Origin: Nitrososphaerales archaeon
Lineage (GTDB): Archaea > Thermoproteota > Nitrososphaeria > Nitrososphaerales > CADDZS01
Length of the DNA stretch: 64,000 nt
NCBI GenBank assembly: GCA_030041355.1
Contig: JASHNZ010000105.1
Span: 1-64,000 of the forward strand
Direction of reading: 5' to 3'
Part shown: one piece after another, positions 1-64,000 of the stretch
Numbering within the stretch: the stretch's first letter is position 1
How the letters are laid out: each line of letters opens with the position of its first letter
Program-made: the position numbers and the translations under genes
Notes under the pieces: generated by a model
What the model saw: the letters and a program-made list of their open reading frames with translations, nothing else
Databases searched by the model: none
What the model was told of the DNA's origin: nothing

Positions 1-94
1 GGGGTTTTCTCTGCTTGAAGCTCAAGCTTTCAGGTCGACTCTCACTGCGATAGGTCTAGTGGTGCTAGTGTATTCGATCTATAAAATGCGTTGA
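1..94 (+). CDS. C-terminal end of a membrane protein (partial)
   Basis: An open frame enters from the left edge (first full codon at 2) and stops at TGA 92-94. The last 30 residues contain a hydrophobic stretch (STLTAIGLVVLVYSIY) followed by a short basic tail KMR, the look of a final transmembrane helix. It lies just upstream of the Rieske/cytochrome b genes, so it may belong to the same respiratory cluster, but too little is visible to name it. The following 263 bp hold no convincing gene. Confidence 0.45.
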   Translation, partial: GFSLLEAQAFRSTLTAIGLVVLVYSIYKMR

Positions 95-357
95 TAACTC
101 GAAAACAAATTTTTCTAAATGTAAGGCTAGCAAAAAGAAGGGTCGTTGGAGCGAAAATTTATTTTTCAAAAGCTAAAATAACAGCGTTTTCACTAAAAGA
201 CTACACCGCGATGGTAAACAAGAGTTCAATGTTTGTTCGAAACAAGTTTTCAGAACTGGGACTCTTGATTCTTTTTAGATTTTTTAGACCAGCTGTGGTT
301 CTTCGAATTCCCCTCAATCCAATTATTCAACTGTATCCGTAGGAGCACATTAAATTA

Positions 358-1065
358 ATGTTCTCTTCAGACGAAGCAGAAAATAAAAAAACAGAGAATT
401 CGGATGCGTCCCGGCGGAATCTGCTAAAGATTGGACTTGGTGTGGGGGTCCTCCTTGTTATAGGAGGAATCGGCGCCGTGGCCAAATCGCTGATCAGCCC
501 GACAAGTCAAGCGTCCACACCTACTACGTCTGCAACAACAAGTGCTGGTGCCAGCAGTTCGCAAAGCAGTTCAATACCACCTCCGGCATCCCCCGGCTTT
601 CCAGTGATAATGGTTGCGGACTTGAGCGACCTCACTGTAAACACTCCAGTCGACTTCAACTATCCTCTCGAAGAAACACCAAACATTCTTGTCAAATTAG
701 GAATAAAAGTTCAAGGCGGCGTTGGACCCGATGGAGACATTATTGCGTTCAGTCAGATCTGCCAGCACCTCGGTTGCGACTGGGGCTTTGTTGCAGAAGG
801 GTCGTCACCTTCATGCAACTCTTCTTACAAAGCATCAGGACCGGTCGGCTATTGTTGTTGCCATGGTAGCCAATACGATCTTACTAATGCAGCAAAAGTG
901 ATTGGAGGGCCTGCACCAAGGCCGGTGCCTCAAGTCATTTTGTATTATGATTCAACAACCGGCAATATTTACGCGACGGGAATGACCCCTCCTACTATTT
1001 TCGGCTATGATACTGGCTCTAATAACGTGTCGAATGATTTGCAAGGCGGAACACTGGTGAGTTAG
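358..1065 (+). CDS. Rieske iron-sulfur protein
   Basis: Electron-transfer subunit of a cytochrome bc-type complex, carrying a [2Fe-2S] centre on the outer face of the membrane. The N-terminus has SRRNLLKIG (about residues 18-26), a twin-arginine-like signal, followed by one hydrophobic anchor (25-45) and a Ser/Thr/Pro-rich linker (48-80). Box I is CQHLGC (135-140) and box II is CCCHGS (166-171); by family rules C135, H137, C166 and H169 bind the cluster and C140-C168 form the disulfide. The 235-aa length is usual for archaeal Rieske proteins. A GGAG ribosome-binding site lies 5' of the ATG, and the gene is 9 bp upstream of cytochrome b. Confidence 0.95.
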   Translation: MFSSDEAENKKTENSDASRRNLLKIGLGVGVLLVIGGIGAVAKSLISPTSQASTPTTSATTSAGASSSQSSSIPPPASPGFPVIMVADLSDLTVNTPVDFNYPLEETPNILVKLGIKVQGGVGPDGDIIAFSQICQHLGCDWGFVAEGSSPSCNSSYKASGPVGYCCCHGSQYDLTNAAKVIGGPAPRPVPQVILYYDSTTGNIYATGMTPPTIFGYDTGSNNVSNDLQGGTLVS

Positions 1066-1074
1066 AGCAAACTT

Positions 1075-2646
1075 TTGACTACTACCGATGTTGAAGAAAA
1101 AAAAGAGGATTTAGATAGAAAAAGCATCCCTACTACCGAGGACTTGCCAAAGCAACCAAAGGGGCCTGTAGAGCAAATTGCTAATTGGTTTGATACAAGG
1201 TTGGGCTTGTCCTATCCTTTCCTGCGTGATGCGCCTGCTTACTCTATCAATCCATTTTACTGGCTCGGAGCTCTAACGGTTGTCGCGTTCATCATTCAGG
1301 GCATTACGGGAACGATGATGATGCTTTACTACGTGCCGAGTCCCGCGCAAGCTTATTCGTCCACTCTGTATATTTTCCAGAGCGTCAGCTATGGCCGTTT
1401 TCTCGAGACTGTGCACCTTTACACTGCGTATGCGATGATCGTGCTCGCTTTCATGCACATGATGCGCGGATACTTCGTCTCCGTGTACAAAAAGCCCAGA
1501 GAGGCGATGTGGATCGTTGGAATGCTCATGGGTTTCGTTACACTAGGTTTTGGATTTACTGGATATCTATTACCTTGGACGGTTGTTTCGTATTCAGCAA
1601 CTCATGTTGGAGTGGGAATGATCAGCGCACTGCCGCAACCCTTCTCGCGTTTCCTTACTTTCCTTATCGAAGGAAATAGCGGGGACTCCGGTACGCTGCT
1701 CCGATTTTACGACCTCCACGTAGTTGTTTTGCCGGCTGTTTTGCTGCTTCTCCTTCTTACAAAAATGTACATGCTCGAAGCTCAAGGCATATCGCCTCCC
1801 GCGGGCGGCTTGGAAAGTACGCCTGAAAAGATGAAGAAACTGATTCCAATCTTCCCAGATGTTACATTCTACCTTGTTGAACTTGCAGCCCTATTCGGCT
1901 CTGCCATGCTATTGATTTCCGCTGTGTTTCCCTTGACTCTACCTCCCCAGTACAGCCCGGCAGTCGCAGGTCAATACATATCACAGCCCGACTGGTATTT
2001 CCTATGGGTTTATCAGATATTGAAATTACAAGTATTCGAAACTGCAGGACTTCCTGTCGCTCTTTCGGTTGTCACTCTCATCCTCATTGTTCTCCTGTTG
2101 CTACCGTTTATTGATAGAAGTGAAACGAGAAGTATAGGTAAGAAGATGAAATTTGTTACCCTCGGAGCTATTTTCGTTGCGGAACTGGCTGTCCTCTCTG
2201 TCTGGGGATATCTAACACCGGGACACGTTATCCCGAATGAACAGGGGGGTCTTGTGCTAGGAGGAACCGCGCTTCTCGTCATATTAGGAACAGTCGTGAC
2301 ATACAGGATATTCGCTCGTGCCCGCAAATCCTTGGGAATGAAGGCGACTCCAAAAGCGCAACCAACTACACAGCCATTGACAAGATCAGCTTCTCTTTGG
2401 ACGGCAATGAGCTTCGTGGTTTTGCTCGGAGTAGCTACTTTTGCAATCAGCGGGTGTATTAGTTCTGCAGTAGGGCTCATTGTTCAAGGGATGAGTTCCT
2501 CATTGATTGAAACCCTAGTGCTATCTCTCGCGGGCCTCGCTGTCTCCGTCCTAGGAATCGTTTATTTTCTCTACAGACTTGAATTGAACTCGGGCACTCT
2601 AAAGCGACGAATCAAGGTGTTTGAAATCGGGTGGAAAGACGAATGA
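1075..2646 (+). CDS. Cytochrome b of a bc-type complex (N- and C-domains fused)
   Basis: Membrane quinol-oxidising subunit partnering the Rieske protein. The protein has 523 aa and a TTG start. Heme-binding helices are visible: H114 and H128 (spacing 14) in helix B, H215 in helix D. The Qo-site motif reads PDWY (residues 305-308) where most families have PEWY. The position aligning with the second helix-D histidine (15 residues after H215 in cytochrome b6) is Lys230, so one axial ligand of the high-potential heme appears to be replaced; the decayed second copy at 11.0-12.5 kb also has Lys there. Two extra hydrophobic segments (about 442-500) extend the C-terminus beyond the canonical domain. 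The stop overlaps the next ATG (ATGA). Confidence 0.93.
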   Translation: MTTTDVEEKKEDLDRKSIPTTEDLPKQPKGPVEQIANWFDTRLGLSYPFLRDAPAYSINPFYWLGALTVVAFIIQGITGTMMMLYYVPSPAQAYSSTLYIFQSVSYGRFLETVHLYTAYAMIVLAFMHMMRGYFVSVYKKPREAMWIVGMLMGFVTLGFGFTGYLLPWTVVSYSATHVGVGMISALPQPFSRFLTFLIEGNSGDSGTLLRFYDLHVVVLPAVLLLLLLTKMYMLEAQGISPPAGGLESTPEKMKKLIPIFPDVTFYLVELAALFGSAMLLISAVFPLTLPPQYSPAVAGQYISQPDWYFLWVYQILKLQVFETAGLPVALSVVTLILIVLLLLPFIDRSETRSIGKKMKFVTLGAIFVAELAVLSVWGYLTPGHVIPNEQGGLVLGGTALLVILGTVVTYRIFARARKSLGMKATPKAQPTTQPLTRSASLWTAMSFVVLLGVATFAISGCISSAVGLIVQGMSSSLIETLVLSLAGLAVSVLGIVYFLYRLELNSGTLKRRIKVFEIGWKDE

Positions 2647-2915
2647 CATCTAATATAGGGCAGGTTAACATAAGGCTAGTAGGGCTTTTCTTAGCTATCC
2701 AAGTAATTTCGTTGTATTTTCTCTGGACACTAAATACTGTAAATGAGATTGGCGAAGGAAGATTTGCAATATTTCTCGCGGTTGACATGGTTTCATTTGC
2801 CATGATATCATATGTCTACAGAGCTTACAAAAATAACGAACAATTGAACAAGGGTCTTGTATTTGGTGGATGTTGCATGATCATCGTGCTTTTCTTCGCG
2901 AGCTTTGTGCTCTAA
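2643..2915 (+). CDS. Small three-helix membrane protein of the cytochrome b operon
   Basis: 90 aa, starting at the ATG that overlaps the cytochrome b stop codon (ATGA), which implies translational coupling. Three hydrophobic segments (about residues 9-28, 40-58 and 70-88) make it an integral membrane protein. I do not recognise the family. A frameshifted homologue follows the decayed cytochrome b copy at 12.5-12.8 kb, so the pair is an inherited module and this protein is probably an accessory subunit of the bc-type complex. Confidence 0.8.
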   Translation: MTSNIGQVNIRLVGLFLAIQVISLYFLWTLNTVNEIGEGRFAIFLAVDMVSFAMISYVYRAYKNNEQLNKGLVFGGCCMIIVLFFASFVL

Positions 2916-3014
2916 TTGAAGGGTTACTTCACTCTCTTTTAATCAACAGTAAATCACTAGACTATCTGTTAATAACACTGTTATCTCGTTTAGTTAACAG
3001 CGTGAGGATTGGAT

Positions 3015-3209
3015 ATGTCGTATGTTATATCTCTGTATAGGCATCCTCAGGGGTATCGCGATTTTGCGAATCGATTCATGTACCATCTCGGAGGAAATCG
3101 TGTTGACGAAAATTACCAGAGGAAGAAGTCGGATTCTATCAAAGCTCGTACTTTAGCATCCAATTCTAGCGCTTCAAAGAAGGAAATAGAAACGGACAAG
3201 TCGGCTTGA
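3015..3209 (+). CDS. Possible small hypothetical protein
   Basis: A 64-aa frame from ATG 3015, basic and without membrane segments; the C-terminal half is low-complexity and charged. Upstream lies an AT-rich stretch (TGTTAATAAC, near 2967) that could serve as a promoter, and an inverted pair CTGTTAA (2966-2972)/TTAACAG (2994-3000). No family is recognised. It may not be a gene. The next 290 bp up to the aldehyde dehydrogenase hold nothing I can support. Confidence 0.3.
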   Translation: MSYVISLYRHPQGYRDFANRFMYHLGGNRVDENYQRKKSDSIKARTLASNSSASKKEIETDKSA

Positions 3210-3499
3210 ATTTTAGCGCCAAATTACTCGAGACTTTTTCTCTCTCGTTGTCATCTCCTCCTTTAAATTGGACCCCACGCTCGGTTCTGTGCCGGGTTTT
3301 ATCGGTAACGAAATTAACGGCACAAAATCGGAAAAACTCTTTCTCTTCTTGCCACTGGCATAGGCCGGAAAATCAGTTATTCGGAATTAGGGCACCAATA
3401 CGCTAATCAAAACTCCGCGTAATTGCAAGATTTCTTCGCCATTTTTTACTTCAACGAAGGTAAAAGGGTAAATGCAAGTAAGATGTTTTCTAAACACTA

Positions 3500-4909
3500 A
3501 TGTCCAAGACTTTTGACACCATAAATCCCGCAACCGGACAAAAAATCGCCACCTACAAGCTGTTCTCAGAGGACAAGGCTTTTGCTTATGTGAAGAAAGC
3601 AAGCGACGTCTTTGACTACAAATGGAAGCGACTCTCTGTATCAGAGAAAGCAAGTTGCTTGAAGGCTCTTGCAAAAGCTCTTCGATCCAAGAAGAATGCC
3701 TACGCTATGCTGATGTCTAAGGAAATGGGTAAACCCATCACCCAGTCGGAAGCTGAAGTTGAAAAATGCGCTTGGACAGCCGAACTTTATGCTGAAAAAG
3801 CAGAGGAATGGATGAAGGCGGAATACTCGAAAACTGATGCTGCAAAAAGCTATGTTATTCATCAACCTCTCGGCGTCGTCCTGTCAATAATGCCCTGGAA
3901 TTTTCCTTTCTGGCAGGCCTTTCGCTTTGCGATTCCCGCTGTCCTCATGGGAAATACCTCTGTGCTCCGTCACTCGAACAATTGCCCGGGCTCTGCCCTT
4001 GCAATCGAAGAAGTTTTCAGGAATGCCTCTTTCCCGGAAGGAGTTTTCTCAACTATAATTTCAGACCACGAAATTGTCTCGAAACTAATTGCTTCGGATA
4101 TGATCAGAGGAGTGTCTCTAACAGGAAGCGTCGCAGCCGGACGAACAATTGGTGAACAGGCTGGAAAGCATCTGAAAAAATTCGTGCTTGAGCTTGGCGG
4201 AAGCGATCCGTTCATTGTTCTAGAGGACGCAGATGTGCAACGAGCAGCCAAGGTTGGGACAGATGCTCGGCTGATCAACTCCGGCCAAAGCTGCATTGCC
4301 GCAAAGCGCTTCATAGTCGTAGAGAGTGTAGCCAGAGAGTTCACTGAAAGATTCATTCGAGAATTTGAAAAGAAAAAGACCGGTGACCCCATGAACCAAG
4401 ACACTGACGTGGGGCCTCTCGTAAACAAGGAAGCAGTAGTCGGGTTGGATAGACAAGTGAAAGAATCCGTCCTTAACGGAGCAAGAGTCGAAATTGGAGG
4501 TAAACCTAGAGATGGGCCTGGAGCATACTATGAGCCCACAGTTCTTACAAACGTAAATCCGGAGATGCCTGCTATGCGTGAAGAAGTTTTTGGCCCTGTC
4601 GCACCCGTTTACGTAGTGCCTGATGAAAAACACGCAATCAGAGTTGCAAATGATATCGAGTATGGATTAGGTGCTAGCCTTTGGACGAATGACTTTGCGA
4701 AAGCCAGCCAACTCGTCGAAGAAATCGACAGCGGGGCCGTGTTTGTGAACGCTCTTGTAAAGTCCGACGCCAGAATGCCTTTTGGAGGAGTGAAGAATTC
4801 CGGGATTGGAAGGGAGCTTTCTAAGTACGGTTTGATCGAATTTTCGAATACAAAATCAATTAACCTATACGAAATCGGTCAGGAGGAAGTTATCGCTAAG
4901 GTTGAGTAG
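3500..4909 (+). CDS. NAD(P)-dependent aldehyde dehydrogenase, succinate-semialdehyde dehydrogenase type
   Basis: Oxidises an aldehyde to the carboxylic acid. At 469 aa it is a full-length ALDH. Visible are the PWNFPFWQ motif (132-139), the glycine motif GSVAAGRTIG (209-218), the general base in ELGG (E231) and the catalytic cysteine in NSGQSCIAAKR (C265). The segment LRHSNNCPG (156-164) resembles the LKHA segment of the Sad/YneI subgroup of succinate-semialdehyde dehydrogenases, with Arg instead of the usual cofactor-contacting Lys. Substrate is inferred from that resemblance only. It is monocistronic as far as can be seen. Confidence 0.88.
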   Translation: MSKTFDTINPATGQKIATYKLFSEDKAFAYVKKASDVFDYKWKRLSVSEKASCLKALAKALRSKKNAYAMLMSKEMGKPITQSEAEVEKCAWTAELYAEKAEEWMKAEYSKTDAAKSYVIHQPLGVVLSIMPWNFPFWQAFRFAIPAVLMGNTSVLRHSNNCPGSALAIEEVFRNASFPEGVFSTIISDHEIVSKLIASDMIRGVSLTGSVAAGRTIGEQAGKHLKKFVLELGGSDPFIVLEDADVQRAAKVGTDARLINSGQSCIAAKRFIVVESVAREFTERFIREFEKKKTGDPMNQDTDVGPLVNKEAVVGLDRQVKESVLNGARVEIGGKPRDGPGAYYEPTVLTNVNPEMPAMREEVFGPVAPVYVVPDEKHAIRVANDIEYGLGASLWTNDFAKASQLVEEIDSGAVFVNALVKSDARMPFGGVKNSGIGRELSKYGLIEFSNTKSINLYEIGQEEVIAKVE

Positions 4910-5068
4910 TCCGCAGCTTCGAATGCACTTCTTCCATCTAATTTGACAGGAGTACAGCAGTTACAACATTTCGTTTGTGTGTCTTCCATGATGTTTTTTC
5001 CGTTTGATACTAGATTCCATGATTTGAAAGACTCATAAGCTCTGTGACTATCCCCTCGTCTTGATATT

Positions 5069-6493
5069 TTGTCTGCCAGTTCGAGAATCTCGTTCTACGG
5101 CGGAGTAAACGAAATTGGCGGAAATAAGATACTTCTCGAAGATAAAGGAACGAGAATCCTCCTAGATTTCGGCAAGAGTTTCAAAGCCAGATCCCGATTT
5201 TATGAATGGAATGAGACTCCGAGGGTTGGAAATGGAATCGGCGATTTTCTTACGATGGGATTACTTCCCGATGTTTCTGGCTTGTATCGGGAAGACTTGC
5301 TTTCCCTGGCCGGAAGGAAAACAAAAGAGGATCGTCTAGTTGAAGCACTCTTTTTGAGCCATGCACATTCAGATCATGCTGACTACATTTCCTTTCTGCG
5401 TGAAGATATTGAAGTCTACATGGGCGAGACCACGAAGAGAATTATCGAATCGCTCGAATTTGAAAGAAATGCCACGCTTGAATTTGAAATCACGGGATAT
5501 AAGCAAAGACCCTCGGAAAGGAGCTCAACAAGAATTCCTAGGAAAATAAGTACTTTCAAAACAGGATCCAAGAATATTGCGATTGATTCAATCGAAATTG
5601 AACCAATCCATGTGGATCACTCTATTCCTGGTTGCTACGGCTTCATCATCAGGACCAGCCAAAACGTAATCGTGTACTCAGGAGACTTGCGAATTCATGG
5701 CAAAAATCCTTCACTGACCAGAGATTTCATTGAGAAAGCCGCATCTGCAAAACCAGATTTGATGCTTTGTGAAGGAACACGGATTGATGAGACTTCAATC
5801 ACAAAAGAGAGAGATGTGTTCGATACTTGCAAGTACTTTGTGGAACGATCGAAGGAACATCTAGTATATGCAGACTATTCTTACAAGGACGTTGATCGTT
5901 TTAGTACCTTCTACAACATTGCAAAGAGCACAGGGCGCAGTCTCGTAATCCATCCCAAAGTGGCCAGATATCTCACTTCACTTTCTTCTGCCGGAAATCC
6001 ATTGAGACTGCCTCCTCTGGACCAGAATATTCTGATCTATAAACCTAGAGGTAAGTCAGGTGCATATGACGATCGTGATTATCCCAAAGAAGATCGTGAA
6101 ATTTACGATGCAAACAAAAATACGATTTGTACTCCTGATCATGTCAAACATTATCCTTCAAAAGTTATCATCGCGCTAGGATCAAATCACATAGACCAAC
6201 TCGTTGACATCGTCCCATCTGAAGGCTTGTACCTCCATTCCACAAGTGAACCGTTCAATGAAGAAGGAGAAATGAGCGAGGAGAAAATGTACAACTGGCT
6301 TGAGAGATTTGGACTCCAGAGAATTCATGTTCATTGCTCAGGTCACGCTTCCGGAAGGGACCTGAATGAAATTATAAATTCTGTGCAACCTAAATTTCTC
6401 GTACCAATTCATACCGAACACGAAGGTCTGTTCAAATTGCTTCACGGATCCAAGGTCAAGCTTCCTGAATTAATGAAAGAGATCACACTCTGA
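5069..6493 (+). CDS. Metallo-beta-lactamase / beta-CASP protein, RNase J-like
   Basis: 474 aa with a TTG start. The fold is marked by GGVNEIGGNKILL near the N-terminus, the metal motif SHAHSDHADY (H-x-H-x-D-H), HVDHSIPG, YSGDLRIHG, and the beta-CASP motifs SGHAS and PIHTEH near the C-terminus. Archaeal RNase J enzymes are 5'-3' exoribonucleases of about 450 aa with this layout, and no KH domain (as in aCPSF) is present. A larger than usual insertion separates the first strand from the HxHxDH motif. It is probably an RNA-processing nuclease; the exact substrate is unknown. Confidence 0.8.
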   Translation: MSASSRISFYGGVNEIGGNKILLEDKGTRILLDFGKSFKARSRFYEWNETPRVGNGIGDFLTMGLLPDVSGLYREDLLSLAGRKTKEDRLVEALFLSHAHSDHADYISFLREDIEVYMGETTKRIIESLEFERNATLEFEITGYKQRPSERSSTRIPRKISTFKTGSKNIAIDSIEIEPIHVDHSIPGCYGFIIRTSQNVIVYSGDLRIHGKNPSLTRDFIEKAASAKPDLMLCEGTRIDETSITKERDVFDTCKYFVERSKEHLVYADYSYKDVDRFSTFYNIAKSTGRSLVIHPKVARYLTSLSSAGNPLRLPPLDQNILIYKPRGKSGAYDDRDYPKEDREIYDANKNTICTPDHVKHYPSKVIIALGSNHIDQLVDIVPSEGLYLHSTSEPFNEEGEMSEEKMYNWLERFGLQRIHVHCSGHASGRDLNEIINSVQPKFLVPIHTEHEGLFKLLHGSKVKLPELMKEITL

Positions 6494-6711
6494 AAGCGGT
6501 GAGGGAATGAAGCTAAGATTTACCCTATTCGGACAACGAAAGCTTGGTTCAACAACGTTTATCTTGTAATTCGACAAACGACAGCGCAAGAATATATAGC
6601 TAGGCAAATCAGTAACTTGAGAACAATGCCTCACTTGAGACAGGTTCGATAGCTAAAGATTCGTCTTGGCATTAAACCAAATAGAATCATTTACGAGGAG
6701 AACATAGAATT

Positions 6712-6993
6712 TTGAAAAAAACTGAGATTGTCCAAAAGACCACACCGATTCAAACGACAGCCCCCCAAACAACTGAAACGGAGGAAAGTAAGCCAATCCT
6801 GAGAGGTCAGACACGAAGTATAAAGATCGTGGATCTCCAAGTTCGTAAACGAAGAAGAAACCCGGCAAACTGCAAGTACTGCAACGGGCTGATCGAGGAT
6901 CGCTATGCATTAAGCAAGGGCTCGAGAACCGGAGCCAGGTATTACCACATTGCCTGTGCTATTCGTGTCGGCTTTGACATTCTCGTCGCATAG
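6712..6993 (+). CDS. Small zinc-binding protein
   Basis: 93 aa from a TTG start with a GGAG ribosome-binding site 11 nt upstream (6697-6700). The N-terminal 35 residues are Thr/Gln-rich and disordered, followed by a basic RKRRR patch. The C-terminal half has C-x2-C (CKYC), then H and C within YYHIACAIR, a likely C-C-H-C zinc site. It may bind nucleic acid; no specific function is recognised. A gap of about 215 bp to arsC holds no gene. Confidence 0.65.
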   Translation: MKKTEIVQKTTPIQTTAPQTTETEESKPILRGQTRSIKIVDLQVRKRRRNPANCKYCNGLIEDRYALSKGSRTGARYYHIACAIRVGFDILVA

Positions 6994-7210
6994 AGCCAAA
7001 CCAAACATTCTTGTGGAAAGTATGCATTTCTAGCGTAAGGGTTCGAAGAATTATCATTAATCGAAATCCTTTGCGATTTGGTTAGAGCAGTATCAATTTG
7101 GCGTCAACGTGATTCTGTTTGATTCATGTAAATGACAGATGAAGGAACTTACTAACTAACCGAATAGAATCGTGTTTGAAAAAGTGTAACTCAAAAAAAC
7201 TTAGCTGAAT

Positions 7211-7624
7211 TTACTTTTCTTTTTTCAAGAGCTCAATAACCCTCTTTTCGATTTCATCTCTGATAACTCGTACTTCCCTCATATCCTTCCCTTTGGGGTC
7301 TTTGAGATTCCAATCGATTAACTTCTTTTGCATTTGAGCGAGCACAGGTTTTGGGCACATTTCTGCAACCGAACAACCCATAGTCACGACTAGACTAGCA
7401 TGATTGATCATTTCAAGAGTCAGCATCTTCGGGATATTCTTTGAAAGATCGATTCCTTTTTCCTTCATCACGTCAACGACCATTGGATTCAACCGGCTAG
7501 AAGGAGCTGTTCCAGCACTCGTAGCTTTCAAACCGTGCCTTTCTGCAAAAGCTTGAGCCATTTGAGAACGCCCGGCGTTTTCAACACAAACAAACAATAT
7601 CGAGGTTTCTTTTTGATCTTTCAT
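7211..7624 (-). CDS. arsC: Arsenate reductase, low-molecular-weight phosphatase family
   Basis: 137 aa. The N-terminal P-loop FVCVENAGRSQMA has the C-x5-R catalytic motif of this family and the general-acid region reads DWNLKDPKG. Such enzymes reduce arsenate to arsenite, usually with thioredoxin. The gene overlaps the 3' end of an aquaporin gene by about 44 bp on the same strand. The pairing matches the aqpS-arsC arrangement of Sinorhizobium, where arsenite leaves through the channel. Function is therefore inferred as arsenic detoxification; a protein tyrosine phosphatase role is the alternative. Confidence 0.85.
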   Translation of the reverse strand: MKDQKETSILFVCVENAGRSQMAQAFAERHGLKATSAGTAPSSRLNPMVVDVMKEKGIDLSKNIPKMLTLEMINHASLVVTMGCSVAEMCPKPVLAQMQKKLIDWNLKDPKGKDMREVRVIRDEIEKRVIELLKKEK

Positions 7625-8314
7625 TTCTTATTCCTCTAAAAACCAGACCTGCAATGGCTGCTCCCACTAGCGTGCCAACAAAATACACGTAAAGATTTTG
7701 AAGATATCCTGAAGCCAAGGATGGACCTAGACTTCTCGCGGGGTTAAGAGACGCTCCTGTTAATGGTCCCATCACCAAAATCAAGACGAATAGCGTCGAA
7801 CCCACCAGCAGAGCTTGATATCTTCTGTTCTTGATTTGAGCTGAAGCGAATAGAGCAGAAACTGTAAGAATAAATGTACCAATTGCCTCAAGCAAGATTC
7901 CCTGACAAGGGCTTATCCCTGACGCCAGCATTGTAGAACCAAGATCAGTCCGAGAACATAAGGAAACGAATAACGCCCTTAGCGTCAGACCGGCAAATAA
8001 TCCGCCAGATATCTGAAAGATAAGATATGGAAGAAAATATTTAGAGCGGAGGCTCTTTGCTACCGATGCTCCCAGTGTTATCGCGGGGTTGAATACCGCA
8101 CCAGAATGCTCTCCGAACAGGACAATTAGAAAACCAACAATCCCCCGAAGGTAAGCGCGATAATTACCAAGGCTTCAACTCCTGAAATGTTTGGTATTAG
8201 GGGGGCCAATATAACCGACGCAGGCCCTACGATAACCAGCAAATATGTTCCCATAAGCTCAGATGGACATTCCTTCTTACAGCTGGAACATGGGAAGGAA
8301 GAGAGACGTTCCAA
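7581..8314 (-). pseudogene. Aquaporin/MIP-family channel, split by one frameshift
   Basis: Both NPA boxes are present: FNPAIT (coded near 8079-8093) and LNPARS (near 7735-7752), so the whole six-helix channel is encoded. The N-terminal part (8126-8314) runs through LVIIALTFGG and stops early; the rest continues in another frame from about 8144 as GIVGFLIVLFGEHSG. The junction sits on a run of five C (8142-8146), so a single-base indel would restore a protein of about 245 aa. It may be a phase-variable or recent mutation, or a sequencing error. Overlap with arsC suggests an arsenite or glycerol channel. Confidence 0.75.
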
Positions 8315-8396
8315 TCTTGAATCCTAGATGTTCGTGTTTTTAGAAGCGTTACACTCCCTTTTCCTTGCACCTGAACCGAACAGAATCGTCGGAGTG

Positions 8397-8715
8397 ATGA
8401 ATAAATTATTCAGACCTCGAGACATAGGGTTGGACGATTTCAGCATTGATCAAGATCTTGATTTCTAATTAAATTGACCTCGAAAAGCCCGAAGGTACTC
8501 TGCTCTATGATTTCGGCAGGTTGTGCGACTTAAAGAGAGAAGGACTGAGTGGCAAAGAGATATTCAATGAAGTGCTTGAGGAATTATTCTTTCACTGGGC
8601 CAAACCAGAACGAAGCGATATCAAGAATCTGCTGGGAATACTAGAGCGTAAGATCGCGAATTTAGGCATGGCAGTAAAGTTGAGGTTTAGAATGATTGCT
8701 GAAAACTCAACCTAG
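8397..8715 (+). pseudogene. Possible decayed small gene
   Basis: A short frame starts at ATG 8397 (MNKLFRPRDIGLDDF...) and stops at 8468; a second frame, offset by one base, is open from 8473 to 8715 and reads as a charged helical protein (EKPEGTLLYDFGRLC ... ERKIANLGMAVK). Together they could be one broken gene of about 105 codons. No family is recognised. The 3' end overlaps the next, opposite-strand gene by 9 bp. Confidence 0.25.
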
Positions 8716-9027
8716 GATCTTATTTGAAACGGTTTGAGCCGGACCTAGAGTGTTCTCGTTCCCAACCTGTTCAAAGACTTCGTCGCCCTTTTGAGTCAGG
8801 TAATACAGATTTTCGTAGGGCGTTTCCTTTATTTGAATGAACCCAGTCAAGAGCAGGTACTGAAAGTAGTCATCGAATAACGCAAAAGGAAGTTTTAAGC
8901 TCTCCATCAGGTGTCTTTTTGAAGCGTCTCCGCAATTCTTCGTCGCTCTCAAGAGAGATTCGAGAACTGTGTTGCTCACCCAGTTTTGTCCCGGCATACT
9001 TGTGAAAGCCAAATCCAGAACACTCAT
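8707..9027 (-). CDS. Winged-helix transcriptional regulator (putative)
   Basis: 106 aa. The pattern fits a small archaeal winged helix: a helical N-terminus (NWVSNTVLESLLRA), a recognition-helix region (KLPFALFDDYFQYLLLTGFIQ) and a wing with LYYLTQKGDEVFEQV, the common 'LT-x-KG-x-x-xL' end of such domains. Size suits a dimeric DNA-binding protein. Target unknown; its neighbours are a small cysteine-containing protein and the arsenic genes. Confidence 0.6.
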   Translation of the reverse strand: MSVLDLAFTSMPGQNWVSNTVLESLLRATKNCGDASKRHLMESLKLPFALFDDYFQYLLLTGFIQIKETPYENLYYLTQKGDEVFEQVGNENTLGPAQTVSNKILG

Positions 9028-9125
9028 TGCATTTCCATCAAGGATTATAGCGATTTAAAACGAAAGATATAGACAACCTGTATAGTACATTATTCTATTT
9101 CAGGCGACCTCTTGTCTTGAATATC

Positions 9126-9386
9126 TCACTCTGTGAATATATCCTCGATCTTACTATCCTTTGAAACTACTCTGATGCCGGTATAAAAAAGGCGCGCTAC
9201 TCGCCTTTGGTAGTGTTCTTCACAATCACTGTAAACAGCTCTTGCATTTCTCGGCTCGCTCAGTCCTGCTTTCTGACAAGTCTTGCAAAGATTAGGATCG
9301 TATTTTCTTGTTGAGAGGAGAACTTGCTTGCTGGAGTGGAGCTCTGCAGTCATGCTTCGAATCTCAGATATGAATTTGAGATCCAT
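9126..9386 (-). CDS. Small protein with possible zinc site
   Basis: 86 aa. It has C-x2-C (CKTC, about 34-37) followed by C and H in SDCEEHYQRR, so a C-C-C-H metal site is possible. The N-terminal 30 residues are predicted helical. No family is recognised. It lies between a winged-helix gene and the promoter of the membrane protein at 9607. Confidence 0.5.
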   Translation of the reverse strand: MDLKFISEIRSMTAELHSSKQVLLSTRKYDPNLCKTCQKAGLSEPRNARAVYSDCEEHYQRRVARLFYTGIRVVSKDSKIEDIFTE

Positions 9387-9510
9387 CTCCGTATAAGCAT
9401 GGTTGGAAGGCTTATAGAAATCTCGGTTTCCGGAATATATCGAAAAACCAAAAGAGAGCTCATCTCACTTCTGACACAACAAAAAACACCACGGCGTGAA
9501 ATCTGCCCTA

Positions 9511-9530
9511 ATCCCTAACAGGTAAGGGAT
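9511..9530 (+). promoter_or_regulatory. ATCCCTAAC-type palindrome upstream of membrane protein gene
   Basis: ATCCCTAAC-AG-GTAAGGGAT: nine-base arms with one mismatch around an AG spacer. The same element, perfect, occurs upstream of hsp20 at 18659-18678. Fourteen bases separate it from the downstream ATTATCA-type element. Two copies of a composite of this complexity point to a specific regulator. Confidence 0.65.
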
Positions 9531-9544
9531 TTACTGATATTGTC

Positions 9545-9562
9545 ATTATCAAATTTGGTAAT
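9545..9562 (+). promoter_or_regulatory. Regulon operator (ATTATCA-AATT-TGGTAAT) plus TATA box
   Basis: 7-4-7 inverted repeat with one mismatch, followed 10 bp later by a TATA-like box (CTTTAATT, 9572-9579) and then GTG 9607 at the expected leaderless position. It belongs to the family of about 19 sites described in the findings. Confidence 0.65.
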
Positions 9563-9606
9563 CGTGTCACGGCTTTAATTACCGATGCTTCCCACATGAA
9601 TCACAA

Positions 9607-10188
9607 GTGAGAGCAAAAGTGACTTCACTTGAAACAAAGCAACGTAACTACTTGCAACCAACCGGTGCAAGCAAATGGGCGGAAAGATTCATCTGGGCAG
9701 CTGTGGCTCAAGGACTGATAGCGACCATCGCCACGATCTTGATACTTGATCCACTCAGCTACTTCGGCATCAACTGGTACTACAATCCAGGGATGGTCAT
9801 CGCAGGCGGAGGCGGCGGAACATGGATGTTCACAGGTTATATTCTATACCTTGTGGTTGGAGTTGTCGCCATAGCAGTGACAGCACTCTTCTACTTCTAC
9901 TTCGAAGCGATCCAAGGTAAAGTATACCACGGGCTTTCGAACTATCTTGCATGGGGACACTACATTTTGATGAACATAGGCGTGGCGGGATCTATGCTTA
10001 TCATGATGTATGGTGGATACATTGCGGGATGGGAAGCTGGAGCTCTAAAGTACACAGACTATCAAATTCATGTAGCCGATCTGAGCAAAGTCGAAGACCC
10101 TATTGGCGCTCTAGTCATAGTGGCATGTCTGGGAGCATTACTGGGCGGCATCGGATATCTAACCAACCACTACTTTACTAAAAGGTAG
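9607..10188 (+). CDS. Four-helix membrane protein of unknown function
   Basis: 193 aa from GTG 9607, which fits a leaderless transcript given the TATA box at 9572-9579. Four hydrophobic helices are visible at about residues 27-48, 70-97, 112-135 and 165-187. The second loop carries a glycine run (AGGGGGTWMF) and helix 3 contains WGHYILMNIG, with His that could bind a metal or heme. I cannot name the family. The shared composite promoter with hsp20 suggests induction under the same stress. Confidence 0.75.
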   Translation: MRAKVTSLETKQRNYLQPTGASKWAERFIWAAVAQGLIATIATILILDPLSYFGINWYYNPGMVIAGGGGGTWMFTGYILYLVVGVVAIAVTALFYFYFEAIQGKVYHGLSNYLAWGHYILMNIGVAGSMLIMMYGGYIAGWEAGALKYTDYQIHVADLSKVEDPIGALVIVACLGALLGGIGYLTNHYFTKR

Positions 10189-10237
10189 AAGAAAGCGAAA
10201 GAGTGATGTGGAGCAAACTCCCATCCTCTTCACCCAA

Positions 10238-10243
10238 TTTTTT
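10238..10243 (+). terminator. Oligo-T terminator
   Basis: A run of six T (followed by ATTTT) just after the membrane-protein gene. Archaeal RNA polymerase terminates at such U-tracts without needing a hairpin. Confidence 0.45.
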
Positions 10244-10266
10244 ATTTTAGGAAAAAGGAGTCTGAT

Positions 10267-10464
10267 TTGAAATTGAGAAAGGAGTACACAACGGTAAAGA
10301 TACCTACTGAGCTAGCCAAAAAATTGGATGAAGTCGGCAAAAATCTGGGCTATACAAGCAGAGCCGAAATAGTTGATGACGCCATACGACGTTTCATTGA
10401 ATTAAGGAATCTAGAACAGGAACAAGAGCTGGTACATCGTCCTCCGCTAATAAAAGCTCATTGA
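10267..10464 (+). CDS. Ribbon-helix-helix (CopG-type) regulator
   Basis: 65 aa with a TTG start and an AAAGGAG ribosome-binding site 6 nt upstream. The sequence KEYTTVKIPTELAKKLDEVG (strand then helix A) and YTSRAEIVDDAIRRFIEL (helix B) is the classic RHH pattern. Such proteins bind DNA as dimers through the N-terminal strand. The CBS-domain gene starts 19 bp downstream, so the two are probably co-transcribed. Target unknown; autoregulation is common for the family. Confidence 0.8.
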   Translation: MKLRKEYTTVKIPTELAKKLDEVGKNLGYTSRAEIVDDAIRRFIELRNLEQEQELVHRPPLIKAH

Positions 10465-10483
10465 GATTGGAAGCGAATTCCAG

Positions 10484-10948
10484 TTGAGTTCAACGAAAGT
10501 GCAAGCCGCAGCAATTCACGTTGGCGACGTGATGACAAGCGATCTCGTAACAGTACAAGAAAATGATAAAGTCTCGACAACCGTTAGGCGTCTTCTTAAA
10601 CGGTCTGTGGGTTCCGTTCTAGTGATGCACGGACAAGATCATCTGGTCGGCATTATCACAAAAGGTGATGTCCTTCGCGAAGTTGTCATGAGACATCTAG
10701 ATCCCGATGTCATAAAGGCAAAAGAAATAATGTCCGAACCGGTAATCACAATTGATGAGAATTCAACACTCGAGGAGGCATCAAAATTGATGATCTCAAA
10801 GAAAGTCTCAAAGCTAGCAGTTCTAGATGATGGCATTCCGAAGGGGATAATCACATCGACCGACATAATCAGGGTAGAGCCGCTTCAAGTGAATTATCTT
10901 GAAGAACTGGTACGAGCAAGATTCGTCCCACGAGATCTGCGACAATAA
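10484..10948 (+). CDS. CBS-domain pair protein
   Basis: 154 aa, TTG start. Two CBS motifs occupy about residues 11-70 (VGDVMTSDLVTVQEND ... LVGIITKGDVLREV) and 77-133 (AKEIMSEPVITIDEN ... PKGIITSTDIIRV). Tandem CBS modules bind adenine nucleotides and sense energy state. No effector domain is attached, so it probably acts on a partner. It follows the RHH regulator in an apparent operon. Confidence 0.88.
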   Translation: MSSTKVQAAAIHVGDVMTSDLVTVQENDKVSTTVRRLLKRSVGSVLVMHGQDHLVGIITKGDVLREVVMRHLDPDVIKAKEIMSEPVITIDENSTLEEASKLMISKKVSKLAVLDDGIPKGIITSTDIIRVEPLQVNYLEELVRARFVPRDLRQ

Positions 10949-11004
10949 AGGGAAGGAAACAGATTCGCTGGGAGAAAGTTGTAGATCTCGTTTTCTAAAA
11001 AGCT

Positions 11005-12509
11005 AAGCCAACCGGCCCGATAGAAAAAAATTGCTGCATGGTTTGATTCGAGGATTGGCCTTTCGTATCCGTTCCTTCGGGACGCACGTGCTTACTCGAT
11101 CAATCCTACTTACTGGCTCGGTGCGCTCACTATTGTCGCCTTCGTGATTCAGGGCATTGCTGGCATCATGATGATGCTTTACTATATTCCGACCCTACGC
11201 AGGGTTATTCCTCGACGCCATCTATTTTCCAGAGCGTCATCGACGATCGTTTCCTCGAAACGGTTCACCTTTACACCGCATATGCTATGATCTTGCTATC
11301 TTTCATGCACATGATTCGGGGATATTTTGTTTCAGTGCGTAAGAAACCAAGAGAGGCGGTGTGGATAATTGGAATGATCATGGGTTTCGTTACCTTGGCT
11401 TGGGATTTGCGGGTTACTTGCTTCCTTGGTCCGCCGTCTCAAAATCTGCCACTGACGTCGGTACAGGCATGATCAGGTGCTCCGCCCCAACCATTTTCGT
11501 CGTTCCTCCAATTCCTACTGGTGGGATCAAGCGGCGACTCTGGCGTCTTGCTCCGTTTTTACGACCTCCATGTTGTGGTTTTGCCAGCTGTTTTGCCAAT
11601 TCTCCTTGCGATGAAGATGTACATGCTCGAAGCCCCATGGTATTTCGGAACCGGCGAGAGGATTGGAAAACCTTCCCGAAAGTAAGAAAAAATTGATTCC
11701 AATCTTCCCTGATATTACATTCTATCTGATAGAGCTAGCTGCCTCCTTCGGCTCTGCCATGCTTCTAATTTCTGCATTGTTTTCGTTGAATCTGCCACTG
11801 ATGTATACGCCGCAGCTCGCAGCGCAGTAAACGTCGCAGCCCGATTGGTACTTCCTGTGGATTTATCAAATCTTGAAAATGCAAGTCTTGGAAACCGCAG
11901 GATTTCCCGTTGCTCTTTCGATTATCACTTTAGTCTTTGTGATCCTTGTGTTGCTTCCTTTCATTGATCGATGCGAGGCAAGAAGCATCGGTAAAAGAAT
12001 GAAGTTCGTAACCTTGGGGGCGATCTTCGTGGCTGAGGTAGCTGCTCTATCGGTGTGGGGAAAGCTCACTCCAGGAAAGGTCATTCCCAACGAGCAGAGG
12101 GCCCTCGTCTTAGGAGGAATTGGATTGCTCGTCACCTTGGGGTCGGTCGCATTCTATAAGTTACTCGGAAGGCCTAACGCCATTGTCAAAAAAGACGCCT
12201 CTAGTGCAGAATCGAGAAATCCCATCTTGCTCTGAACCGTTGTCAAGATCGGCTTCTCTCTGGACGGCCGGTTGGTTCGCTGCCTTACTCGGACTAGGTA
12301 CGTTTGCAATTGGCATCACAATTAATTCAGTCGTACCGTTGGCAATTGGAGGTGCAAATTCGCTACTCATAAAAACTCTAGCGGTTTCCCTTGCTGGCCT
12401 GTCTGTCTCCGTGTGTGGTATCGTCTTTCTTACGTATAGGCTTGAACTGGACTCTGGGTCTCTAAAGCGACGAATCCGAGCATTCGAAGTTGGGTGGAAA
12501 GAAGGTTGA
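11005..12509 (+). pseudogene. Decayed second copy of cytochrome b
   Basis: Matches the intact cytochrome b at 1075-2646 along nearly its full length, starting at the segment KPTGPIEK (11005), but is broken many times. There is an extra A near 11026-11032, frameshifts near 11195, 11397, 11490 and 12225, and an in-frame TAA at 11828-11830 where Tyr is expected before TSQPDWYFLW. The cluster has at least four frameshifts and one nonsense codon, so it is a true pseudogene. The surviving text still shows Lys at the unusual heme-ligand position (KMYMLEA). No Rieske gene accompanies it. Confidence 0.9.
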
Positions 12510-12854
12510 GTTCGATGCCTTGTCTCGATATGGTACGAGAATCGTAGCTTTTCTCCTACTAGTCGAAGCAGTGTCAGTTTTCTTACTTTGGAGCTTAAGC
12601 TCAGTGAGCCAGGCTGGCGAGGGAGTATTCGCCCTTTTCCTAGAAATCGACCTCGTCTCACTTGCCATGATCTCTAATGCTATAGATCTTAGAAGAATGA
12701 CGTTCGGCCGAACCAAGTTTTCTTGCTGGCAGGTTGCTGTCTGATTTTGGTGTTCGTCTTTGTCAGTCTCGCGCTTTTAGCAAGGAATAAGCACGATGTG
12801 CAGATCCATCCAGAACTCCTAATTATGATCTCGTTAAGACCAGCGGACCGCTGA
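12490..12854 (+). pseudogene. Decayed copy of the small membrane protein
   Basis: The frame after the cytochrome b pseudogene aligns with the 90-aa protein at 2643-2915 (VEAVSVFLLWSLSSVSQAGEG against IQVISLYFLWTLNTVNEIGEG), then shifts frame near 12685 and continues as VFLLAGCCLILVFVFVSLAL. The duplicated unit therefore contained both genes. The next 210 bp show no gene. Confidence 0.8.
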
Positions 12855-13064
12855 GTATCAATATCCCTGATGCTAAGCTTCTGACTTACCTCGTAGCTTT
12901 GGGCAAAAGTGCGGTTTGGCCGTCGATGGAGCACTGGGACAGGAAAGCTAATTCTCATGCGCCGAACCCTCGACCAATCACGGTTTCAAGACGGCTTGCT
13001 CCGAAACCGAATTTTACAGCAATTCAAAGATAAATGAACGCGCCTTTTCGGGTCTGCATGTATC

Positions 13065-13709
13065 CTAATCGCTCTCTTCTTCTGAGAGCCTCATCTCGAT
13101 CTCTTTGAGTTTCCTCTCAAGTGCCAATTTCTCCTCTTCGAGGGACTCTCTCGCAGCCTGGCGCGATCGCTGGGCTGATGCCTTTTTGGGCATGAAGTAG
13201 TTCCTTATCGCGCCGAAGATCCCACCTGAGATGCCACAGGCAGCTACTCCGTAGGGTCCAAACAGTAGTCCTACGACAGCCCCCGTGCCTGTGCCATAAA
13301 CATAGCCATGCATAATATCACTCGACCAGTTCTGAATCACGACGAGTCCCGTTAGGGCATAATTAGTGGCATAGAGAGCGACGTATAGGGGGGTATACGC
13401 TTTGACCACGATGATATCCAGAAACCAGAGATATCCTGTGAAGACATTCCCTACTGTCAGGAGGATGAGAAGCTCCTTGTTTAAGGACACGCGCCCCAGC
13501 CTCGTCGTCCACAGACCTACCACAAGAACCAATGGGAACCAAACGAGGCCTAAAAGCCAATACGGAACTCCATAGAGAGATGCCAGCCGGGAAAAGTGAA
13601 CCACGAAGATATTAGTTACGAACGCTTTCTCTGACCACGCGTGATAAAAAGCCTCCACTATCCCTACGAGAGAAAGTGCAATGAATACCTTCGATGTGAT
13701 TCCGTGCAT
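13065..13709 (-). CDS. VKOR-like membrane protein without redox cysteines
   Basis: 214 aa from ATG 13709 (placed by the TATA box at 13736-13743). The first 125 residues keep the vitamin K epoxide reductase pattern: FSRLASLYGVPYWLLGLVWF matches the SSRYAxLFGIPxALLG region, and GNVFTGYLWFLDIIVVKAYTPLYVAL matches the helix carrying CxxC. The active-site CxxC reads TPLY and the loop cysteine is gone. Residues 135-165 form a glycine-rich membrane segment and the last 45 residues are a charged coiled coil. It is probably a non-catalytic paralogue or scaffold. The operator at 13754-13771 drives it. Confidence 0.7.
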   Translation of the reverse strand: MHGITSKVFIALSLVGIVEAFYHAWSEKAFVTNIFVVHFSRLASLYGVPYWLLGLVWFPLVLVVGLWTTRLGRVSLNKELLILLTVGNVFTGYLWFLDIIVVKAYTPLYVALYATNYALTGLVVIQNWSSDIMHGYVYGTGTGAVVGLLFGPYGVAACGISGGIFGAIRNYFMPKKASAQRSRQAARESLEEEKLALERKLKEIEMRLSEEESD

Positions 13710-13753
13710 TTCGCATGTCAAAAGGCAGACGCATCTTTTAAGTGAAGCATACG

Positions 13754-13771
13754 ATTCTCAATTTTGAGAAT
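13754..13771 (-). promoter_or_regulatory. Regulon operator ATTCTCA-ATTT-TGAGAAT
   Basis: Perfect 7-4-7 inverted repeat. On the minus strand a TATA-like box (CTTAAAAG, 13736-13743) follows after 10 bp, then ATG 13709. The divergent hemerythrin gene has its own TATA (near 13818) and is probably not served by this site. Confidence 0.75.
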
Positions 13772-13873
13772 TATTCCTTCCGGAATATGGAAGATCCTCA
13801 CCGTCAAGGCCCTTTCCTTAAATTCCCAATTTCACAGTTCTCTCTTTGGTTCTCTCGCTAAGGGGAATCCCAA

Positions 13874-14368
13874 TTGAACATTATAGAACAGTTGATGGTC
13901 GAACACGCGGCCTTGAGGCTGCATTTTCACTTCGCCAGAGAAAAAGACTTCGATGCAATATACGAGCTGGAGGAATTTGTCAGAACCTGTCATGCAAGAA
14001 TTGAAGACGAGCTTGTGTTCCCAAAGCTAAAGGCCTGGATTCCGCAATCCCTCAAGGATACTCTGGGGAAGGACCTTTCAAGGCTCGAGGCCGATCACAA
14101 GTTGATTGAAAAAATTGGAGACCAAATCAGGGCCAGAACTGTGGAGGGAGATGCCGAGACGCTCACGAAACGCATCTTGTTATACATGAATACTGTAGAG
14201 TCACATAACGCAGGCGAGGAATCCCTGATTTTCCCTTATTGGAAGGCGAGCGAAACAGAGGAATGTGAAGCGAAATCGGGAGCTTGGAAAGTCATTCAGA
14301 GTTTTGGACTAAACCGATATTTTGCCATAACTGGATTCTCTGGAAAATTGGCAGAAACGATACGCTGA
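13874..14368 (+). CDS. Hemerythrin HHE-domain protein
   Basis: 164 aa, TTG start. Metal-ligand candidates are in order: H11 (VEHAALR), H40 and E44/E45 (CHARIEDELVFP), H75 (EADHKLIE), H111 and E115 (ESHNAGEESLIFP), the four-helix di-iron pattern. Family members bind O2 or NO or store iron and often act in oxidative or nitrosative stress. The last 35 residues extend beyond the usual domain. A TATA-like box lies near 13818-13825 and an AAGGGGAA ribosome-binding site precedes the start. Confidence 0.85.
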   Translation: MNIIEQLMVEHAALRLHFHFAREKDFDAIYELEEFVRTCHARIEDELVFPKLKAWIPQSLKDTLGKDLSRLEADHKLIEKIGDQIRARTVEGDAETLTKRILLYMNTVESHNAGEESLIFPYWKASETEECEAKSGAWKVIQSFGLNRYFAITGFSGKLAETIR

Positions 14369-14433
14369 ATGATTTTGATCATCAGGATTATCCATCGATA
14401 TGATAAGTTAGATTCTTGACGGTTAGCTCCTAT

Positions 14434-14862
14434 TCAGGGGAAGATTTGTTCGCAAGTCTCCGCATCCACTACTTTTATGGCTTTGTAAGGGCAGGTTTGT
14501 GAAGCCGATATTATCGTGTCGCTGGGCACTTCTCGGTCCATTACTTCTCGCATTCCTAGAGGTTCATACTGCTTTCCGCTTAGGCGTGACTCGTCCAGAG
14601 CGAACACCTCAGGCGCGATCCTAACGCAGCTCTCTGCGCCCATGCAGAGATTTTGCTCGATACTCAGTATTAATCGTCTGTTGTCCCTGGTTACGATTTC
14701 CATCTCGCCCCTTCTTTGCAACCCGTCGAGCTTAGTCGAGACAAGTCGAAGAATCACATCGGAATAATCTTCGTCCTCCCTCTTGGCCCAAGTCAGTTTT
14801 TCAAAGGCCTTAGGATTGACGACTATCGTATTCCCTTCAGACGTTACCTCCTGCTCGAGCAT
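14434..14862 (-). CDS. 3Fe-4S ferredoxin with antitoxin-like N-terminal domain
   Basis: 142 aa. The first 50 residues (TIVVNPKAFEKLTWAKREDEDYSDVILRLV) look like the strand plus helix of archaeal VapB-type antitoxins. Residues 62-137 are a small ferredoxin with C73-x5-C79 (CMGAESC), VRIAPEVFALDE and TCPYKAI (C124). Three ligands with this spacing are typical of P450-type [3Fe-4S] ferredoxins. The combination would give a redox-active DNA-binding protein, which is inference. It is driven by the operator at 14913-14930. Confidence 0.72.
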   Translation of the reverse strand: MLEQEVTSEGNTIVVNPKAFEKLTWAKREDEDYSDVILRLVSTKLDGLQRRGEMEIVTRDNRRLILSIEQNLCMGAESCVRIAPEVFALDESRLSGKQYEPLGMREVMDREVPSDTIISASQTCPYKAIKVVDAETCEQIFP

Positions 14863-14912
14863 TTTATTTTCAGACTCCCTGTTCTCCTTCTGAAAATAAA
14901 AGGTTGCAGACG

Positions 14913-14930
14913 ATTCTCAGTTTTGAGAAT
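14913..14930 (-). promoter_or_regulatory. Regulon operator ATTCTCA-GTTT-TGAGAAT
   Basis: Perfect 7-4-7 inverted repeat; a TATA-like box (TTTTATTT on the minus strand, about 14893-14902) follows after about 10 bp and the ferredoxin ATG (14862) lies 50 bp from the site. Confidence 0.75.
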
Positions 14931-15005
14931 GACTAAACTCGGTTCGCGTGTTGTTGATGGAATGAGATCATCAAACAGCCAACGTTGCAATATTAGAAAA
15001 CGCGA

Positions 15006-15491
15006 TTAGCTGTAAGGGACGCCTGTCATCTTTTGGTCTTTGGACAAGTGAGGTCTAATCTTCGATTCCAACAATGCCTTGGGTACCGCTCCAACCACTC
15101 CATCAACTGCACGTCCATCCTTGAAAATGAGAATTGTTGGAATACTTCTAACATGAAACTGATTGGAAATTACAGGGCTCTCGTCAACATTCAGTTTTCC
15201 AAAAGCGACTCTTCCTGCATAATCCTCTGCAAGCTCCTCGATGATAGGGCTAACCAGTCTGCATGGACCACACCACGGAGCCCAAAAATCTACGATCATT
15301 AGAGTGTGTTTTGACACTTCAGAAGCGAAATTTGTGTCATTGAGAGCTGTAGGCTTTGCACTCGTACTGTTTTGAGCGTTCTTCTGAGCCTTCATTCGCA
15401 GTACTTCTTCGAACTTTCTTTGATTGATTCGCTGTAATTCATCATTTTGATTTTGAGATTCATTCAATTCTTGCGCACCAATAACTCGCAT
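15006..15491 (-). CDS. Thioredoxin with N-terminal extension
   Basis: 161 aa. A polar, Gln/Asn-rich helix of about 50 residues precedes a complete thioredoxin fold: DFWAPWCGPCRLVSPI (active site WCGPC), FGKLNVDES, RSIPTILIFKDG with the cis-proline. It reduces disulfides in the cytoplasm. It follows the DUF302 gene by 5 bp, so the three genes SQR remnant, DUF302 and thioredoxin form one transcript. Confidence 0.92.
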   Translation of the reverse strand: MRVIGAQELNESQNQNDELQRINQRKFEEVLRMKAQKNAQNSTSAKPTALNDTNFASEVSKHTLMIVDFWAPWCGPCRLVSPIIEELAEDYAGRVAFGKLNVDESPVISNQFHVRSIPTILIFKDGRAVDGVVGAVPKALLESKIRPHLSKDQKMTGVPYS

Positions 15492-15496
15492 TTTCT

Positions 15497-15919
15497 CTAA
15501 ACAATTGCATCCAAGGCCAGCTTCAACTCACTTTCCACTTCTTGGGCTAGGGGGTTTAGATCAAATAATTTCAAGACTTCGATAGCTTTGGTAGGCCTGT
15601 ATAATGAAATTAGCGTCCTCCCGTCGTCTTCGTACACCACAATCTTGCAGGGCAAGATCAAACCGACCTCTTTGTGGGCATCGATCGCTCTCTTCGCATG
15701 CTTTGGACTGCACACATCTAGTATCACGTATTCTTCCGTGTCTTCACCGAGCTTTTCCTTGATTATCTTCTTGACGTCAATGTTACTCAAGACGCCAAAG
15801 CCCCTCTTCGAGAGCTCTTGAGTAAGCTTCTCAACTGTCCTCCTCACGGGCGCCGCGCTTTGCCTAGAATACTCAATACGCATTTCGTTATCCATGATGG
15901 CGCACTGCACTCTTACCAT
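15497..15919 (-). CDS. DUF302 family protein
   Basis: 140 aa. The core reads GFGVLSNIDVKKIIKEKLGE, YVILDVCSPKHAKRAIDAHKEVGLILPCKIVVYEDDGRTLISLYRP, which is the DUF302 signature. Two cysteines (in DVCSPKH and LPCKIV) are typical. The family often sits beside sulfide:quinone oxidoreductase and thioredoxin genes, as here; a role in sulfur or redox metabolism is inferred from that context. Its 5' end overlaps the SQR remnant by 7 bp. Confidence 0.85.
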   Translation of the reverse strand: MVRVQCAIMDNEMRIEYSRQSAAPVRRTVEKLTQELSKRGFGVLSNIDVKKIIKEKLGEDTEEYVILDVCSPKHAKRAIDAHKEVGLILPCKIVVYEDDGRTLISLYRPTKAIEVLKLFDLNPLAQEVESELKLALDAIV

Positions 15920-16450
15920 TTGCCGATTAAAGGCTTAATCTCGTGAGGGTTGATTAGTATTTCTTCCGGCTGTGAACTTGAACTCGTCTTGCCAAAGTAC
16001 GGCAGGAACAACCATTCCCAAGATCCTTTCATACCGGACCAGTATATCCGGCTAAACACTCTCCTCATTTCATATTTCACAAAAGAGGAATATTGATTTC
16101 TTGGCGGCTTGGCGTAGATACCAGACATGAAAATTGCTTTCGTACTCCCCAATTCCATTGGACAATTAATACGACCGTTGTACATTTCCCGGGCCTCGTA
16201 GCTTCCGGTTATGTCCCGTTCGAGATTTTTTGACAAAAGCATGCATTCGAGATGCGCGACAACCCCTGACTTGGAGATTGGAATATCTGTCGCGTCGCCA
16301 ATGGCATAAACCTCATCAAAACGCTTGACATTTAGAGTCTTCCTCAGTCCGTCGGAATCCATTCATCTTTATCCGATCCGATTTCAGAGTGTCTGATTAC
16401 TTTTGCGCCTCGGGGAGGAGGGACTGCAAGCAATAGATCATATTCAAACT
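15913..16450 (-). pseudogene. Remnant of sulfide:quinone oxidoreductase-like flavoprotein
   Basis: Only the C-terminal third survives. From 15913 to 16362 the frame reads VYAIGDATDIPISKSGVVAHLECMLLSKNL, the second FAD-binding motif and quinone-end of SQR/NDH-2-like proteins. Upstream, in another frame, EYDLLLAVPPPRGAKVIRHSEIG and EWIP continue the homology, so a frameshift lies near 16355; a TAG at about 16456 ends it. The N-terminal FAD domain is absent. The gene appears truncated and inactive. Confidence 0.7.
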
Positions 16451-16473
16451 TCTAACCTTCCAGAGAATTGATT

Positions 16474-17292
16474 CTAGTTCTTCAAGTTCAGTTTTCCCAT
16501 CTTCCAGGGTTTCATTACTAGATCCCATGGTGTAATAACTCCTTTTTCGCACACTAAGCATTCTGCTTTCTCAGCCATCATTATGGCAGCGGCGTTCTTC
16601 AATTTCGATCTTCCGGATAGCTTGGCCGGCTGCATTAAGTCTAGCTTTTCAATAGTAGTGTCGAGCAAGTTCGATTGAGAATGAACGACTCCCTCGTCTA
16701 GCCTTGACGTCTCAAAGATATAACTTATGATTTTGCGATCTGTAATTACACTATCATTCTTATTGCCATCGAGAAAGATCCTCCGAAATCTTCGCGTAAA
16801 CATTTCCGTCAACACTTGCCGGAGAGTTGAACTGGAAGGCATCGAGAAAATAGGTGACGCGATCTGATCTACCGAAAGAGTTGTGCTCAACAGACCCTTC
16901 TTGTATAATCCAATAATATCCCTAAGGCCAACAAGTGCACCAAGTTCAAACTTCCCTTCAACGATGGCGAATCCTGATCTTGTTTTGCCGAATAGCCGAA
17001 GGAGCCTTTCAACGTCGGCGTCTGCCGAAATACTTGCGAGCTCCTGAGCTGCATTTTCGCAAGGCTGCTTGAGAAACTCTTTGTAAGAGAAAGGATCTGT
17101 CTGAAGAAGTCTTGAAAGGCAAGAATATCCCAGAACCGCAAGGTGTTTTTCCTCTCTCTTCTTGAAACCAATCGGAATTGCGTCAATTTGATGAAATCTG
17201 AGGAGAGATGCAGCGAGAAAAAGTTGAGTTCCGCTCTCGAGCGCGGGATAGGTCCTCTTGAAAATGTCGGGCAGAGCTTCTGCTATCTTCAA
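16474..17292 (-). CDS. Protein with CBS-like domains
   Basis: 272 aa. It begins MKIAEALPDIFKRTYPALE and contains two regions that read like CBS modules: GFAIVEGKFELGALVGLRDIIGLYKKG (about 107-133) and SPIFSMPSSSTLRQVLTEMFTRRFRRIFLDGNKNDSVITDRKIISYIF (about 145-195). The C-terminal 60 residues (AEKAECLVCEKGVITPWDLVMKPW) may be part of another module. Ligand and partner are unknown. The start is TTG. Confidence 0.6.
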   Translation of the reverse strand: MKIAEALPDIFKRTYPALESGTQLFLAASLLRFHQIDAIPIGFKKREEKHLAVLGYSCLSRLLQTDPFSYKEFLKQPCENAAQELASISADADVERLLRLFGKTRSGFAIVEGKFELGALVGLRDIIGLYKKGLLSTTLSVDQIASPIFSMPSSSTLRQVLTEMFTRRFRRIFLDGNKNDSVITDRKIISYIFETSRLDEGVVHSQSNLLDTTIEKLDLMQPAKLSGRSKLKNAAAIMMAEKAECLVCEKGVITPWDLVMKPWKMGKLNLKN

Positions 17293-17386
17293 GTCTGCTT
17301 AATTGCGAGTCACCCAACGATAATATTGCTTTCCACGCAGTAATGGTATTATGGTGCATTTGTAAAAGACTGGACTGAAAGGATTT

Positions 17387-18022
17387 TTGATTCAACTGCA
17401 ATTTTCAGTTACAGCTGAAAGTTGGATAGAAAAGCTATGCCGTGATAGTTTTGCACTAATCAAAGTGATGAGTGTCAAAGCTGAAGATCAGGCGGATCGA
17501 ATTACACATTTTGTTGACATATCTTCAGAGAAATCAACAGCGGAGAACCTTTCGAAAGAACTTCGTACATTATCCGACGTAACCGAGAGCGATCTTGCTC
17601 GAGTCGGGGCAAATCGAGTTATAGGCTCCGTAACGAGCAACGAATGCGTAGTCTGCCGAGCGTTGATCGAATCTAAGACAAACACATTCATTGCTCCCGC
17701 GAACACAGAAGACGACTGTCAGATGAATTACAAGGTTTACATAAGCGGCGATGGCTTACCGATATTTCTCCAAAAGCTCCACAAGGAAGGGGTCGTTTAC
17801 GAGATAGTAGACCTCTCTCCTCTCACTTCGAACAAAGGAATTACCGCAAGGCAGCAGAAAGTGCTCAAGTCAGCTCTTGAGCTAGGCTATTACGACTTTC
17901 CCAAGAGGATCAACACTGAACAACTCGCCAACACGTTAGGAATCAAATCTGGAACTGTGTCAGAGATCCTACGTCGAGCCGAAAAGAACGTAATCAAACG
18001 TTACTTTGAAGCCGCCGAGTAA
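17387..18022 (+). CDS. HTH_10 (bacterio-opsin activator-like) transcription regulator
   Basis: 211 aa. The C-terminus (about 150-208) is a clear HTH_10 domain: GITARQQKVLKSALELGYYDFPKRI, TEQLANTLGIKSGTVSEILRRAEKNVIKRYFE. The N-terminal 140 residues include CVVC and probably form a sensor domain. Such regulators activate target genes in archaea. The TTG at 17387 gives the longest form; ATG 17468 is an alternative. It is one of several candidate regulators for the palindromes in this window. Confidence 0.82.
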   Translation: MIQLQFSVTAESWIEKLCRDSFALIKVMSVKAEDQADRITHFVDISSEKSTAENLSKELRTLSDVTESDLARVGANRVIGSVTSNECVVCRALIESKTNTFIAPANTEDDCQMNYKVYISGDGLPIFLQKLHKEGVVYEIVDLSPLTSNKGITARQQKVLKSALELGYYDFPKRINTEQLANTLGIKSGTVSEILRRAEKNVIKRYFEAAE

Positions 18023-18025
18023 GTC

Positions 18026-18655
18026 CTAATTCCGAGTTCTACTTAGCACAGTTTGAGACATTCTCTCTTGAGCCAGACTTTCCACAGCTTTGATAGTATT
18101 TCTCTCATGCATCTTTTTCTCGCAATCTGCGCAAACAGAGAAGTAGCTTTGTGAATCGCCAGTGACGAAAATCTTGCAAATCGCATCCTTCAACTGGCAA
18201 AAATCGCAATCACGGACCGATATGCTCTGTTGCAGCTTGATGTCTTTGGTCTCTCCCTGAACGGTCTTCCACATATCAACAAGATTGTCGCATGGGGAAC
18301 TTGTATTTGGAACTAGATCCACTGCAAGTTCATCGGATTCGAATTTCACCAAGATATTCTTGTAGAGACTCCTGTAAAGCACCGATTTCTTGCCACTTGC
18401 AAGATCTATTTTGTTAACCTGGATTAACGAGAGGGCCACCAGATCATGGATTCTCCGGTAACACGTGCTAAGTGGAATACCGTTTTCCTCGCTCATCTGC
18501 TCGGGCGACTTTGCCTGCGAAATCGTTGCCCCAATAATCTTCCTCGAATATTCATCGGAAAGAGCGCTAACTATTTGTCGAACCCTTTCCGCATCATTAA
18601 TCCACATATTTATCCGAACCTGTAATTCACCAGTGAAACCCTCTTCCTTATCCAT
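18026..18655 (-). CDS. Winged-helix regulator with C-terminal zinc domain
   Basis: 209 aa. Residues 20-85 form a winged helix of ArsR type (IVSALSDEYSRKIIGATISQAKSPEQMSEENGIPLSTCYRRIHDLVALSLIQ). The C-terminal third has CDFCQLKDAIC and CADCEKK, a probable four-cysteine zinc site. It is divergent from hsp20, and the perfect ATCCCTAAC palindrome starts 4 bp upstream of its ATG, so it is a good candidate for the protein that binds that palindrome and controls itself; this is inference. Confidence 0.75.
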   Translation of the reverse strand: MDKEEGFTGELQVRINMWINDAERVRQIVSALSDEYSRKIIGATISQAKSPEQMSEENGIPLSTCYRRIHDLVALSLIQVNKIDLASGKKSVLYRSLYKNILVKFESDELAVDLVPNTSSPCDNLVDMWKTVQGETKDIKLQQSISVRDCDFCQLKDAICKIFVTGDSQSYFSVCADCEKKMHERNTIKAVESLAQERMSQTVLSRTRN

Positions 18656-18658
18656 CCT

Positions 18659-18678
18659 ATCCCTAACAGGTTAGGGAT
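18659..18678 (+). promoter_or_regulatory. Perfect ATCCCTAAC-AG-GTTAGGGAT palindrome
   Basis: Nine-base perfect arms around AG, between the winged-helix regulator (start 18655, minus) and hsp20 (start 18793, plus). A one-mismatch copy is at 9511-9530. The position next to the regulator's start codon would allow autorepression. Confidence 0.75.
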
Positions 18679-18718
18679 TTGCTCCGACAGAAGCGTGAGA
18701 TGATTTTCTGTCGCTCAC

Positions 18719-18736
18719 GTTATCAAACTTGGTGAT
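18719..18736 (+). promoter_or_regulatory. Degenerate regulon operator (GTTATCA-AACT-TGGTGAT) plus TATA box
   Basis: 7-4-7 arrangement with several mismatches, nearly the same text as at 9545-9562 (ATTATCA-AATT-TGGTAAT, then CGTGT in both). A TATA-like box CTTATATT (18748-18755) follows after 11 bp. Confidence 0.55.
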
Positions 18737-18792
18737 CGTGTTGGGATCTTATATTGCAGATACGCTCTTTCATAGACAGAGGTGAAAATGAA

Positions 18793-19296
18793 ATGGCAGC
18801 CATCAGTACTAAACGCAAGAACGAAATTGTACCTTGGGATTCAGGAATTCAGAGTATGTTTGACGAAATGCGCAAAACCCTGAATGAGCCGTTTTTCCCG
18901 ATGCTTCCGTTAGGGCGGAATAGCCTACTCGCATTCCCAAGAATCGAGTGGCCAGTTAACAAGCTACCATCGGTTGACATAGCTGAGCGAGGAAAGGAAT
19001 TCGTGGTCACTGCTGACTTACCTGGATATTCCAAAGAAGATGTGGACATCCGAGTAACAGAGCACTGGTTACAAATCAAAGCGGAGTCCAAGAAGAGCAA
19101 AGAAGAAGAAAACAAGAAGAAAAACTACATCCAGAAGGAGAGGTATTACTCGTCATTTGCAAGAGTGATTCCCTTCCCTGAGAGTGTAAATCCATCTGGA
19201 ACAAAGGCAAGCATGAAGAACGGTGTTCTTGAAATAATTGTTCCAAAGAGCGAAACAAAGCATTTCGTCAAAGCAGAAAGGATAACTATATCCTAA
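18793..19296 (+). CDS. hsp20: Small heat shock protein, Hsp20/alpha-crystallin family
   Basis: 167 aa from ATG 18793, chosen because GAGGTG (18779-18784) lies 8 nt upstream; an in-frame TTG at 18754 would overlap the TATA box. The alpha-crystallin domain (about 55-150) includes PSVDIAERGKEFVVTADLPGYSKEDVDIRVTEHWLQI and the conserved A-x-x-x-n-G-V-L motif (ASMKNGVLEI). The N-terminal arm carries WDSGIQSMFDEM. It holds unfolded proteins in solution during stress. The promoter carries both palindromes. Confidence 0.93.
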   Translation: MAAISTKRKNEIVPWDSGIQSMFDEMRKTLNEPFFPMLPLGRNSLLAFPRIEWPVNKLPSVDIAERGKEFVVTADLPGYSKEDVDIRVTEHWLQIKAESKKSKEEENKKKNYIQKERYYSSFARVIPFPESVNPSGTKASMKNGVLEIIVPKSETKHFVKAERITIS

Positions 19297-19379
19297 AGTG
19301 GCAGACTATGAAGAGGCGTGACATTCGGCACGCCTCTGAACCGGTTGCCCTATGACATTTTTCATATATGGTTAGTATG

Positions 19380-19844
19380 CTACTTGACAATTATTGAAGG
19401 AATAGAAGCCAGTTTTGTTACTTGGTCGGTTATGCTCCCAACCAAGATGCGTTCTAACTTGCCTAAGCCTCTCTTTCCCATCACAACGCAATCGCATTTT
19501 TTGTCAATTGCAAATTGAACAATTTCATGCGATGGATCTCCAACCTCTAAGAATGATTCAGCTTTGACACCTTTTGATCTTGCTTTCTGCATGCAATTTG
19601 AAAGAATCTCCTTCCCTCTGTCTTCGAATGAGCTTTCGACCTCAACGTAATCAGAAACGTCTTCCTTGTATAGCGGGTATGGAGCCACATCGACGACGTG
19701 AACAAAATAAACCGTTGCGCCTAGTTTTTTTGCTAGAGCAAGAGCGTAGTCTGAGGCTCGATAAGCGCTCTCCGACCCGTCTACTGCCATTAGGATTCTC
19801 CTTGGCAGACGTACCCTCTTTCTTTGCACAATCTTACTCGGCAA
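19380..19844 (-). CDS. Universal stress protein (UspA family)
   Basis: 154 aa. After a basic lead (KIVQRKRVRLPRR) comes the Usp fold: ILMAVDGSESAYRASDYAL, and the ATP-binding motif GKRGLGKLERILVGSIT (G-x2-G-x9-G-S). It binds ATP as a dimer. A TATA-like box (CTTAAGTAT, minus strand, 19870-19878) sits at leaderless distance from the start. An operator of the regulon is at 19890-19907. Confidence 0.93.
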   Translation of the reverse strand: MPSKIVQRKRVRLPRRILMAVDGSESAYRASDYALALAKKLGATVYFVHVVDVAPYPLYKEDVSDYVEVESSFEDRGKEILSNCMQKARSKGVKAESFLEVGDPSHEIVQFAIDKKCDCVVMGKRGLGKLERILVGSITDQVTKLASIPSIIVK

Positions 19845-19889
19845 GTCGGAAAACCTATGAACTAATCAGATACTTAAGGCACTAAGACG

Positions 19890-19907
19890 ATCATCAGAGT
19901 TGAGAAC
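19890..19907 (-). promoter_or_regulatory. Degenerate regulon operator (ATCATCA-GAGT-TGAGAAC)
   Basis: Only the right arm is close to consensus, but it lies about 11 bp upstream of the TATA box of the usp gene at 19380-19844, the same geometry as the perfect sites. Confidence 0.5.
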
Positions 19908-19914
19908 TGAACAA

Positions 19915-20079
19915 TCAGCCTGCGAACGTGTATTCCTTCGCCTCGCGACGGCTTTTGTATGCTGTCTTTGATGAATAATTGCATTTTGTGCATGCCCCCT
20001 TGATCATCTTGCCGCCGCACTTCGGACAACGATCCCTAGAGCCCACAAACTTACGAGATTTGGTTTTCTTATTTTTCAA
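19915..20079 (-). CDS. 54-residue zinc-ribbon protein
   Basis: Small gene starting at TTG 20079, eight bp after the stop of the upstream usp gene. The sequence has CPKCGG and ACTKC (C-x2-C ... C-x2-C, 9 residues apart) set in a very basic context (KNKKTKSRKF at the N-terminus, YKSRREAKEY after the ribbon). It resembles the small zinc ribbons common in Nitrososphaerota, which may bind nucleic acid or ribosomes. The tight spacing indicates co-transcription with usp. Confidence 0.7.
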   Translation of the reverse strand: MKNKKTKSRKFVGSRDRCPKCGGKMIKGACTKCNYSSKTAYKSRREAKEYTFAG

Positions 20080-20086
20080 AGAATAG

Positions 20087-20572
20087 CTACCTTACTACAA
20101 GTACCGGGCATTCGGCATACGTCAGGACCCCACTTGACACGCTACCGATCAGCATCTTTCTGAATGAGGAAAGACCTCTTGTTCCGATTACGATCAAATC
20201 TGCTTTGCACTCCTTCGCTTGATCGACTATTGATTGCACCGTTGATTCGCTGGATTTGACTACTTCTCCTTTCGCGCTGATTTGTCTCGTTTTTGCAAGC
20301 TGAACCATGCCTTCAAGCAAATTTTCGCTCTCTGTTTCGGCATATTCATAGTACTTGTCCAACCCTATGCCCGGAGTTCCAAGAACTGCGGCTGCTCCAT
20401 ACGAAAATTTTGGAGCGGGAATCACACTCAGGAAAGTGATCTCTGCTTCGTAATCCGCTGCGAGGTTGATTGCAACTTCAGCCGCCCGATGCGAGTTTGG
20501 AGACCCATCGACAGGAACCAGTATCCTTTGAATCTGAAATGCGCTTTGTTTGGTCTTCGTGTCGTCGCTCAA
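20087..20572 (-). CDS. Universal stress protein (UspA family)
   Basis: 161 aa. N-terminal strand-loop ILVPVDGSPNSHRAAEVAINLA and C-terminal ATP motif GTRGLSSFRKMLIGSVSSGV. The insert between them (PKFSYGAAAVLGTPGIGLDKYYEYAETE) is the usual variable loop. It follows the CBS gene at 20589-21035 by 16 bp and precedes the zinc ribbon, so CBS, usp and the ribbon form one transcript from the operator at 21097. Confidence 0.93.
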   Translation of the reverse strand: MSDDTKTKQSAFQIQRILVPVDGSPNSHRAAEVAINLAADYEAEITFLSVIPAPKFSYGAAAVLGTPGIGLDKYYEYAETESENLLEGMVQLAKTRQISAKGEVVKSSESTVQSIVDQAKECKADLIVIGTRGLSSFRKMLIGSVSSGVLTYAECPVLVVR

Positions 20573-20588
20573 ATCTTGAACACTCTAA

Positions 20589-21035
20589 TCAAGAGTTTCG
20601 TTTGACTAGTTTTTTTATTTCATCAGGAATCTCTGGCTCGTATGCTACCGCTACGACCCACTTGAATAGGTCTCGTTCGGTGATGATTCCGACAAGTTTC
20701 CCACTTTTTGTCACTACGGGAAGGCGCCTGATTTTGTTTTTCAGCATGACCGTGAAAGCTTCCCAGACCTCAGTCTCAGGAGTAACAGTTACAACCGGTT
20801 TCTTTGCAGTCTTTGAAAGCGATTGATTCAGATAATCGAAGCTGCGGGTGATTTCTCGAACAATATCTCGCTCGGTGATGATTCCATATAGCTTTCCTCT
20901 TTGAAGAATTGGAACAGATCCCACATCTTTCTTTATCATGAGATTTAAGGCATCAAAGGTCCTCTTGGAAGGCGGCAATCCGAAAACTTTCCTCGACATC
21001 AAAGTTTTCACAGAGTCTTGAGCTCGGTCTGGCAT
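20589..21035 (-). CDS. CBS-domain pair protein
   Basis: 148 aa. Two CBS modules: about 9-65 (VKTLMSRKVFGLPPSKRTFDALNLM ... LYGIITERDIVREI) and 78-135 (KKPVVTVTPETEVWEAFTVMLKN ... LVGIITERDLFKWV). The GIITERD motif in both modules is typical of adenine-nucleotide-binding CBS pairs. First gene of a CBS-usp-zinc ribbon transcript with an operator and TATA box upstream. Confidence 0.92.
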   Translation of the reverse strand: MPDRAQDSVKTLMSRKVFGLPPSKRTFDALNLMIKKDVGSVPILQRGKLYGIITERDIVREITRSFDYLNQSLSKTAKKPVVTVTPETEVWEAFTVMLKNKIRRLPVVTKSGKLVGIITERDLFKWVVAVAYEPEIPDEIKKLVKRNS

Positions 21036-21096
21036 TGTGAGTTGGTTTCTCCCTAGAATGTAACCTCGAGCAGTCAGTATTTAATTTGAGCTGGTG

Positions 21097-21114
21097 ATTA
21101 TCAAACCTGAGAAT
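21097..21114 (-). promoter_or_regulatory. Regulon operator ATTATCA-AACC-TGAGAAT (hybrid arms)
   Basis: One arm of the ATTATCA type and one of the TGAGAAT type, flanked by G and C to make eight pairable outer positions. A TATA-like box (21079-21086) follows after 10 bp, then the CBS start at 21035. Confidence 0.75.
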
Positions 21115-21229
21115 CTAGCTTATGATATAATAGCGAGGTTCTCTTTTCAATATTCTGAATCTGCATCAGAATGATAGAACAAGAATACTTTCTTCCCATA
21201 GAAGGAAGATCTACAATTTCCTGTGGAGC

Positions 21230-21685
21230 TTGAACGTTGCAATTCTCGTTATCACGCTAAATCCTCCCCTCTCAGCGATAACCAATATTATCTCCTCGAT
21301 TAACCCGACGCAACTCCTAATCGGAGAAAGGACGGCCCTCGCCACTGCGATAAACCATGTTTACCTCGTTATGGCCGTAATCAACACCGTTGCCCTGGTG
21401 CCCAATATCTTTCGTGGCAAACGAGCAAATCTCAAGGATGAAACCACCCCAGCGGGTGAAAGAGTGAGTGATCTGCCGCATTACTATCGGCGATCTCGGA
21501 AAGGAACGTCAGTTATATTTTGCATGGCCACCTTCCAATTTTTGCGTCTCCCTCTTTCATTTGTGCTCAATTTGCGAGCCTTTCTGCTTCGCAGAAGTTT
21601 TCAGGTCTCAAGTCAAGAGATCGAAGGTAATGAGATAAAACGGAGATACGCCTTGAAAACTCGTATAAATTGGCAAACGATTTAA
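21230..21685 (+). pseudogene. Possible C-terminal fragment of an MFS transporter
   Basis: An open frame whose first 65 residues (TNIISSINPTQLLIGERTALATAINHVYLVMAVINTVALVPNIFRG) resemble the last two helices of EmrB-type drug exporters; the rest is out of family. No transporter lies upstream, so it would be a remnant. The similarity is weak and I am not certain of it. Confidence 0.25.
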
Positions 21686-21712
21686 TCCCTCGTACAAAAG
21701 TATACGCCCATA

Positions 21713-22090
21713 ATGCATAAAGAATTCGTGCTGGCTTACATAACTGCGGCGGCACTAGTCATAGGAATACTAGTAATAACGTTCGCGATTCATACAGTTC
21801 GCTTAACCGGGCTGTCTGGTGTTGGACTGCTCGGAGTAGGAGCCTTTCTTGTGGCTTTTGGATTTTGGGGAGCTGATTACGCATTCTCAACAGCAATCGG
21901 TGAAATAGATCAATCCGCACAATCGGGAAAGTTCAAAGGTGAACGAGGCAAAGTGTACGTCCCTTTCATGGCTAACTACACTCCTGTCGAGTGGTGGAAC
22001 TTGAACTGGTTCCTAATCACCATAGGCGTCTTCTGCATATTATTCGGAGCTTATTTTCTCGGTACGGTTGTTGGCGGATCTGGTATCTGA
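21713..22090 (+). CDS. Small membrane protein of unknown function
   Basis: 125 aa with three hydrophobic helices (about 7-28, 36-58 and 98-120). A soluble loop (EIDQSAQSGKFKGERGKVYVPFMANYTPVEWWNLNWF) separates helices 2 and 3. No family is recognised. It is monocistronic and convergent with the alcohol dehydrogenase gene. Confidence 0.65.
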   Translation: MHKEFVLAYITAAALVIGILVITFAIHTVRLTGLSGVGLLGVGAFLVAFGFWGADYAFSTAIGEIDQSAQSGKFKGERGKVYVPFMANYTPVEWWNLNWFLITIGVFCILFGAYFLGTVVGGSGI

Positions 22091-22130
22091 GAGTGCATGT
22101 ACCGATCACTTGGCAAGCCTATAAGCGAAA

Positions 22131-23156
22131 TCAGAGTCTGCAATCTAGCACGAGTGCCCCAACCACGTCCCCGTTCTTCAGATCGCTAAGTGCCTTATTT
22201 GCTTCCTTTAGACTCCGTCTGGTGATCGTGCTTTCAAGCTTCAACCGAGCGGCAAGGTTCAAGAATTCCTGTGCGTCTGAGCGTGTGTTTGACTCGACGC
22301 TCATTAGTTTTCTTTCGCCAAATAGGTCTCCGTCATAGTCAATTTGAGGAATGGGGCTCATATGAATTGCGGGTATCGACACAATTCCACCCTTCTTCAG
22401 CACGCGGAGAGCTTGGAGTACAACTTCTCCGGCCGGGGCAAAAACTATAGCGCTATCAAGATTTCTTTCCTTGTTTCGCAACATTCCCTGATCACTGCCC
22501 GCAGTGAGGATCGTTTCTGAGGCACCGAGCTCTTCTGCAAGCTTCAGATGTGAAGGATTTCTGGAAAAACCCACAGTTTGGTATCCGAGCTTGGACGCCA
22601 GCTGAAGCGTAAGGTGAGCAGATCCGCCAAAGCCGAAGAAACCGATCCTGCCTCCCGGTCTCGGAAGAGCCATCTTGAGTGCGCGGTACCCGATTATCCC
22701 GGCGCATAGAAATGGAGCCAGCTTCGCTGGATCGGAGTCTTCCGGTAGCGCAAACACATATCCCTCTTCCCCAATAGCGTACTCAGCATAGCCTCCATTC
22801 ACAGTGTAGCCCGTGAAGACCTTGCTGTCGCAAAGGTTCTCTCTGGATGTAATACAATATTCGCATCGGCCACAAGTATGATGTAACCAAGGAATCCCAA
22901 CAAGTTCACCCTCTGACAAGGTCCTAACATTTCTGCCGACCTTGACTATCTTTCCCACTATTTCGTGGCCAGGAATTATTGGGAAAGCAAGAGGCGGTAA
23001 ATCTCCCTCAACGACATGTAGATCAGTGCGACACACTCCACAATAACTAACTTGAACCAGTATGTCATTTTCTTTGGGCTCTGGATTTTCAACATCTTCG
23101 TATTTGAGCGGATAAGATTCAGCATTCGAATTTTTCCGTAGCACCATTGCTCTCAT
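22131..23156 (-). CDS. Zinc-dependent alcohol dehydrogenase
   Basis: 341 aa medium-chain dehydrogenase. Catalytic zinc ligands C39, H64 (GHE motif 63-65) and C151; structural zinc cysteines C95, C98, C101 and C109. The Rossmann motif reads GFFGFGGSAH (172-181). It interconverts alcohols and aldehydes with NAD(P)H; closest in style to AdhA/AdhP proteins. Substrate is not predictable. It stands alone, 82 bp after metK. Confidence 0.92.
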   Translation of the reverse strand: MRAMVLRKNSNAESYPLKYEDVENPEPKENDILVQVSYCGVCRTDLHVVEGDLPPLAFPIIPGHEIVGKIVKVGRNVRTLSEGELVGIPWLHHTCGRCEYCITSRENLCDSKVFTGYTVNGGYAEYAIGEEGYVFALPEDSDPAKLAPFLCAGIIGYRALKMALPRPGGRIGFFGFGGSAHLTLQLASKLGYQTVGFSRNPSHLKLAEELGASETILTAGSDQGMLRNKERNLDSAIVFAPAGEVVLQALRVLKKGGIVSIPAIHMSPIPQIDYDGDLFGERKLMSVESNTRSDAQEFLNLAARLKLESTITRRSLKEANKALSDLKNGDVVGALVLDCRL

Positions 23157-23237
23157 TGTCCTGCTTTCCCCAAGATATGATCGAACTAGACCGGCAGCGC
23201 TGTAGAAGAAAGTTGTCTGAAAGTTCTTTCTATCTTT

Positions 23238-24419
23238 TTAGGCGATTTGCTCTAACACTTGTATGCTCTTCTTCAGAGCTTCGGCTTTGTCGGTCTTCTC
23301 CCAAGTGAAATCAGGATCTTCTCTTCCAAAATGACCGAAGATGGCGGTCTTTCTATAAATGGGCCTCAAAAGTTTCAGATTGCCAATTATCGCCTTTGGC
23401 CTGAGATCAAAAATCTTCGTCACCAATTCAAGGATCTTTTCATCAGGTAGTTTCCCCGTACCGTGAGTGTCGACGAGCACGGAAACGGGCTGAGCAACCC
23501 CGATCGCGTAGGAGATTTGAATCTCGCACATGTCTGCAAGTCCTGCTGCGACGACATTCTTCGCGATATACCTAGCCATGTAAGCTCCTGATCGATCCAC
23601 CTTGGACGGATCTTTACCACTGAAACAGCCGCCACCGTGGCTTCCCACTCCACCATAAGTATCGACGATAATCTTTCGACCGGTCAACCCAGAGTCAGCA
23701 AGAGTGCCCCCGATGACAAATCTTCCAGTGCCATTGATGATGAATTTAGTATTGGCATCAAGCATGCCAGCCGGAATTACTTTCTTTATCACTTGATCTA
23801 TGACTCCGGGCCTCACTTGCTCTTCGCTAACCTCATCAGAATGCTGTGCAGCAATTACGACTGAAGTAACACGCCTGGGCTTTCCGTCCACATATTCAAC
23901 CGATACCTGAGACTTTCCATCGGGCCTCAGATAGGGCAGGATCTTTCCCTTCCTGCATTCGGAGAGCCTTTTGACGAGCTTATGAGCCAACATTATTGGA
24001 AGAGGCATGAGCTCTGGCGTTTCGTTTGTAGCATAACCAAAAACCATTCCTTGATCTCCGGCCCCCGCCTCGTGGTTCTCAGTCTCATTCACTCCCATGG
24101 CGATGTCTGGCGACTGATCGGTTATCGAGACGAGGATTCCGCAGGTTTCCCAATCCAGGCCGTCCTTCGCATTGTCGAGCCCAATTTCCTTGAGGGTCTG
24201 ACGCACGATGTTAGGCACTGAAACGTAGGTGTCAGTTGTAATCTGGCCTGTTACAATCACCGTGCCCTGCATGATTAGAGTCTCAGCGTCCACTCTTGCC
24301 TTGGGATCTTTGGCAAGAATTGCGTCAAGAATGCTGTCAGATACCTGATCTGCGACCTTGTCCGGGTGGCCCTCAGCGACCGATTCGGAGGTGAAAATGT
24401 ATCTTCCTGTTTGCTTCAT
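23238..24419 (-). CDS. metK: S-adenosylmethionine synthetase, bacterial type
   Basis: 393 aa from ATG 24419 (a GTG five codons upstream is less likely). Motifs: [13 protein letters not shown] near the N-terminus, [46 protein letters not shown], and [14 protein letters not shown] at the C-terminus. These are hallmarks of the bacterial/eukaryotic MetK family; most archaea instead use the unrelated-in-sequence archaeal MAT. The enzyme makes SAM from methionine and ATP. The gene lies next to threonine-degradation genes. Lateral acquisition from bacteria is likely. Confidence 0.96.
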
Positions 24420-24478
24420 GTAGATAGAACACACTTTCAGCAGTTAAAATATTTGGAGACAAAAACTTTTGTTTGTGT

Positions 24479-24496
24479 CTTCTTAATCTTGAGAAT
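24479..24496 (-). promoter_or_regulatory. Weak operator-like site (CTTCTTA-ATCT-TGAGAAT)
   Basis: Right arm perfect, left arm 5 of 7. The nearest AT-rich box for metK (24446-24458) is about 20 bp away, not the usual 10, so this may be chance. Confidence 0.3.
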
Positions 24497-24702
24497 TGTG
24501 TTAGTCAACTAGGAACAACCTGCATCCAGAGACTATGAAAATATATCCAATTGAATGCTTCCACCGAAACCACACGAGAACTAAGTCTTAGATTACCTGC
24601 TTTTTACCTAGTCACTCAGTGTACTCGGTTCCACTGGACCCGGTCCCAATTCTGATGTTAACGGGCTTCTCAGATGATTCTCAGAAAACAACAATGACGG
24701 TA

Positions 24703-25911
24703 CTAGATTATGTGCAGCTCTTTGCCGATTTTTGTGAAAGCTTCAAGAGCAAAGTCTAGATCTTCTTTTGTAAGAGCAGCATTCATTATCGTTCTTATCC
24801 TAGCCTTCTTCAAAGCGACCATCGGATAGACGATTGGCAGAGCAAAAACGCTTTCTTCGTACAGTCGCGAGCTGAGTTTCTTTGCGACTCCGCTTTCGCC
24901 CACAATTACCGGCGTGATTGGCGTCTCGCTGCTACCTATATCGAATCCAAGATCTTTCATTGATTTCTTGAAGTAGCGAGTGTTCTCCCAGAGCCTCTGA
25001 ACATGCTGCGGTTCGGTTTCCAACACATCGACTGCCGCTAGACAAGCTGCGGCAACCGCAGGAGGAGAAGAACCGCTGAGGAGCCACGTTCGCGATTTGT
25101 TGTACGCAAAATTCACAAGATCCTGAGAACCGGATACGTGACCTCCCACCACGCCGAATGCCTTCGAAAACGTTCCCATTTCGATCTGTACTTTGTCTCG
25201 GCCGAGTTTAAAGTGGGAGACGATTCCTCTTCCACCCTCGCCCAGAACGCCCTCCCCGTGAGCGTCATCGACGTAAACCATTGCGCCATGCTCGGAGCAC
25301 AATTCCGAAATCCTATCCAACGGCGCGATATCACCATCCATCGAGAAAACTCCATCAGTTATGAGAAGGATTCGTCTGTATGCAGGAGAGTGTCGTTCTG
25401 TTTCATTTAGCACACGCTCGAGGTCTTGAGTATCAAGATGCTTGTAAACAGCCCTCTCCGCTCGAGCGAGCCTGACTCCGTCGATGATGCTTCCGTGATT
25501 TAGTTCATCGCTAATTATCAGATCCCCTTCTCCAACAAGCTGTGGGATCAATCCAGAATTTGCCGCGAAGCCAGTCTGGTAAACGAGCGATGCCTCAGCA
25601 TGTTTGAATTTCGCTAGCCTCTTTTCCAGCTCGACGTGAAGATCCATGTTTCCCGCTATTGGACGAACTGAGCCGGATCCTGCCCCATGAGTTTTCACCG
25701 CATTTATTGCGGCCTCCTTCAGCTTTGGATGATTGCTCAATCCGAGGTAATTGTTCGAACAAAACATCAAAACTCTCTTACCGTCGACGTTGCACCAAGG
25801 GGTGCTCGGTCCTTGAAGAACTCGAAGCTTCCATTCGAGCTCCTTGTTTACCAAATCCTCGTACTCGTCATGAAGAAAGAAAGTAGGGTTTCGCATGGTC
25901 TGGAGAGTCAT
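24703..25911 (-). CDS. kbl: Glycine C-acetyltransferase (2-amino-3-ketobutyrate CoA ligase)
   Basis: 402 aa PLP enzyme of the alpha-oxoamine synthase family. Visible: FCSNNYLGLSNHPKLKEA, DELNHGSIIDG, VYVDDAHGEGVLGEGGRG and the PLP lysine in GTFSKAFGVVGGHVSGS. It cleaves 2-amino-3-oxobutyrate with CoA to glycine and acetyl-CoA. The threonine dehydrogenase gene lies 42 bp upstream on the same strand, completing the two-step pathway. 8-amino-7-oxononanoate synthase is the related alternative, but the tdh neighbour favours Kbl. Confidence 0.93.
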   Translation of the reverse strand: MTLQTMRNPTFFLHDEYEDLVNKELEWKLRVLQGPSTPWCNVDGKRVLMFCSNNYLGLSNHPKLKEAAINAVKTHGAGSGSVRPIAGNMDLHVELEKRLAKFKHAEASLVYQTGFAANSGLIPQLVGEGDLIISDELNHGSIIDGVRLARAERAVYKHLDTQDLERVLNETERHSPAYRRILLITDGVFSMDGDIAPLDRISELCSEHGAMVYVDDAHGEGVLGEGGRGIVSHFKLGRDKVQIEMGTFSKAFGVVGGHVSGSQDLVNFAYNKSRTWLLSGSSPPAVAAACLAAVDVLETEPQHVQRLWENTRYFKKSMKDLGFDIGSSETPITPVIVGESGVAKKLSSRLYEESVFALPIVYPMVALKKARIRTIMNAALTKEDLDFALEAFTKIGKELHII

Positions 25912-25953
25912 TTCGCTTTTAGGGCCTCATTCTCAATTGGATAGTCGATGCTT

Positions 25954-26925
25954 CTAAAGATATCCCAGTCGCTCGGACAATTTCTCGAACATATCCTTGG
26001 TCATCGCAGGCAAATCAAAAGCAGGCTTCCATCCCCAATCTTTGCGCGCTGGCGTGTCATCTAGTGACATCGGCCACGAATCTGCGATTTTCTGCCTAAA
26101 ATCAGGTTTGTACTCGCAAACAAATTCGGGAACATATTTTTTGATTTCATTTGCAAGCTCTTCAGCTGTGAACGCCAAACCGCCCAAGTTGTAGCTAGTG
26201 CGAATCTTGATTTGGGATGGATCCGCATCCATCAGTTTCAAAGTCGCCATCATGCAATCGGGCATATACAGCATTGGAAGAACAGTGTCCTTCCTGACAA
26301 AACAGGTGTACTTTTTCTTCTTTATTGCCTCGTAGAAAATCTCGACAGCATAGTCCGTTGTTCCTCCACCAGGAAGGGTTTCGCTGCTGATAATACCAGG
26401 ATATCGCAGGCTCCTGATGTCCAGCCCATAGCGAGTTGAGTAATAGTTGCAGAGCAATTCGCCCGCCACCTTGGATATACCGTAGACAGTCGTTGGGATG
26501 AGCGATGTTTCCTGAGGAGTATTCACGCGAGGAGCATTTGCACCAAAAGCTGCAATCGAGCTTGCCCAGAACATTCGAGCAACATTTTGCTCCCGCGCAA
26601 CTTCGAGAACGTTGCGGAGGCCGTCCATGTTTACCTGCCAGGCAAGAGCAGGATTCTTTTCGCCGGCAGCGGAGAGAACGCCCGCTAAATGGTATATAGT
26701 ATCGATGTCGTACTTTGCAGCAATTTTGGAGACGGCATCCTTGTCCGAAACATCGAGCGTCTCGAAAATTACCACTGATAGCATTTTTTCGCTCGGCGCT
26801 CTGGAATGACCAGCGGCGATCACGTTTTGTTCGCCGTACTTCTTTGAAAGCTCGAAAATTAATTCCGACCCGATCTGTCCGGTCGCTCCCGTTACGAGAA
26901 TCCGGTTTGAGGGGCGAGCGCTCAT
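25954..26925 (-). CDS. tdh: L-threonine 3-dehydrogenase, epimerase (SDR) type
   Basis: 323 aa from ATG 26925 (GAGAGGTG precedes it; a longer TTG form to 26985 is possible). The NAD motif is VTGATGQIGSEL; the SDR catalytic pair is YGISK preceded by a Ser in SSIAAFG. It oxidises L-threonine to 2-amino-3-oxobutyrate, which Kbl cleaves. The sequence resembles the SDR-type TDH rather than the zinc MDR type. A decayed partial copy lies 350 bp away on the opposite strand (27282-27500). Confidence 0.9.
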   Translation of the reverse strand: MSARPSNRILVTGATGQIGSELIFELSKKYGEQNVIAAGHSRAPSEKMLSVVIFETLDVSDKDAVSKIAAKYDIDTIYHLAGVLSAAGEKNPALAWQVNMDGLRNVLEVAREQNVARMFWASSIAAFGANAPRVNTPQETSLIPTTVYGISKVAGELLCNYYSTRYGLDIRSLRYPGIISSETLPGGGTTDYAVEIFYEAIKKKKYTCFVRKDTVLPMLYMPDCMMATLKLMDADPSQIKIRTSYNLGGLAFTAEELANEIKKYVPEFVCEYKPDFRQKIADSWPMSLDDTPARKDWGWKPAFDLPAMTKDMFEKLSERLGYL

Positions 26926-27281
26926 GAGAAGGTTGCACCTCTCTCGCTTCGAAAAGACTTGGTTCTTAGCTTTGAAGATCTGCAATCATTGCTTGAATTC
27001 TTGAACAACATGAGTCATCGAATGCCTCTTTAATTGATCTTGTCTTGCGAGCTGTTAACTAACTTTCGGTTTCCTCCAGACAGACGTGTTTTCGGGGTGA
27101 GAAACGACCCTTTGGAAGTGAATAGCGGCTCGATTGAAAAGATCCTTTTCTGAGAAAAGGAGAAAAAAACGGAGAGTTCATGATCTCACATTAGGGCTAA
27201 ACTATGTAGAACCTTTGGCATCTTTGGCCTGGGTCCGTTCTTATGCGGGTGTTGAGCCTTTCGGTTCGAAATACTCGATCC

Positions 27282-27500
27282 AGGATCACAATTCATACAA
27301 GCTACAATCTGGGCGAACTCACAATTTGTGCGGAGGGGTTGGCGAACGAAGTCAAGAAGTACATTCCTGAACTTGTCGTTGAATACAAACCTGATTTTAG
27401 GCAGCCGGCGCGCTAAGATGAGGGATGGAAGCCTGCTTTTGATTTGGGATCAATGACTAAGGATACGATCGAGAGGCTTTCGCAGAAGTTACTAAGCGCA
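27282..27500 (+). pseudogene. Decayed C-terminal fragment of threonine dehydrogenase
   Basis: Reads RITIHTSYNLGELTICAEGLANEVKKYIPELVVEYKPDFRQ, then PAR, a TAA, and DEGWKPAFDLGSMTKDTIERLSQKL. The intact gene has IKIRTSYNLGGL ... EYKPDFRQ, thirteen extra residues, PARKDWGWKPAFDLPAMTKDMFEKL. So this is a diverged second tdh with an internal deletion and a stop, in the opposite orientation. The flanking region 26990-27280 contains no recognisable coding sequence. Confidence 0.8.
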
Positions 27501-27529
27501 AACTACAAACTACGTATAACAAGAATAAC

Positions 27530-27547
27530 ATTCTCAAAAATGAGAAT
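27530..27547 (+). promoter_or_regulatory. Regulon operator ATTCTCA-AAAA-TGAGAAT
   Basis: Perfect 7-4-7 inverted repeat. A TATA-like box (CTTTAACA, 27560-27567) follows after 12 bp and the usp start is 52 bp from the site. Confidence 0.75.
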
Positions 27548-27599
27548 CGTCTATTGGCCCTTTAACATACTTGCTCCATTACCAGATGGGTGAACTGAA

Positions 27600-28040
27600 T
27601 TGGGGGAAATTCTTGTGGCCGTGGACGGCTCAAAGTATTCCGATTCCGTAGTCGACTACGCTTGCGATCTTGCGAGCAGAATGAACGACAAACTGGGACT
27701 AATTTACGTGTCGAAGGATCCTGATTTTGTGACCGAGTATATCGAGTACGGCGGCCGAGCTCCAAGCGCAAATGCACAACGTACGGTTTCAATTGCAGAG
27801 TCAGTGACTTCGAAACTCGGCGAAAAGATTGCAGGGAAAGGTATCGAGCACGAAGTGATACTTGATTCTGGAAGCCCCTCCGAGAAGATCGTATCAACAG
27901 CGGTCGAAAGAAAGTGTGACTTAATTGTCATAGGGCTCAAAGGCCTTCATGGGGTGGAAAGGATCAGGTCACTCGGAAGCGTGTCACGAAGAGTAGTAGA
28001 AAACTCGCCATGCCCAGTTGTAATAGTAACTAGAGAATAG
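27600..28040 (+). CDS. Universal stress protein (UspA family)
   Basis: 146 aa, TTG start. It begins directly with the first Usp strand (GEILVAVDGSKYSDSVVDYACDLASRM); the ATP-binding segment reads GLKGLHGVERIRSLGSVSRRV, a slightly altered G-x2-G-x10-G-S pattern. Slightly diverged from the other Usp copies in the window. Its promoter carries a perfect operator. Confidence 0.9.
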   Translation: MGEILVAVDGSKYSDSVVDYACDLASRMNDKLGLIYVSKDPDFVTEYIEYGGRAPSANAQRTVSIAESVTSKLGEKIAGKGIEHEVILDSGSPSEKIVSTAVERKCDLIVIGLKGLHGVERIRSLGSVSRRVVENSPCPVVIVTRE

Positions 28041-28053
28041 TTTGAGGCTTTAC

Positions 28054-29208
28054 TCAACTCAGAAATGATTCCCGTATACTATACGGCACAACGGGACAAT
28101 TTATCCTGTGTGTTTCTTTCAACTGATCAAGAAACTCCTGAGTTTGTTTCTCTTTTTGTTTATCGTGAAGGGTTCCTAAATGCAAGCTCTCCGTCAATTT
28201 ATTGTATGTTTCTGTTTCCACGAGTGGAGATAGATACACTATGTCTCCTTGCCCCAAATTCATTTCTTCTAATGCAGAGCAGGTCATACTCACATGATCT
28301 TGCCAATACTTGTGTCCCCCTGCGCCGATCAAAATAATCACCCCCAGCTTCACTCCGACGCTCTTGAGCTGATTTACAAATTCCTTCGCTTCTGGCAAAT
28401 GCATTGGTTTATTCAGAATTTTGAGAACCTCAGGATTTCCCGACTCGAGGCCCAGATACACTCGTTCCAAACCGAGGTCGTGTAGTTCTCCAAAATCCAT
28501 CCGTGTCAGGTTTTTAGGAGTCGTAAAGCCATCAATGAAAGAGTAAACAGGCGGGTCTTCAAGCTCCTGCCCGATATTCAAAAGCGCTTGTCTTAGGAGC
28601 TTTTGGCTCACATCCATAGCGTTGGCATCTCCCAGAAATACGCGTCTTCTAGCATCAAGACCTTTGCCAAGATAGCCTTTTACCGCCCTGATGTGTTGCG
28701 AAAATTGCTCTCGCGACTTTATCGAGAACGTCCTATCTTTGTAGAGAGTGCAGAATGTGCACAAATTCCAAGTGCATCCTGTCGTAAGCTGAAGATAAGT
28801 CGAAAAATACAGATCGGGTGGAACTATTGAAATCCTGCTGTAAAGGGAATTTAACTTTCTGACGTCTTCACAAAGCCATGAAGTGGTTCTTCCTGCAGCG
28901 ACTTGGAGCGCATTTCTAACAGAGGAGTCGTTGGTAACCTCCAAGGCTTCCCCTGCAAGCTCATAAGCGCGCTCTATCAAAGGACTTGGATTTTCTATTT
29001 TTTGAACAATTCTCTCTTCCTTGCCGCGCGACTCCAAACGATAGACGTGATTGTATATCGATCTTCGATAAATTAAGGATCCAATTACATAGTATAACAC
29101 CCGCCCTTCCAGGTCAAACGACGCCATCTCAACGCCATCAAGACTGACCGCAAGGACGCCATTAGAGACTTTACTTATTACTTCTGATGCCGCGTACGTC
29201 ATTGTCAT
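28054..29208 (-). CDS. Radical SAM protein with CX4CX2C cluster motif
   Basis: 384 aa. The iron-sulfur motif is C145-x4-C150-x2-C153 within TTGCTWNLCTFCTLYKDRTF; a group of radical SAM proteins with GCSHNKCTFCxMYK-like text shares this spacing, which differs from the usual CX3CX2C. Further on are RRVFLGDANAMDVSQ, DLGLERVYLGLESGNPEVLKILNKP and IILIGAGGHKYWQDHV, the barrel strands of the Elp3/YgiQ-like fold. The substrate is unknown. Its 3' end is 14 bp from the convergent usp gene. Confidence 0.85.
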   Translation of the reverse strand: MTMTYAASEVISKVSNGVLAVSLDGVEMASFDLEGRVLYYVIGSLIYRRSIYNHVYRLESRGKEERIVQKIENPSPLIERAYELAGEALEVTNDSSVRNALQVAAGRTTSWLCEDVRKLNSLYSRISIVPPDLYFSTYLQLTTGCTWNLCTFCTLYKDRTFSIKSREQFSQHIRAVKGYLGKGLDARRRVFLGDANAMDVSQKLLRQALLNIGQELEDPPVYSFIDGFTTPKNLTRMDFGELHDLGLERVYLGLESGNPEVLKILNKPMHLPEAKEFVNQLKSVGVKLGVIILIGAGGHKYWQDHVSMTCSALEEMNLGQGDIVYLSPLVETETYNKLTESLHLGTLHDKQKEKQTQEFLDQLKETHRINCPVVPYSIRESFLS

Positions 29209-29242
29209 AAAATCGGCACGGATCCCGAGCTACAGCAGGTCT

Positions 29243-29761
29243 TTACATCCTAGAAGGCGGTTTCTCGATGCTGAGAGCCCCCACCATTCCCTTGAGCTTT
29301 TCTCTCGTCGAAGCCGGTAATGATTCTGATACTGACTCCAAAAGAAGACTTTGCTGAGCTAGAATCAAACGGAAGATGTCCCTTTCCGTAACAATTCCTA
29401 CGAGTTTCTTACCTTCCATTACTGGCAATCGTCTTATGCCGTGTCTTCCCATTTGACTTAGGGCGTCCCATACAGTCCCTGTAGGCGAAATAGTCATCAA
29501 TGGTTTGCTCATAACTTGTGCCATTGTCGATCCCAAACACTCTAGCTTTTCGGCCATTCTCTTCACTAAATCTCTCTCTGTGAATATGCCAACAGGTTTT
29601 CCGTCATCAACAACCACTATACTCCCGATGTTGGAGTCCTTCATCATCTTGATGCATTCTACCAAGGGCTTTGTAGGTCCGATTGTCCTCACCTGAGTAG
29701 TCATTATACTCCCAACCGATGCATCTGCCAAAGAGACTGTTTGATTCCTAGACACCATCAT
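29243..29761 (-). CDS. CBS-domain pair protein
   Basis: 172 aa. Modules at about 15-72 (VGSIMTTQVRTIGPTKPLVECIKMM ... PVGIFTERDLVKRM) and 80-137 (MAQVMSKPLMTISPTGTVWDALSQM ... LVGIVTERDIFRLI), with an extra 35-residue helical tail. Adenine nucleotide sensing is the family role. A regulon operator and TATA box lie upstream, giving a leaderless start. Confidence 0.92.
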   Translation of the reverse strand: MMVSRNQTVSLADASVGSIMTTQVRTIGPTKPLVECIKMMKDSNIGSIVVVDDGKPVGIFTERDLVKRMAEKLECLGSTMAQVMSKPLMTISPTGTVWDALSQMGRHGIRRLPVMEGKKLVGIVTERDIFRLILAQQSLLLESVSESLPASTREKLKGMVGALSIEKPPSRM

Positions 29762-29810
29762 CTCGACCAGTACTCACACATCGAATGCGATTATTAAAAG
29801 AGGAGAGATG

Positions 29811-29828
29811 TTTCTCAAAGTTGAGAAT
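29811..29828 (-). promoter_or_regulatory. Regulon operator TTTCTCA-AAGT-TGAGAAT
   Basis: 7-4-7 repeat with one arm changed at its outermost base. The TATA-like box CTTTTAATAA (minus strand, 29791-29800) follows after 10 bp; start of the CBS gene 49 bp from the site. Confidence 0.72.
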
Positions 29829-29898
29829 CAGGTGCTTCACAAACGACCATATTCTCTGCGAGTTTTTGATGGGTAAGCAGGGCCAAAGTGGTTATTGA

Positions 29899-30420
29899 TT
29901 ATCGCACCACCAAGATGTTACAGTTTGCATGAGTAACAACGCTGCTTGAAACGCTTCCTAGAAGTAGCTTCTTGAAACCCCCTAGACCTCGCGTTCCGAT
30001 AACAATCAGATCGACCTTCTTGCTGACCGTTTGGTCCAGAATTTGCTTTGGGACCGAATCGAACTCTGGGACAGCCTCTGTTTTGAAGTTTGAACAGCCT
30101 ATACTTTCTGCAATAGCCGCTGCATCCTCTAGCACACGATTCGATTTTTTATCCATCTGATCGTAATATTCGACCAGAACTTGCTTTGATGTTTGAAAGC
30201 TAGATGCTACCTCTGTTGTCAAATCATGCCTACGGGTGACAATCAGGATCAAAAGCTCTGAACCATACTTTTTCGCGATCTGTGCCGCGACACTAACAGC
30301 TCGAGTCGCGTTCTCCGAACCATCAGTTGGAACGAGGATTCTTTTCGGTTTGAATGGGAATCCATTTGAGGCATTCTTGCTGCTTATGCGCTGCCCCGAT
30401 CTTTGGTCAGCCATTTTCAC
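29899..30420 (-). CDS. Universal stress protein (UspA family)
   Basis: 173 aa. A 25-residue polar lead precedes KRILVPTDGSENATRAVSVAAQIAKKYG; the ATP motif reads GTRGLGGFKKLLLGSVSSSV. ATG codons at positions 1 and 3 (30420, 30414) both fit the promoter. It is monocistronic; the perfect operator at 30469-30486 lies upstream. Confidence 0.93.
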   Translation of the reverse strand: MKMADQRSGQRISSKNASNGFPFKPKRILVPTDGSENATRAVSVAAQIAKKYGSELLILIVTRRHDLTTEVASSFQTSKQVLVEYYDQMDKKSNRVLEDAAAIAESIGCSNFKTEAVPEFDSVPKQILDQTVSKKVDLIVIGTRGLGGFKKLLLGSVSSSVVTHANCNILVVR

Positions 30421-30468
30421 ACTGTCTAGTGTAGGTTACGCCTTTCTAGTATTAATATGAAGAACCCG

Positions 30469-30486
30469 ATTCTCAGATCTGAGAAT
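30469..30486 (-). promoter_or_regulatory. Regulon operator ATTCTCA-GATC-TGAGAAT
   Basis: Perfect inverted repeat; the spacer GATC is itself palindromic, so all 18 bases are symmetric. The TATA-like box CATATTAAT (minus strand, 30450-30458) follows after 10 bp. Confidence 0.78.
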
Positions 30487-30735
30487 TGAATCCCATCTCG
30501 TATCCCTCGCAAAGAACCAAGCGATACTGATTCTCATTGAACCCTCGTCTGCTGCTTATTGATCCGGAAATTGATGTTTTGAAGATCCTCAGAGGACAAA
30601 ATGCTCGAACAGAAGAAGAATTCATACGAGTTTTAGCATTTATTGCACTTAGTCCCAGAAACAACTTAGAAGGTACTTCGGAAAGCAGGGTTCAAAGAGC
30701 TACTCCCTATTATTCGGAGAGCATTATGGATAGAA

Positions 30736-31221
30736 ATGTTGAATCAAAAGAACCAAACTCAAGAAAGCGAATTCCCTTTCCAGAAAATAATCGTAGCAGT
30801 TGATGGTTCTCCAAATTCGTCCAGAGCTGCGCGAGTCGCGATCACACTGTCGAAAGACTATAGCGCCAAGTTGATGGTATTACATGTCCTCCAATCTCCA
30901 ACATATGATTTGTATGCAGCTCGAGGATATGGACCTCCTCTTGTAAGGAGTATCTGGAGCATGAAGAAAAACAGGCTAGATTCTGGGCAGAACCGATCAT
31001 GTGCGAAGCCAAAAAAAGAGAGGAGTTTCATCCCGTCTTGAGATCCTATGGGAAAAGTCCTCGATAGTTTCCCCCATGGTCCAAAAGGCAGATGCCGAGA
31101 AAGTTGATCTCATTGTTCTAGGGACGCGAGGGTTTGTGGGTTTAGGAAATTGCGGACTGAAGTGCTACCAAGTGGTGTGGCAGCGCACGCTACTTGTGCT
31201 TTCTTAATAGTGAGATGGTAG
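30736..31221 (+). pseudogene. Decayed universal stress protein gene
   Basis: Starts as a normal Usp (FQKIIVAVDGSPNSSRAARVAITLSKDYSAKLMVLHVL) and then shifts frame near 30945, again near 31045, and again near 31145. Restoring the frames gives KEYLEHEEKQARFWAEP, KADAEKVDLIVLGTRGFVG and RKLRTEVLPSGVAAHATCAFLIVR, ending at TAG 31219. At least three lesions make it inactive. Confidence 0.85.
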
Positions 31222-31415
31222 CATATTTGGCGGTCTAGACACTAATCGTGCACCGGCTTCAGCAAGCTATCTCGGCGCGAGCAATAATGGTCGTCGAACC
31301 GTTTACGAAGCTTGAACGGGCCTATGCTAAGGAGAACGAAGCTTCCGATTTTCTATAGATTAGCTAGGCACGGCAAATGCTCGCAAAAATTGTTCGTATA
31401 CGAAATTGAAAGCTT

Positions 31416-31433
31416 ATTCTCAACTTTGAGAAA
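31416..31433 (+). promoter_or_regulatory. Regulon operator ATTCTCA-ACTT-TGAGAAA upstream of putative ncRNA
   Basis: 7-4-7 repeat with one mismatch at the outer right base. A TATA box TTTTAATA (31445-31452) follows after 11 bp, the standard geometry, but no protein-coding gene begins downstream; instead a structured RNA candidate does. Confidence 0.7.
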
Positions 31434-31473
31434 CATCTGTCCTCTTTTAATAGGAGTGTACCCATTACTATAT

Positions 31474-31708
31474 TCGTCGTTCGGCCAGGGCAAGGCTGTA
31501 TTCAGGGAATAACCAAGGAAACATTGAGTTAGGGCTTGATGTTCGGTACCGATCCCTGAACGTCCGGGTGAGTACGTAGGACGGGTTTCACCCGAGGTTC
31601 GACACTCTCGGATGAGGGCAAACCGAGGCACTGGCAATGAATGAAACTACGCAACCGGTGTCAAAGGAAAGCCACATGCGTCCTGAAAGCCGAACGGCAC
31701 AGGTTTTT
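31474..31708 (+). ncRNA. Putative structured non-coding RNA (about 235 nt)
   Basis: No coding frame, but a complete transcription unit: operator, TATA box 31445-31452, predicted start near 31474, and a U-tract (31704-31708) at the end. Pairings visible: closing stem 31476-31485 with 31689-31698 (10 bp, one GU); 31501-31508 with 31553-31560 (8 bp); hairpin 31521-31528 with 31535-31542; 31565-31571 with 31588-31594 (7 bp); 31607-31611 with 31623-31627; 31629-31634 with 31655-31660; and a possible long-range AGGACG (31578-31583) with CGTCCT (31679-31684). I do not see the conserved cores of RNase P RNA or the SRP S-domain. Family unknown. Confidence 0.6.
31704..31708 (+). terminator. U-tract after the closing stem of the putative ncRNA
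   Basis: TTTTT directly follows GGCACAGG at the end of the closing stem, a plausible archaeal termination signal. Confidence 0.45.
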
Positions 31709-31710
31709 CA

Positions 31711-32376
31711 TTAGTCTGGCCCGGTGTTGGCCCGTTGATATCGGATACTTTTCGTATCAATGAGATAGTCTTCAATAGAAGTTTCCTTGACCCTTCCTAA
31801 GTCTACGTCAATAATGAAAATTGCGTGCATTTCACCATAGGTTATTTGTTCGATCGGTATCTGAGGATGGGCATAATATGCGTCGCATAGATTCTTTGCG
31901 TTATTGATATCATTTACAGTTCTCATTCTCGGCAGTTTCCGGAAGAGTTCTGGAACCGGAAGAATGTTAGATATCGTAGTTCCAAGAACGAACTTGTCAG
32001 CGAACGGGCTGTATCGAGCGATCTTGCTGATTATTCTCGCATTGGTGTAAGATGAAGGTTCGAGTGCGTGCGAAGGGGGAACAAATCCAGTTTCTATCTC
32101 GACTATTATCCGTCCTTCGCCCCTTTCTCCATACACATCACAGATTAGATTCTCGCCAATTTTTCGTTCAACATTCACATTATAACTCTCGATCAGCAGC
32201 TGGTGAGCACAAATCAGTTCGATCACAGAGTGATTGATCTTTACAAGATTGCTCTTGTACATACCTACAAGATGCAGTCTGATCTCGTCAAGTTTTTGCT
32301 TAATCTCGCGCGCTTGGTCTTTAGAGACTCGTTCAGATATTGTTTTCAAATCTGAATCGAATTTCTTTACATCCAA
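31711..32376 (-). CDS. Conserved protein, possibly nuclease-like
   Basis: 221 aa. A helical first third is followed by ERKIGENLICDVYGERGEGRIIVEIETGFVP, which has the D ... E-x-E spacing of PD-(D/E)xK nucleases (with Glu-Thr in place of the final Lys), so the match is weak. The second half (KIARYSPFADKFVLGT, IFIIDVDLGRVKETSIEDYLIDT) is alpha/beta. The gene precedes nothing on its strand and is preceded by the phosphoribosyltransferase 9 bp away, so it is the last gene of a three-gene transcript. Confidence 0.6.
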   Translation of the reverse strand: MDVKKFDSDLKTISERVSKDQAREIKQKLDEIRLHLVGMYKSNLVKINHSVIELICAHQLLIESYNVNVERKIGENLICDVYGERGEGRIIVEIETGFVPPSHALEPSSYTNARIISKIARYSPFADKFVLGTTISNILPVPELFRKLPRMRTVNDINNAKNLCDAYYAHPQIPIEQITYGEMHAIFIIDVDLGRVKETSIEDYLIDTKSIRYQRANTGPD

Positions 32377-32385
32377 TTTGGACCC

Positions 32386-33045
32386 TTACGCTACTTTCTG
32401 CAAATCATGCTGTGAATTTACGTCGGAGAGGATTCTTTTTACTTCTTCATCTTCGACCTGTTCAAAATTTTCATAAAATTCACCTATTGCAAAGAAGGGT
32501 TCGGGTGTCTCAAGACACACCACTTTGTCGGCAACCCGTGTGAGCCTCGTCACTGTGTCTCGAGGTGCAACACCTACTGCAACAATAATGTTCTTGGGAT
32601 TTTTCCTTCTCAAGAACCTGATTGCAGCGATCATTGTATTTCCAGTTGCTACCCCATCGTCCACTATAATGACAGATCTCCGGCGCAAATCCGAAAACGG
32701 GTGGTGCCCAAGGTACTTGCGCATGCGCTCATGAATTTCTTGGGTCTGCCTTCTGGCCTCTGTCTGAAGGTATTTCTCGCTTATTCCTAGCATAGAGACA
32801 GTCTCTTTGTCGATGATCACTTCACCATCCTGCGAAACTGCACCAACTGCGAACTCTGGCTGTCCTGGACAACCTATCTTCCTTGTGATCACAAGATCCA
32901 GCGGAGCTCCCAGGACAACTGCTATCTCCCTTGCCACGGGAACGCCTCCCCGAGGTATGGCAAGCACTATCGGTTCGCTTATCTCTTGTAACCTTATCAC
33001 TCTATCCGCCAGGAGCTGCCCAACTTGGGATCTATCTCGAAACAC
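32386..33045 (-). CDS. Phosphoribosyltransferase-domain protein
   Basis: 219 aa. The PRPP-binding loop is SVIIVDDGVATGNTMIAAI (VDDGVATG), and the N-terminal half has VLAIPRGGVPVAREIAVVLGAPLDLVITRKIG, typical of the stand-alone family often fused or adjacent to dienelactone-hydrolase-like proteins in bacteria. The base or substrate is unknown. It is 6 bp downstream of the alpha/beta hydrolase, matching that association. Confidence 0.87.
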   Translation of the reverse strand: MFRDRSQVGQLLADRVIRLQEISEPIVLAIPRGGVPVAREIAVVLGAPLDLVITRKIGCPGQPEFAVGAVSQDGEVIIDKETVSMLGISEKYLQTEARRQTQEIHERMRKYLGHHPFSDLRRRSVIIVDDGVATGNTMIAAIRFLRRKNPKNIIVAVGVAPRDTVTRLTRVADKVVCLETPEPFFAIGEFYENFEQVEDEEVKRILSDVNSQHDLQKVA

Positions 33046-33051
33046 GTTTCA

Positions 33052-33705
33052 TCACAGGAACCTTGAGAACCAGTTAGTTGCACACGCTGCGACCTTGTCG
33101 AGAGCTCCCTCTTCTTCGAACAAATGGGTCGCTCCCGGTACTACAACGATATCTTTCCTTTGAGTCCCTAACAATGTCAGTGCGGATCGATTCCATGCGA
33201 GCACCTCATAGTCTCTTCCTCCCACAATCAAGAGAGTAGGACAAAGAACTCTAGGAAGATGCTCGGAAGCCAAATCTGGTCTGCCTCCCCTTGATACTAC
33301 AGCTGCAATGGTTTTCTCTCCAAGATCTGCCGCGGCGCGCAACGCTGCGGCTGATCCTGTGCTTGCGCCGAAGTATCCAATTCGAAGCGTTGTTTTTGAG
33401 AAATAATTGTCAAGAATCCATCTTGTCACATCTTCAAGTCTTCGAGTCAACAAGTCAATGTCAAATCTCCGCTCGTACTCCTGATCTTCTGTTGCAGTCA
33501 ATAAATCAAACAGAAATGTGCCTAAACCTTCAGAAACAAGAGCACTTGCAACTCTTCTGTTTCTTGGGCTAAACCTGCTGCTTCCGCTTCCGTGTGCAAA
33601 AATAACAAGGCCATTCTTTGATTGGGCCGGCATCATAAGATCACCATTTAATAGCGCAGCACCTAACTGCATCCTTACCCGCGCGGAGACCTGGCTTTGC
33701 GTCAT
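33052..33705 (-). CDS. Alpha/beta hydrolase (dienelactone hydrolase-like)
   Basis: 217 aa from ATG 33705, chosen because the longer frame would run into the operator at 33767. The nucleophile elbow is GASTGS (G-x-S-x-G), an oxyanion region is FAHGSGSSRFSPRN, and the acid and His are in VGGRDYEVLAWN and PGATHLFEEEG. It is the first gene of a hydrolase-phosphoribosyltransferase-unknown transcript. Substrate unknown. Confidence 0.85.
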   Translation of the reverse strand: MTQSQVSARVRMQLGAALLNGDLMMPAQSKNGLVIFAHGSGSSRFSPRNRRVASALVSEGLGTFLFDLLTATEDQEYERRFDIDLLTRRLEDVTRWILDNYFSKTTLRIGYFGASTGSAAALRAAADLGEKTIAAVVSRGGRPDLASEHLPRVLCPTLLIVGGRDYEVLAWNRSALTLLGTQRKDIVVVPGATHLFEEEGALDKVAACATNWFSRFL

Positions 33706-33766
33706 CCATTCGCTACCTTCAAGAACAAAATGCTTGCGTAGTCCCCTCTTATCTACAGAGATGACG

Positions 33767-33784
33767 ATTATCAATTTTGAGAAT
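33767..33784. promoter_or_regulatory. Regulon operator ATTATCA-ATTT-TGAGAAT, bidirectional
   Basis: Hybrid-arm 7-4-7 site between two divergent genes. On the plus strand a TATA-like box TTTTTATC (33796-33803) follows after 11 bp and leads to ATG 33835; on the minus strand a weaker TAGATAAG (33748-33755) follows after 11 bp and leads to the hydrolase. Both promoters can use the one site. Confidence 0.75.
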
Positions 33785-33834
33785 TGTGTTCCCGCTTTTT
33801 ATCGAAGAAAGACGTTAGGATCATAGTTGTTGGA

Positions 33835-34893
33835 ATGAAGCAGGCAGAACTATTTGAACCAGCAAGGGAAGGAAGAATCAGGTGCACGGCATGCGCAAGG
33901 TATTGCCAGTTATCTCCGGACCAAGTTGGGTTTTGTGGGATGCGGCAGAACATAGGAGGAAAGCTGTATCTTCTAGATTATGGCATGGTTCTCGCAAGCC
34001 ATATTGATCCGATCGAAAAGAAGCCCGTTACTCACTATAGGCCGGGAACTCGAATCTTTTCGATAGGTACAAGTGGCTGCAATTTCATGTGCAAGTATTG
34101 CATAAATTATGATCTCTCTCAAAGAAGAGAAGTTGCAGGAATAGAAACAGACCCCGAAGAGCTTGCCTCGATGGCGTTGAAACAGGATTGCCAAGGAGTC
34201 GCATACACGTACAATGAGCCCACGATCTTCTTGGAATTTGCAAGAGATGTTGGTTTACAGGCAAGAAAGAGAGGACTGTTCAACATTTTTGTGTCAAATG
34301 GATATGGCACTCCCGACGGAGTGAAAATGATGGGAGAATTCTTGGACTGTGCAACTATCGACTTCAAGGGAAATGGAGATAAAAAGTTCATCCGAAAGTA
34401 CTCTGGAATACCGGAGGTGGAACCAATTTTTGAAACACTGCTTGAAATCAAAAAGAAAACCAAAATTCATATTGAGATTACCGACCTTGTCGTTCCGAAA
34501 GTTGGCGAGGATCTTGTTGAAGCACGCTCTTTATCAAAGTGGATTCACGATAATTTGGGGCCCGATATTCCGATACACTTTCTCAGATTCTTCCCGGGTT
34601 ACAAGCTGCTGGATCTCCCCGAAACGCCTGTAGAAACGCTAGAGCGACATTGGAAAGTGGCCAAAGATGAGGGACTAAATTACGCGTATGTCGGAAATGT
34701 CCCGGGACACAAATTAGAGCATACTTACTGTCCAGATTGTAAGCGAATAGTCGTTGAGAGGTTCGGAGTCGAGATCATTGGTTGGCATCTGACCGAGAAT
34801 AACAGCTGCCAGTATTGCGGAGAAAGAATCGCAATCGAGGGAAAACTTTCAAACACCGTCAATGAGAAAAGATTTCTTCCAGCTTATTTCTGA
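33835..34893 (+). CDS. amrS: AmrS-like radical SAM enzyme (AmmeMemoRadiSam system type)
   Basis: 352 aa from ATG 33835, the leaderless position. Features: an N-terminal CTACARYC ... FCGMR segment (17-36), the radical SAM motif C82-x3-C86-x2-C89 (CNFMCKYC), GVAYTYNEPTIFLEF, DFKGNGDKKFIRKYSG and a C-terminal CPDC ... CQYC zinc-ribbon. This layout matches the PflA-related 'AmmeMemoRadiSam system radical SAM enzyme'; the partner AMMECR1 and Memo genes are not in the window. The reaction is not assigned for this family member. Confidence 0.88.
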   Translation: MKQAELFEPAREGRIRCTACARYCQLSPDQVGFCGMRQNIGGKLYLLDYGMVLASHIDPIEKKPVTHYRPGTRIFSIGTSGCNFMCKYCINYDLSQRREVAGIETDPEELASMALKQDCQGVAYTYNEPTIFLEFARDVGLQARKRGLFNIFVSNGYGTPDGVKMMGEFLDCATIDFKGNGDKKFIRKYSGIPEVEPIFETLLEIKKKTKIHIEITDLVVPKVGEDLVEARSLSKWIHDNLGPDIPIHFLRFFPGYKLLDLPETPVETLERHWKVAKDEGLNYAYVGNVPGHKLEHTYCPDCKRIVVERFGVEIIGWHLTENNSCQYCGERIAIEGKLSNTVNEKRFLPAYF

Positions 34894-35059
34894 AGTAGCT
34901 CATCTGACAATTATCATCGAAGTGTTTCTGCACGAAATTTCCCAGAAGGTTTTGAAAGTATCGCGATTTTGTTCCGATGTTTCGCTACAGCAGCTAAAAA
35001 AACTCTCGCGTTAGTCTCGTTCCGGTTCAATGAGTCATGTTTGTTTGCGCTTGCAGTGT

Positions 35060-35197
35060 CTACATCTCAATCCGATTCGGCATCCAGTGTATCTCGATTT
35101 CATGTCTTACCATATGTTTCCTCCATTGTTCGTTGAAGTCATCAACGGTTTTTCCACGAATTAACTTGCGACACGCAGGACAACTGCTGGTTACCAT
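35060..35197 (-). CDS. 45-residue C2H2-like zinc-finger protein
   Basis: From ATG 35197 the protein has CPAC (residues 6-9) and HMVRH (about 29-33), a C-x2-C-x19-H-x3-H arrangement. The promoter supports this start: operator 35251-35268, then TATA CTTTTAAG (minus strand, 35231-35239), then ATG at leaderless distance. A longer frame upstream would cover the promoter. Small single-finger proteins of this kind are common in archaea and may bind DNA or proteins. Confidence 0.6.
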   Translation of the reverse strand: MVTSSCPACRKLIRGKTVDDFNEQWRKHMVRHEIEIHWMPNRIEM

Positions 35198-35250
35198 CGC
35201 ATCCGACCAGCTAATACTAGAGTCTCGCACGCTTAAAAGGTGTCCAGACA

Positions 35251-35268
35251 ATTATCAAAAGTGATAAT
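35251..35268 (-). promoter_or_regulatory. Regulon operator ATTATCA-AAAG-TGATAAT
   Basis: Perfect 7-4-7 inverted repeat of the ATTATCA type, with the TATA box of the 45-aa zinc-finger gene about 11 bp away. Confidence 0.75.
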
Positions 35269-35378
35269 ATGAGTTTACTGAGAGGCTCAGAGACTGCGTA
35301 AAGATGAGATAGAAAGCAGATCTTCAAATAAGGAACACCTTGCCGTTGCAGAGATTACCGGGGGGTTTGCTTTTTATC

Positions 35379-35396
35379 ATTCTCACTTATGATAAA
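35379..35396 (+). promoter_or_regulatory. Regulon operator ATTCTCA-CTTA-TGATAAA
   Basis: Hybrid 7-4-7 site overlapped by a wider perfect repeat TTTATCAT (35373-35380)/ATGATAAA (35389-35396). A TATA-like box CTTAATTA (35408-35415) follows after 11 bp; the gene at 35474 is next, implying a leader of about 30 nt. Confidence 0.65.
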
Positions 35397-35473
35397 CGTC
35401 TTGCGAACTTAATTACGAGCATTGTTGTTGTACTTCGTGTGTCCTTCAGGCATGGGAATTTGGTGTCGCAGAC

Positions 35474-35833
35474 ATGTGTGAACATCTAGAAGTAAGTAAT
35501 TTTGGCGCGTTCTATATTGAGACCAATGGCAAGAAGCGTCGAGTAACTCTCGGAAAATGTGATTCCTGTGATGCATTTCTCACCTTAGACTCACAGGTCG
35601 TTCCCAAGAACGACATAATTGCTGAAGCAAGAACAGTCAAGGAGAATATGCGCACGATTGTGACGCAAGTCAATAGCGATTTGTACGATCGGATCTTGGA
35701 TATAATTGAAGATGAAAGAGTCGGAGATGATCCTTCAAAGATAATGACTGAGCTCATAGGTCTGGGATTACATCACTACTCAAGAATTCATAAGAAAGAT
35801 TTGCGAAAAGAGATTGAGATTCCAACAGCTTAG
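35474..35833 (+). CDS. Small protein with cysteine motif and RHH-like C-terminus
   Basis: 119 aa. The N-terminal third has CEHLEV and CDSCDAF (a possible C-H-C-C metal site around a beta region). The C-terminal part (VNSDLYDRILDIIEDERVGDDPSKIMTELIGLGLHHYSRIH) resembles a ribbon-helix-helix. It precedes the nucleotidyltransferase by 42 bp in an apparent two-gene operon, so an antitoxin-like or regulator role is possible. Confidence 0.65.
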   Translation: MCEHLEVSNFGAFYIETNGKKRRVTLGKCDSCDAFLTLDSQVVPKNDIIAEARTVKENMRTIVTQVNSDLYDRILDIIEDERVGDDPSKIMTELIGLGLHHYSRIHKKDLRKEIEIPTA

Positions 35834-35875
35834 ACCCCAATCAAAACACGGTTTGCTTTGGCAACGTGAAAACCA

Positions 35876-36655
35876 ATGAATGCCGAGCTAGAACGTGAGG
35901 AGGGATTGGTCAAGGAAGCATTGAATATATTTCGAGTAGCTCAGGAGAAAGCGATAACGCTGAGACTCTTAGGCGGAATTGCCTTCAGAGTAAGATGCCC
36001 AAGTAGCTCGAATGAGAAACTGAAGAGGAGCTATCAGGACATAGACTTCTTCGGCCTCACAAAAGACAGAGGGAGAATTCGAAAATTATTCTCATCATTC
36101 GGTTATGTCGAACCTAGGACCCTGATCAATATCTTGCAGGAACACAGAATGATTGTGGAGAATTCGCAAAACAACACAAAGGTCGATATTTTTCTTGATG
36201 TCTTTGAGATGTCACACAAACTGAAGTTTACGGAAAGAACTACGCTAGACGAGCCAACACTGCCTTTAGCTGATCTATTACTAACGAAATTGCAGGCGTT
36301 TGAATTCACCCAAAGAGAGTACAAGGATGTTTTCGCTCTTCTCAAAGATTACGACCTAACACGATCAGAGGAAAAGAACGGAATCAATGCCGCTTACATT
36401 GCAAAGTTATGTGGGAATGATTGGGGACTTTCCAAAACAGTTCTTGTGAATCTGGGAAGAGTGATGAGGAGCATTTCCTCCTATCTCCCCGCCATAGAAG
36501 ACCAGACTATTGTTTTCGGGAGGATTAGTCAGCTCAAGGATATTTTAGAGCGCGAACCAAAATCAGTGAAATGGAAAATGCGAGCAATCATTGGACAAAG
36601 GCTGAGATGGTACGAGATACCAGAGGAAATCAAAAGGATTCCTGGACCATTTTAG
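35876..36655 (+). CDS. Nucleotidyltransferase-fold protein (AbiEii-like)
   Basis: 259 aa. The core LRLLGGIAFRVRCPSSSNEKLKRSYQDIDFFGL has the G-G-x-A ... D-x-D pattern of polymerase-beta-like nucleotidyltransferases, and FTERTTLDEPTLPLADLLLTKLQAFEFTQREYKDVFALL matches the helical region of AbiEii/MNT-type proteins (R..KD). These transfer nucleotides to RNA or proteins, often as the toxin of a toxin-antitoxin pair. A small DNA-binding-like gene precedes it. The flavin reductase gene starts 22 bp downstream. Confidence 0.75.
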   Translation: MNAELEREEGLVKEALNIFRVAQEKAITLRLLGGIAFRVRCPSSSNEKLKRSYQDIDFFGLTKDRGRIRKLFSSFGYVEPRTLINILQEHRMIVENSQNNTKVDIFLDVFEMSHKLKFTERTTLDEPTLPLADLLLTKLQAFEFTQREYKDVFALLKDYDLTRSEEKNGINAAYIAKLCGNDWGLSKTVLVNLGRVMRSISSYLPAIEDQTIVFGRISQLKDILEREPKSVKWKMRAIIGQRLRWYEIPEEIKRIPGPF

Positions 36656-36677
36656 GCTCTTCGTAGATCAGAAAGAG

Positions 36678-37280
36678 ATGAGCGAATTGCCGCGGTTAAA
36701 AAGACAAAAAGCAACTGTACCTGGTAAGAAGTTCGGGCTGGTACAAACAACAACAGTCTATCGACTATTCAATCCACAAGTACCCGTAATTATATGCTCG
36801 AAGTTCCGAAAAGAAGTCGCAGCAATGCCAGCTAACAGCTGTTCGTCTGTCTCCGATTCACCACCGTTGGTTTCCCTTGCTTTGAAGAAAGGGATTAGGA
36901 CAAATACTATAATTCGGTCGAGTCAGGTGTTTTCAATCAATTGGATAAACTTCGAGCCGGAGAACTCCCGGAGGATCGTCCTTGATTTAGCGAAACCCTC
37001 TCTGGAAAAGAGGAGCTACAGAGATAAGCTAAAGGAGTACAACATTCCCTATCGGATTTTTAAGGGAGCCCCAGTTCTCAAGAATGCTTGCGCTTTTGCG
37101 ATGTGCAGAATTAACAAGCAACTCGCTGTTGGTGACCATGACCTTTTCATCGCAAGAGTGACGTATGCGAGGGCGATCCGGGATTTTACAGAGGATGAGT
37201 ATTGGAGATTCCTAGATTACAAACCCGTTTTATACGTTGGAAGCATACGCCGCAATCCCCTAATCACAATGGTCAGATGA
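36678..37280 (+). CDS. Flavin reductase-like FMN-binding protein
   Basis: 200 aa. The sequence VPVIICSKFRKEVAAMPANSCSSVSDSPPLVSLALKKGIRTNTII fits the flavin-binding start of the flavin-reductase-like fold, and LAVGDHDLFIARVTYARA is its conserved closing strand. It binds FMN and transfers electrons from NAD(P)H or acts as a flavoprotein partner. An N-terminal 35-residue extension is unusual. It may be co-transcribed with the nucleotidyltransferase. Confidence 0.82.
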   Translation: MSELPRLKRQKATVPGKKFGLVQTTTVYRLFNPQVPVIICSKFRKEVAAMPANSCSSVSDSPPLVSLALKKGIRTNTIIRSSQVFSINWINFEPENSRRIVLDLAKPSLEKRSYRDKLKEYNIPYRIFKGAPVLKNACAFAMCRINKQLAVGDHDLFIARVTYARAIRDFTEDEYWRFLDYKPVLYVGSIRRNPLITMVR

Positions 37281-37359
37281 CCCCGAGCATTTCGAAACCC
37301 TTGGCGAAAGACAGTCTCGTCTGCCTAGAAAGTCAAAGTTCCCCGATTAGTCTACTGGA

Positions 37360-37737
37360 TTATCTATGTATTCTAGCGACAGGCAATCTGGTTTTGGAAA
37401 GTGCAAGAATGGATCGAATTAGTCTTTCCAACGGAAAGGGACTTAGCAACAGTATCTCTACCCCGATTCCTTCAGCCTGCTGCAGAGCGTCCTTATCGGA
37501 TGAAAACATTAGTATTTTTGTTGAAGGCATGATAGCCAACATTTCCTTCACTACCTCAAGACCGTTTCTTTTCGGCAATTCATACTTTACAACGACTATC
37601 TCAGGCCTTTCTTCGATGAATTTTGAAACGGCTTTGTTCCCGTTCCCGGCTGAATGAATACTGAACCCGTATTCCGCCAGCTGGCCCGAGCAAAGCGAAG
37701 CGAGCTCCGGTTCGTCATCTAGGACAAGAACTTTCAA
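37360..37737 (-). CDS. Degenerate response-regulator receiver domain
   Basis: 125 aa from TTG 37737, chosen because the operator at 37792 and TATA box (37771-37780) lie inside the longer frame. The fold is a receiver (KVLVLDDEPELASLCSGQLAEYGF, acidic pair D7-D8; LPKRNGLEVVKEM), but the phospho-acceptor Asp is replaced by Lys51 (IVVVKYELP). So it cannot be phosphorylated in the usual way and may act as a constitutive or protein-binding module. No output domain is attached. Confidence 0.8.
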   Translation of the reverse strand: MKVLVLDDEPELASLCSGQLAEYGFSIHSAGNGNKAVSKFIEERPEIVVVKYELPKRNGLEVVKEMLAIMPSTKILMFSSDKDALQQAEGIGVEILLLSPFPLERLIRSILALSKTRLPVARIHR

Positions 37738-37791
37738 ACCGGCAAACTCCGTGAAAGTGTGTAAGTCTACGATTAATAAGAACAGACGACG

Positions 37792-37809
37792 ATTCTCAAT
37801 TTTGAGAAT
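37792..37809 (-). promoter_or_regulatory. Regulon operator ATTCTCA-ATTT-TGAGAAT
   Basis: Perfect repeat, extended to GATTCTCA/TGAGAATC (37791-37810). TATA-like box (GATTAATAAG, plus-strand text 37771-37780) about 11 bp inside, then the receiver start at 37737. Confidence 0.78.
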
Positions 37810-37863
37810 CAGAATTGCTTTGTTGGTCTGAGATGAGTCGCCGCTAATGCATGACACTAGCAT

Positions 37864-38191
37864 CTAGCATTGTTTCCATCGAAAGGAGGGAAGAAACGAA
37901 TCAATGTCTGAATACATCAAACATCGGTCACGCTAAGGTCGATGAGATGGAAAGGATGCTTACCGAGCACACTTCAGAAATTCCTGCAAGGGATCTCAAA
38001 TTTCGTCCTAACCAGCTTTGACGTACGCATTAAAGCAAAAGGTCTCGTATCATTTATCTGAGAATGACCTCTTTCATTTTTGATATCGTGCATAGCGAAG
38101 TTCCCCCTAAGATTCGGAAAGCAAAAAAAGGATGATTTCGGAAGTTCAATTTGATATTATCTGCTTTTTTAATTAGAGGAAGTCGTAACGT
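37864..38191 (+). other. Intergenic region, no supported gene
   Basis: About 330 bp. A short frame from ATG 37948 gives a 24-residue charged peptide, and a single TGAGAAT half-site lies at 38059-38065; neither is convincing. AT-rich text CTTTTTTAATTAG (38163-38175) is the likely promoter of the next gene. Confidence 0.4.
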
Positions 38192-38824
38192 TTGAAACTC
38201 AAAGGTTTCGTCGAACAATTCGGTGAACCTTTCTCCAAGATGCTGGAAATAGACCTTGAGTCTCGCAAGAATGAGGAGATCGCAAAATGGTTTCTTGCAT
38301 CGATTCTCTACAGTAAACCGATTAGAGAGTCCTCTGCCACCTCGACATACAAGGTCTTTAAAGAGCGCGGAGTCCTCACAGCTTCCAAGATTGTGGAAAC
38401 AGGTTGGGAGGGTCTTGTCTATATTCTTGATGAAGGTGGCTACGCTAGATACGATTTCAGTACTGCGGAAAGATTATTGGTGATCTTTGGGAATCTTCAA
38501 AACAATTATAATGGCGACCTTAATCATCTACACACTTCTGCAACAGATTCGAGAGATTTAGAGAGAAGACTGAAGAATCTTGGAAAAGGGATCGGTGATA
38601 CGACGGTCGCGGTATTCCTAAGAGATATGAGAGGAGTGTGGTCCAAAGCTGATCCTACTCCTTCACCCTTAGTTAGACTAGCAATGAAGAAATTGAAAAT
38701 CGAGGACCTGCGCAAATTCGCAAAAGCAAATCGACTTGACATTGTAAGACTAGAGACAGCTCTCCTAAGGCTGGGAAAAGATTTCATACGAAAGGGTAAG
38801 AAGTTAGAGATCGAAATGAAATAA
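38192..38824 (+). CDS. HhH-GPD superfamily DNA glycosylase-like protein
   Basis: 210 aa, TTG start. The layout is that of endonuclease III-like glycosylases: FLASILYSKPIRESSATSTYKVF, ILDEGGYARYDFSTAERLL, then DLERRLKNLGKGIGDTTVAVFLRD, the helix-hairpin-helix (LGKGIGDTT), and RGVWSKADP with the conserved Asp. The C-terminal four-cysteine cluster of Nth/MutY is absent. It is likely a base-excision repair enzyme of unknown specificity. Confidence 0.75.
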   Translation: MKLKGFVEQFGEPFSKMLEIDLESRKNEEIAKWFLASILYSKPIRESSATSTYKVFKERGVLTASKIVETGWEGLVYILDEGGYARYDFSTAERLLVIFGNLQNNYNGDLNHLHTSATDSRDLERRLKNLGKGIGDTTVAVFLRDMRGVWSKADPTPSPLVRLAMKKLKIEDLRKFAKANRLDIVRLETALLRLGKDFIRKGKKLEIEMK

Positions 38825-38935
38825 CAATTTCGCATGTATATGTTAAGCTGCTGTATTTTACAAAAATCGAATCCTGATGTTTAGTGAAACTCGGTTAACA
38901 GAATAGGGTCTTCTTGTTGCGCATGTAGAGAGACA

Positions 38936-38953
38936 ATTATCGTGATTGAGAAT
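38936..38953 (+). promoter_or_regulatory. Operator-like site ATTATCG-TGAT-TGAGAAT
   Basis: 7-4-7 arrangement with one mismatch. There is no clear TATA box at the usual distance and no convincing gene; a 37-codon frame (38985-39098) follows. May be a relic promoter. Confidence 0.35.
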
Positions 38954-39137
38954 TTGCGCAGGGTAAACTTTTGCATAATCCTTCGATGAGAAGCTCTACT
39001 GCAGCCGTTACCCCACACTGCTCGCGCTCTCCTAGTGATAATGATTTGATATTTGAATGGGGAGTACAGTCATCAAAGCTGATAATGCGAGATCTTTAAA
39101 CTAGAGCCTTTAGAATTCATGCAAGATCCTACTTCAT

Positions 39138-39398
39138 CTATACTTTGAGACTCTCTGCCCATTTTTCCAGTAAACTGGTTGGAAACATTCGTAACGCCTT
39201 TCTGCTCTCGAAACCCGTGCCTTCCTTCATGATAAGCTCGATTACCTTCTCTCTCCTGTCATAGGCTTTTTCGAGCTTGTTCATCATCACCTTGAGCTCT
39301 TTTGACTCCTTCAAGAATGCATCAATTGGCATTCCCTTTCGCAGATCCTCGATTTCCGCCAGCAAATCACCAGTCTGAATCAGCTCTTGTCCGCTCAA
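39138..39398 (-). CDS. Small helical protein of unknown function
   Basis: 86 aa, almost entirely helical and charged (LLAEIEDLRKGMPIDAFLKESKELKVMMNKLEKAYDRREKVIELIMKE), likely a coiled coil. TTG start preceded by GGTG. An operator-like site and a TATA box (TTTTTATC, minus strand, 39457-39464) lie upstream, suggesting it belongs to the stress regulon. No family recognised. Confidence 0.55.
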   Translation of the reverse strand: MSGQELIQTGDLLAEIEDLRKGMPIDAFLKESKELKVMMNKLEKAYDRREKVIELIMKEGTGFESRKALRMFPTSLLEKWAESLKV

Positions 39399-39476
39399 TA
39401 GTTTTCACCTTCCCGCAACATTTCCGTCCGTTGCGACATATGTTACCGGCTTAGACCGATAAAAACACGCTATACG

Positions 39477-39494
39477 ATTCTCTGATCTGGTAAT
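39477..39494 (-). promoter_or_regulatory. Degenerate regulon operator (ATTCTCT-GATC-TGGTAAT)
   Basis: Two mismatches from consensus but correctly spaced (about 10 bp) from a TATA-like box, with a leader of about 30 nt to the small helical protein gene. Confidence 0.5.
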
Positions 39495-39514
39495 GAGCTG
39501 CCTAAACAGATCAT

Positions 39515-40324
39515 TCACAGGGCATGGCTTGCTGCCAGCTCCAACAGCTGTTCGTGCAAGACAGCCCCAAAGGCTTGAACAAGATCACGAGCAGTTATAA
39601 TCCCAGCAAGCTTTCCATCCTTCAGGATAGGAAGTCTCTTGATTTTATTTTCCACCATTATGTGTGAGGCTTCCCATCCACCGAGTCCGTATTTTGCGGT
39701 TATCAGCGGTTTCGACATGAATTCTACGATGGGAGCATTTAGATTTGCATTGGGCGCAAGAACTTTTTTCAAGAGATCTCGCTCCGTGAATAGTCCCAAG
39801 ATCTCACCGTCTTTTCCCACTACAACGCTTCCTATTCTTGTCTCGTCCATTTTCTGGATTACAAGGTCAACATCTGTATTTGCATGAACTGTTGCGACAT
39901 TTTTAGTAATGAAATTCGAGATGTCAAAGTTCTTACCGAGCTTGTACATGGTCCGAACTAAATCCGTGGCTGTAACAATTCCGGTGAGCTCCCCATCCTC
40001 GAAGACAATCAATCTATCTTTTTTCGCGTTCATCATTTTTACCGCTTGCTCAAAGCTTTGATCCGGGCGAATTTCTACGAGAGATCTTGACATGACCTCT
40101 TCAATCAGTTGATATTCCAGCGGCTCATCTGAAGCTAAGACTTTGGAAAGGAGGTCCCTTTCAGTGAAGATGCCTAAAGGGCCTGAATTATCAAGTACAA
40201 CTACGCTTCCAATATCATTTGCAGCCATGGCATCGATAGCTTTCGATACGGTAGAATCGAAATAAACAGTCTTCGGGTTTTTGCTCATCAAGTCTCTTAC
40301 GAGAACAGTCACATCTTGTGCCAA
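39515..40324 (-). CDS. Protein with four CBS domains
   Basis: 269 aa from TTG 40324 (TTG 40339 gives five more residues; the former suits the promoter better). Four modules follow: VRDLMSKNPKTVYFDS ... LGIFTERDLLSKV, IEEVMSRSLVEIRPDQ ... LTGIVTATDLVRTM, ITKNVATVHANTDVDL ... ILGLFTERDLLKKV, and IVEFMSKPLITAKYG ... LAGIITARDLVQAF. Tandem Bateman pairs can form a self-contained nucleotide-sensing disc. No effector domain is attached. Operator at 40380-40397. Confidence 0.93.
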   Translation of the reverse strand: MAQDVTVLVRDLMSKNPKTVYFDSTVSKAIDAMAANDIGSVVVLDNSGPLGIFTERDLLSKVLASDEPLEYQLIEEVMSRSLVEIRPDQSFEQAVKMMNAKKDRLIVFEDGELTGIVTATDLVRTMYKLGKNFDISNFITKNVATVHANTDVDLVIQKMDETRIGSVVVGKDGEILGLFTERDLLKKVLAPNANLNAPIVEFMSKPLITAKYGLGGWEASHIMVENKIKRLPILKDGKLAGIITARDLVQAFGAVLHEQLLELAASHAL

Positions 40325-40379
40325 GGCTTCTCGACTCAACTGATTGGAGATCGCATTGCGTAATTAAACTCGAACCACG

Positions 40380-40397
40380 ATTATCAAAGATGATAAC
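40380..40397 (-). promoter_or_regulatory. Regulon operator ATTATCA-AAGA-TGATAAC
   Basis: 7-4-7 repeat with one end mismatch. TATA-like box TTTAATTA (minus strand, 40361-40369) follows after 10 bp and the four-CBS gene starts 55 bp from the site. Confidence 0.7.
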
Positions 40398-40548
40398 AAC
40401 CCACGCATTGGCAGATTATCGAAGTCAATCCACTTGGGTCCTTGCAACTGCTTCGACTTGTCTAATGATAAGAAATGGAGACGTGACTTGCGTCTTAGGA
40501 GTGAGTTTGAAATGCATATAATCCGGGTCAAAAATCAGGAGATTGATA

Positions 40549-40920
40549 ATGGCTGCCAAAAATTCTTTTCGAATGCGTTTCACTCTAGCCACTATTCTGA
40601 CATTCGTGATTATGCTTCCTTTGCTCATCTTCATTCCTGCTGTTTTCAGTCAATCCTCCAGTACGACCACTACGAGCACTACGACGACATCCGTAACTAA
40701 TAACGACATTGGACTTGGACTTATCGGCGCCGGACTAGCAATTGCTGGTTCATGTATTGGCGCCGGCTACGCCGTGGGGAAAGCCGCCAGTTCTGCAGCC
40801 GCCGCGATAGTAGAGAGACCTGCAACATTCGGTCCACTGCTAATCCTAGCTGGACTCGGTGAGGGTATCGCCATCTATGGACTTCTTATCGCTTTCCAGA
40901 TTTTGAGCAAGATTCCATAG
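40549..40920 (+). CDS. atpK: A-type ATP synthase proteolipid (subunit K/c)
   Basis: 123 aa from ATG 40549. A signal-like hydrophobic N-terminus (LATILTFVIMLPLLIFIPAVF) is followed by a Ser/Thr linker and two helices forming the c-ring hairpin: IGLGLIGAGLAIAGSCIGAGYAVGKA and ERPATFGPLLILAGLGEGIAIYGLLIAFQIL, with the ion-binding Glu in GLGEGIA. The gene is on the opposite strand from subunits C-F, downstream of the C gene, and has its own promoter. Confidence 0.92.
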   Translation: MAAKNSFRMRFTLATILTFVIMLPLLIFIPAVFSQSSSTTTTSTTTTSVTNNDIGLGLIGAGLAIAGSCIGAGYAVGKAASSAAAAIVERPATFGPLLILAGLGEGIAIYGLLIAFQILSKIP

Positions 40921-41246
40921 GTTCTCTTCCCTCTTCGGTTGCTGGATGAGAATCTCACAGATTACTTTCCACTCACGTCGAGTTTGGTAACTTCATCGGA
41001 TTGACTATCTGGATTGCCATAGTCGTCGGGTTCCACTTCATTTGCTTCATTTCCGGTGCCTTTCTGTGAATGGGCGAACGTCACCCACCTGCGACAGGTG
41101 TTCATGACCTCTTGCGCGTATTACAGGAGAACTGATTTTGTGTGCTGAACAACGTCTTTGAATGGAGATTGGAGTATCCCTGCATTTGACTCACTTTTCT
41201 TCACCGACGAAAGAGCGAACAAAACCTTCCGGAGTATGATCTATCT
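40921..41246 (+). other. Intergenic region between subunits K and C
   Basis: 326 bp with convergent genes on both sides. One frame encodes a hydrophobic peptide (IGLTIWIAIVVGFHFICFISGAFL, ending at a TGA near 41066), without a good start codon, so I do not call a gene. Nothing else is seen. Confidence 0.4.
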
Positions 41247-42182
41247 TCACACGGAGAGCGCCGCTTCTATCTTTGACTCTGGAAGGCCGAGTTCCTTGCC
41301 AGTGACAATAGAAACCAAATTGGTCGCTTCTGTTTCTGCTTCTCTCACATATCCAAGAACGTAAGCCAACGTAGCAGCGTACCTGATCATAAGCGATTTG
41401 TTTCGTCTATGAATTTCCGTTCTGATGACATGATCTAAGCTCTCCTCCTTTCCGGCATCAAGAGCGTCCCGAATAGGCTGAGATAGGTCAGCGTACCGGG
41501 TTCGTGAGAGTATCTCTGGTATCGAGTCTGAATTTCCCTCTAACATCAGTACTAATTCATCGGCTTTCAGCTTCATAGGTCTGAATCCAATGCTTCGAAC
41601 AGCTTCAGCAGCCACTCCTCTTCCTTTCAGATCTGTCAGCGTCTTGATGACTGTGAGGTCTACTTCGATTGCGATCATATCCTTGATGGTTGACTTATCT
41701 GGCACTCCGCCAATGCTCATGATAACCTCCGAATCATAGTATGTTTTGTCAATGAAAGCCTCAATCAGGGAAATTAAGCCGTACTTCTGATAGATAGGCA
41801 TCAGCCGAGTGACCCCTTTGAATCTAGTATTCTTCAGCAAATCTATGGCATCCTGCAGAGTGGACGCCTCGGATATTGCCTTGAGGTCAATGTGATGATC
41901 ATACCCCTTCGGAATCACAATTAGCGAACTCGTTTCTACTGCTCCCCCTGCGTGTTTTGCGCGGAGAATTCTCTTCAGATCCTCAAGCAAGAAGCGCTCG
42001 AGATAAGCCTCCAAGAGATTTCTGCTTGGTCCTGACGAAATTCTGACTAAATGATAACATCTTGACACAAGTTTGGAGTAAAACACCCTTGAAACAGTTA
42101 GGGCGCTTGGATTCTCACCTGTGACTTTCTCAAGAGAAGATGAGTAATCGCTTCTCGCGAGATAGTCAGATACCGACTTCAC
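41247..42182 (-). CDS. atpC: A-type ATP synthase subunit C
   Basis: 311 aa from GTG 42182. The helical sequence (PSRNLLEAYLERFLLEDLKRILRA, GGVPDKSTIKDMIAIEVDLTVIKTLTDLKGRG) matches the V-ATPase d/AC39 family, which links the central stalk to the membrane ring. The frame stays open 5' of 42182 to about 42291 and there reads GLHTHLLTQSDYLTIIKAKG, which looks like the family's true N-terminus, but no ATG, GTG or TTG occurs in it. The real start may therefore be unusual and lie upstream, overlapping subunit D. Confidence 0.88.
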   Translation of the reverse strand: MKSVSDYLARSDYSSSLEKVTGENPSALTVSRVFYSKLVSRCYHLVRISSGPSRNLLEAYLERFLLEDLKRILRAKHAGGAVETSSLIVIPKGYDHHIDLKAISEASTLQDAIDLLKNTRFKGVTRLMPIYQKYGLISLIEAFIDKTYYDSEVIMSIGGVPDKSTIKDMIAIEVDLTVIKTLTDLKGRGVAAEAVRSIGFRPMKLKADELVLMLEGNSDSIPEILSRTRYADLSQPIRDALDAGKEESLDHVIRTEIHRRNKSLMIRYAATLAYVLGYVREAETEATNLVSIVTGKELGLPESKIEAALSV

Positions 42183-42265
42183 ACCCTTCGCCTTGATAAT
42201 AGTCAGATAGTCGCTCTGAGTGAGCAGATGAGTGTGTAGTCCGTGTGTTCTTGTTAAGAGATAGC

Positions 42266-42916
42266 TTAGATCTGGCTCTGTTGCTCTTTCCGTTCCTTAG
42301 TCACCCGGCTTATGTCACGCATTCTCTTTGTTACAAAAAACTCCCGCAACGCCTCTTCGTTGAGCTTTTCCTCTATGTAGCGTATCATGGCTTTGTATTT
42401 TGGAATCACAACCTTCTCAAGCGCGTTCACCTTTCTGTTTGTGTCCATGAGTTCTCTCGCAAGTCGTTCCATTTTGGCCTCGATGACACCAAGCTCTATA
42501 GCCTCTACTACGGCCGTGCTTAGCTTGGAAGTGACTTTCATCATGGTAGGTGAAGGAACGTGCTCCGTGCTGGGTTTCTTTGTTATCTCCACATTTGGCA
42601 TGATACAACCAACCACGCTGGTCGGGAATGCGCGAACCTCGATCATGCCAACAGCATTCGCGGCGGAAGCAAAAGAGTCGTAACCAAGAAGGCCGTATGC
42701 GTACTTCGCCGAACCAAAGGCCTCAAGGAACAGGGTTTCAACCGCTTTTCTACGCCGCCCAAGGTCAGCCAGAAGCTTGTTGAGTTCGCCTGCAAGCTGG
42801 TCTCGCTTCATAGTGAGAACCTCCTTTCCCTTTTCTATGAATCCAAGCTGCTCTCTAGCTTTTTGAAGCGTACCTTTTGTCGCGGCTTGCCTTTCTGTGG
42901 ACAATCCAACAGTCAC
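42266..42916 (-). CDS. atpD: A-type ATP synthase subunit D
   Basis: 216 aa, two long antiparallel helices of the central rotor shaft ([40 protein letters not shown] near the N-terminus; [46 protein letters not shown] at the C-terminus). The start overlaps the end of subunit B by 4 bp. A polar C-terminal tail ([10 protein letters not shown]) follows the usual end. Confidence 0.92.
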
Positions 42917-44361
42917 TCTCTCGTGTTTGCTCTGTGATGTGGGTGGTACTTTGCTATCAATTCTTCGTGGATCCTTACGAGTTCTGCTTCTGGAATCTTG
43001 GCGAGCAAATCCCAGGCTCGATCGAGAGTTTCCTCCACCGGTCTGTTTTCAGAATCTCCTTGCCCGACGAAGAGTTTCTCAAAGGCTTCAGAGAATTCGA
43101 GAAACTTCTTTTCCCGTTCGTTGAGTCCCAGCTCCCCGACGATCTTGGCCAAATCCCTTGCCCTAATTCCTCTAGCATAGGCATCATAGAGCTGATCCGC
43201 AACATCTCTGTGATCATCCCTTGTCTTTGAAGAGCCTATCCCACTCCTCATCAGTCTGCTGAGCGAAGGAAGCACGTTAATCGGCGGGTATATTCCCCGG
43301 AGATACAGGTCTCGGTCAAGGAACACCTGCCCCTCAGTAATGTATCCTGTCAAGTCAGGGATTGGATGACGAATATCTCCTCCGGGCATGGTCAGTATCG
43401 GCATCTGAGTCAGTGAGCCTTTCCTCCCCGACACGATACCAGCTCTTTCGTAGATCGTGGCAAGGTCACTATACAGGTATCCTGGATATCCTGCTCGACC
43501 TGGAACCTCTTCCTTCGCAGCACTCAATTCTCTTAGGGCCTCGCAATAAAGCGTCATGTCATCAAGTATTACGAGAACATGCAACTCTAGGTCAAACGCC
43601 AAGTACTCGGCCACCGTTAGGGCGATTCTTGGAGTGAGTAGACGCTCCACAGCAGGGTCTTCAGCGAGGTTAAGTATGACAACGGATTTTTCAATCGCGC
43701 CAGAATTCCTAAACTGGTCCACGAAGAATGTCGCGTCGTCTCTCTTTAGACCCATTGCACCAAAGACAAGAGCGAACTCTTCTTTTTCGCCCCGAACCGT
43801 CGCTTGTCTAGCAATCTGTGCTGCGAGTCTGTTGTGAGGAAGACCGCTTTCAGTGAATATTGGAAGCTTCTGTCCCCTGACAAGTGAGAGCATCCCGTCT
43901 ATGGCTGAGATTCCAGTTTGGATGAAGTTGTTCGGCTGAATTCGCGCGATCGGGTTAATAGGTGTACCATCAGTTTCTCTCACATCTCCAGAAGCTAGAG
44001 GAGGCAGCCCATCAACTGGACGGTAAAGGCCATTGAACATCCTTCCTAGAACTTGGTCAGAGACCGGTATCTTGAACGTGGTTCCTGTGAACTTCAGCGC
44101 CATATCAGTTTGGAGATCCGACGTTGACCCGAGGACCTGAACAATCGCGAGTTCGTGACTCACATCAAGCACTCTTCCCATTCTGTCGATGTTGTCAGGG
44201 CCTCGCATTATCACGACTTCATCATACGTTACGTCTTTGACATCTCTTACGAATACGAGAGAGCCTTTAATCTCAGAAACGCCTCTGTAAACCTCGCCCT
44301 GAATATCTTCAAGCCTGAGTTTGCTCGTCAGTTTAATACTCCTCCTTGGTCGTGAAACCAT
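42913..44361 (-). CDS. atpB: A-type ATP synthase subunit B
   Basis: 482 aa non-catalytic nucleotide-binding subunit. Family marks: [15 protein letters not shown], the [36 protein letters not shown] segment (degenerate P-loop), [40 protein letters not shown] and [31 protein letters not shown]. The 5' end overlaps subunit A by about 29 bp. Alternates with A in the catalytic head. Confidence 0.95.
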
Positions 44362-46171
44362 AGTTGCTTGCTATCTTCTCTAGCGCCTGCTGACTGTCCT
44401 CCATAAGCTGAGCAATGTACCGAGTTCCTCCCGGATTCTCTTTTGCTCTCATTATCAGGGGAATCTGTTGCAATTCCTTGACCAAGTCAATCGGCACTTT
44501 TCTTGTCACGAGTTTTAATGCGTTCGTATGAAAGTCGATTAGCATCTTGAGCAAAAGCGCTTGCTTTTCCGGTTGACAGTAAGCATCGACTTCATCGAAT
44601 GCAAACTGTCTAAGAAAGCCTTCCTTCAACATCTCCGCGGCGAGAAGCACGAGCTGCTGGTCGTCCGGCAGGGCGCTTTCCCCTATGACTCTCGCTATCG
44701 ATTCTATGCTTGCAGCAGTATTCAATAGTTCCAGAGCCTTGGTCCTGTACTCCTCGTACCGCGAGGAAATTTCGTGCCACCAGGATAACGTTTTCTCATA
44801 TTCTGAATGGCTCGCCCAGCTCTCGGTAAACGTGCTGAGCAGGGGACCTGAGTACAGGCTGTAGCTCTTTAGCCAGTTGACAGCAGGAAAATGTCTGCTG
44901 AATGCTAATTCGGGATCTAGGGCCCAGAACACACCAGCATACCGCAGAGTGGCAATTGTGAGAGGCTCGTTGAAGTCGCCACCGGGCGGTGATACTGCGC
45001 CAATTATAGTAACTGAACCATTTCTTTCTGGACTGCCTAGAACCACCATCCTACCCGCTCTTTCGTAAAACTCTGCCACTCTGTCCGGGAGATAGGCTGG
45101 ATATCCTTGTTCGACTGGCAGCTCCTCCAGTCGGCCCGATACCTCTCTCAGAGCTTCTGCCCATCGTGATGTCGAATCTGCCATTAGGGCGACGTCGTAG
45201 CCCTGATCACGATAATACTCGCCCATAGTTACTCCCATGTAGATGCTAGCTTCCCTCGCGGCCACTGGCATGTTGCTCGTGTTCGCCAGAAGTATTGTTC
45301 TTTCCATTAGTGGCCGTCCTTTCTTGGGATCCTTTAGTCGAGGGAACTCAGTTAGAACATCACACATCTCGTTCCCCCGCTCTCCACATCCAGTGTAGAC
45401 AACGACATCCGCATCGCTCCACTTTGCAATTTGTTGCAACATGACGGTCTTCCCCGTCCCAAAACCCCCGGGAATGGCTGCCGCACCGCCTTTTGCGATC
45501 GGGTAGAATGTATCGATTACACGCTGACCGGTAATGAGCGGCAGATCTAGTCCTAACCTTCCTCCTTCTTTGAAGGGGCGGGGAACTTTCACCGGCCACT
45601 CTTGCATCAGAGAGGCTTCGTACTCGCCATCTTTGCCTGCTATGATAGCAATTGTTTCGTTAACCCTGAAGCTTCCTTCTTCTATCTGCTTCAATCTGCC
45701 CTTCACCCCGGGCGGAACTAGAATATGGTGTCGCAGCATTGGTGTCTCGAGGACAGTACCGAGAATATCGCCTTCACCAACACTCGCTCCTTTCAAGAGG
45801 GATGGTTTGAACTCCCATTCGACATCCCTTCGGAGCGTGTTCACCCTTACGCCTCGCTGGATGAAAGAACCGCGCTCCTTGAAGAGAAGCTCGAGATCTC
45901 TCGCCACTCCGTCGTATATTCTGTCAAGCAATCCGGGCCCAAGCTCTGCAACAAGTTTTTTTCCTGTCCCAACGATCTTCTCACCTGGTCCAACGCCTCC
46001 CGTTGATTCAAAGACTTGAGCAGTGAAACCGCCTTCCGTTAGCTTGACAACCTCCCCGATGAGCTCCTCTCTCCCAACCATTACTACCTCTCCCATTTTC
46101 ACGTCGGAGATCCCAGAGCCGACGACTATCGAACCTGCGACCCTTTCCAATGTTCCCATCTGCATTGACAT
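44333..46171 (-). CDS. atpA: A-type ATP synthase catalytic subunit A
   Basis: 612 aa. The P-loop is GGFGTGKT (235-242), where most families have GPFGSGKT. Other marks: the long non-homologous insert (about 115-190), [44 protein letters not shown] and [12 protein letters not shown]. It hydrolyses or makes ATP in the head. No intein is present although this gene hosts one in some archaea. The gene is fourth in the F-H-E-A-B-D-C order. Confidence 0.96.
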
Positions 46172-46179
46172 TCGAATAA

Positions 46180-46806
46180 TTACTCCTTCGTCTTTAGCAG
46201 TGCTTCCGCAACCTTTGCCCTAAGCCCCTCCCTTGAATTTAGAAACCTAGATTCGAAGGTGTTTACGTAGTAGACTCGCATATTTTCGCTGTGAATGAGT
46301 ATGCCACCTGATGCGTGTAACGATTCGGAGGAAATTGAGTAGTTTACGCCCCCACTGTCGGCTCTGTGCTCAATATTCAGATCTTTCAAAATGCTCTCCA
46401 GAAGAGCCCGATCCGAATCCCTCACTACAGCAATAAGGCTGGTTCTGTTCAGCCGCTCAAAGGCTTCGAAGACGAGGTGCGTTAGAACACTCTTGTAAAG
46501 TTCCGGGTCGCTGGCGGGTAGACTCGTTACTCTTAATTCGGCCTCTCGGAATGCCTCCTCTACATACTGTGACTGCAAGTTCAGAAGGCTCTTGGTGCAT
46601 TCCATTCTGGCTCGAGCTGTCTCGGACCTCTCCATTTGCTCTATTCGTCTTTTGACGCCCTGCACTTTTCTTTCTGCAATGTTTCTAGCTTCTTGATCTG
46701 CTTCAGCTATAATTATATCCGCTTTAGCTCTCGCATCGGCTAGTGCCTGCTGGGCCCTTTCTTCCGCGGTTTTACGAATCTCTTGCTTAAGTGCTTCTCC
46801 GCTCAA
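46180..46806 (-). CDS. atpE: A-type ATP synthase subunit E
   Basis: 208 aa. N-terminal coiled coil (EIRKTAEERAQQALADARAKADIIIAEADQEARNIAERKVQGVKRRIEQM) and a C-terminal globular domain (VVRDSDRALLESILKDLN; GGILIHSENMRVYYVNTFESRF), the peripheral stalk E fold. Its start overlaps the end of subunit H by 4 bp. With H it forms the stator. Confidence 0.9.
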   Translation of the reverse strand: MSGEALKQEIRKTAEERAQQALADARAKADIIIAEADQEARNIAERKVQGVKRRIEQMERSETARARMECTKSLLNLQSQYVEEAFREAELRVTSLPASDPELYKSVLTHLVFEAFERLNRTSLIAVVRDSDRALLESILKDLNIEHRADSGGVNYSISSESLHASGGILIHSENMRVYYVNTFESRFLNSREGLRAKVAEALLKTKE

Positions 46807-47129
46807 CCACTTACACCCAGCACTTGATCTATGATTAGCTTAATCGCGACTTGCAAATTACTCCTGTAAACTTTTTCTAGCTCGGATACTTTAGTCTGGC
46901 ATTCTGCGTGTATCTTCGCGCTCAATTCAGTGATTTTTTCTTGATAGTGCTTAGTCATTTCCTTGACCAGTGTGTCATCGCTCTGGGCTTTTCTAACAAG
47001 CTCTCTCGCTTTGGTCCTGGCCGCTAGGACGATCGCTTCAGCTTCCCGTTCCGCCTCCTTGAGCGAGCTTTCGGCATCTCTCTCCTCTTGCAAGAGATCC
47101 TTGATTGAAGACACTGCTCTAATCCTCAC
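46803..47129 (-). CDS. atpH: A-type ATP synthase subunit H
   Basis: 108 aa of heptad-like, Glu/Lys-rich helix (LLQEERDAESSLKEAEREAEAIVLAARTKARELVRKAQ), a long coiled coil that pairs with subunit E in the peripheral stalk. Overlaps both neighbours by a few bases. Identification rests on position and composition rather than on a strong motif. Confidence 0.78.
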   Translation of the reverse strand: MRIRAVSSIKDLLQEERDAESSLKEAEREAEAIVLAARTKARELVRKAQSDDTLVKEMTKHYQEKITELSAKIHAECQTKVSELEKVYRSNLQVAIKLIIDQVLGVSG

Positions 47130-47448
47130 CTAGCTTGAGTTTTGCTCCCACCGCCTGACTAATGAGTTGGTAGAGCCTCCGAGTTCTTCCTTCTTCAATG
47201 GTACCATCAAGACCCGGAACCACAGCGAACACAGGATAGTAGTTTCCCAGCTTAGCAAGCTCATTCCGTTTGTGCTCAATCAATATTGCAAGTTTCTCTG
47301 AGAGAATTACCACCTTACACTTCCTCTCTCGAACTAAAACGTCCACGATGTTCTCCGCTTCTTTTGCGGTCAGCACGATTCGGCCTTCAACTCCGGCGAC
47401 TCTGAGCGCAGTCACGAAGTAAGGGTCGCCCAAAGCAACGACACTCAT
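47119..47448 (-). CDS. atpF: A-type ATP synthase subunit F
   Basis: 109 aa from ATG 47448: MSVVALGDPYFVTALRVAGVEGR is the classic start of subunit F (V-ATPase subunit F), and VVPGLDG ends the domain. The longer frame to 47514 would leave only 2 bp to the divergent subunit I gene, so the shorter start is preferred. First gene of the seven-gene operon; AT-rich text for divergent promoters lies at about 47475-47495. Confidence 0.9.
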   Translation of the reverse strand: MSVVALGDPYFVTALRVAGVEGRIVLTAKEAENIVDVLVRERKCKVVILSEKLAILIEHKRNELAKLGNYYPVFAVVPGLDGTIEEGRTRRLYQLISQAVGAKLKLGED

Positions 47449-47516
47449 TGTCTCTAGACTCAAGAAGTTCTTGCGATGCCTAAAGCGTTTATCCCCCCTG
47501 ATAGTACCTTCCAAAG

Positions 47517-49490
47517 TTGGGGGAGAAACTCTCGCTCAGACCGATCCCGCTAAAGAGATTCTACCTAGCTTTCTCCAAACGACATGAAGGCCAGATCCTT
47601 GAGGAGATGGCATCCCTAAACGCGATCCAGCTAATAGATGCGAAAGACGTAGCTGCAGGAGATAGAACCAGTTTTGATGTTTTCGACCGCTTCATTAGAA
47701 TGGCTCAGAGATGTTCAACACTACTAAGCACTATTGGAGCCTTGAGAGATCGATTTGCCAACTTTCTTCCCACAAGTGAATACGCGTTACCAATCGGTCC
47801 AGAGAAATCGCATGCCTCTCTGAGGGTGTCACAGAGTGACATCAAGGAAACTCTTACCAATTATGAATCAAGGCTCGACGCCCTAAACATAGAGGTTGAC
47901 AAGCTAGTAGGCGAAATTGAAGCACTGAACATGCAAAGAGGCAGGCTTTCACTACTGATGATGTCGAATGTGCAGGCAGACGCGTTAGGAACCCGCACGT
48001 TCACTGTAGTAAAGGCTGGTCTAGTCAGCAATAAAGCATTGCCAAAACTTGAGGAGACCCTCGCTACGATCCATGCTGTTCATGAGGTGAATCGCGCGAG
48101 TGCCGCTGAGTCGCTCGTTTCAATCGTCGCTTCAAAACAGCAGAAGGAAAAACTGGATAATCTGCTGGTGACGAGCAGTTTTCAAGAAATTGACTTGCCG
48201 GCGGGATTGGATCCCGATCCAAAAAAAGCTCTGTCCAAGGTTGAAGACAGCATAAGGCAAAAGTTGATTGATTCAGTCGAGCTGGAAAGAGAACTGCGCG
48301 GGATAGATGACGAACTGGCGACAAAAGCGGACTACGTTAACTTCCTGAGAGAAACCAACACCGTCCTGTCTAGAACAACAGATCTTTGCCTGACTCAAGG
48401 ATGGATCATTGAGAACGCAATTCAGGATTTGCGTCAGAGAGTAACCAGAATAACTTCGAACGCCTATTATCTTGAGATTGTAGACCCGAAGAGAGGAGAG
48501 GAGACGCCGGTCCTTCTGACTAACAGAGGCTGGCTCCTCAAAGGATTCGAACTGCTTACCTCGATAAGAGGGACGCCGAGCTATGGAGAGCTTGACCCGA
48601 CGATCATTTTTGCTCTGCTTTTTCCCGTAATGTATGGAATGATGTTTGGTGATGTTGGAGACGGAGCAGTAATTTTGGTTCTAGGACTCATTTTTTACCG
48701 AATGAAGAAGGGGTTCATTGGAATTTCCGCACACGCTGTAAAGAGCTTGGGAACCATTATGATCGTAGGTGGTCTATCAGGGATGATTTTTGGAGTGCTG
48801 TATGGTTCGTGGTTCTTGACCCATGCATTCCATCCTCTGTTGTTCGAACCAATTTCATCCTTCGGTACAATTGTAGAAATTACCCTAGCTTTTGGTGTTT
48901 TGCAGATCACGATATCTTTGATCCTGAATATTAGGAACAACATCGCTAGGGGTGAGTTGGGCGAGGCTGTCTTCAGCGGCAAGGGAGTCATAGGCCTTTG
49001 TTATTACTTGCTTGGCATAGTCCTTGCCGTTCGACTCATACAGGGGAATCTCCAGCTTTCTCTCTTCGTCGCTGCTCCAAATCTACCTTTCACCACTGGC
49101 GCAGTTGCGTGTCTGGTTCTTATCTTTCTCTCGCCTACGATGAGGCATATTAAGATTAAGGATCGAAGTGCGAAAAATGATCTTATGGATGGCTTTGGTG
49201 AATTCATAGAAGTCTTCATTTCGTTCCTCACCAACTCGCTTTCTTACCTAAGACTGGCTGCGTTTGCTATCGCACACAGTGTATTTGCGCAATTCGCGAT
49301 GGGCCTTGAGAGCACCTTAGGCGTGGTTACAAGTCTTGTGCTCGTGAACGCACTCGTAATCGTGGTGGATGGTTTCGCGGCTGGAATCCAGTCGATAAGA
49401 TTGTTGTACTATGAGTTTTCGACGAAGTTCTTTTCTGGCTCTGGGCAAAGGTTCAAACCACTTACCCTCAAACTGACCGAAAGCCCCTGA
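47517..49490 (+). CDS. atpI: A-type ATP synthase membrane subunit I (a)
   Basis: 657 aa, TTG start. The N-terminal half (1-340) is a soluble coiled-coil arm; the C-terminal half has about eight hydrophobic helices (MYGMMFGDVGDGAVILVLGLIFYRM onwards). The conserved channel arginine lies in LTNSLSYLRLAAFAIAHSVFAQF. It forms the ion half-channels against the K ring. It is divergent from the F-to-C operon. Confidence 0.95.
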   Translation: MGEKLSLRPIPLKRFYLAFSKRHEGQILEEMASLNAIQLIDAKDVAAGDRTSFDVFDRFIRMAQRCSTLLSTIGALRDRFANFLPTSEYALPIGPEKSHASLRVSQSDIKETLTNYESRLDALNIEVDKLVGEIEALNMQRGRLSLLMMSNVQADALGTRTFTVVKAGLVSNKALPKLEETLATIHAVHEVNRASAAESLVSIVASKQQKEKLDNLLVTSSFQEIDLPAGLDPDPKKALSKVEDSIRQKLIDSVELERELRGIDDELATKADYVNFLRETNTVLSRTTDLCLTQGWIIENAIQDLRQRVTRITSNAYYLEIVDPKRGEETPVLLTNRGWLLKGFELLTSIRGTPSYGELDPTIIFALLFPVMYGMMFGDVGDGAVILVLGLIFYRMKKGFIGISAHAVKSLGTIMIVGGLSGMIFGVLYGSWFLTHAFHPLLFEPISSFGTIVEITLAFGVLQITISLILNIRNNIARGELGEAVFSGKGVIGLCYYLLGIVLAVRLIQGNLQLSLFVAAPNLPFTTGAVACLVLIFLSPTMRHIKIKDRSAKNDLMDGFGEFIEVFISFLTNSLSYLRLAAFAIAHSVFAQFAMGLESTLGVVTSLVLVNALVIVVDGFAAGIQSIRLLYYEFSTKFFSGSGQRFKPLTLKLTESP

Positions 49491-49516
49491 GTTTTATTCA
49501 GGTCTTCAGCGTTGAT

Positions 49517-50392
49517 TCAGAACTGCTTCCCAAGCCACGTTATGAGTGATCCCCGTCCATCCTTTGGAAAAACTGCATGCTTTGCTCCAGAAACCACAAA
49601 GAACCGCTTGTTATCACAATCGATTTCCTCAAAAAATCATTTGCATACACCGGAGTGAAGAGTTCATCCTGTTCTACGATCCTAGTGAGAGAGGAATTAT
49701 GAGCTTTCCATTGAACTTGAGATTACGTGAATCGATTATTCCAGAACGCAACATTCTCGAAACCCCGAGTGCCTCGACTCCGTACATAACTGAATAAAAT
49801 CCAACAGAATAATTGAAATAGAATAAGGGATCATTAAGGCCGAGCATTCGTTGTCTTCGATATTCGATCAATGGCCGCCCTGGAAGGATCGTCACAGCAA
49901 AGATCAGTTTTGGCAGCTCGCCAGTTTTCCGTTGTGCGTATGCGCCTGTCCTCATTTTTCTTGCTGCACTAAGCAGTATTAATCCGCCGATGCTTTGAGG
50001 ACTATGTCTACGGCGAGGATTGCTGATAAGGCAGCGAGGTTGTACCCCAGTACGATAATCTTTTTGGATTTTGACTTTACGAGCGAGACAGTCTCCGTCA
50101 GATCTTCAATAAGTCACTGCTCGCTTGGATAATCCCCCGTGTACCATCGGATTGCCCGTGCCTCTCAGATGTATTCCATATATGTTGAAACCTTCGGCGG
50201 ACAACTGTTCGGCGATCATGTGTCCGTACTGCCGCTGTATGCTGTTATAACTGGGAGAATAAGAATGGAGGTTAGAGCTTCGCTTTTCGCATTCCACCGC
50301 CTAACAAATATGGTCTTTCCGTCGGAAGTCTGCAACAGCTCGTGAGGGCCGTCGTAACTCGTTCTTAGACTAGCGACATCTAGCTTGGCCAT
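49517..50392 (-). pseudogene. Decayed alpha/beta hydrolase gene
   Basis: Reading the frames in turn from ATG 50392 gives LLQTSDGKTIFVRRWNAKSEA, LILPVITAYSG, GHMIAEQLSAEGFNIYGIHLRGTG, SKSKKIIVLGYNLAALSAILA, GLILLSAARK, and finally the C-terminal KHAVFPKDGRGSLITWLGKQF ending at 49517. This is the layout of a lysophospholipase-type hydrolase with its lid, but it is interrupted by at least five frameshifts or stops. It is next to an acyl-CoA synthetase gene. Confidence 0.75.
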
Positions 50393-50402
50393 AATCTCGC
50401 AG

Positions 50403-52028
50403 CTATTTCACAAGGATATTCAGGTACTCTTCTCGCAAGGGCTTCTTGTCCAGCTTCCCCGTGCTCGACTTGGGCAAGGGGTTCTGACTGATTAGAATCT
50501 TCGCTGGAAGCCAGAACTTTGCGATCTTTCCTTCATCGACGAACCGCTGAAGATGTATTAGCAACTCCTGCTCGGTCGCGCTAGTCCCGGGCTTGAAGCA
50601 TATCACCGCAACCGGTCTTTCTCCCCATTTCGAGTCCTTCGCGCCAATTACAGCGGCTTCTAATACGGCAGGGTGATGAGTCAATAGATCCTCAAGATAT
50701 AATGTCGAAATCCACTCCCCGCCGCTTTTCACGACATCCTTCAGCCTGTCCTTGATGATGAGATTGCCTCTTTCATCAAGGGAAGCGAGATCCCCGGTAT
50801 GCAACCATCCGCCAGACCAAAGCATCTCGCTCCTTTCAGGTTCTTTGTAGTAGCCCACGGTCGTCCAAGGAGCACGCACGACGACTTCCCCGAGGGTTGC
50901 CCCATCCCTCGGGACATTTTTCATATCTGCATCAACTACTCGAATCTCCACCAGCGGAATCGGAACCCCGGCTTTCAAAAGCACTTGATCCAAAAGCTGA
51001 TCGTCAGGTAATTTCCGGAATTCATCCTTGGGGGTGCCTAGAGTCAAGACCGGGGCAGTTTCACTCAAGCCATATCCTGCCATGACTGTGATTCCCAGCT
51101 TCCTCGCTGTTAGGGCAAGCTCTTTTGGAAGCGCAGCACCCCCGATGATCACTTTCCAGCGTGAAAAGGCCTCTCGATATTGATGTGCGTCAGGATGATT
51201 GAGCACTAAGTTCAGAATGGTGGGCACCATGTCGGAGACGGTGACACTTTCGTTCTTGAGATTTTCGAGTATATTCTTGGGCTCATACTTTCCAACCAGA
51301 ACCACTTTCATTCCCCACATGCCCGCTAGGTAGGGAAACCCCCAAGCATGAACGTGGAAGAAAGGAACCAGAGGCATCATCACATCAGCTGAATTCATTC
51401 TAACAGCACTGTCAGCAAGGCCTGAAGCGATTCCTAGGGTATGCAGGACCAGTTGCCTATGGGTGAAGCTGACGCCTTTGGGCAGTCCGGTTGTGCCTGA
51501 AGTGTAAAACAGAGTAGCTTGAGTGTCTTCGTCTATTTCCGGAAACTCGTAATTAGATCTTGATCTAGCGACGTCTTCGTAATAGTGGGAATTGGGTAGA
51601 GGAGAATTGGGAGCGATGCCAGAATCGCTCATTGTCACGACAGCTTTCACGGACTTGATCTGCGCGCCAATCTTAGCAGCTAAAGGCAGGAATTCATCCC
51701 TGACCATTACAACATCATCCTCGGCGTGCCCAATAGTGTAGGCGATTTGTTCCGGAGGAAGTCTTATGTTGACAGTGTGTAGGACTGCCCCCATCATGGG
51801 AATGGTATAGTACATCTCAAGGTATCTGTTTGTATCGACATCAACAACTGCGACTCTCGATCCTTCTTTGACTCCTATGGAATCCAGCCCACTGGCGAGC
51901 GCGTTCACTCTATCAAAAAGCTCTGACCAAGTGTAACGTGTTTTTCCATAAACGATCTCTCCCGTCCCCCTTCTATAGACTGTCTGCTTTAGGAGGGAAC
52001 CTACGGTTAGCTGGTAATCGTACGGCAT
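50403..52028 (-). CDS. AMP-forming acyl-CoA synthetase (fatty-acid-CoA ligase)
   Basis: 541 aa ANL-superfamily enzyme. The P-loop-like motif is YTSGTTGLPKGVSFTH, the A5 motif GYGLSETAPV, the hinge region WLHTGDLASLDERGNLIIKDRLKDVVKSGGEWIS and the C-terminal Lys motif KSSTGKLDKKPLRE. It activates a fatty acid or related acid as acyl-AMP and then acyl-CoA. The adjacent hydrolase was probably its partner before decay. Chain-length preference cannot be read. Confidence 0.93.
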   Translation of the reverse strand: MPYDYQLTVGSLLKQTVYRRGTGEIVYGKTRYTWSELFDRVNALASGLDSIGVKEGSRVAVVDVDTNRYLEMYYTIPMMGAVLHTVNIRLPPEQIAYTIGHAEDDVVMVRDEFLPLAAKIGAQIKSVKAVVTMSDSGIAPNSPLPNSHYYEDVARSRSNYEFPEIDEDTQATLFYTSGTTGLPKGVSFTHRQLVLHTLGIASGLADSAVRMNSADVMMPLVPFFHVHAWGFPYLAGMWGMKVVLVGKYEPKNILENLKNESVTVSDMVPTILNLVLNHPDAHQYREAFSRWKVIIGGAALPKELALTARKLGITVMAGYGLSETAPVLTLGTPKDEFRKLPDDQLLDQVLLKAGVPIPLVEIRVVDADMKNVPRDGATLGEVVVRAPWTTVGYYKEPERSEMLWSGGWLHTGDLASLDERGNLIIKDRLKDVVKSGGEWISTLYLEDLLTHHPAVLEAAVIGAKDSKWGERPVAVICFKPGTSATEQELLIHLQRFVDEGKIAKFWLPAKILISQNPLPKSSTGKLDKKPLREEYLNILVK

Positions 52029-52099
52029 TCTAACTTTTGGCCCTAGAACCCTCCAAGTTAAGGGTTGTCATAATTCACGACCCGACATAGTGCTAGATC

Positions 52100-52117
52100 A
52101 TTCTCAGGATGGAGAAT
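52100..52117 (+). promoter_or_regulatory. Regulon operator ATTCTCA-GGAT-GGAGAAT
   Basis: 7-4-7 repeat with one inner mismatch. TATA-like box CTTTAATT (52128-52135) follows after 10 bp and the CBS gene starts at 52177. Confidence 0.7.
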
Positions 52118-52176
52118 CGTCCGTTCACTTTAATTCATATTAATTCGAGGAAGACAATCCGTGTGGAAGACTGCAA

Positions 52177-52653
52177 ATGAGTACCGAGAATGAGAAATTC
52201 CTCGCGGTCTCTGTGACTAAAATAATGGCAGAGGATGTGCCCATCGTCAGTCTAGGTGAAAATGTAAAGGGCGCAGCTGCGCTAATGGAAAAGAAAGACT
52301 ATGGATGTTTGATCGTGATTGACGAAGATATTGCCGTTGGAATGGTAACTGAGAGTGACATTGTGCTAAAGGTCACGGCCGAGGCAGTGGATCCCACGAA
52401 AGTGCTGGTTCAAGACATCATGTCCTCTCCGCTCATCAGCGTTACGGCAAGTGCAAGTGTTAAAGACGCAGCAGAGGAAATGAGTACCTTTAACGTGAGA
52501 AAGCTTGTCGTCACAGATGATAGCGGCAGACTCGTTGGCTTGGTAACTTCGATTGATTTGGCCAAATGGCTCGCTTCGCAGGAGAACTATTCTGATGTCA
52601 CACTAAACGCTCTTGCAAAACTCGGTCCTCTAAAAGATAGTCCTTACGTTTAG
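52177..52653 (+). CDS. CBS-domain pair protein
   Basis: 158 aa. Modules at about 12-70 (VTKIMAEDVPIVSLGENVKGAAALM ... AVGMVTESDIVLKV) and 78-135 (VQDIMSSPLISVTASASVKDAAEEM ... LVGLVTSIDLAKWL). A regulon operator and TATA box precede it. The short leader of about 15 nt fits mostly leaderless transcription. Confidence 0.92.
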   Translation: MSTENEKFLAVSVTKIMAEDVPIVSLGENVKGAAALMEKKDYGCLIVIDEDIAVGMVTESDIVLKVTAEAVDPTKVLVQDIMSSPLISVTASASVKDAAEEMSTFNVRKLVVTDDSGRLVGLVTSIDLAKWLASQENYSDVTLNALAKLGPLKDSPYV

Positions 52654-52719
52654 GAGAATGAAGCTCTCCAGAATATTTTCAATAGATCTTGCAAGAGTGT
52701 TTTAATCAAATCGTCCCAT

Positions 52720-54299
52720 ATGCAAAAGAAATGGGTTCGCTTTAATCTACATCAAAACTACCCGATAAATGCGAGTTCTAAACCAGCTTTGAGCTCAGAT
52801 GCCTCTCGCACCAAGAACCCATTATCGGAAGGAGCTCAAGTATCTTCAGCGACCGCGAGCGAAGACGGATTAACTTCCGGAGAAGCCGCCAAAAGACTCG
52901 AGTAATACGGACCCAACGAAATCCAGGAAAAGAAGCCCTCTCGACTACTTTCCTTTCTGAGATTTTTCTGGGAGCCCATCCCCTGGATGATAGAGGTGGC
53001 CGCGGCTATTTCAGCCCTAATCCAGCACTGGGACGACCTTGCGATTATCGCCTTGTTATTGGGCATCAATGCGGTAGTGGGATTTTGGCAGGAAAACAAG
53101 GCTAGCAATGCTATCGAACTACTCAAGCAAAGATTAGCTCTCAAAGCTATGGTCCTAAGAGATGGAAAGTGGCCGAGCTTCCGGCTAGAGAGCTAGTACC
53201 CGGAGATCTTGTGCGTTTGCGTCTGGGAAACATTGTGCCTGGCGATGCTAAGCTCACAAGCGGCGAGTATTTACTAACGGATGAGTCCGCGCTTACGGGC
53301 GAGTCTCTTCCGGTAGAAAAGCATCCATCAGACCAAGTATACGCATCGTCAATTGTTCGTCAAGGCGAGATGAAACGCTCTAATAACAAAGACTGGCATG
53401 AATACGTACTTCGGCAAGACCACCGAACTTGTAGAAGAGGCTGAGACAAAGAGTCACTTTCAGAAAGCGATCGTAAAGATTGGCGATTATCTAATTGCAA
53501 TCGCAGCGATTCTAGTTACGATCACCTCGCTGGTCAGTCTCTTTCGAGGACAAGAAATCTTGGAAATACTCCAGTTCGGTCTAGTCCTTACCGTGGCCGC
53601 AATCCCTGCTGCGCTGCCCGCGGTGCTTTCCGTCTCGATGGCTGTGGGAGCAGAGGCGCTGGCAAAGAAAGAAGCCATAGTCTCGAAGCTTGTGGCAATA
53701 GAGGAGCTGGCGGGAGTTGACATTCTCTGCGCGGACAAAACTGGCACAATTACGAAGAACGAACTCACCGTCGGACAAATCAAGGCATTGCGAGGATTCG
53801 GAGAACGAGAGATCTTACTTTACGCAGCTCTCGCGTCGAGAGCTGAGGACAAAGATCCCATCGATGACGCGATCATCAAGAAGACCCGGACAACTAATGG
53901 CATTCTCCAGTCGACCCTATTCTACAAGATCCTATCCTTCAAGCCCTTCGACCCGGTCTCCAAGCGCACAGAGGCAACCTGCGAAGGAAGTGATGGTTAA
54001 ACCTTCCTCGTCTCCAAGGGTGCTCCGCAGGTAATTCTTTCACTCGTCCAAGACAAAGAGAAGGTTGCCGAGGATACCAACGCATCGGTAGCTGAATTTG
54101 CATCAAAAGGTTACCGGGCTCTCGGCGTGGCCAGAACCGACGGATTGCAAGGAAATTGGAGCTATATTGGGCTAATCGCCCTTTACGATCCACCGCGTGA
54201 GGATTCCGGGGAGACCATATCGATTGCAGAGTCGATGGGAATACAAGTGAAGATGATCACGGGTGACCACATAGACATCGCAAGAAAAGTTTCTTAGGC
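52720..54299 (+). pseudogene. Truncated, frameshifted P-type H+-ATPase
   Basis: Fragments in order: an N-terminal piece with a CAA-to-TAA nonsense change (LE*YGPNEIQEKKPSRLLSFL, near 52904), helices 1-2 (EPIPWMIEVAAAISALIQHWDD), the A-domain TGES motif (DESALTGESLPVEK), a frameshift near 53380, helices 3-4 (VAAIPAALPAVLSVSMAVGAEAL), the phosphorylation loop DKTGTITKNELTVGQI, another stop near 53998, and GMQVK-like MITGDHIDIARKVS ending at TAG 54296. Everything after the P-domain is missing. The sequence resembles P3A proton pumps. Confidence 0.9.
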
Positions 54300-54413
54300 C
54301 TTGTTTCATAGCGGTTTTCAAGGCTCGAGGTCAGTTCGAAACTTTACTTAATACTAGATAAGCACACAGTTCTCTTTTTTGTGAGCTTCTTTCCTTTCCT
54401 CGCTCATTGTCTG

Positions 54414-54431
54414 ATTCTCAAATTTGAAGAT
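54414..54431 (+). promoter_or_regulatory. Degenerate regulon operator (ATTCTCA-AATT-TGAAGAT)
   Basis: Left arm perfect; right arm has two neighbouring bases exchanged. A TATA-like box GCTTAATT (54441-54448) follows after about 10 bp. Confidence 0.55.
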
Positions 54432-54507
54432 CGTCCTTAAGCTTAATTTGGGCCAAGGCGTACTGAAAATTGGAAGTTGTGAGACCGATTTGGAAGCTCA
54501 AAGTTTG

Positions 54508-54966
54508 ATGTTCCCTTTAAGGAGGATAGTGGTTGCAATTGACGGATCTGAAAACGCCAAAAGAGCAGCTTCGGTGGCAATAGAGCTTGCGAGGCAGAAT
54601 AATTCCGAGCTCGTAATTTTGAGCGCGGTCACCTCCCCTGTTCACGTCGTTACTTCCTCAAGTCAATCTTACATTCCTGACATCGATGACTCTGGAGGAC
54701 ACTATCTATCCGCAGTGAAACTAGCAGAGGAAATGGTCAATGAAGTAGTGGAACACGCAAAAAGACAGGGCGTTCAGACAAGAGGCTTAGTTGATCGTTC
54801 GGTATCGTCCACCGTTGGAGCGATTGTAGATCAAGCAATCAACCTCCATGCAAATCTAATTGTCGTGGGTACGAGAGGTTTGGGTGGATTTAAGAAACTA
54901 ATGTCAGGCAGTGTTTCAAATGGTGTCGTTTCTCACGCCGATTGCTCGGTACTCGTTGTAAGATAA
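54508..54966 (+). CDS. Universal stress protein (UspA family)
   Basis: 152 aa from ATG 54508 (an open frame begins at 54424 but its first 28 residues overlap the promoter). LRRIVVAIDGSENAKRAASVAIELARQN starts the fold and GTRGLGGFKKLMSGSVSNGV is the ATP motif, closely similar to the copy at 29899-30420. Ends 45 bp before the convergent fhs gene. Confidence 0.92.
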   Translation: MFPLRRIVVAIDGSENAKRAASVAIELARQNNSELVILSAVTSPVHVVTSSSQSYIPDIDDSGGHYLSAVKLAEEMVNEVVEHAKRQGVQTRGLVDRSVSSTVGAIVDQAINLHANLIVVGTRGLGGFKKLMSGSVSNGVVSHADCSVLVVR

Positions 54967-55010
54967 CGGAAACTCTGATCGTCAAAGGTCACAGTTTCAT
55001 TAAGGTAAAG

Positions 55011-56663
55011 TCAGTGCACTCCTACTACTATACCATCTGGAGTAACATACATGTTCTCTGCAGCTGGATGCAGAGGAAGTCCTGGCATGGTCATGATGTT
55101 ACCCATATGAACTACATTGAATCCTGCTCCTGCAGCAATCCTCACTTCATCCACTTTGCATTTGAATCCCCGCGGCCTTCCAAGTTTCTCCGGGTCATCT
55201 GAAAGAGAAGAAGAGGTCTTTGCGATACATATCGGAAGACTATCAAATCCGTACTCTCGAAGGTGTTCAATGTTCGAGAGTGAAGCAGGGGTATATTCAG
55301 AGTCGTCGCCTCCGTAGATAGTTGTGATTATTTCCAAGATCTTTTCCTCAGTACTATCGTGTAGCGAGTATATTGGCGTCGCGATATCTCCTCGAGAGGC
55401 GGCCTCTATAGCGAGCTCCGCCAACTCGATTGCCCCGTTTGACCCGTCTTCAAATGTACTGGAAACAGCACACTCCACATTAAGATTCCTACATGCCTGC
55501 TTGACAAAATTAATGTCTTCCTCAGTATCTTCCGGAAACTTGTTTATCGCAACTATCGGGGCGATTCCAAAACTCTTCATGTTTTCTATGTGTTTCTCCA
55601 AGTTCTCTATGCCAGCAACAAGATTTTCTCCGGAAACCAATAGCGTGCCTGAACCAGTGGATGATACCGAGATCGGTCCGGACGCGGATTTGGAGTGATA
55701 CTTGATTGCTCTAATCGAAGCGACGACAATGGCTGCATTTACATTGAATTCCCCCACCCTTGAAACAATGTCAATGAATTTCTCACCGCCCAGATCGCTC
55801 CCGAACCCAGCTTCAATAACACAGAAATCACTGAGTGTCAAGCCTAGGTTTATCGAAACAAGGCTTGACGTACCAGTGGCTAAATTTCCAAAAGGCCCTC
55901 CGTGAATAAGAGCTGGGGTTCCCTCACAGGTTTGCGCTAGGTTGGGTAGGAACGCATCTCTCAGGATGGCGCACATTGCCCCCGAAGCTTTTAGATCTCC
56001 AGCCGTTACCGGCTCGTCGTTTTCATTCGAGCCCACGATTATTTTGCCCAATCTAGCTGTCAGGTCAGGATAATCCTTTGCAAGGCAGAAAGTCGCCATT
56101 ACCTCGGAAGCTGCGGTAATAACATAACCATCCTCTCTTGGAGTGAGGTGCCTTTCTTCAGAGAGTCCGACCTTGATTTTTCTCAGAGCGCGATCTTCCA
56201 TGTCGACAGTCCTTTTCCAGATTACTGAGGAAGGATCAATTCGCAGGGGGTTTCCATGGAAAATGTGATTGTCAATCATTGCCGAAAGTAGATTATGCGA
56301 AGCGCTAATCGCATCAATATCTCCTGTGAAACGCATGTTTATCTCAAGCGAAGGCTCAACGGTACTCTTACCTCCTCCTGTGGCCCCTCCCTTCACACCG
56401 AAAAGAGGTCCAAGCGATGGCTGTCTGATTATTGCAACTGCTCTATGCCCTAATTTGTTGAGAGCCATCGAGACTCCTATGGCTGTCACAGTCTTTCCCT
56501 CGCCATGAGGTGTAGGAGTCATCGCAGTGACAAGAATGACCTTTCCTCGCCTTTTCGACTGGTCAATAGCATCAAGACTTATTTTTGCCGCGTAATTTCC
56601 GAACGGAGATACAAGGGGCAGTGGTATTCCAAGATCTTTTGCTACTTCATTAATGTCTTTCAA
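55011..56663 (-). CDS. fhs: Formate-tetrahydrofolate ligase
   Basis: 550 aa. The ATP-binding P-loop reads TPHGEGKT (51-58); KGGATGGGKSTVEPSLEINMRFTGDIDAI is diagnostic. It makes 10-formyl-THF from formate, THF and ATP, feeding purine and one-carbon metabolism or acetyl-CoA synthesis. The start overlaps the stop of ilvE by 4 bp, so the two are co-transcribed and translationally coupled. Fhs is typical of bacteria and scattered in archaea. Confidence 0.95.
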   Translation of the reverse strand: MKDINEVAKDLGIPLPLVSPFGNYAAKISLDAIDQSKRRGKVILVTAMTPTPHGEGKTVTAIGVSMALNKLGHRAVAIIRQPSLGPLFGVKGGATGGGKSTVEPSLEINMRFTGDIDAISASHNLLSAMIDNHIFHGNPLRIDPSSVIWKRTVDMEDRALRKIKVGLSEERHLTPREDGYVITAASEVMATFCLAKDYPDLTARLGKIIVGSNENDEPVTAGDLKASGAMCAILRDAFLPNLAQTCEGTPALIHGGPFGNLATGTSSLVSINLGLTLSDFCVIEAGFGSDLGGEKFIDIVSRVGEFNVNAAIVVASIRAIKYHSKSASGPISVSSTGSGTLLVSGENLVAGIENLEKHIENMKSFGIAPIVAINKFPEDTEEDINFVKQACRNLNVECAVSSTFEDGSNGAIELAELAIEAASRGDIATPIYSLHDSTEEKILEIITTIYGGDDSEYTPASLSNIEHLREYGFDSLPICIAKTSSSLSDDPEKLGRPRGFKCKVDEVRIAAGAGFNVVHMGNIMTMPGLPLHPAAENMYVTPDGIVVGVH

Positions 56664-57598
56664 ACTCTCACTTCCATTCTTCTGGGTTCCACTAGATCGA
56701 GCCAGCTTCCATATTTTTCATTTCGGCCGTGTATAATATCCGAATAGGCTTGTCGAATCTTTTGCGCGAATGGCCATTTGCCGGTCCCTATGCTCCGACC
56801 ATCCACTTCCCTTACAGGCGTCACGCCCGCTGCAGTGCCTGTGAGCAGAACTTCGTCAGAAGTGTACAACTCTTCACGCGAGATAGTATTTCTTCTGAAG
56901 AGCATTCCCATATCTCCGGCAATTTGAATGACGGTATCTCTCGTGATTCCTCTCAGGGCGCCATCAGAAGCAGGCGGCGTGCTCAAAATTCCATCTTTTA
57001 TACGAAATATATTCTCGCCCGTGGCTTCAGCCACGACATTGTCCATATTGAGCATTATTGCTTCGTCATAGCCAGCCTTGATTGCCTCTATTTTCGCCAG
57101 ACTTCCATTTGCATAATTCGCGGTAGCCTTGGCTTGAGGTGGTAGGATCGATGGATTAATTCTCCGCCAAGAAGATACCTGACATCTTACCCCCTTTTCC
57201 TCGGCTTCCTTACCGAGATAAGTGTCCCAGCGCCATGCCGCAATGGCAACATCTATCTTGTTAGGTAGCGGATTTACCCCCATCTCTCCGTAACTGTAGT
57301 ACGCAATTGGTCGGATGTAGCATTCCTGAAGATTGTTTACAGAAACAGTTTGTTTCACTGCATCAGATAACTCATTGAAAGTAAATGGAATTTCCATCAT
57401 GTAGATCTTGGCACTGTCGAATAGCCGCGAAATGTGTTCGCGCAGTCTGAAGATGGCAGGTCCGTCCTCAGTTCTGAAGCACCTGATTCCTTCGAAAATT
57501 CCCGTGCCATAATGTAACGCGTGTGTTAGAACATGAATCTTGGCGTCATTCCATTTGTGGAGCTCGCGATTCATCCAAATCCATTGAGCTTCTTGCAT
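56660..57598 (-). CDS. ilvE: Branched-chain amino acid aminotransferase
   Basis: 312 aa class IV PLP aminotransferase. HALHYGTGIFEGIRCF, the PLP Lys157 in PPQAKATANYANGS, GYDEAIMLNMDNVVAEATGENIF and EVLLTGTAAGVTPVREVDGRSIGTG are all present. It transfers amino groups between valine, leucine or isoleucine and 2-oxoglutarate. Start ATG 57598 is at leaderless distance from the TATA box TTTTAAAG region (57631-57638) under the operator at 57650. Confidence 0.93.
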   Translation of the reverse strand: MQEAQWIWMNRELHKWNDAKIHVLTHALHYGTGIFEGIRCFRTEDGPAIFRLREHISRLFDSAKIYMMEIPFTFNELSDAVKQTVSVNNLQECYIRPIAYYSYGEMGVNPLPNKIDVAIAAWRWDTYLGKEAEEKGVRCQVSSWRRINPSILPPQAKATANYANGSLAKIEAIKAGYDEAIMLNMDNVVAEATGENIFRIKDGILSTPPASDGALRGITRDTVIQIAGDMGMLFRRNTISREELYTSDEVLLTGTAAGVTPVREVDGRSIGTGKWPFAQKIRQAYSDIIHGRNEKYGSWLDLVEPRRMEVRV

Positions 57599-57649
57599 TC
57601 GACATCACAATACTAATGTTGAATCATGCGTTTTAAAGCCAATGGGCCG

Positions 57650-57667
57650 ATTCTCATTTCTGAGAAT
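57650..57667. promoter_or_regulatory. Regulon operator ATTCTCA-TTTC-TGAGAAT, bidirectional
   Basis: Perfect repeat, extended to GATTCTCA/TGAGAATC (57649-57668), with a TATA-like box 10-12 bp away on each side (57631-57638 for ilvE on the minus strand; CTTTAAGT 57678-57685 for the plus-strand gene). Confidence 0.78.
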
Positions 57668-57700
57668 CGTATCGTCGCTTTAAGTACTTCGGGAGCAAAA

Positions 57701-58003
57701 ATGAACTTGGATATTTCATTGAGCCGCACTCTGAAAGCAGCAGAGAGCGCGACGGAATCAGGGAGTCGCTATATCTTACGGATGATCCTCGCGTTATTTA
57801 TCATTGTGACTCTCAATCTGCTACTTGTTTTTGCTCATTTCGATCTGAGTTCTCTGCTTCTTGCAAATTTTCTTTTAGGATCTTTGTTGATATTCACGTT
57901 GTACACTTTTGGTCAGACTCTGGACAAGCACATGACCTTCTGGATTTTTCGATTACACATATGGCTCTTAAGGTCAGGATTAGTAGAAGTCAACTTCGAC
58001 TAG
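57701..58003 (+). CDS. Small membrane protein of unknown function
   Basis: 100 aa from ATG 57701 (the TATA box suggests the transcript starts at about this point; TTG 57707 is an alternative). Two or three hydrophobic helices: YILRMILALFIIVTLNLLLVFAHF and LLLANFLLGSLLIFTLYTFG, with a short amphipathic end. No family recognised. The HypC-like gene follows 72 bp downstream. Confidence 0.55.
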   Translation: MNLDISLSRTLKAAESATESGSRYILRMILALFIIVTLNLLLVFAHFDLSSLLLANFLLGSLLIFTLYTFGQTLDKHMTFWIFRLHIWLLRSGLVEVNFD

Positions 58004-58075
58004 TTTTCAGAATTGATCCCCGCCGCCGAAATCACTCTGAAAGTTTTTAGCCTTCTACTAGCGGTTAATGATTCC

Positions 58076-58303
58076 ATGTGTATTACAAGAGTGGGGAAGG
58101 TTCTCTCCTTGGACAAATCCAAAGCCACAGTAAAACTGTTGGGAGACAATAAAATCGTCGACAATATCGACGTATCAATGGTGGAGGCCGGACTGAACTC
58201 ATTCGTCGAAGTATACGCAAATCTGGCCCTCGGGGTGCTCACCACAAAAGAAGCAAATCGGAGGAAACGAGCTTGGGTTGAAGTAATGCGATCCAGGAAC
58301 TGA
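58076..58303 (+). CDS. hypC: HypC/HupF-like hydrogenase-maturation chaperone
   Basis: 75 aa from ATG 58076. It starts MCITRVGKVLSLDKSKATVKLLGDNKIVDNIDVSMVEAGLNSFVEVYANLALGVLTTKEANRRK, which fits the HypC pattern MC(L/I)-x2-PGKV with the essential Cys2, except that the Pro is replaced by Val. HypC carries the Fe(CN)2CO group with HypD during [NiFe]-hydrogenase assembly. No other hyp or hydrogenase gene is in the window, so the role is uncertain. It ends 4 bp before the DUF6390 gene. Confidence 0.7.
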   Translation: MCITRVGKVLSLDKSKATVKLLGDNKIVDNIDVSMVEAGLNSFVEVYANLALGVLTTKEANRRKRAWVEVMRSRN

Positions 58304-58307
58304 ATAA

Positions 58308-59084
58308 ATGACCAAAATAGACTCGTCGGGAGCTCTTTTCCACGCAAGGCATGCATTCATGCCTAACCAGCTTGGTTATTGCGGTCCTGACGACAGGGGC
58401 ATGATATTGCGTCACCTGCAAGAAACCTCTGTTGATGAAAAACTCATTCTCACATTGAAGAATTTTGAAGCCGCATACCCGTTTATTCATTTGATAGGAA
58501 AGTCAAACCGAAGGGAGCCTTTCGATCAAAAAGTTACAGAAGCCTATTGGATTGGAAACAAATTGTTAAACAATGTCGCCCCGGAAGACTTCTACAAATT
58601 CACGATTAATCAACTAAAGAAGAAAAACGGCAAAGAGATTCGAAATTTGTTTCTCAATCTCAGAGATCGTGCGATGCCACATCATACTTTTTACGTCATC
58701 AGTACCGCGACGAGCGTGATATCGGATTCTCACCACACAAGCAGTCCAGATCCGAGAAAAATCTCAGAGACCATGGACAGTTGCAGAATCTCGTGGGGAA
58801 AAGTACTCAAGGTCGAAAAGGATCATCTATGGCTAAGGTACAAACAACTCTGCCTAGTTGATGGAAGGATATTTCTTGCTTTAGATGTCGTGAAGAAAAA
58901 TGTTCGTTACGACCCAACGGTTCCGCCGTTTGGAAATATTGCGGCGGGGGACTATGTCAGCATTCATTGGAACTATGCATGTGAAATTCTTTCAGAAGTT
59001 CAAGTTCGAAACATTAACGCGTACACACAGAAAGATGTTACTTCCGCAAATGTCTTCCTTGATGCGATAAAAAGAACAATCTAG
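58308..59084 (+). CDS. DUF6390-like protein paired with HypC
   Basis: 258 aa. The start ALFHARHAFMPNQLGYCGPDDRGMILRHL contains the LGYCGPDD text I associate with a family found beside HypC and hydrogenase genes. The second half contains a beta-rich stretch (VLKVEKDHLWLRYKQLCLVDGRIFL) and DYVSIHWNYACEIL. The function of the family is unknown. Tight linkage with HypC implies a shared maturation or metallocentre role. Confidence 0.6.
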   Translation: MTKIDSSGALFHARHAFMPNQLGYCGPDDRGMILRHLQETSVDEKLILTLKNFEAAYPFIHLIGKSNRREPFDQKVTEAYWIGNKLLNNVAPEDFYKFTINQLKKKNGKEIRNLFLNLRDRAMPHHTFYVISTATSVISDSHHTSSPDPRKISETMDSCRISWGKVLKVEKDHLWLRYKQLCLVDGRIFLALDVVKKNVRYDPTVPPFGNIAAGDYVSIHWNYACEILSEVQVRNINAYTQKDVTSANVFLDAIKRTI

Positions 59085-59120
59085 CTAAATTCACTTCTTT
59101 GAATTTGAGGACAACTAGAC

Positions 59121-60386
59121 TTGACCCAAGGCTCTAGTACAGGATCAAATCACAGTTGGATTAATCGAAGGATCGGATCTCCAGCGCTATTCCTCTTCAT
59201 CATGGCGCTTGGTTATGCAGTCTTTGCAGCTGACCGAACAGTATTGTCAGCAGTCCTGGTTCCTATGGCGAAAAGCTTTGGTGCCACTAGTGCACAAACA
59301 TTTTTCCTCCAATCTGCACAGTTCATTGGAGTCTTTTGTTTTGTGTTCATCGCTGGACATCTCTCTGACAAATATGGAAAATGGAGAGTCCTCACAGCAG
59401 GCGTCATTGTATTCACAATCTTTACGTGGATGATCGGGTTTGCAACAAATTACGAGGAAGCATTCATCTTTCGGCTGATCAGCGGCTTTGGCGAAGGGAT
59501 CTTTTGGCCCGTTGCGATGGCTTGGGTAGCCTCATACTTTGGTCTTCGCAAGGGACTAGCTCTCGGAATATTTTATGTCGGGTTCGATGTTGGTAGCATC
59601 GGAGGCTTGTTCATTGGAGGTGCGTCATTTGCACTCTATAACGCATGGCAACCAGCATTCTTCATAGCGCCCTCAATCGGACTCATCGTTCTCGCGGGCA
59701 TTCCTTTTGCCCGAAAAAGGTTCGATCAGTCGACTGCAGACAAAGGTTTCCAAGGGATAAAGTTGGGAAGAGAGGGGCTGGATCTGCTCAAGAACAAGAA
59801 TGTGATATTGCTGATGCTCTTTGCATTCTTTGCAACGTGGGCTTCGCTATGGCAGAGCGCTTTCTTGCCTCTCTACTTTAACAAGGTCGGCCACTTCTCG
59901 ATCCCATATGCTGCATTCATGACAATACCCGTACTTGCTGCAGGGGCGTTTGGCAAAGTGATTCTCGGAGGAAGTTCTGACCGATGGAGGAGGAATAGAC
60001 TATTATTCTTAATTTCTCTCGCAGTAATATCTTTCTACGCAGTTTTCTTTTTCGTGGAGAACTTTGATCTTGACATTTTGGCCGCCCTAGGAATGGGTTT
60101 CTTTAGCGCGGCGGCTTTCCCAATACTTCAGGCGCTGATCGTCGACACCTGCGGCATGGCAAGAGCTGGAACTGCGCTTGGACTCACGACATCAGCGCAA
60201 TCTCTCGGGGCAATCTTTTCAGCCACTTTTACGGCAGGCCTTGCTTCACTCGGCGTCACTAGGACCCTTGCTTTGAATGCCATGATACCTACTGCTGTGA
60301 TAGCAGTGATAGCTCTGTTATTAATAGAGCCAAGGATCCTCAAGCCCAAAACCGATTTTTCAATTATCCAAACCGGGATAAAATAG
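59121..60386 (+). CDS. Major facilitator superfamily transporter
   Basis: 421 aa with about 12 hydrophobic helices. The loop 2-3 motif reads GHLSDKYGKWRV (MFS signature G-x3-D-x2-G-R-x2), and a helix 4 region GFGEGIFWPVAMAWVASYFGLRKGLALG is typical of the sugar-phosphate/anion or oxalate-like porter families. TTG start. Substrate cannot be told; it is downstream of the HypC-like operon by 36 bp. Confidence 0.88.
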   Translation: MTQGSSTGSNHSWINRRIGSPALFLFIMALGYAVFAADRTVLSAVLVPMAKSFGATSAQTFFLQSAQFIGVFCFVFIAGHLSDKYGKWRVLTAGVIVFTIFTWMIGFATNYEEAFIFRLISGFGEGIFWPVAMAWVASYFGLRKGLALGIFYVGFDVGSIGGLFIGGASFALYNAWQPAFFIAPSIGLIVLAGIPFARKRFDQSTADKGFQGIKLGREGLDLLKNKNVILLMLFAFFATWASLWQSAFLPLYFNKVGHFSIPYAAFMTIPVLAAGAFGKVILGGSSDRWRRNRLLFLISLAVISFYAVFFFVENFDLDILAALGMGFFSAAAFPILQALIVDTCGMARAGTALGLTTSAQSLGAIFSATFTAGLASLGVTRTLALNAMIPTAVIAVIALLLIEPRILKPKTDFSIIQTGIK

Positions 60387-60402
60387 GACTAAAAATACGA
60401 AA

Positions 60403-60726
60403 CTAGGTACTTTGCATCAAACGTTCTATCAGTTTTTCTCTGCGAATTCTTGCTTCTCCAAATTCCTCTGCAGACTTCAGCAGAGAACGCAGAAGAGTTA
60501 TGTTACTTCTTGATTCTTCTTCGAGCTCCTTCAATGCCTTCGCTAATTCTTGATTTGAAAATTTTGCTGAGAGCTTTTGATAGCTGTTGGCTAGATCTTC
60601 TTCGACGGCAATCCACTGAAGTATGTTTTCAGCTATGGGATCGCAGTAACCTGTTCTGATTGTTTGTTCGACCTTTAGAGCTTGTCCGAGAGTTTCAATC
60701 TCCACTATTACCCGTTCGCGGCTCAA
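60403..60726 (-). CDS. Small helical, ferritin-like protein
   Basis: 107 aa, nearly all helix: AENILQWIAVEEDLANSYQKLSAKFSNQELAKALKELEEESRSNITLLRSLLKSAEEFGEAR. Acidic pairs in two helices (EED; EEES) resemble ferritin-like or rubrerythrin-like di-iron proteins, but the His ligands are missing. The last helices may form a dimer. Function unknown. Convergent with the MFS gene, 16 bp between them. Confidence 0.5.
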   Translation of the reverse strand: MSRERVIVEIETLGQALKVEQTIRTGYCDPIAENILQWIAVEEDLANSYQKLSAKFSNQELAKALKELEEESRSNITLLRSLLKSAEEFGEARIRREKLIERLMQST

Positions 60727-60838
60727 ACCTTTACCTGCATCTCCACAATATACGAGGAAAGTCTGCTATATTTGCAAACTGAGTTTTCTAGGCTAGAAAT
60801 GCGACCGTTCGTCCCCCGAAGTCGGGGAGAGTTTAACC

Positions 60839-62332
60839 TCACAAGATCAGGTGATCAAGCAACAAATACGGGAATATCCCTGTTAACAGACTCAAAGCAA
60901 TCAGCAGTAGTGGAGGGATCAAGAGTCCCAGAGAGAAATTGCTCTTTGGCATGTTTTCTTGAGGTCTATCTGGAGCATTAAGGGCAACCCTGTTTATGAT
61001 TCTTAGATAATATCCTAGTGACAGGAAGATGTTTAGAACTACAATGACAGCCACCGCGAAGAAAAATGTTGATGATGCCGCGATCAAAGCTTCAACTATC
61101 AATAATTCGGCCCAAAACATGCCGAACGGCGGGGATCCTACCATTGCAAGTGAATTGGATGCGAACATGATTCCCACGACTTTATTCTTTTGACCCAGAC
61201 CTTGCAAGTTATCCAATTCGGAATCCTCGTAATTCTTTCCATTCAGTCCGCTCATCAGGAAAAACCCTGACTTCGAGATTCCGTGATTCCAGATCATAAA
61301 GACTACCGCGACGATTCCCAGGACGCTGAATGTCGAAAGTGCTGCAATCATGTATCCCATCTGTGCTATTGAGCTGAACGAAAGAATTCTTTTCACATTT
61401 GTTTGAACATAACCTCCGAGATTTCCAATAAACATTGTTAGAATGGCAAGAACTGCGAGTATACCTTGGATTTCTTCGGTTGAACTGAGCTTAAGAAGCG
61501 TATTCACATTTGTGGCTGTGGTGACTGCTGATAGGGGCTGGATTATCTTTAGAAGAACAAAGACACCTGTTTCGGTAACAATTCCCGAAAGTACTGCGCT
61601 CACCGGTAAAGGCGCAGCTGAATAGACATCAGGTAGCCATGTGTGAAGAGGGAAGATCGCTGCCTCTACTCCGAATCCTAGCATTATAATAATTAGAGCA
61701 AATACGCCAACCTCGGTGTTGGTCTCCAAAAGGGATCCAAGACTGCTTAGATCGATGCTGCCAGTGATCGAATAGACGAGCGATATTCCATAGAGAGCTA
61801 GCAAACTGCCCGCTCCGGCAAGAAAAATGTACTTGAGCGAAGCTTCAAGCGATATCTGTGACGACTCTTTATAGAATGCAACCAGACCGTAGGCCGAAAT
61901 GCTCATCGCTTCCCAGAACAAAAATAATGACAGAAAATCTCCTGCGGACACGACGCCAACTACTGATGTCAGAAGGAGAATCAGGAGAGAAAAGAAAGGA
62001 CCGACGTTGTCGTCTTGCGACAAATATTTCCATGAATAAATTGAAACAGCTATCCCTACGACGAATGCGGTAAAAATGACGAAGATTGTATACTCATTGA
62101 TGATGTAAAGAGAGGCAAACGTAGATGTTGTTGGCCGCAATGAGACCGAAGAGGTCTCATTATATGTCCACCGATAATATAATAGGTATACAAGTGAAAT
62201 TATCAGAGAACCTGTTGCAATCGATCCTACAACATACGGACGCCATTTCGCATAGCATTTGCGCCCATAGTCAGCTGCGAGGCAAATCATCGCTGCTGTA
62301 AATTCTATCTCCATTACTGTAAGTAGCCACAA
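60839..62332 (-). CDS. nuoN: NADH/quinone-type complex I subunit N
   Basis: 497 aa with about 14 helices. The proton-channel core HTWLPDVYSAAPLPVSAVLSGIVTETGVFVLLKI has the PDVYxxAPxPVxAxLSG text of NuoN, plus FWEAMSISAYGLVAFYKE and NVKRILSFSSIAQMGYMI. It is 7 bp downstream of nuoL. It pumps protons in a complex I-like enzyme (electron donor unknown). Confidence 0.9.
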   Translation of the reverse strand: MWLLTVMEIEFTAAMICLAADYGRKCYAKWRPYVVGSIATGSLIISLVYLLYYRWTYNETSSVSLRPTTSTFASLYIINEYTIFVIFTAFVVGIAVSIYSWKYLSQDDNVGPFFSLLILLLTSVVGVVSAGDFLSLFLFWEAMSISAYGLVAFYKESSQISLEASLKYIFLAGAGSLLALYGISLVYSITGSIDLSSLGSLLETNTEVGVFALIIIMLGFGVEAAIFPLHTWLPDVYSAAPLPVSAVLSGIVTETGVFVLLKIIQPLSAVTTATNVNTLLKLSSTEEIQGILAVLAILTMFIGNLGGYVQTNVKRILSFSSIAQMGYMIAALSTFSVLGIVAVVFMIWNHGISKSGFFLMSGLNGKNYEDSELDNLQGLGQKNKVVGIMFASNSLAMVGSPPFGMFWAELLIVEALIAASSTFFFAVAVIVVLNIFLSLGYYLRIINRVALNAPDRPQENMPKSNFSLGLLIPPLLLIALSLLTGIFPYLLLDHLIL

Positions 62333-62339
62333 TTTTCCC

Positions 62340-64000
62340 TCAAATCACCTTCAGTGCAACGAGAAAGATTATCAAGAGAACACTTGCGAGCATTAGCCCC
62401 ATGTTGACCCCGAGCCAGCCACTTTCAAGATAGCTCGAAGTTTTTGCGAGAGGTAGCACTATCCTAGAGTATAGAAAACCATAGAATTTGTCAAAGCCCA
62501 AACCCTCAAGCAAGTATTTCCTTAATGCTATGAGAGGAGCATTCCGGCCCATCAAACTTTGGGTCTGCGCTGTTCGTGAGCTGAAAGCCACATACACGAT
62601 TCCGATTCCAGATGCAATCGCAGCTAGCGACATTCCAATTGTCAATGGATCAATTGTAATGTTGAAAGGAACCAACCTTTGATAGTCTAGAACCAACCAT
62701 CCAACGGTGACTGAGACTACAAGAGTCATAATTGGAACAATCATGACAGTCGAAGATTCTTTCGGTTCGTTTGGAAGCTTTGATTTGCCATAGAATACTT
62801 TGAAAAGAGCTCTGAAGCTGTAAATTGTCGTGAGCACACTTGACAAAGCTATGAGTATCGCGGCAACGACATTCGAGGTTAGAGCAGTGCTTACGATCCA
62901 ATCTTTGCTCCAAAATCCAATAAGAGGCGGTACACCGCTCATCGCAAGCATGGCGAAGAGGAAACCAATATAGGTGTACTTCATAGACTTGCGCAATCCA
63001 CCGAGCTCTTCCACATTTCTGGAACCAGTAGCTGTTATGACTGACCCTGCAGCGAGAAAAGCAAGTGCTTTGAAAAGCCCTTGGCTGATCAAGTGATATG
63101 TCGCTGTCGCGCCAAGAGTTGTTCCTACTCCGATACTCGCGAACATTATTCCTAGCTGGCTGATCGTAGAGTAAGCAAGTATGCGTTTCAAGTCCTCTGA
63201 AACCACAGCGCAGGCGGCACCGAAGATCATGCTAGTAAGACCGACGATGGTGACGAGAACAAGCAGGGTAGAAGAATAACTGAACAAAGGAAACATTCGA
63301 ATTACAAGGTACACCCCGGCATTGACCATAGTGGCGGCGTGAATCAATGCGCTGACCGGCGTAGGTCCCTCCATTGCATCGGGGAGCCAGACATGAAGAG
63401 GGACCTGAGCCGACTTGCCCATCGCTCCAATTAGAAGAAGGATTCCAACCAGCAAGACTGTGTTTGTTCCAAAGGGTTTACTGCCTATCGCTGAAAAGAT
63501 GGATGCATAGTTTGTAGTTTTCAAATTAGCAAGTACGATGAGAACAGCTATGAACAGAGCGATGTCCCCGAATCGCGTGACAACGAAGGCCTTGAGACCT
63601 GCCCTTCTTGCTTCAGGTTTGTCATACCAAAACGCGATTAGGAACGCGGAACAAATTCCAACAATCTCCCAGAAAAAGTAAAGCTGAATCAGATTTCCGG
63701 CCATCACCAGCCCAAGCATAGCACCTACAAAAAGCAAGATTAAGGAATAGTATCTTGATTGCCCCTTCTCTCCTTTCATGTAACCTACAGAGTAAAGCAC
63801 GATCAAAAAAGAAAGGAAGGAGATGAAAGCAGCAAGAAGCACGGAGGTTCCGTCAACCAGAACTTGAACCGGGACCTTGAAAATGGGCAGCCATATGATG
63901 CTTGATTCGGTCATTCCAGAAGAAAAGCTTGCGGCTAAATAGAAGCCTATGAACGCAGTTAGGGCACTAGCTAAAACGGCAAACCAGTTTCTCCCTCTTT
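62340..64000 (-). CDS. nuoL: NADH/quinone-type complex I subunit L (partial, 5' end beyond window)
   Basis: The visible frame continues without a stop to the window edge, so ATG 63914 is not the true start; the extra residues (RNWFAVLASALTAFIGFYLAASFSSG) form a first helix. Family marks: FFWEIVGICSAFLIAFWYDKPEARRAGLKAFVVTRFGD, PLHVWLPDAMEGPTPVSALIHAATMVNAGVYLVIRM and SEDLKRILAYSTISQLGIMFASIG. The C-terminal amphipathic helix and final helix are present (to about 62345). It is one of the three antiporter-like pumps of complex I; NuoM probably lies upstream. Confidence 0.93.
   Translation of the reverse strand, partial: RGRNWFAVLASALTAFIGFYLAASFSSGMTESSIIWLPIFKVPVQVLVDGTSVLLAAFISFLSFLIVLYSVGYMKGEKGQSRYYSLILLFVGAMLGLVMAGNLIQLYFFWEIVGICSAFLIAFWYDKPEARRAGLKAFVVTRFGDIALFIAVLIVLANLKTTNYASIFSAIGSKPFGTNTVLLVGILLLIGAMGKSAQVPLHVWLPDAMEGPTPVSALIHAATMVNAGVYLVIRMFPLFSYSSTLLVLVTIVGLTSMIFGAACAVVSEDLKRILAYSTISQLGIMFASIGVGTTLGATATYHLISQGLFKALAFLAAGSVITATGSRNVEELGGLRKSMKYTYIGFLFAMLAMSGVPPLIGFWSKDWIVSTALTSNVVAAILIALSSVLTTIYSFRALFKVFYGKSKLPNEPKESSTVMIVPIMTLVVSVTVGWLVLDYQRLVPFNITIDPLTIGMSLAAIASGIGIVYVAFSSRTAQTQSLMGRNAPLIALRKYLLEGLGFDKFYGFLYSRIVLPLAKTSSYLESGWLGVNMGLMLASVLLIIFLVALKVI

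Follow-up and report, generated by a model that had tools for sequence, protein, structure and literature searches.

A conserved structured RNA of Nitrososphaerales archaea, predicted from covariation, that matches no catalogued RNA family

The RNA Locus and Its Flanks

The window analyzed here is the 64,000-nucleotide stretch of contig JASHNZ010000105.1 (assembly GCA_030041355.1, from a Nitrososphaerales archaeon). Its forward strand carries a predicted structured RNA of 223 bases at 31476–31698, running from the 5′ strand (P1) to the 3′ strand (P1′) of a closing helix and supported by our models R1 and R2 together with covariation. Upstream are an exact copy of an operator palindrome, TTCTCAACTTTGAGAA (31417–31432), and a TATA-like box on the forward strand, TTTTAATA (31445–31452), about 27 bases before P1; downstream is a tract of five T residues (31704–31708, forward strand). 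A first-pass annotation of the sequence had described a standard TATA box, a 10-bp closing stem followed by a U-tract, and the lack of any ORF. The first three are present as described. As to the last, mechanically called ORFs do overlap the region, but any one reading frame is fully open in at most nine of 40 homologs, and homolog lengths (226–255 nt) fall in all three residues modulo 3, so that with no conserved frame the locus is not coding.

The next gene downstream, on the reverse strand and therefore convergent with the RNA, encodes an orphan protein that we call CL0 (31711–32376), a candidate partner found near the RNA in seven families. A phosphoribosyltransferase (PRTase) gene lies upstream of CL0 on the same strand (32386–33045; Pfam Pribosyltran, 5e-21). 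Just 5′ of the RNA are two out-of-frame pieces of universal stress protein (30736–31207, forward strand), apparently a broken Usp gene, and farther along the window a short, apparently truncated ORF (53398–54000, forward strand) resembles part of a cation-transporting P-type ATPase.

When 65 homologs are aligned on P1, the upstream sequence is A-rich and BRE-like at −35/−34 and T/A-rich from −30 to −25, with T predominating at −29/−28. This spacing is promoter-like, as for an archaeal BRE/TATA promoter, and would place the RNA start at or just before P1. On the other side, 48% of the same homologs have a run of at least four T residues within 15 nt 3′ of P1, vs. 6.6% of background windows, and on these statistics the T5 tract is a probable terminator. 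The run is mostly absent in members of family f2 and absent in f10 (labels f1–f55 are those of this analysis only). Together, the TATA element and the T-run would mark an autonomous transcription unit. Members of f10 have a near-invariant CAACCAAATATCA just after P1′ (e.g., positions 4473–4490 of L033), between the RNA and a PRTase gene, which is possibly a second promoter or a tail of the RNA.

Operator and Stress Genes

The RNA had also been described as lying under a regulon operator, and motif counts bear this out: with up to two mismatches allowed, the operator matches 38 times on both strands of the window, vs. 4.6 expected and at most 10 in any shuffle. Apart from that of the RNA, the strong sites in the window precede ORFs, among them the genes for Usp, CBS, VKOR, ferredoxin, and SAM synthetase. 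The exact operator TTCTCAAnnnTGAGAA is common to the RNA gene and the stress genes in the window, and an extended 40-base block of the RNA promoter shares 95% identity with promoter sequence of the CBS gene starting at 29761. A second copy (33768–33783, one mismatch) precedes a string of hydrolase, PRTase, and CL0 genes; because this string has its own operator copy, the RNA and CL0 are probably co-regulated in the window. In the window lineage, the RNA is probably switched together with the stress regulon (Usp, CBS, and hydrolase-PRTase-CL0).

Most f10 homologs have the operator at the same position, about −58 to −60 relative to P1, with 0–3 mismatches (5% of background windows reach two or fewer). 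Upstream of the RNA in f17 there is only a half-site, and in f2, f8, f9, and f13 no operator was detected ahead of it. The operator was thus found in some lineages only, and the RNA family is wider than the regulon: the earlier description of a stress-regulon RNA applies to the window lineage and to most f10 members. Other repeats occur at comparable places elsewhere. In f9 (L083, L090, L098, L214, and others), another palindrome, GATCTATATTGATC (its variants include CTATATTGATAG), lies about 30–45 nt upstream of P1, just 5′ of the TATA box, which suggests control of the RNA by a different regulator in this family. Four f2 members (L077, L078, L080, and L081) have yet another inverted repeat, of the TTGAC...GTCAA type, before the RNA promoter.

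Secondary Structure and Covariation

The predicted fold consists of P1 (10 bp), P2a/P2b, and three arms enclosed by P2, namely P3/P3b, P5 with hairpin P6, and P7/P8 (all positions below are on the forward strand). The 5′ strand of P1, GTCGTTCGGC (31476–31485), pairs with 31689–31698, exactly the closing stem proposed from the single sequence; all 10 of its pairs show double changes among homologs, and 95% of aligned cells are paired. Inside it, P2a (CAGG, 31486–31489) pairs with 31682–31685, with double changes in three of four pairs, and P2b (31494–31498) pairs with approximately 31675–31680 in a register that differs between families. The first arm is formed by P3, TTCAGGGA (31501–31508, pairing with 31553–31560; double changes in six of six counted pairs, 78% of cells paired), and by the apical hairpin P3b (31520–31528 with 31535–31543; five of seven counted pairs). 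P5 (31561–31569 with 31606–31614) shows double changes in all nine pairs, the last being T-T in the window member, and the P6 hairpin, CGGG-TTTCA-CCCG (31582–31594), falls where, in 25 of 40 homologs, the best hairpin ends in a GNRA loop.

The third arm (31617–31673) reads GGC-AAA-CC ... GG-AAA-GCC, with a 3 × 3 A-rich internal loop as its near-invariant core and the P8 stem at 31627–31634/31655–31662. Most of the invariant bases of the whole RNA are in the P7 arm (GGC-NAA-C ... G-AAA-GCC-ACAU), and its internal loop is almost invariant. The GGC and GCC of P7 are paired in 39–40 of 40 sequences, the adjacent G-A opposition is present in 39 of 40, and ACAT at 31674–31677 is invariant.

The folding energy of the region is −87.5 kcal/mol, compared to −72.7 ± 4.4 kcal/mol for dinucleotide shuffles (z = −3.3). 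Our first model, R1, was based on 18 sequences and had double changes in 33 of 61 predicted pairs. In the later structural alignment (40 rows, 38–60% identical to the window member), standard pairs fill 91.3% of paired cells, vs. 29–39% if one strand is slid by 1–3 columns, and double-change cells number 440, vs. 152 in shuffles. Plain shuffles ignore relatedness, and we therefore also used a tree-aware null in which the inferred substitutions of each branch are redistributed. The covariance analysis, which the first-pass annotation had proposed as a check, found compensatory changes in 35 of 42 helix pairs, 20 of them significant against the tree-aware null (E < 0.05), compared to none of the 27,495 other column pairs. 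The covariation thus exceeds what phylogeny accounts for, as is characteristic of a conserved structured non-coding RNA.

Comparison With Known RNA Families

The first-pass annotation recognized no family and no RNase P or SRP core, a reading upheld by the Infernal search that it had suggested: no Rfam 15 family matches at any credible score. There were no matches in the whole window at gathering scores, only a chance match to the locus at permissive thresholds (E = 3.1), and only chance matches among more than 20 diverse homologs; the best Rfam score of the window member was 14.5 bits, vs. a cut-off of 35. The covariance model for archaeal RNase P RNA (RF00373) gave no match to the locus at E ≤ 10, that for archaeal SRP RNA (RF01857) gave none to the locus or its homologs, and ARAGORN predicted neither a tRNA nor a tmRNA at the locus. 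The window genome has its RNase P RNA at a separate locus (G000:C58:180379–180668, 185 bits). Separate RNase P RNA loci were identified in 17 of 17 RNA-bearing genomes tested and separate SRP RNA loci in 16 of 17; archaeal SRP RNA was not detected in the window's own assembly, G000, which is 88% complete.

No published description of the RNA was found in the open-access literature. As judged from sequence comparison, the locus is a predicted structured non-coding RNA outside every catalogued family. By new we mean that no known RNA family matches; a relative that has been described but not catalogued is possible.

Phylogenetic Distribution

Both models recover the RNA well beyond the window. 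Model R1 identified it in 51 of 400 genomes of the order, and R2, built from 40 sequences, in 82 of 400, including weak partial matches in G003 and G282 that were not accepted; model E-values are rough, and the stricter filters of the large scans lose weak members, possibly including other genera of f9. The RNA was therefore undetected by R2 in most of the 400 genomes, and G001–G004, the window's congeners, have no credible copy. The window RNA itself scores 170.6 bits with R1 and 139.7 bits with R2, its sequence being part of both training sets. Partial model matches in G519 and G414 fall within ORFs and were also not accepted.

In three further families of the order, BLASTN returned matches of about 80 bases that are 71–79% identical. 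Across 84,980 genomes, a strict pattern scan picked up 15 stretches; all those with a taxon in the title are Thaumarchaeota/Nitrososphaeria MAGs, and the others are titled “archaeon.” Outside the order, R2 also matches in f18, a sister family within the same class, and at full length in another class of the phylum (G453, 114.9 bits). No phage or plasmid matches were found, and the three hits of a pattern scan of viral contigs were all coding sequence or chance.

Copy number is usually one and reaches a maximum of six in the large genome G175; there are 3–6 copies in the large f8 genomes G175, G231, and G127. In the RNA tree, each family with multiple members forms one group, and the family labels need the minimum number of changes. 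Based on this grouping, descent looks mainly vertical, with many losses.

Conserved Neighboring Genes

The most recurrent neighbor of the RNA is CL0, which lies beside it or within about 2 kb in f1, f2, f3, f7, and f10, and near it in some f8 and f9 genomes as well. CL0 was found in 71 of 80 RNA-positive genomes, vs. 153 of 320 RNA-negative ones (Fisher p = 5e-12, uncorrected for phylogeny, with the weak partials G003 and G282 scored as negative). Nine RNA-positive genomes have no detected CL0, and some of these are incomplete assemblies. Conversely, the CL0 flanks in 20 genomes with no RNA detected nearby held no credible copy (best score, 10.9 bits). The linkage may be inherited synteny.

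No relatives of CL0 were found in Pfam, NCBIfam, or PDB. Its invariant residues are N48-H49-S50, E53, D80, and E93-x-E95, a set that may resemble that of PD-(D/E)XK nucleases, whose motif is D...ExK. An AlphaFold model of the protein (pLDDT 53) was too poor for use, and a fold search gave no credible match. The second recurrent neighbor is the PRTase gene, present in f1, f3, f8, and f10.

Discussion

The combination of freely drifting helices, a fixed loop core, an own promoter, a probable terminator, no constant downstream gene, and low copy number fits a trans-acting RNP RNA. We consider it likely, on this comparative sequence evidence, that the locus is a standalone gene for a structured RNA of about 223 nt with its own TATA promoter, whose product would act in trans as an RNP. 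Transcription would begin at P1 or slightly upstream of it; in many lineages, the transcript would end in the T-tract just after P1. Because most invariant bases sit in and around one internal loop and the helices drift freely, the RNA would present a fixed tertiary or protein-binding site and work as part of an RNP instead of by antisense pairing. Its synthesis in the window lineage would depend on the condition that releases or engages the TTCTCAAnnnTGAGAA regulator. The CL0 protein would be the leading candidate partner, which is the weakest step of the explanation; against it stands the presence of CL0 in many genomes with no detected RNA. More speculatively, and with considerably less confidence, the RNA may represent a new archaeal class of RNP or ribozyme inherited from the ancestor of the order, perhaps of the phylum, with GGC-NAA-C/G-AAA-GCC-ACAU as its active or protein-binding site, CL0 as its partner, and co-option into the stress regulon in some lineages.

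Of the remaining alternatives, an f10 leader ranks first, then a ribozyme, then a base-pairing sRNA. The RNA could be a cis-acting, riboswitch-like leader of the PRTase gene, with the standalone copies elsewhere having been relocated. The arrangement in f10, which also speaks against a standalone RNA, would fit a leader there: the RNA precedes the PRTase gene by about 40–60 nt, both lie on one strand, and the T-run is missing. However, a steady same-strand position upstream of one gene was found only in f10, and even there the conserved CAACCAAATATCA after P1 could be a second promoter. In f1, f2, f7, and part of f9, the closest gene downstream runs convergently, no same-strand downstream gene is consistently common to the families, and about half of the members have a T-tract after P1. 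We regard the leader as unlikely overall.

Somewhat less probable still is a catalytic RNA, either self- or trans-cleaving. The multi-way junction, GNRA hairpin, and near-invariant internal loop would suit one, but no Rfam ribozyme matches, there is no conserved cleavage-site context outside P1, and the proposal is pure extrapolation. That the RNA is a regulatory sRNA pairing with stress-gene mRNAs, as the operator common to both in the window might suggest, seems very improbable, given that the helices vary freely, no single-stranded seed is conserved outside the structured core, and the operator is not maintained from family to family. A divergent RNase P, SRP, or other housekeeping RNA, which the size and complexity of the molecule and the missing SRP RNA of this 88%-complete genome might bring to mind, has almost no probability and is already contradicted by the separate loci for both RNAs and by the lack of a detected copy in most genomes of the order.

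Conserved structured RNAs of large size are rare in archaea, few being known apart from rRNA, RNase P, SRP, and guide RNAs. The present RNA occurs in many families of an order that presumably includes ammonia-oxidizing archaea, is under strong structural selection, and has a candidate partner protein as well as a defined promoter. Some homologs come from near-complete genomes in a single contig that may belong to cultivated strains, so that the RNA could be studied directly.

The nearest analog, compared by description only, is Thalassoarchaea ncRNA 1 (Tan1), an unassigned structured ncRNA of 229 nt that is very abundant in a marine metatranscriptome (PMC5069720). Both are unassigned archaeal structured ncRNAs of similar length; however, reported occurrences of Tan1 are confined to marine group II Euryarchaeota (PMC5069720). 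Candidate structured RNAs from comparative genomics were likewise recognized by covariation, several being probably trans-acting and often of unknown function (PMC2864571); those with Rfam models do not match the RNA described here. Archaeal RNase P RNA (RF00373) is also structured and closed by a terminal helix, but differs in its separate locus and in giving no Rfam score here. The same differences hold for archaeal SRP RNA (RF01857; separate locus in 16 of 17 genomes), which is of a similar size class and is a neighbor of the RNA in the f7 genome G014. There, CL0 lies between the RNA and the SRP RNA (G014:C2:294261–295617), and in G059, G082, and G085 it lies about 2 kb from the RNase P RNA; CL0 may thus have a broader link to RNA genes.
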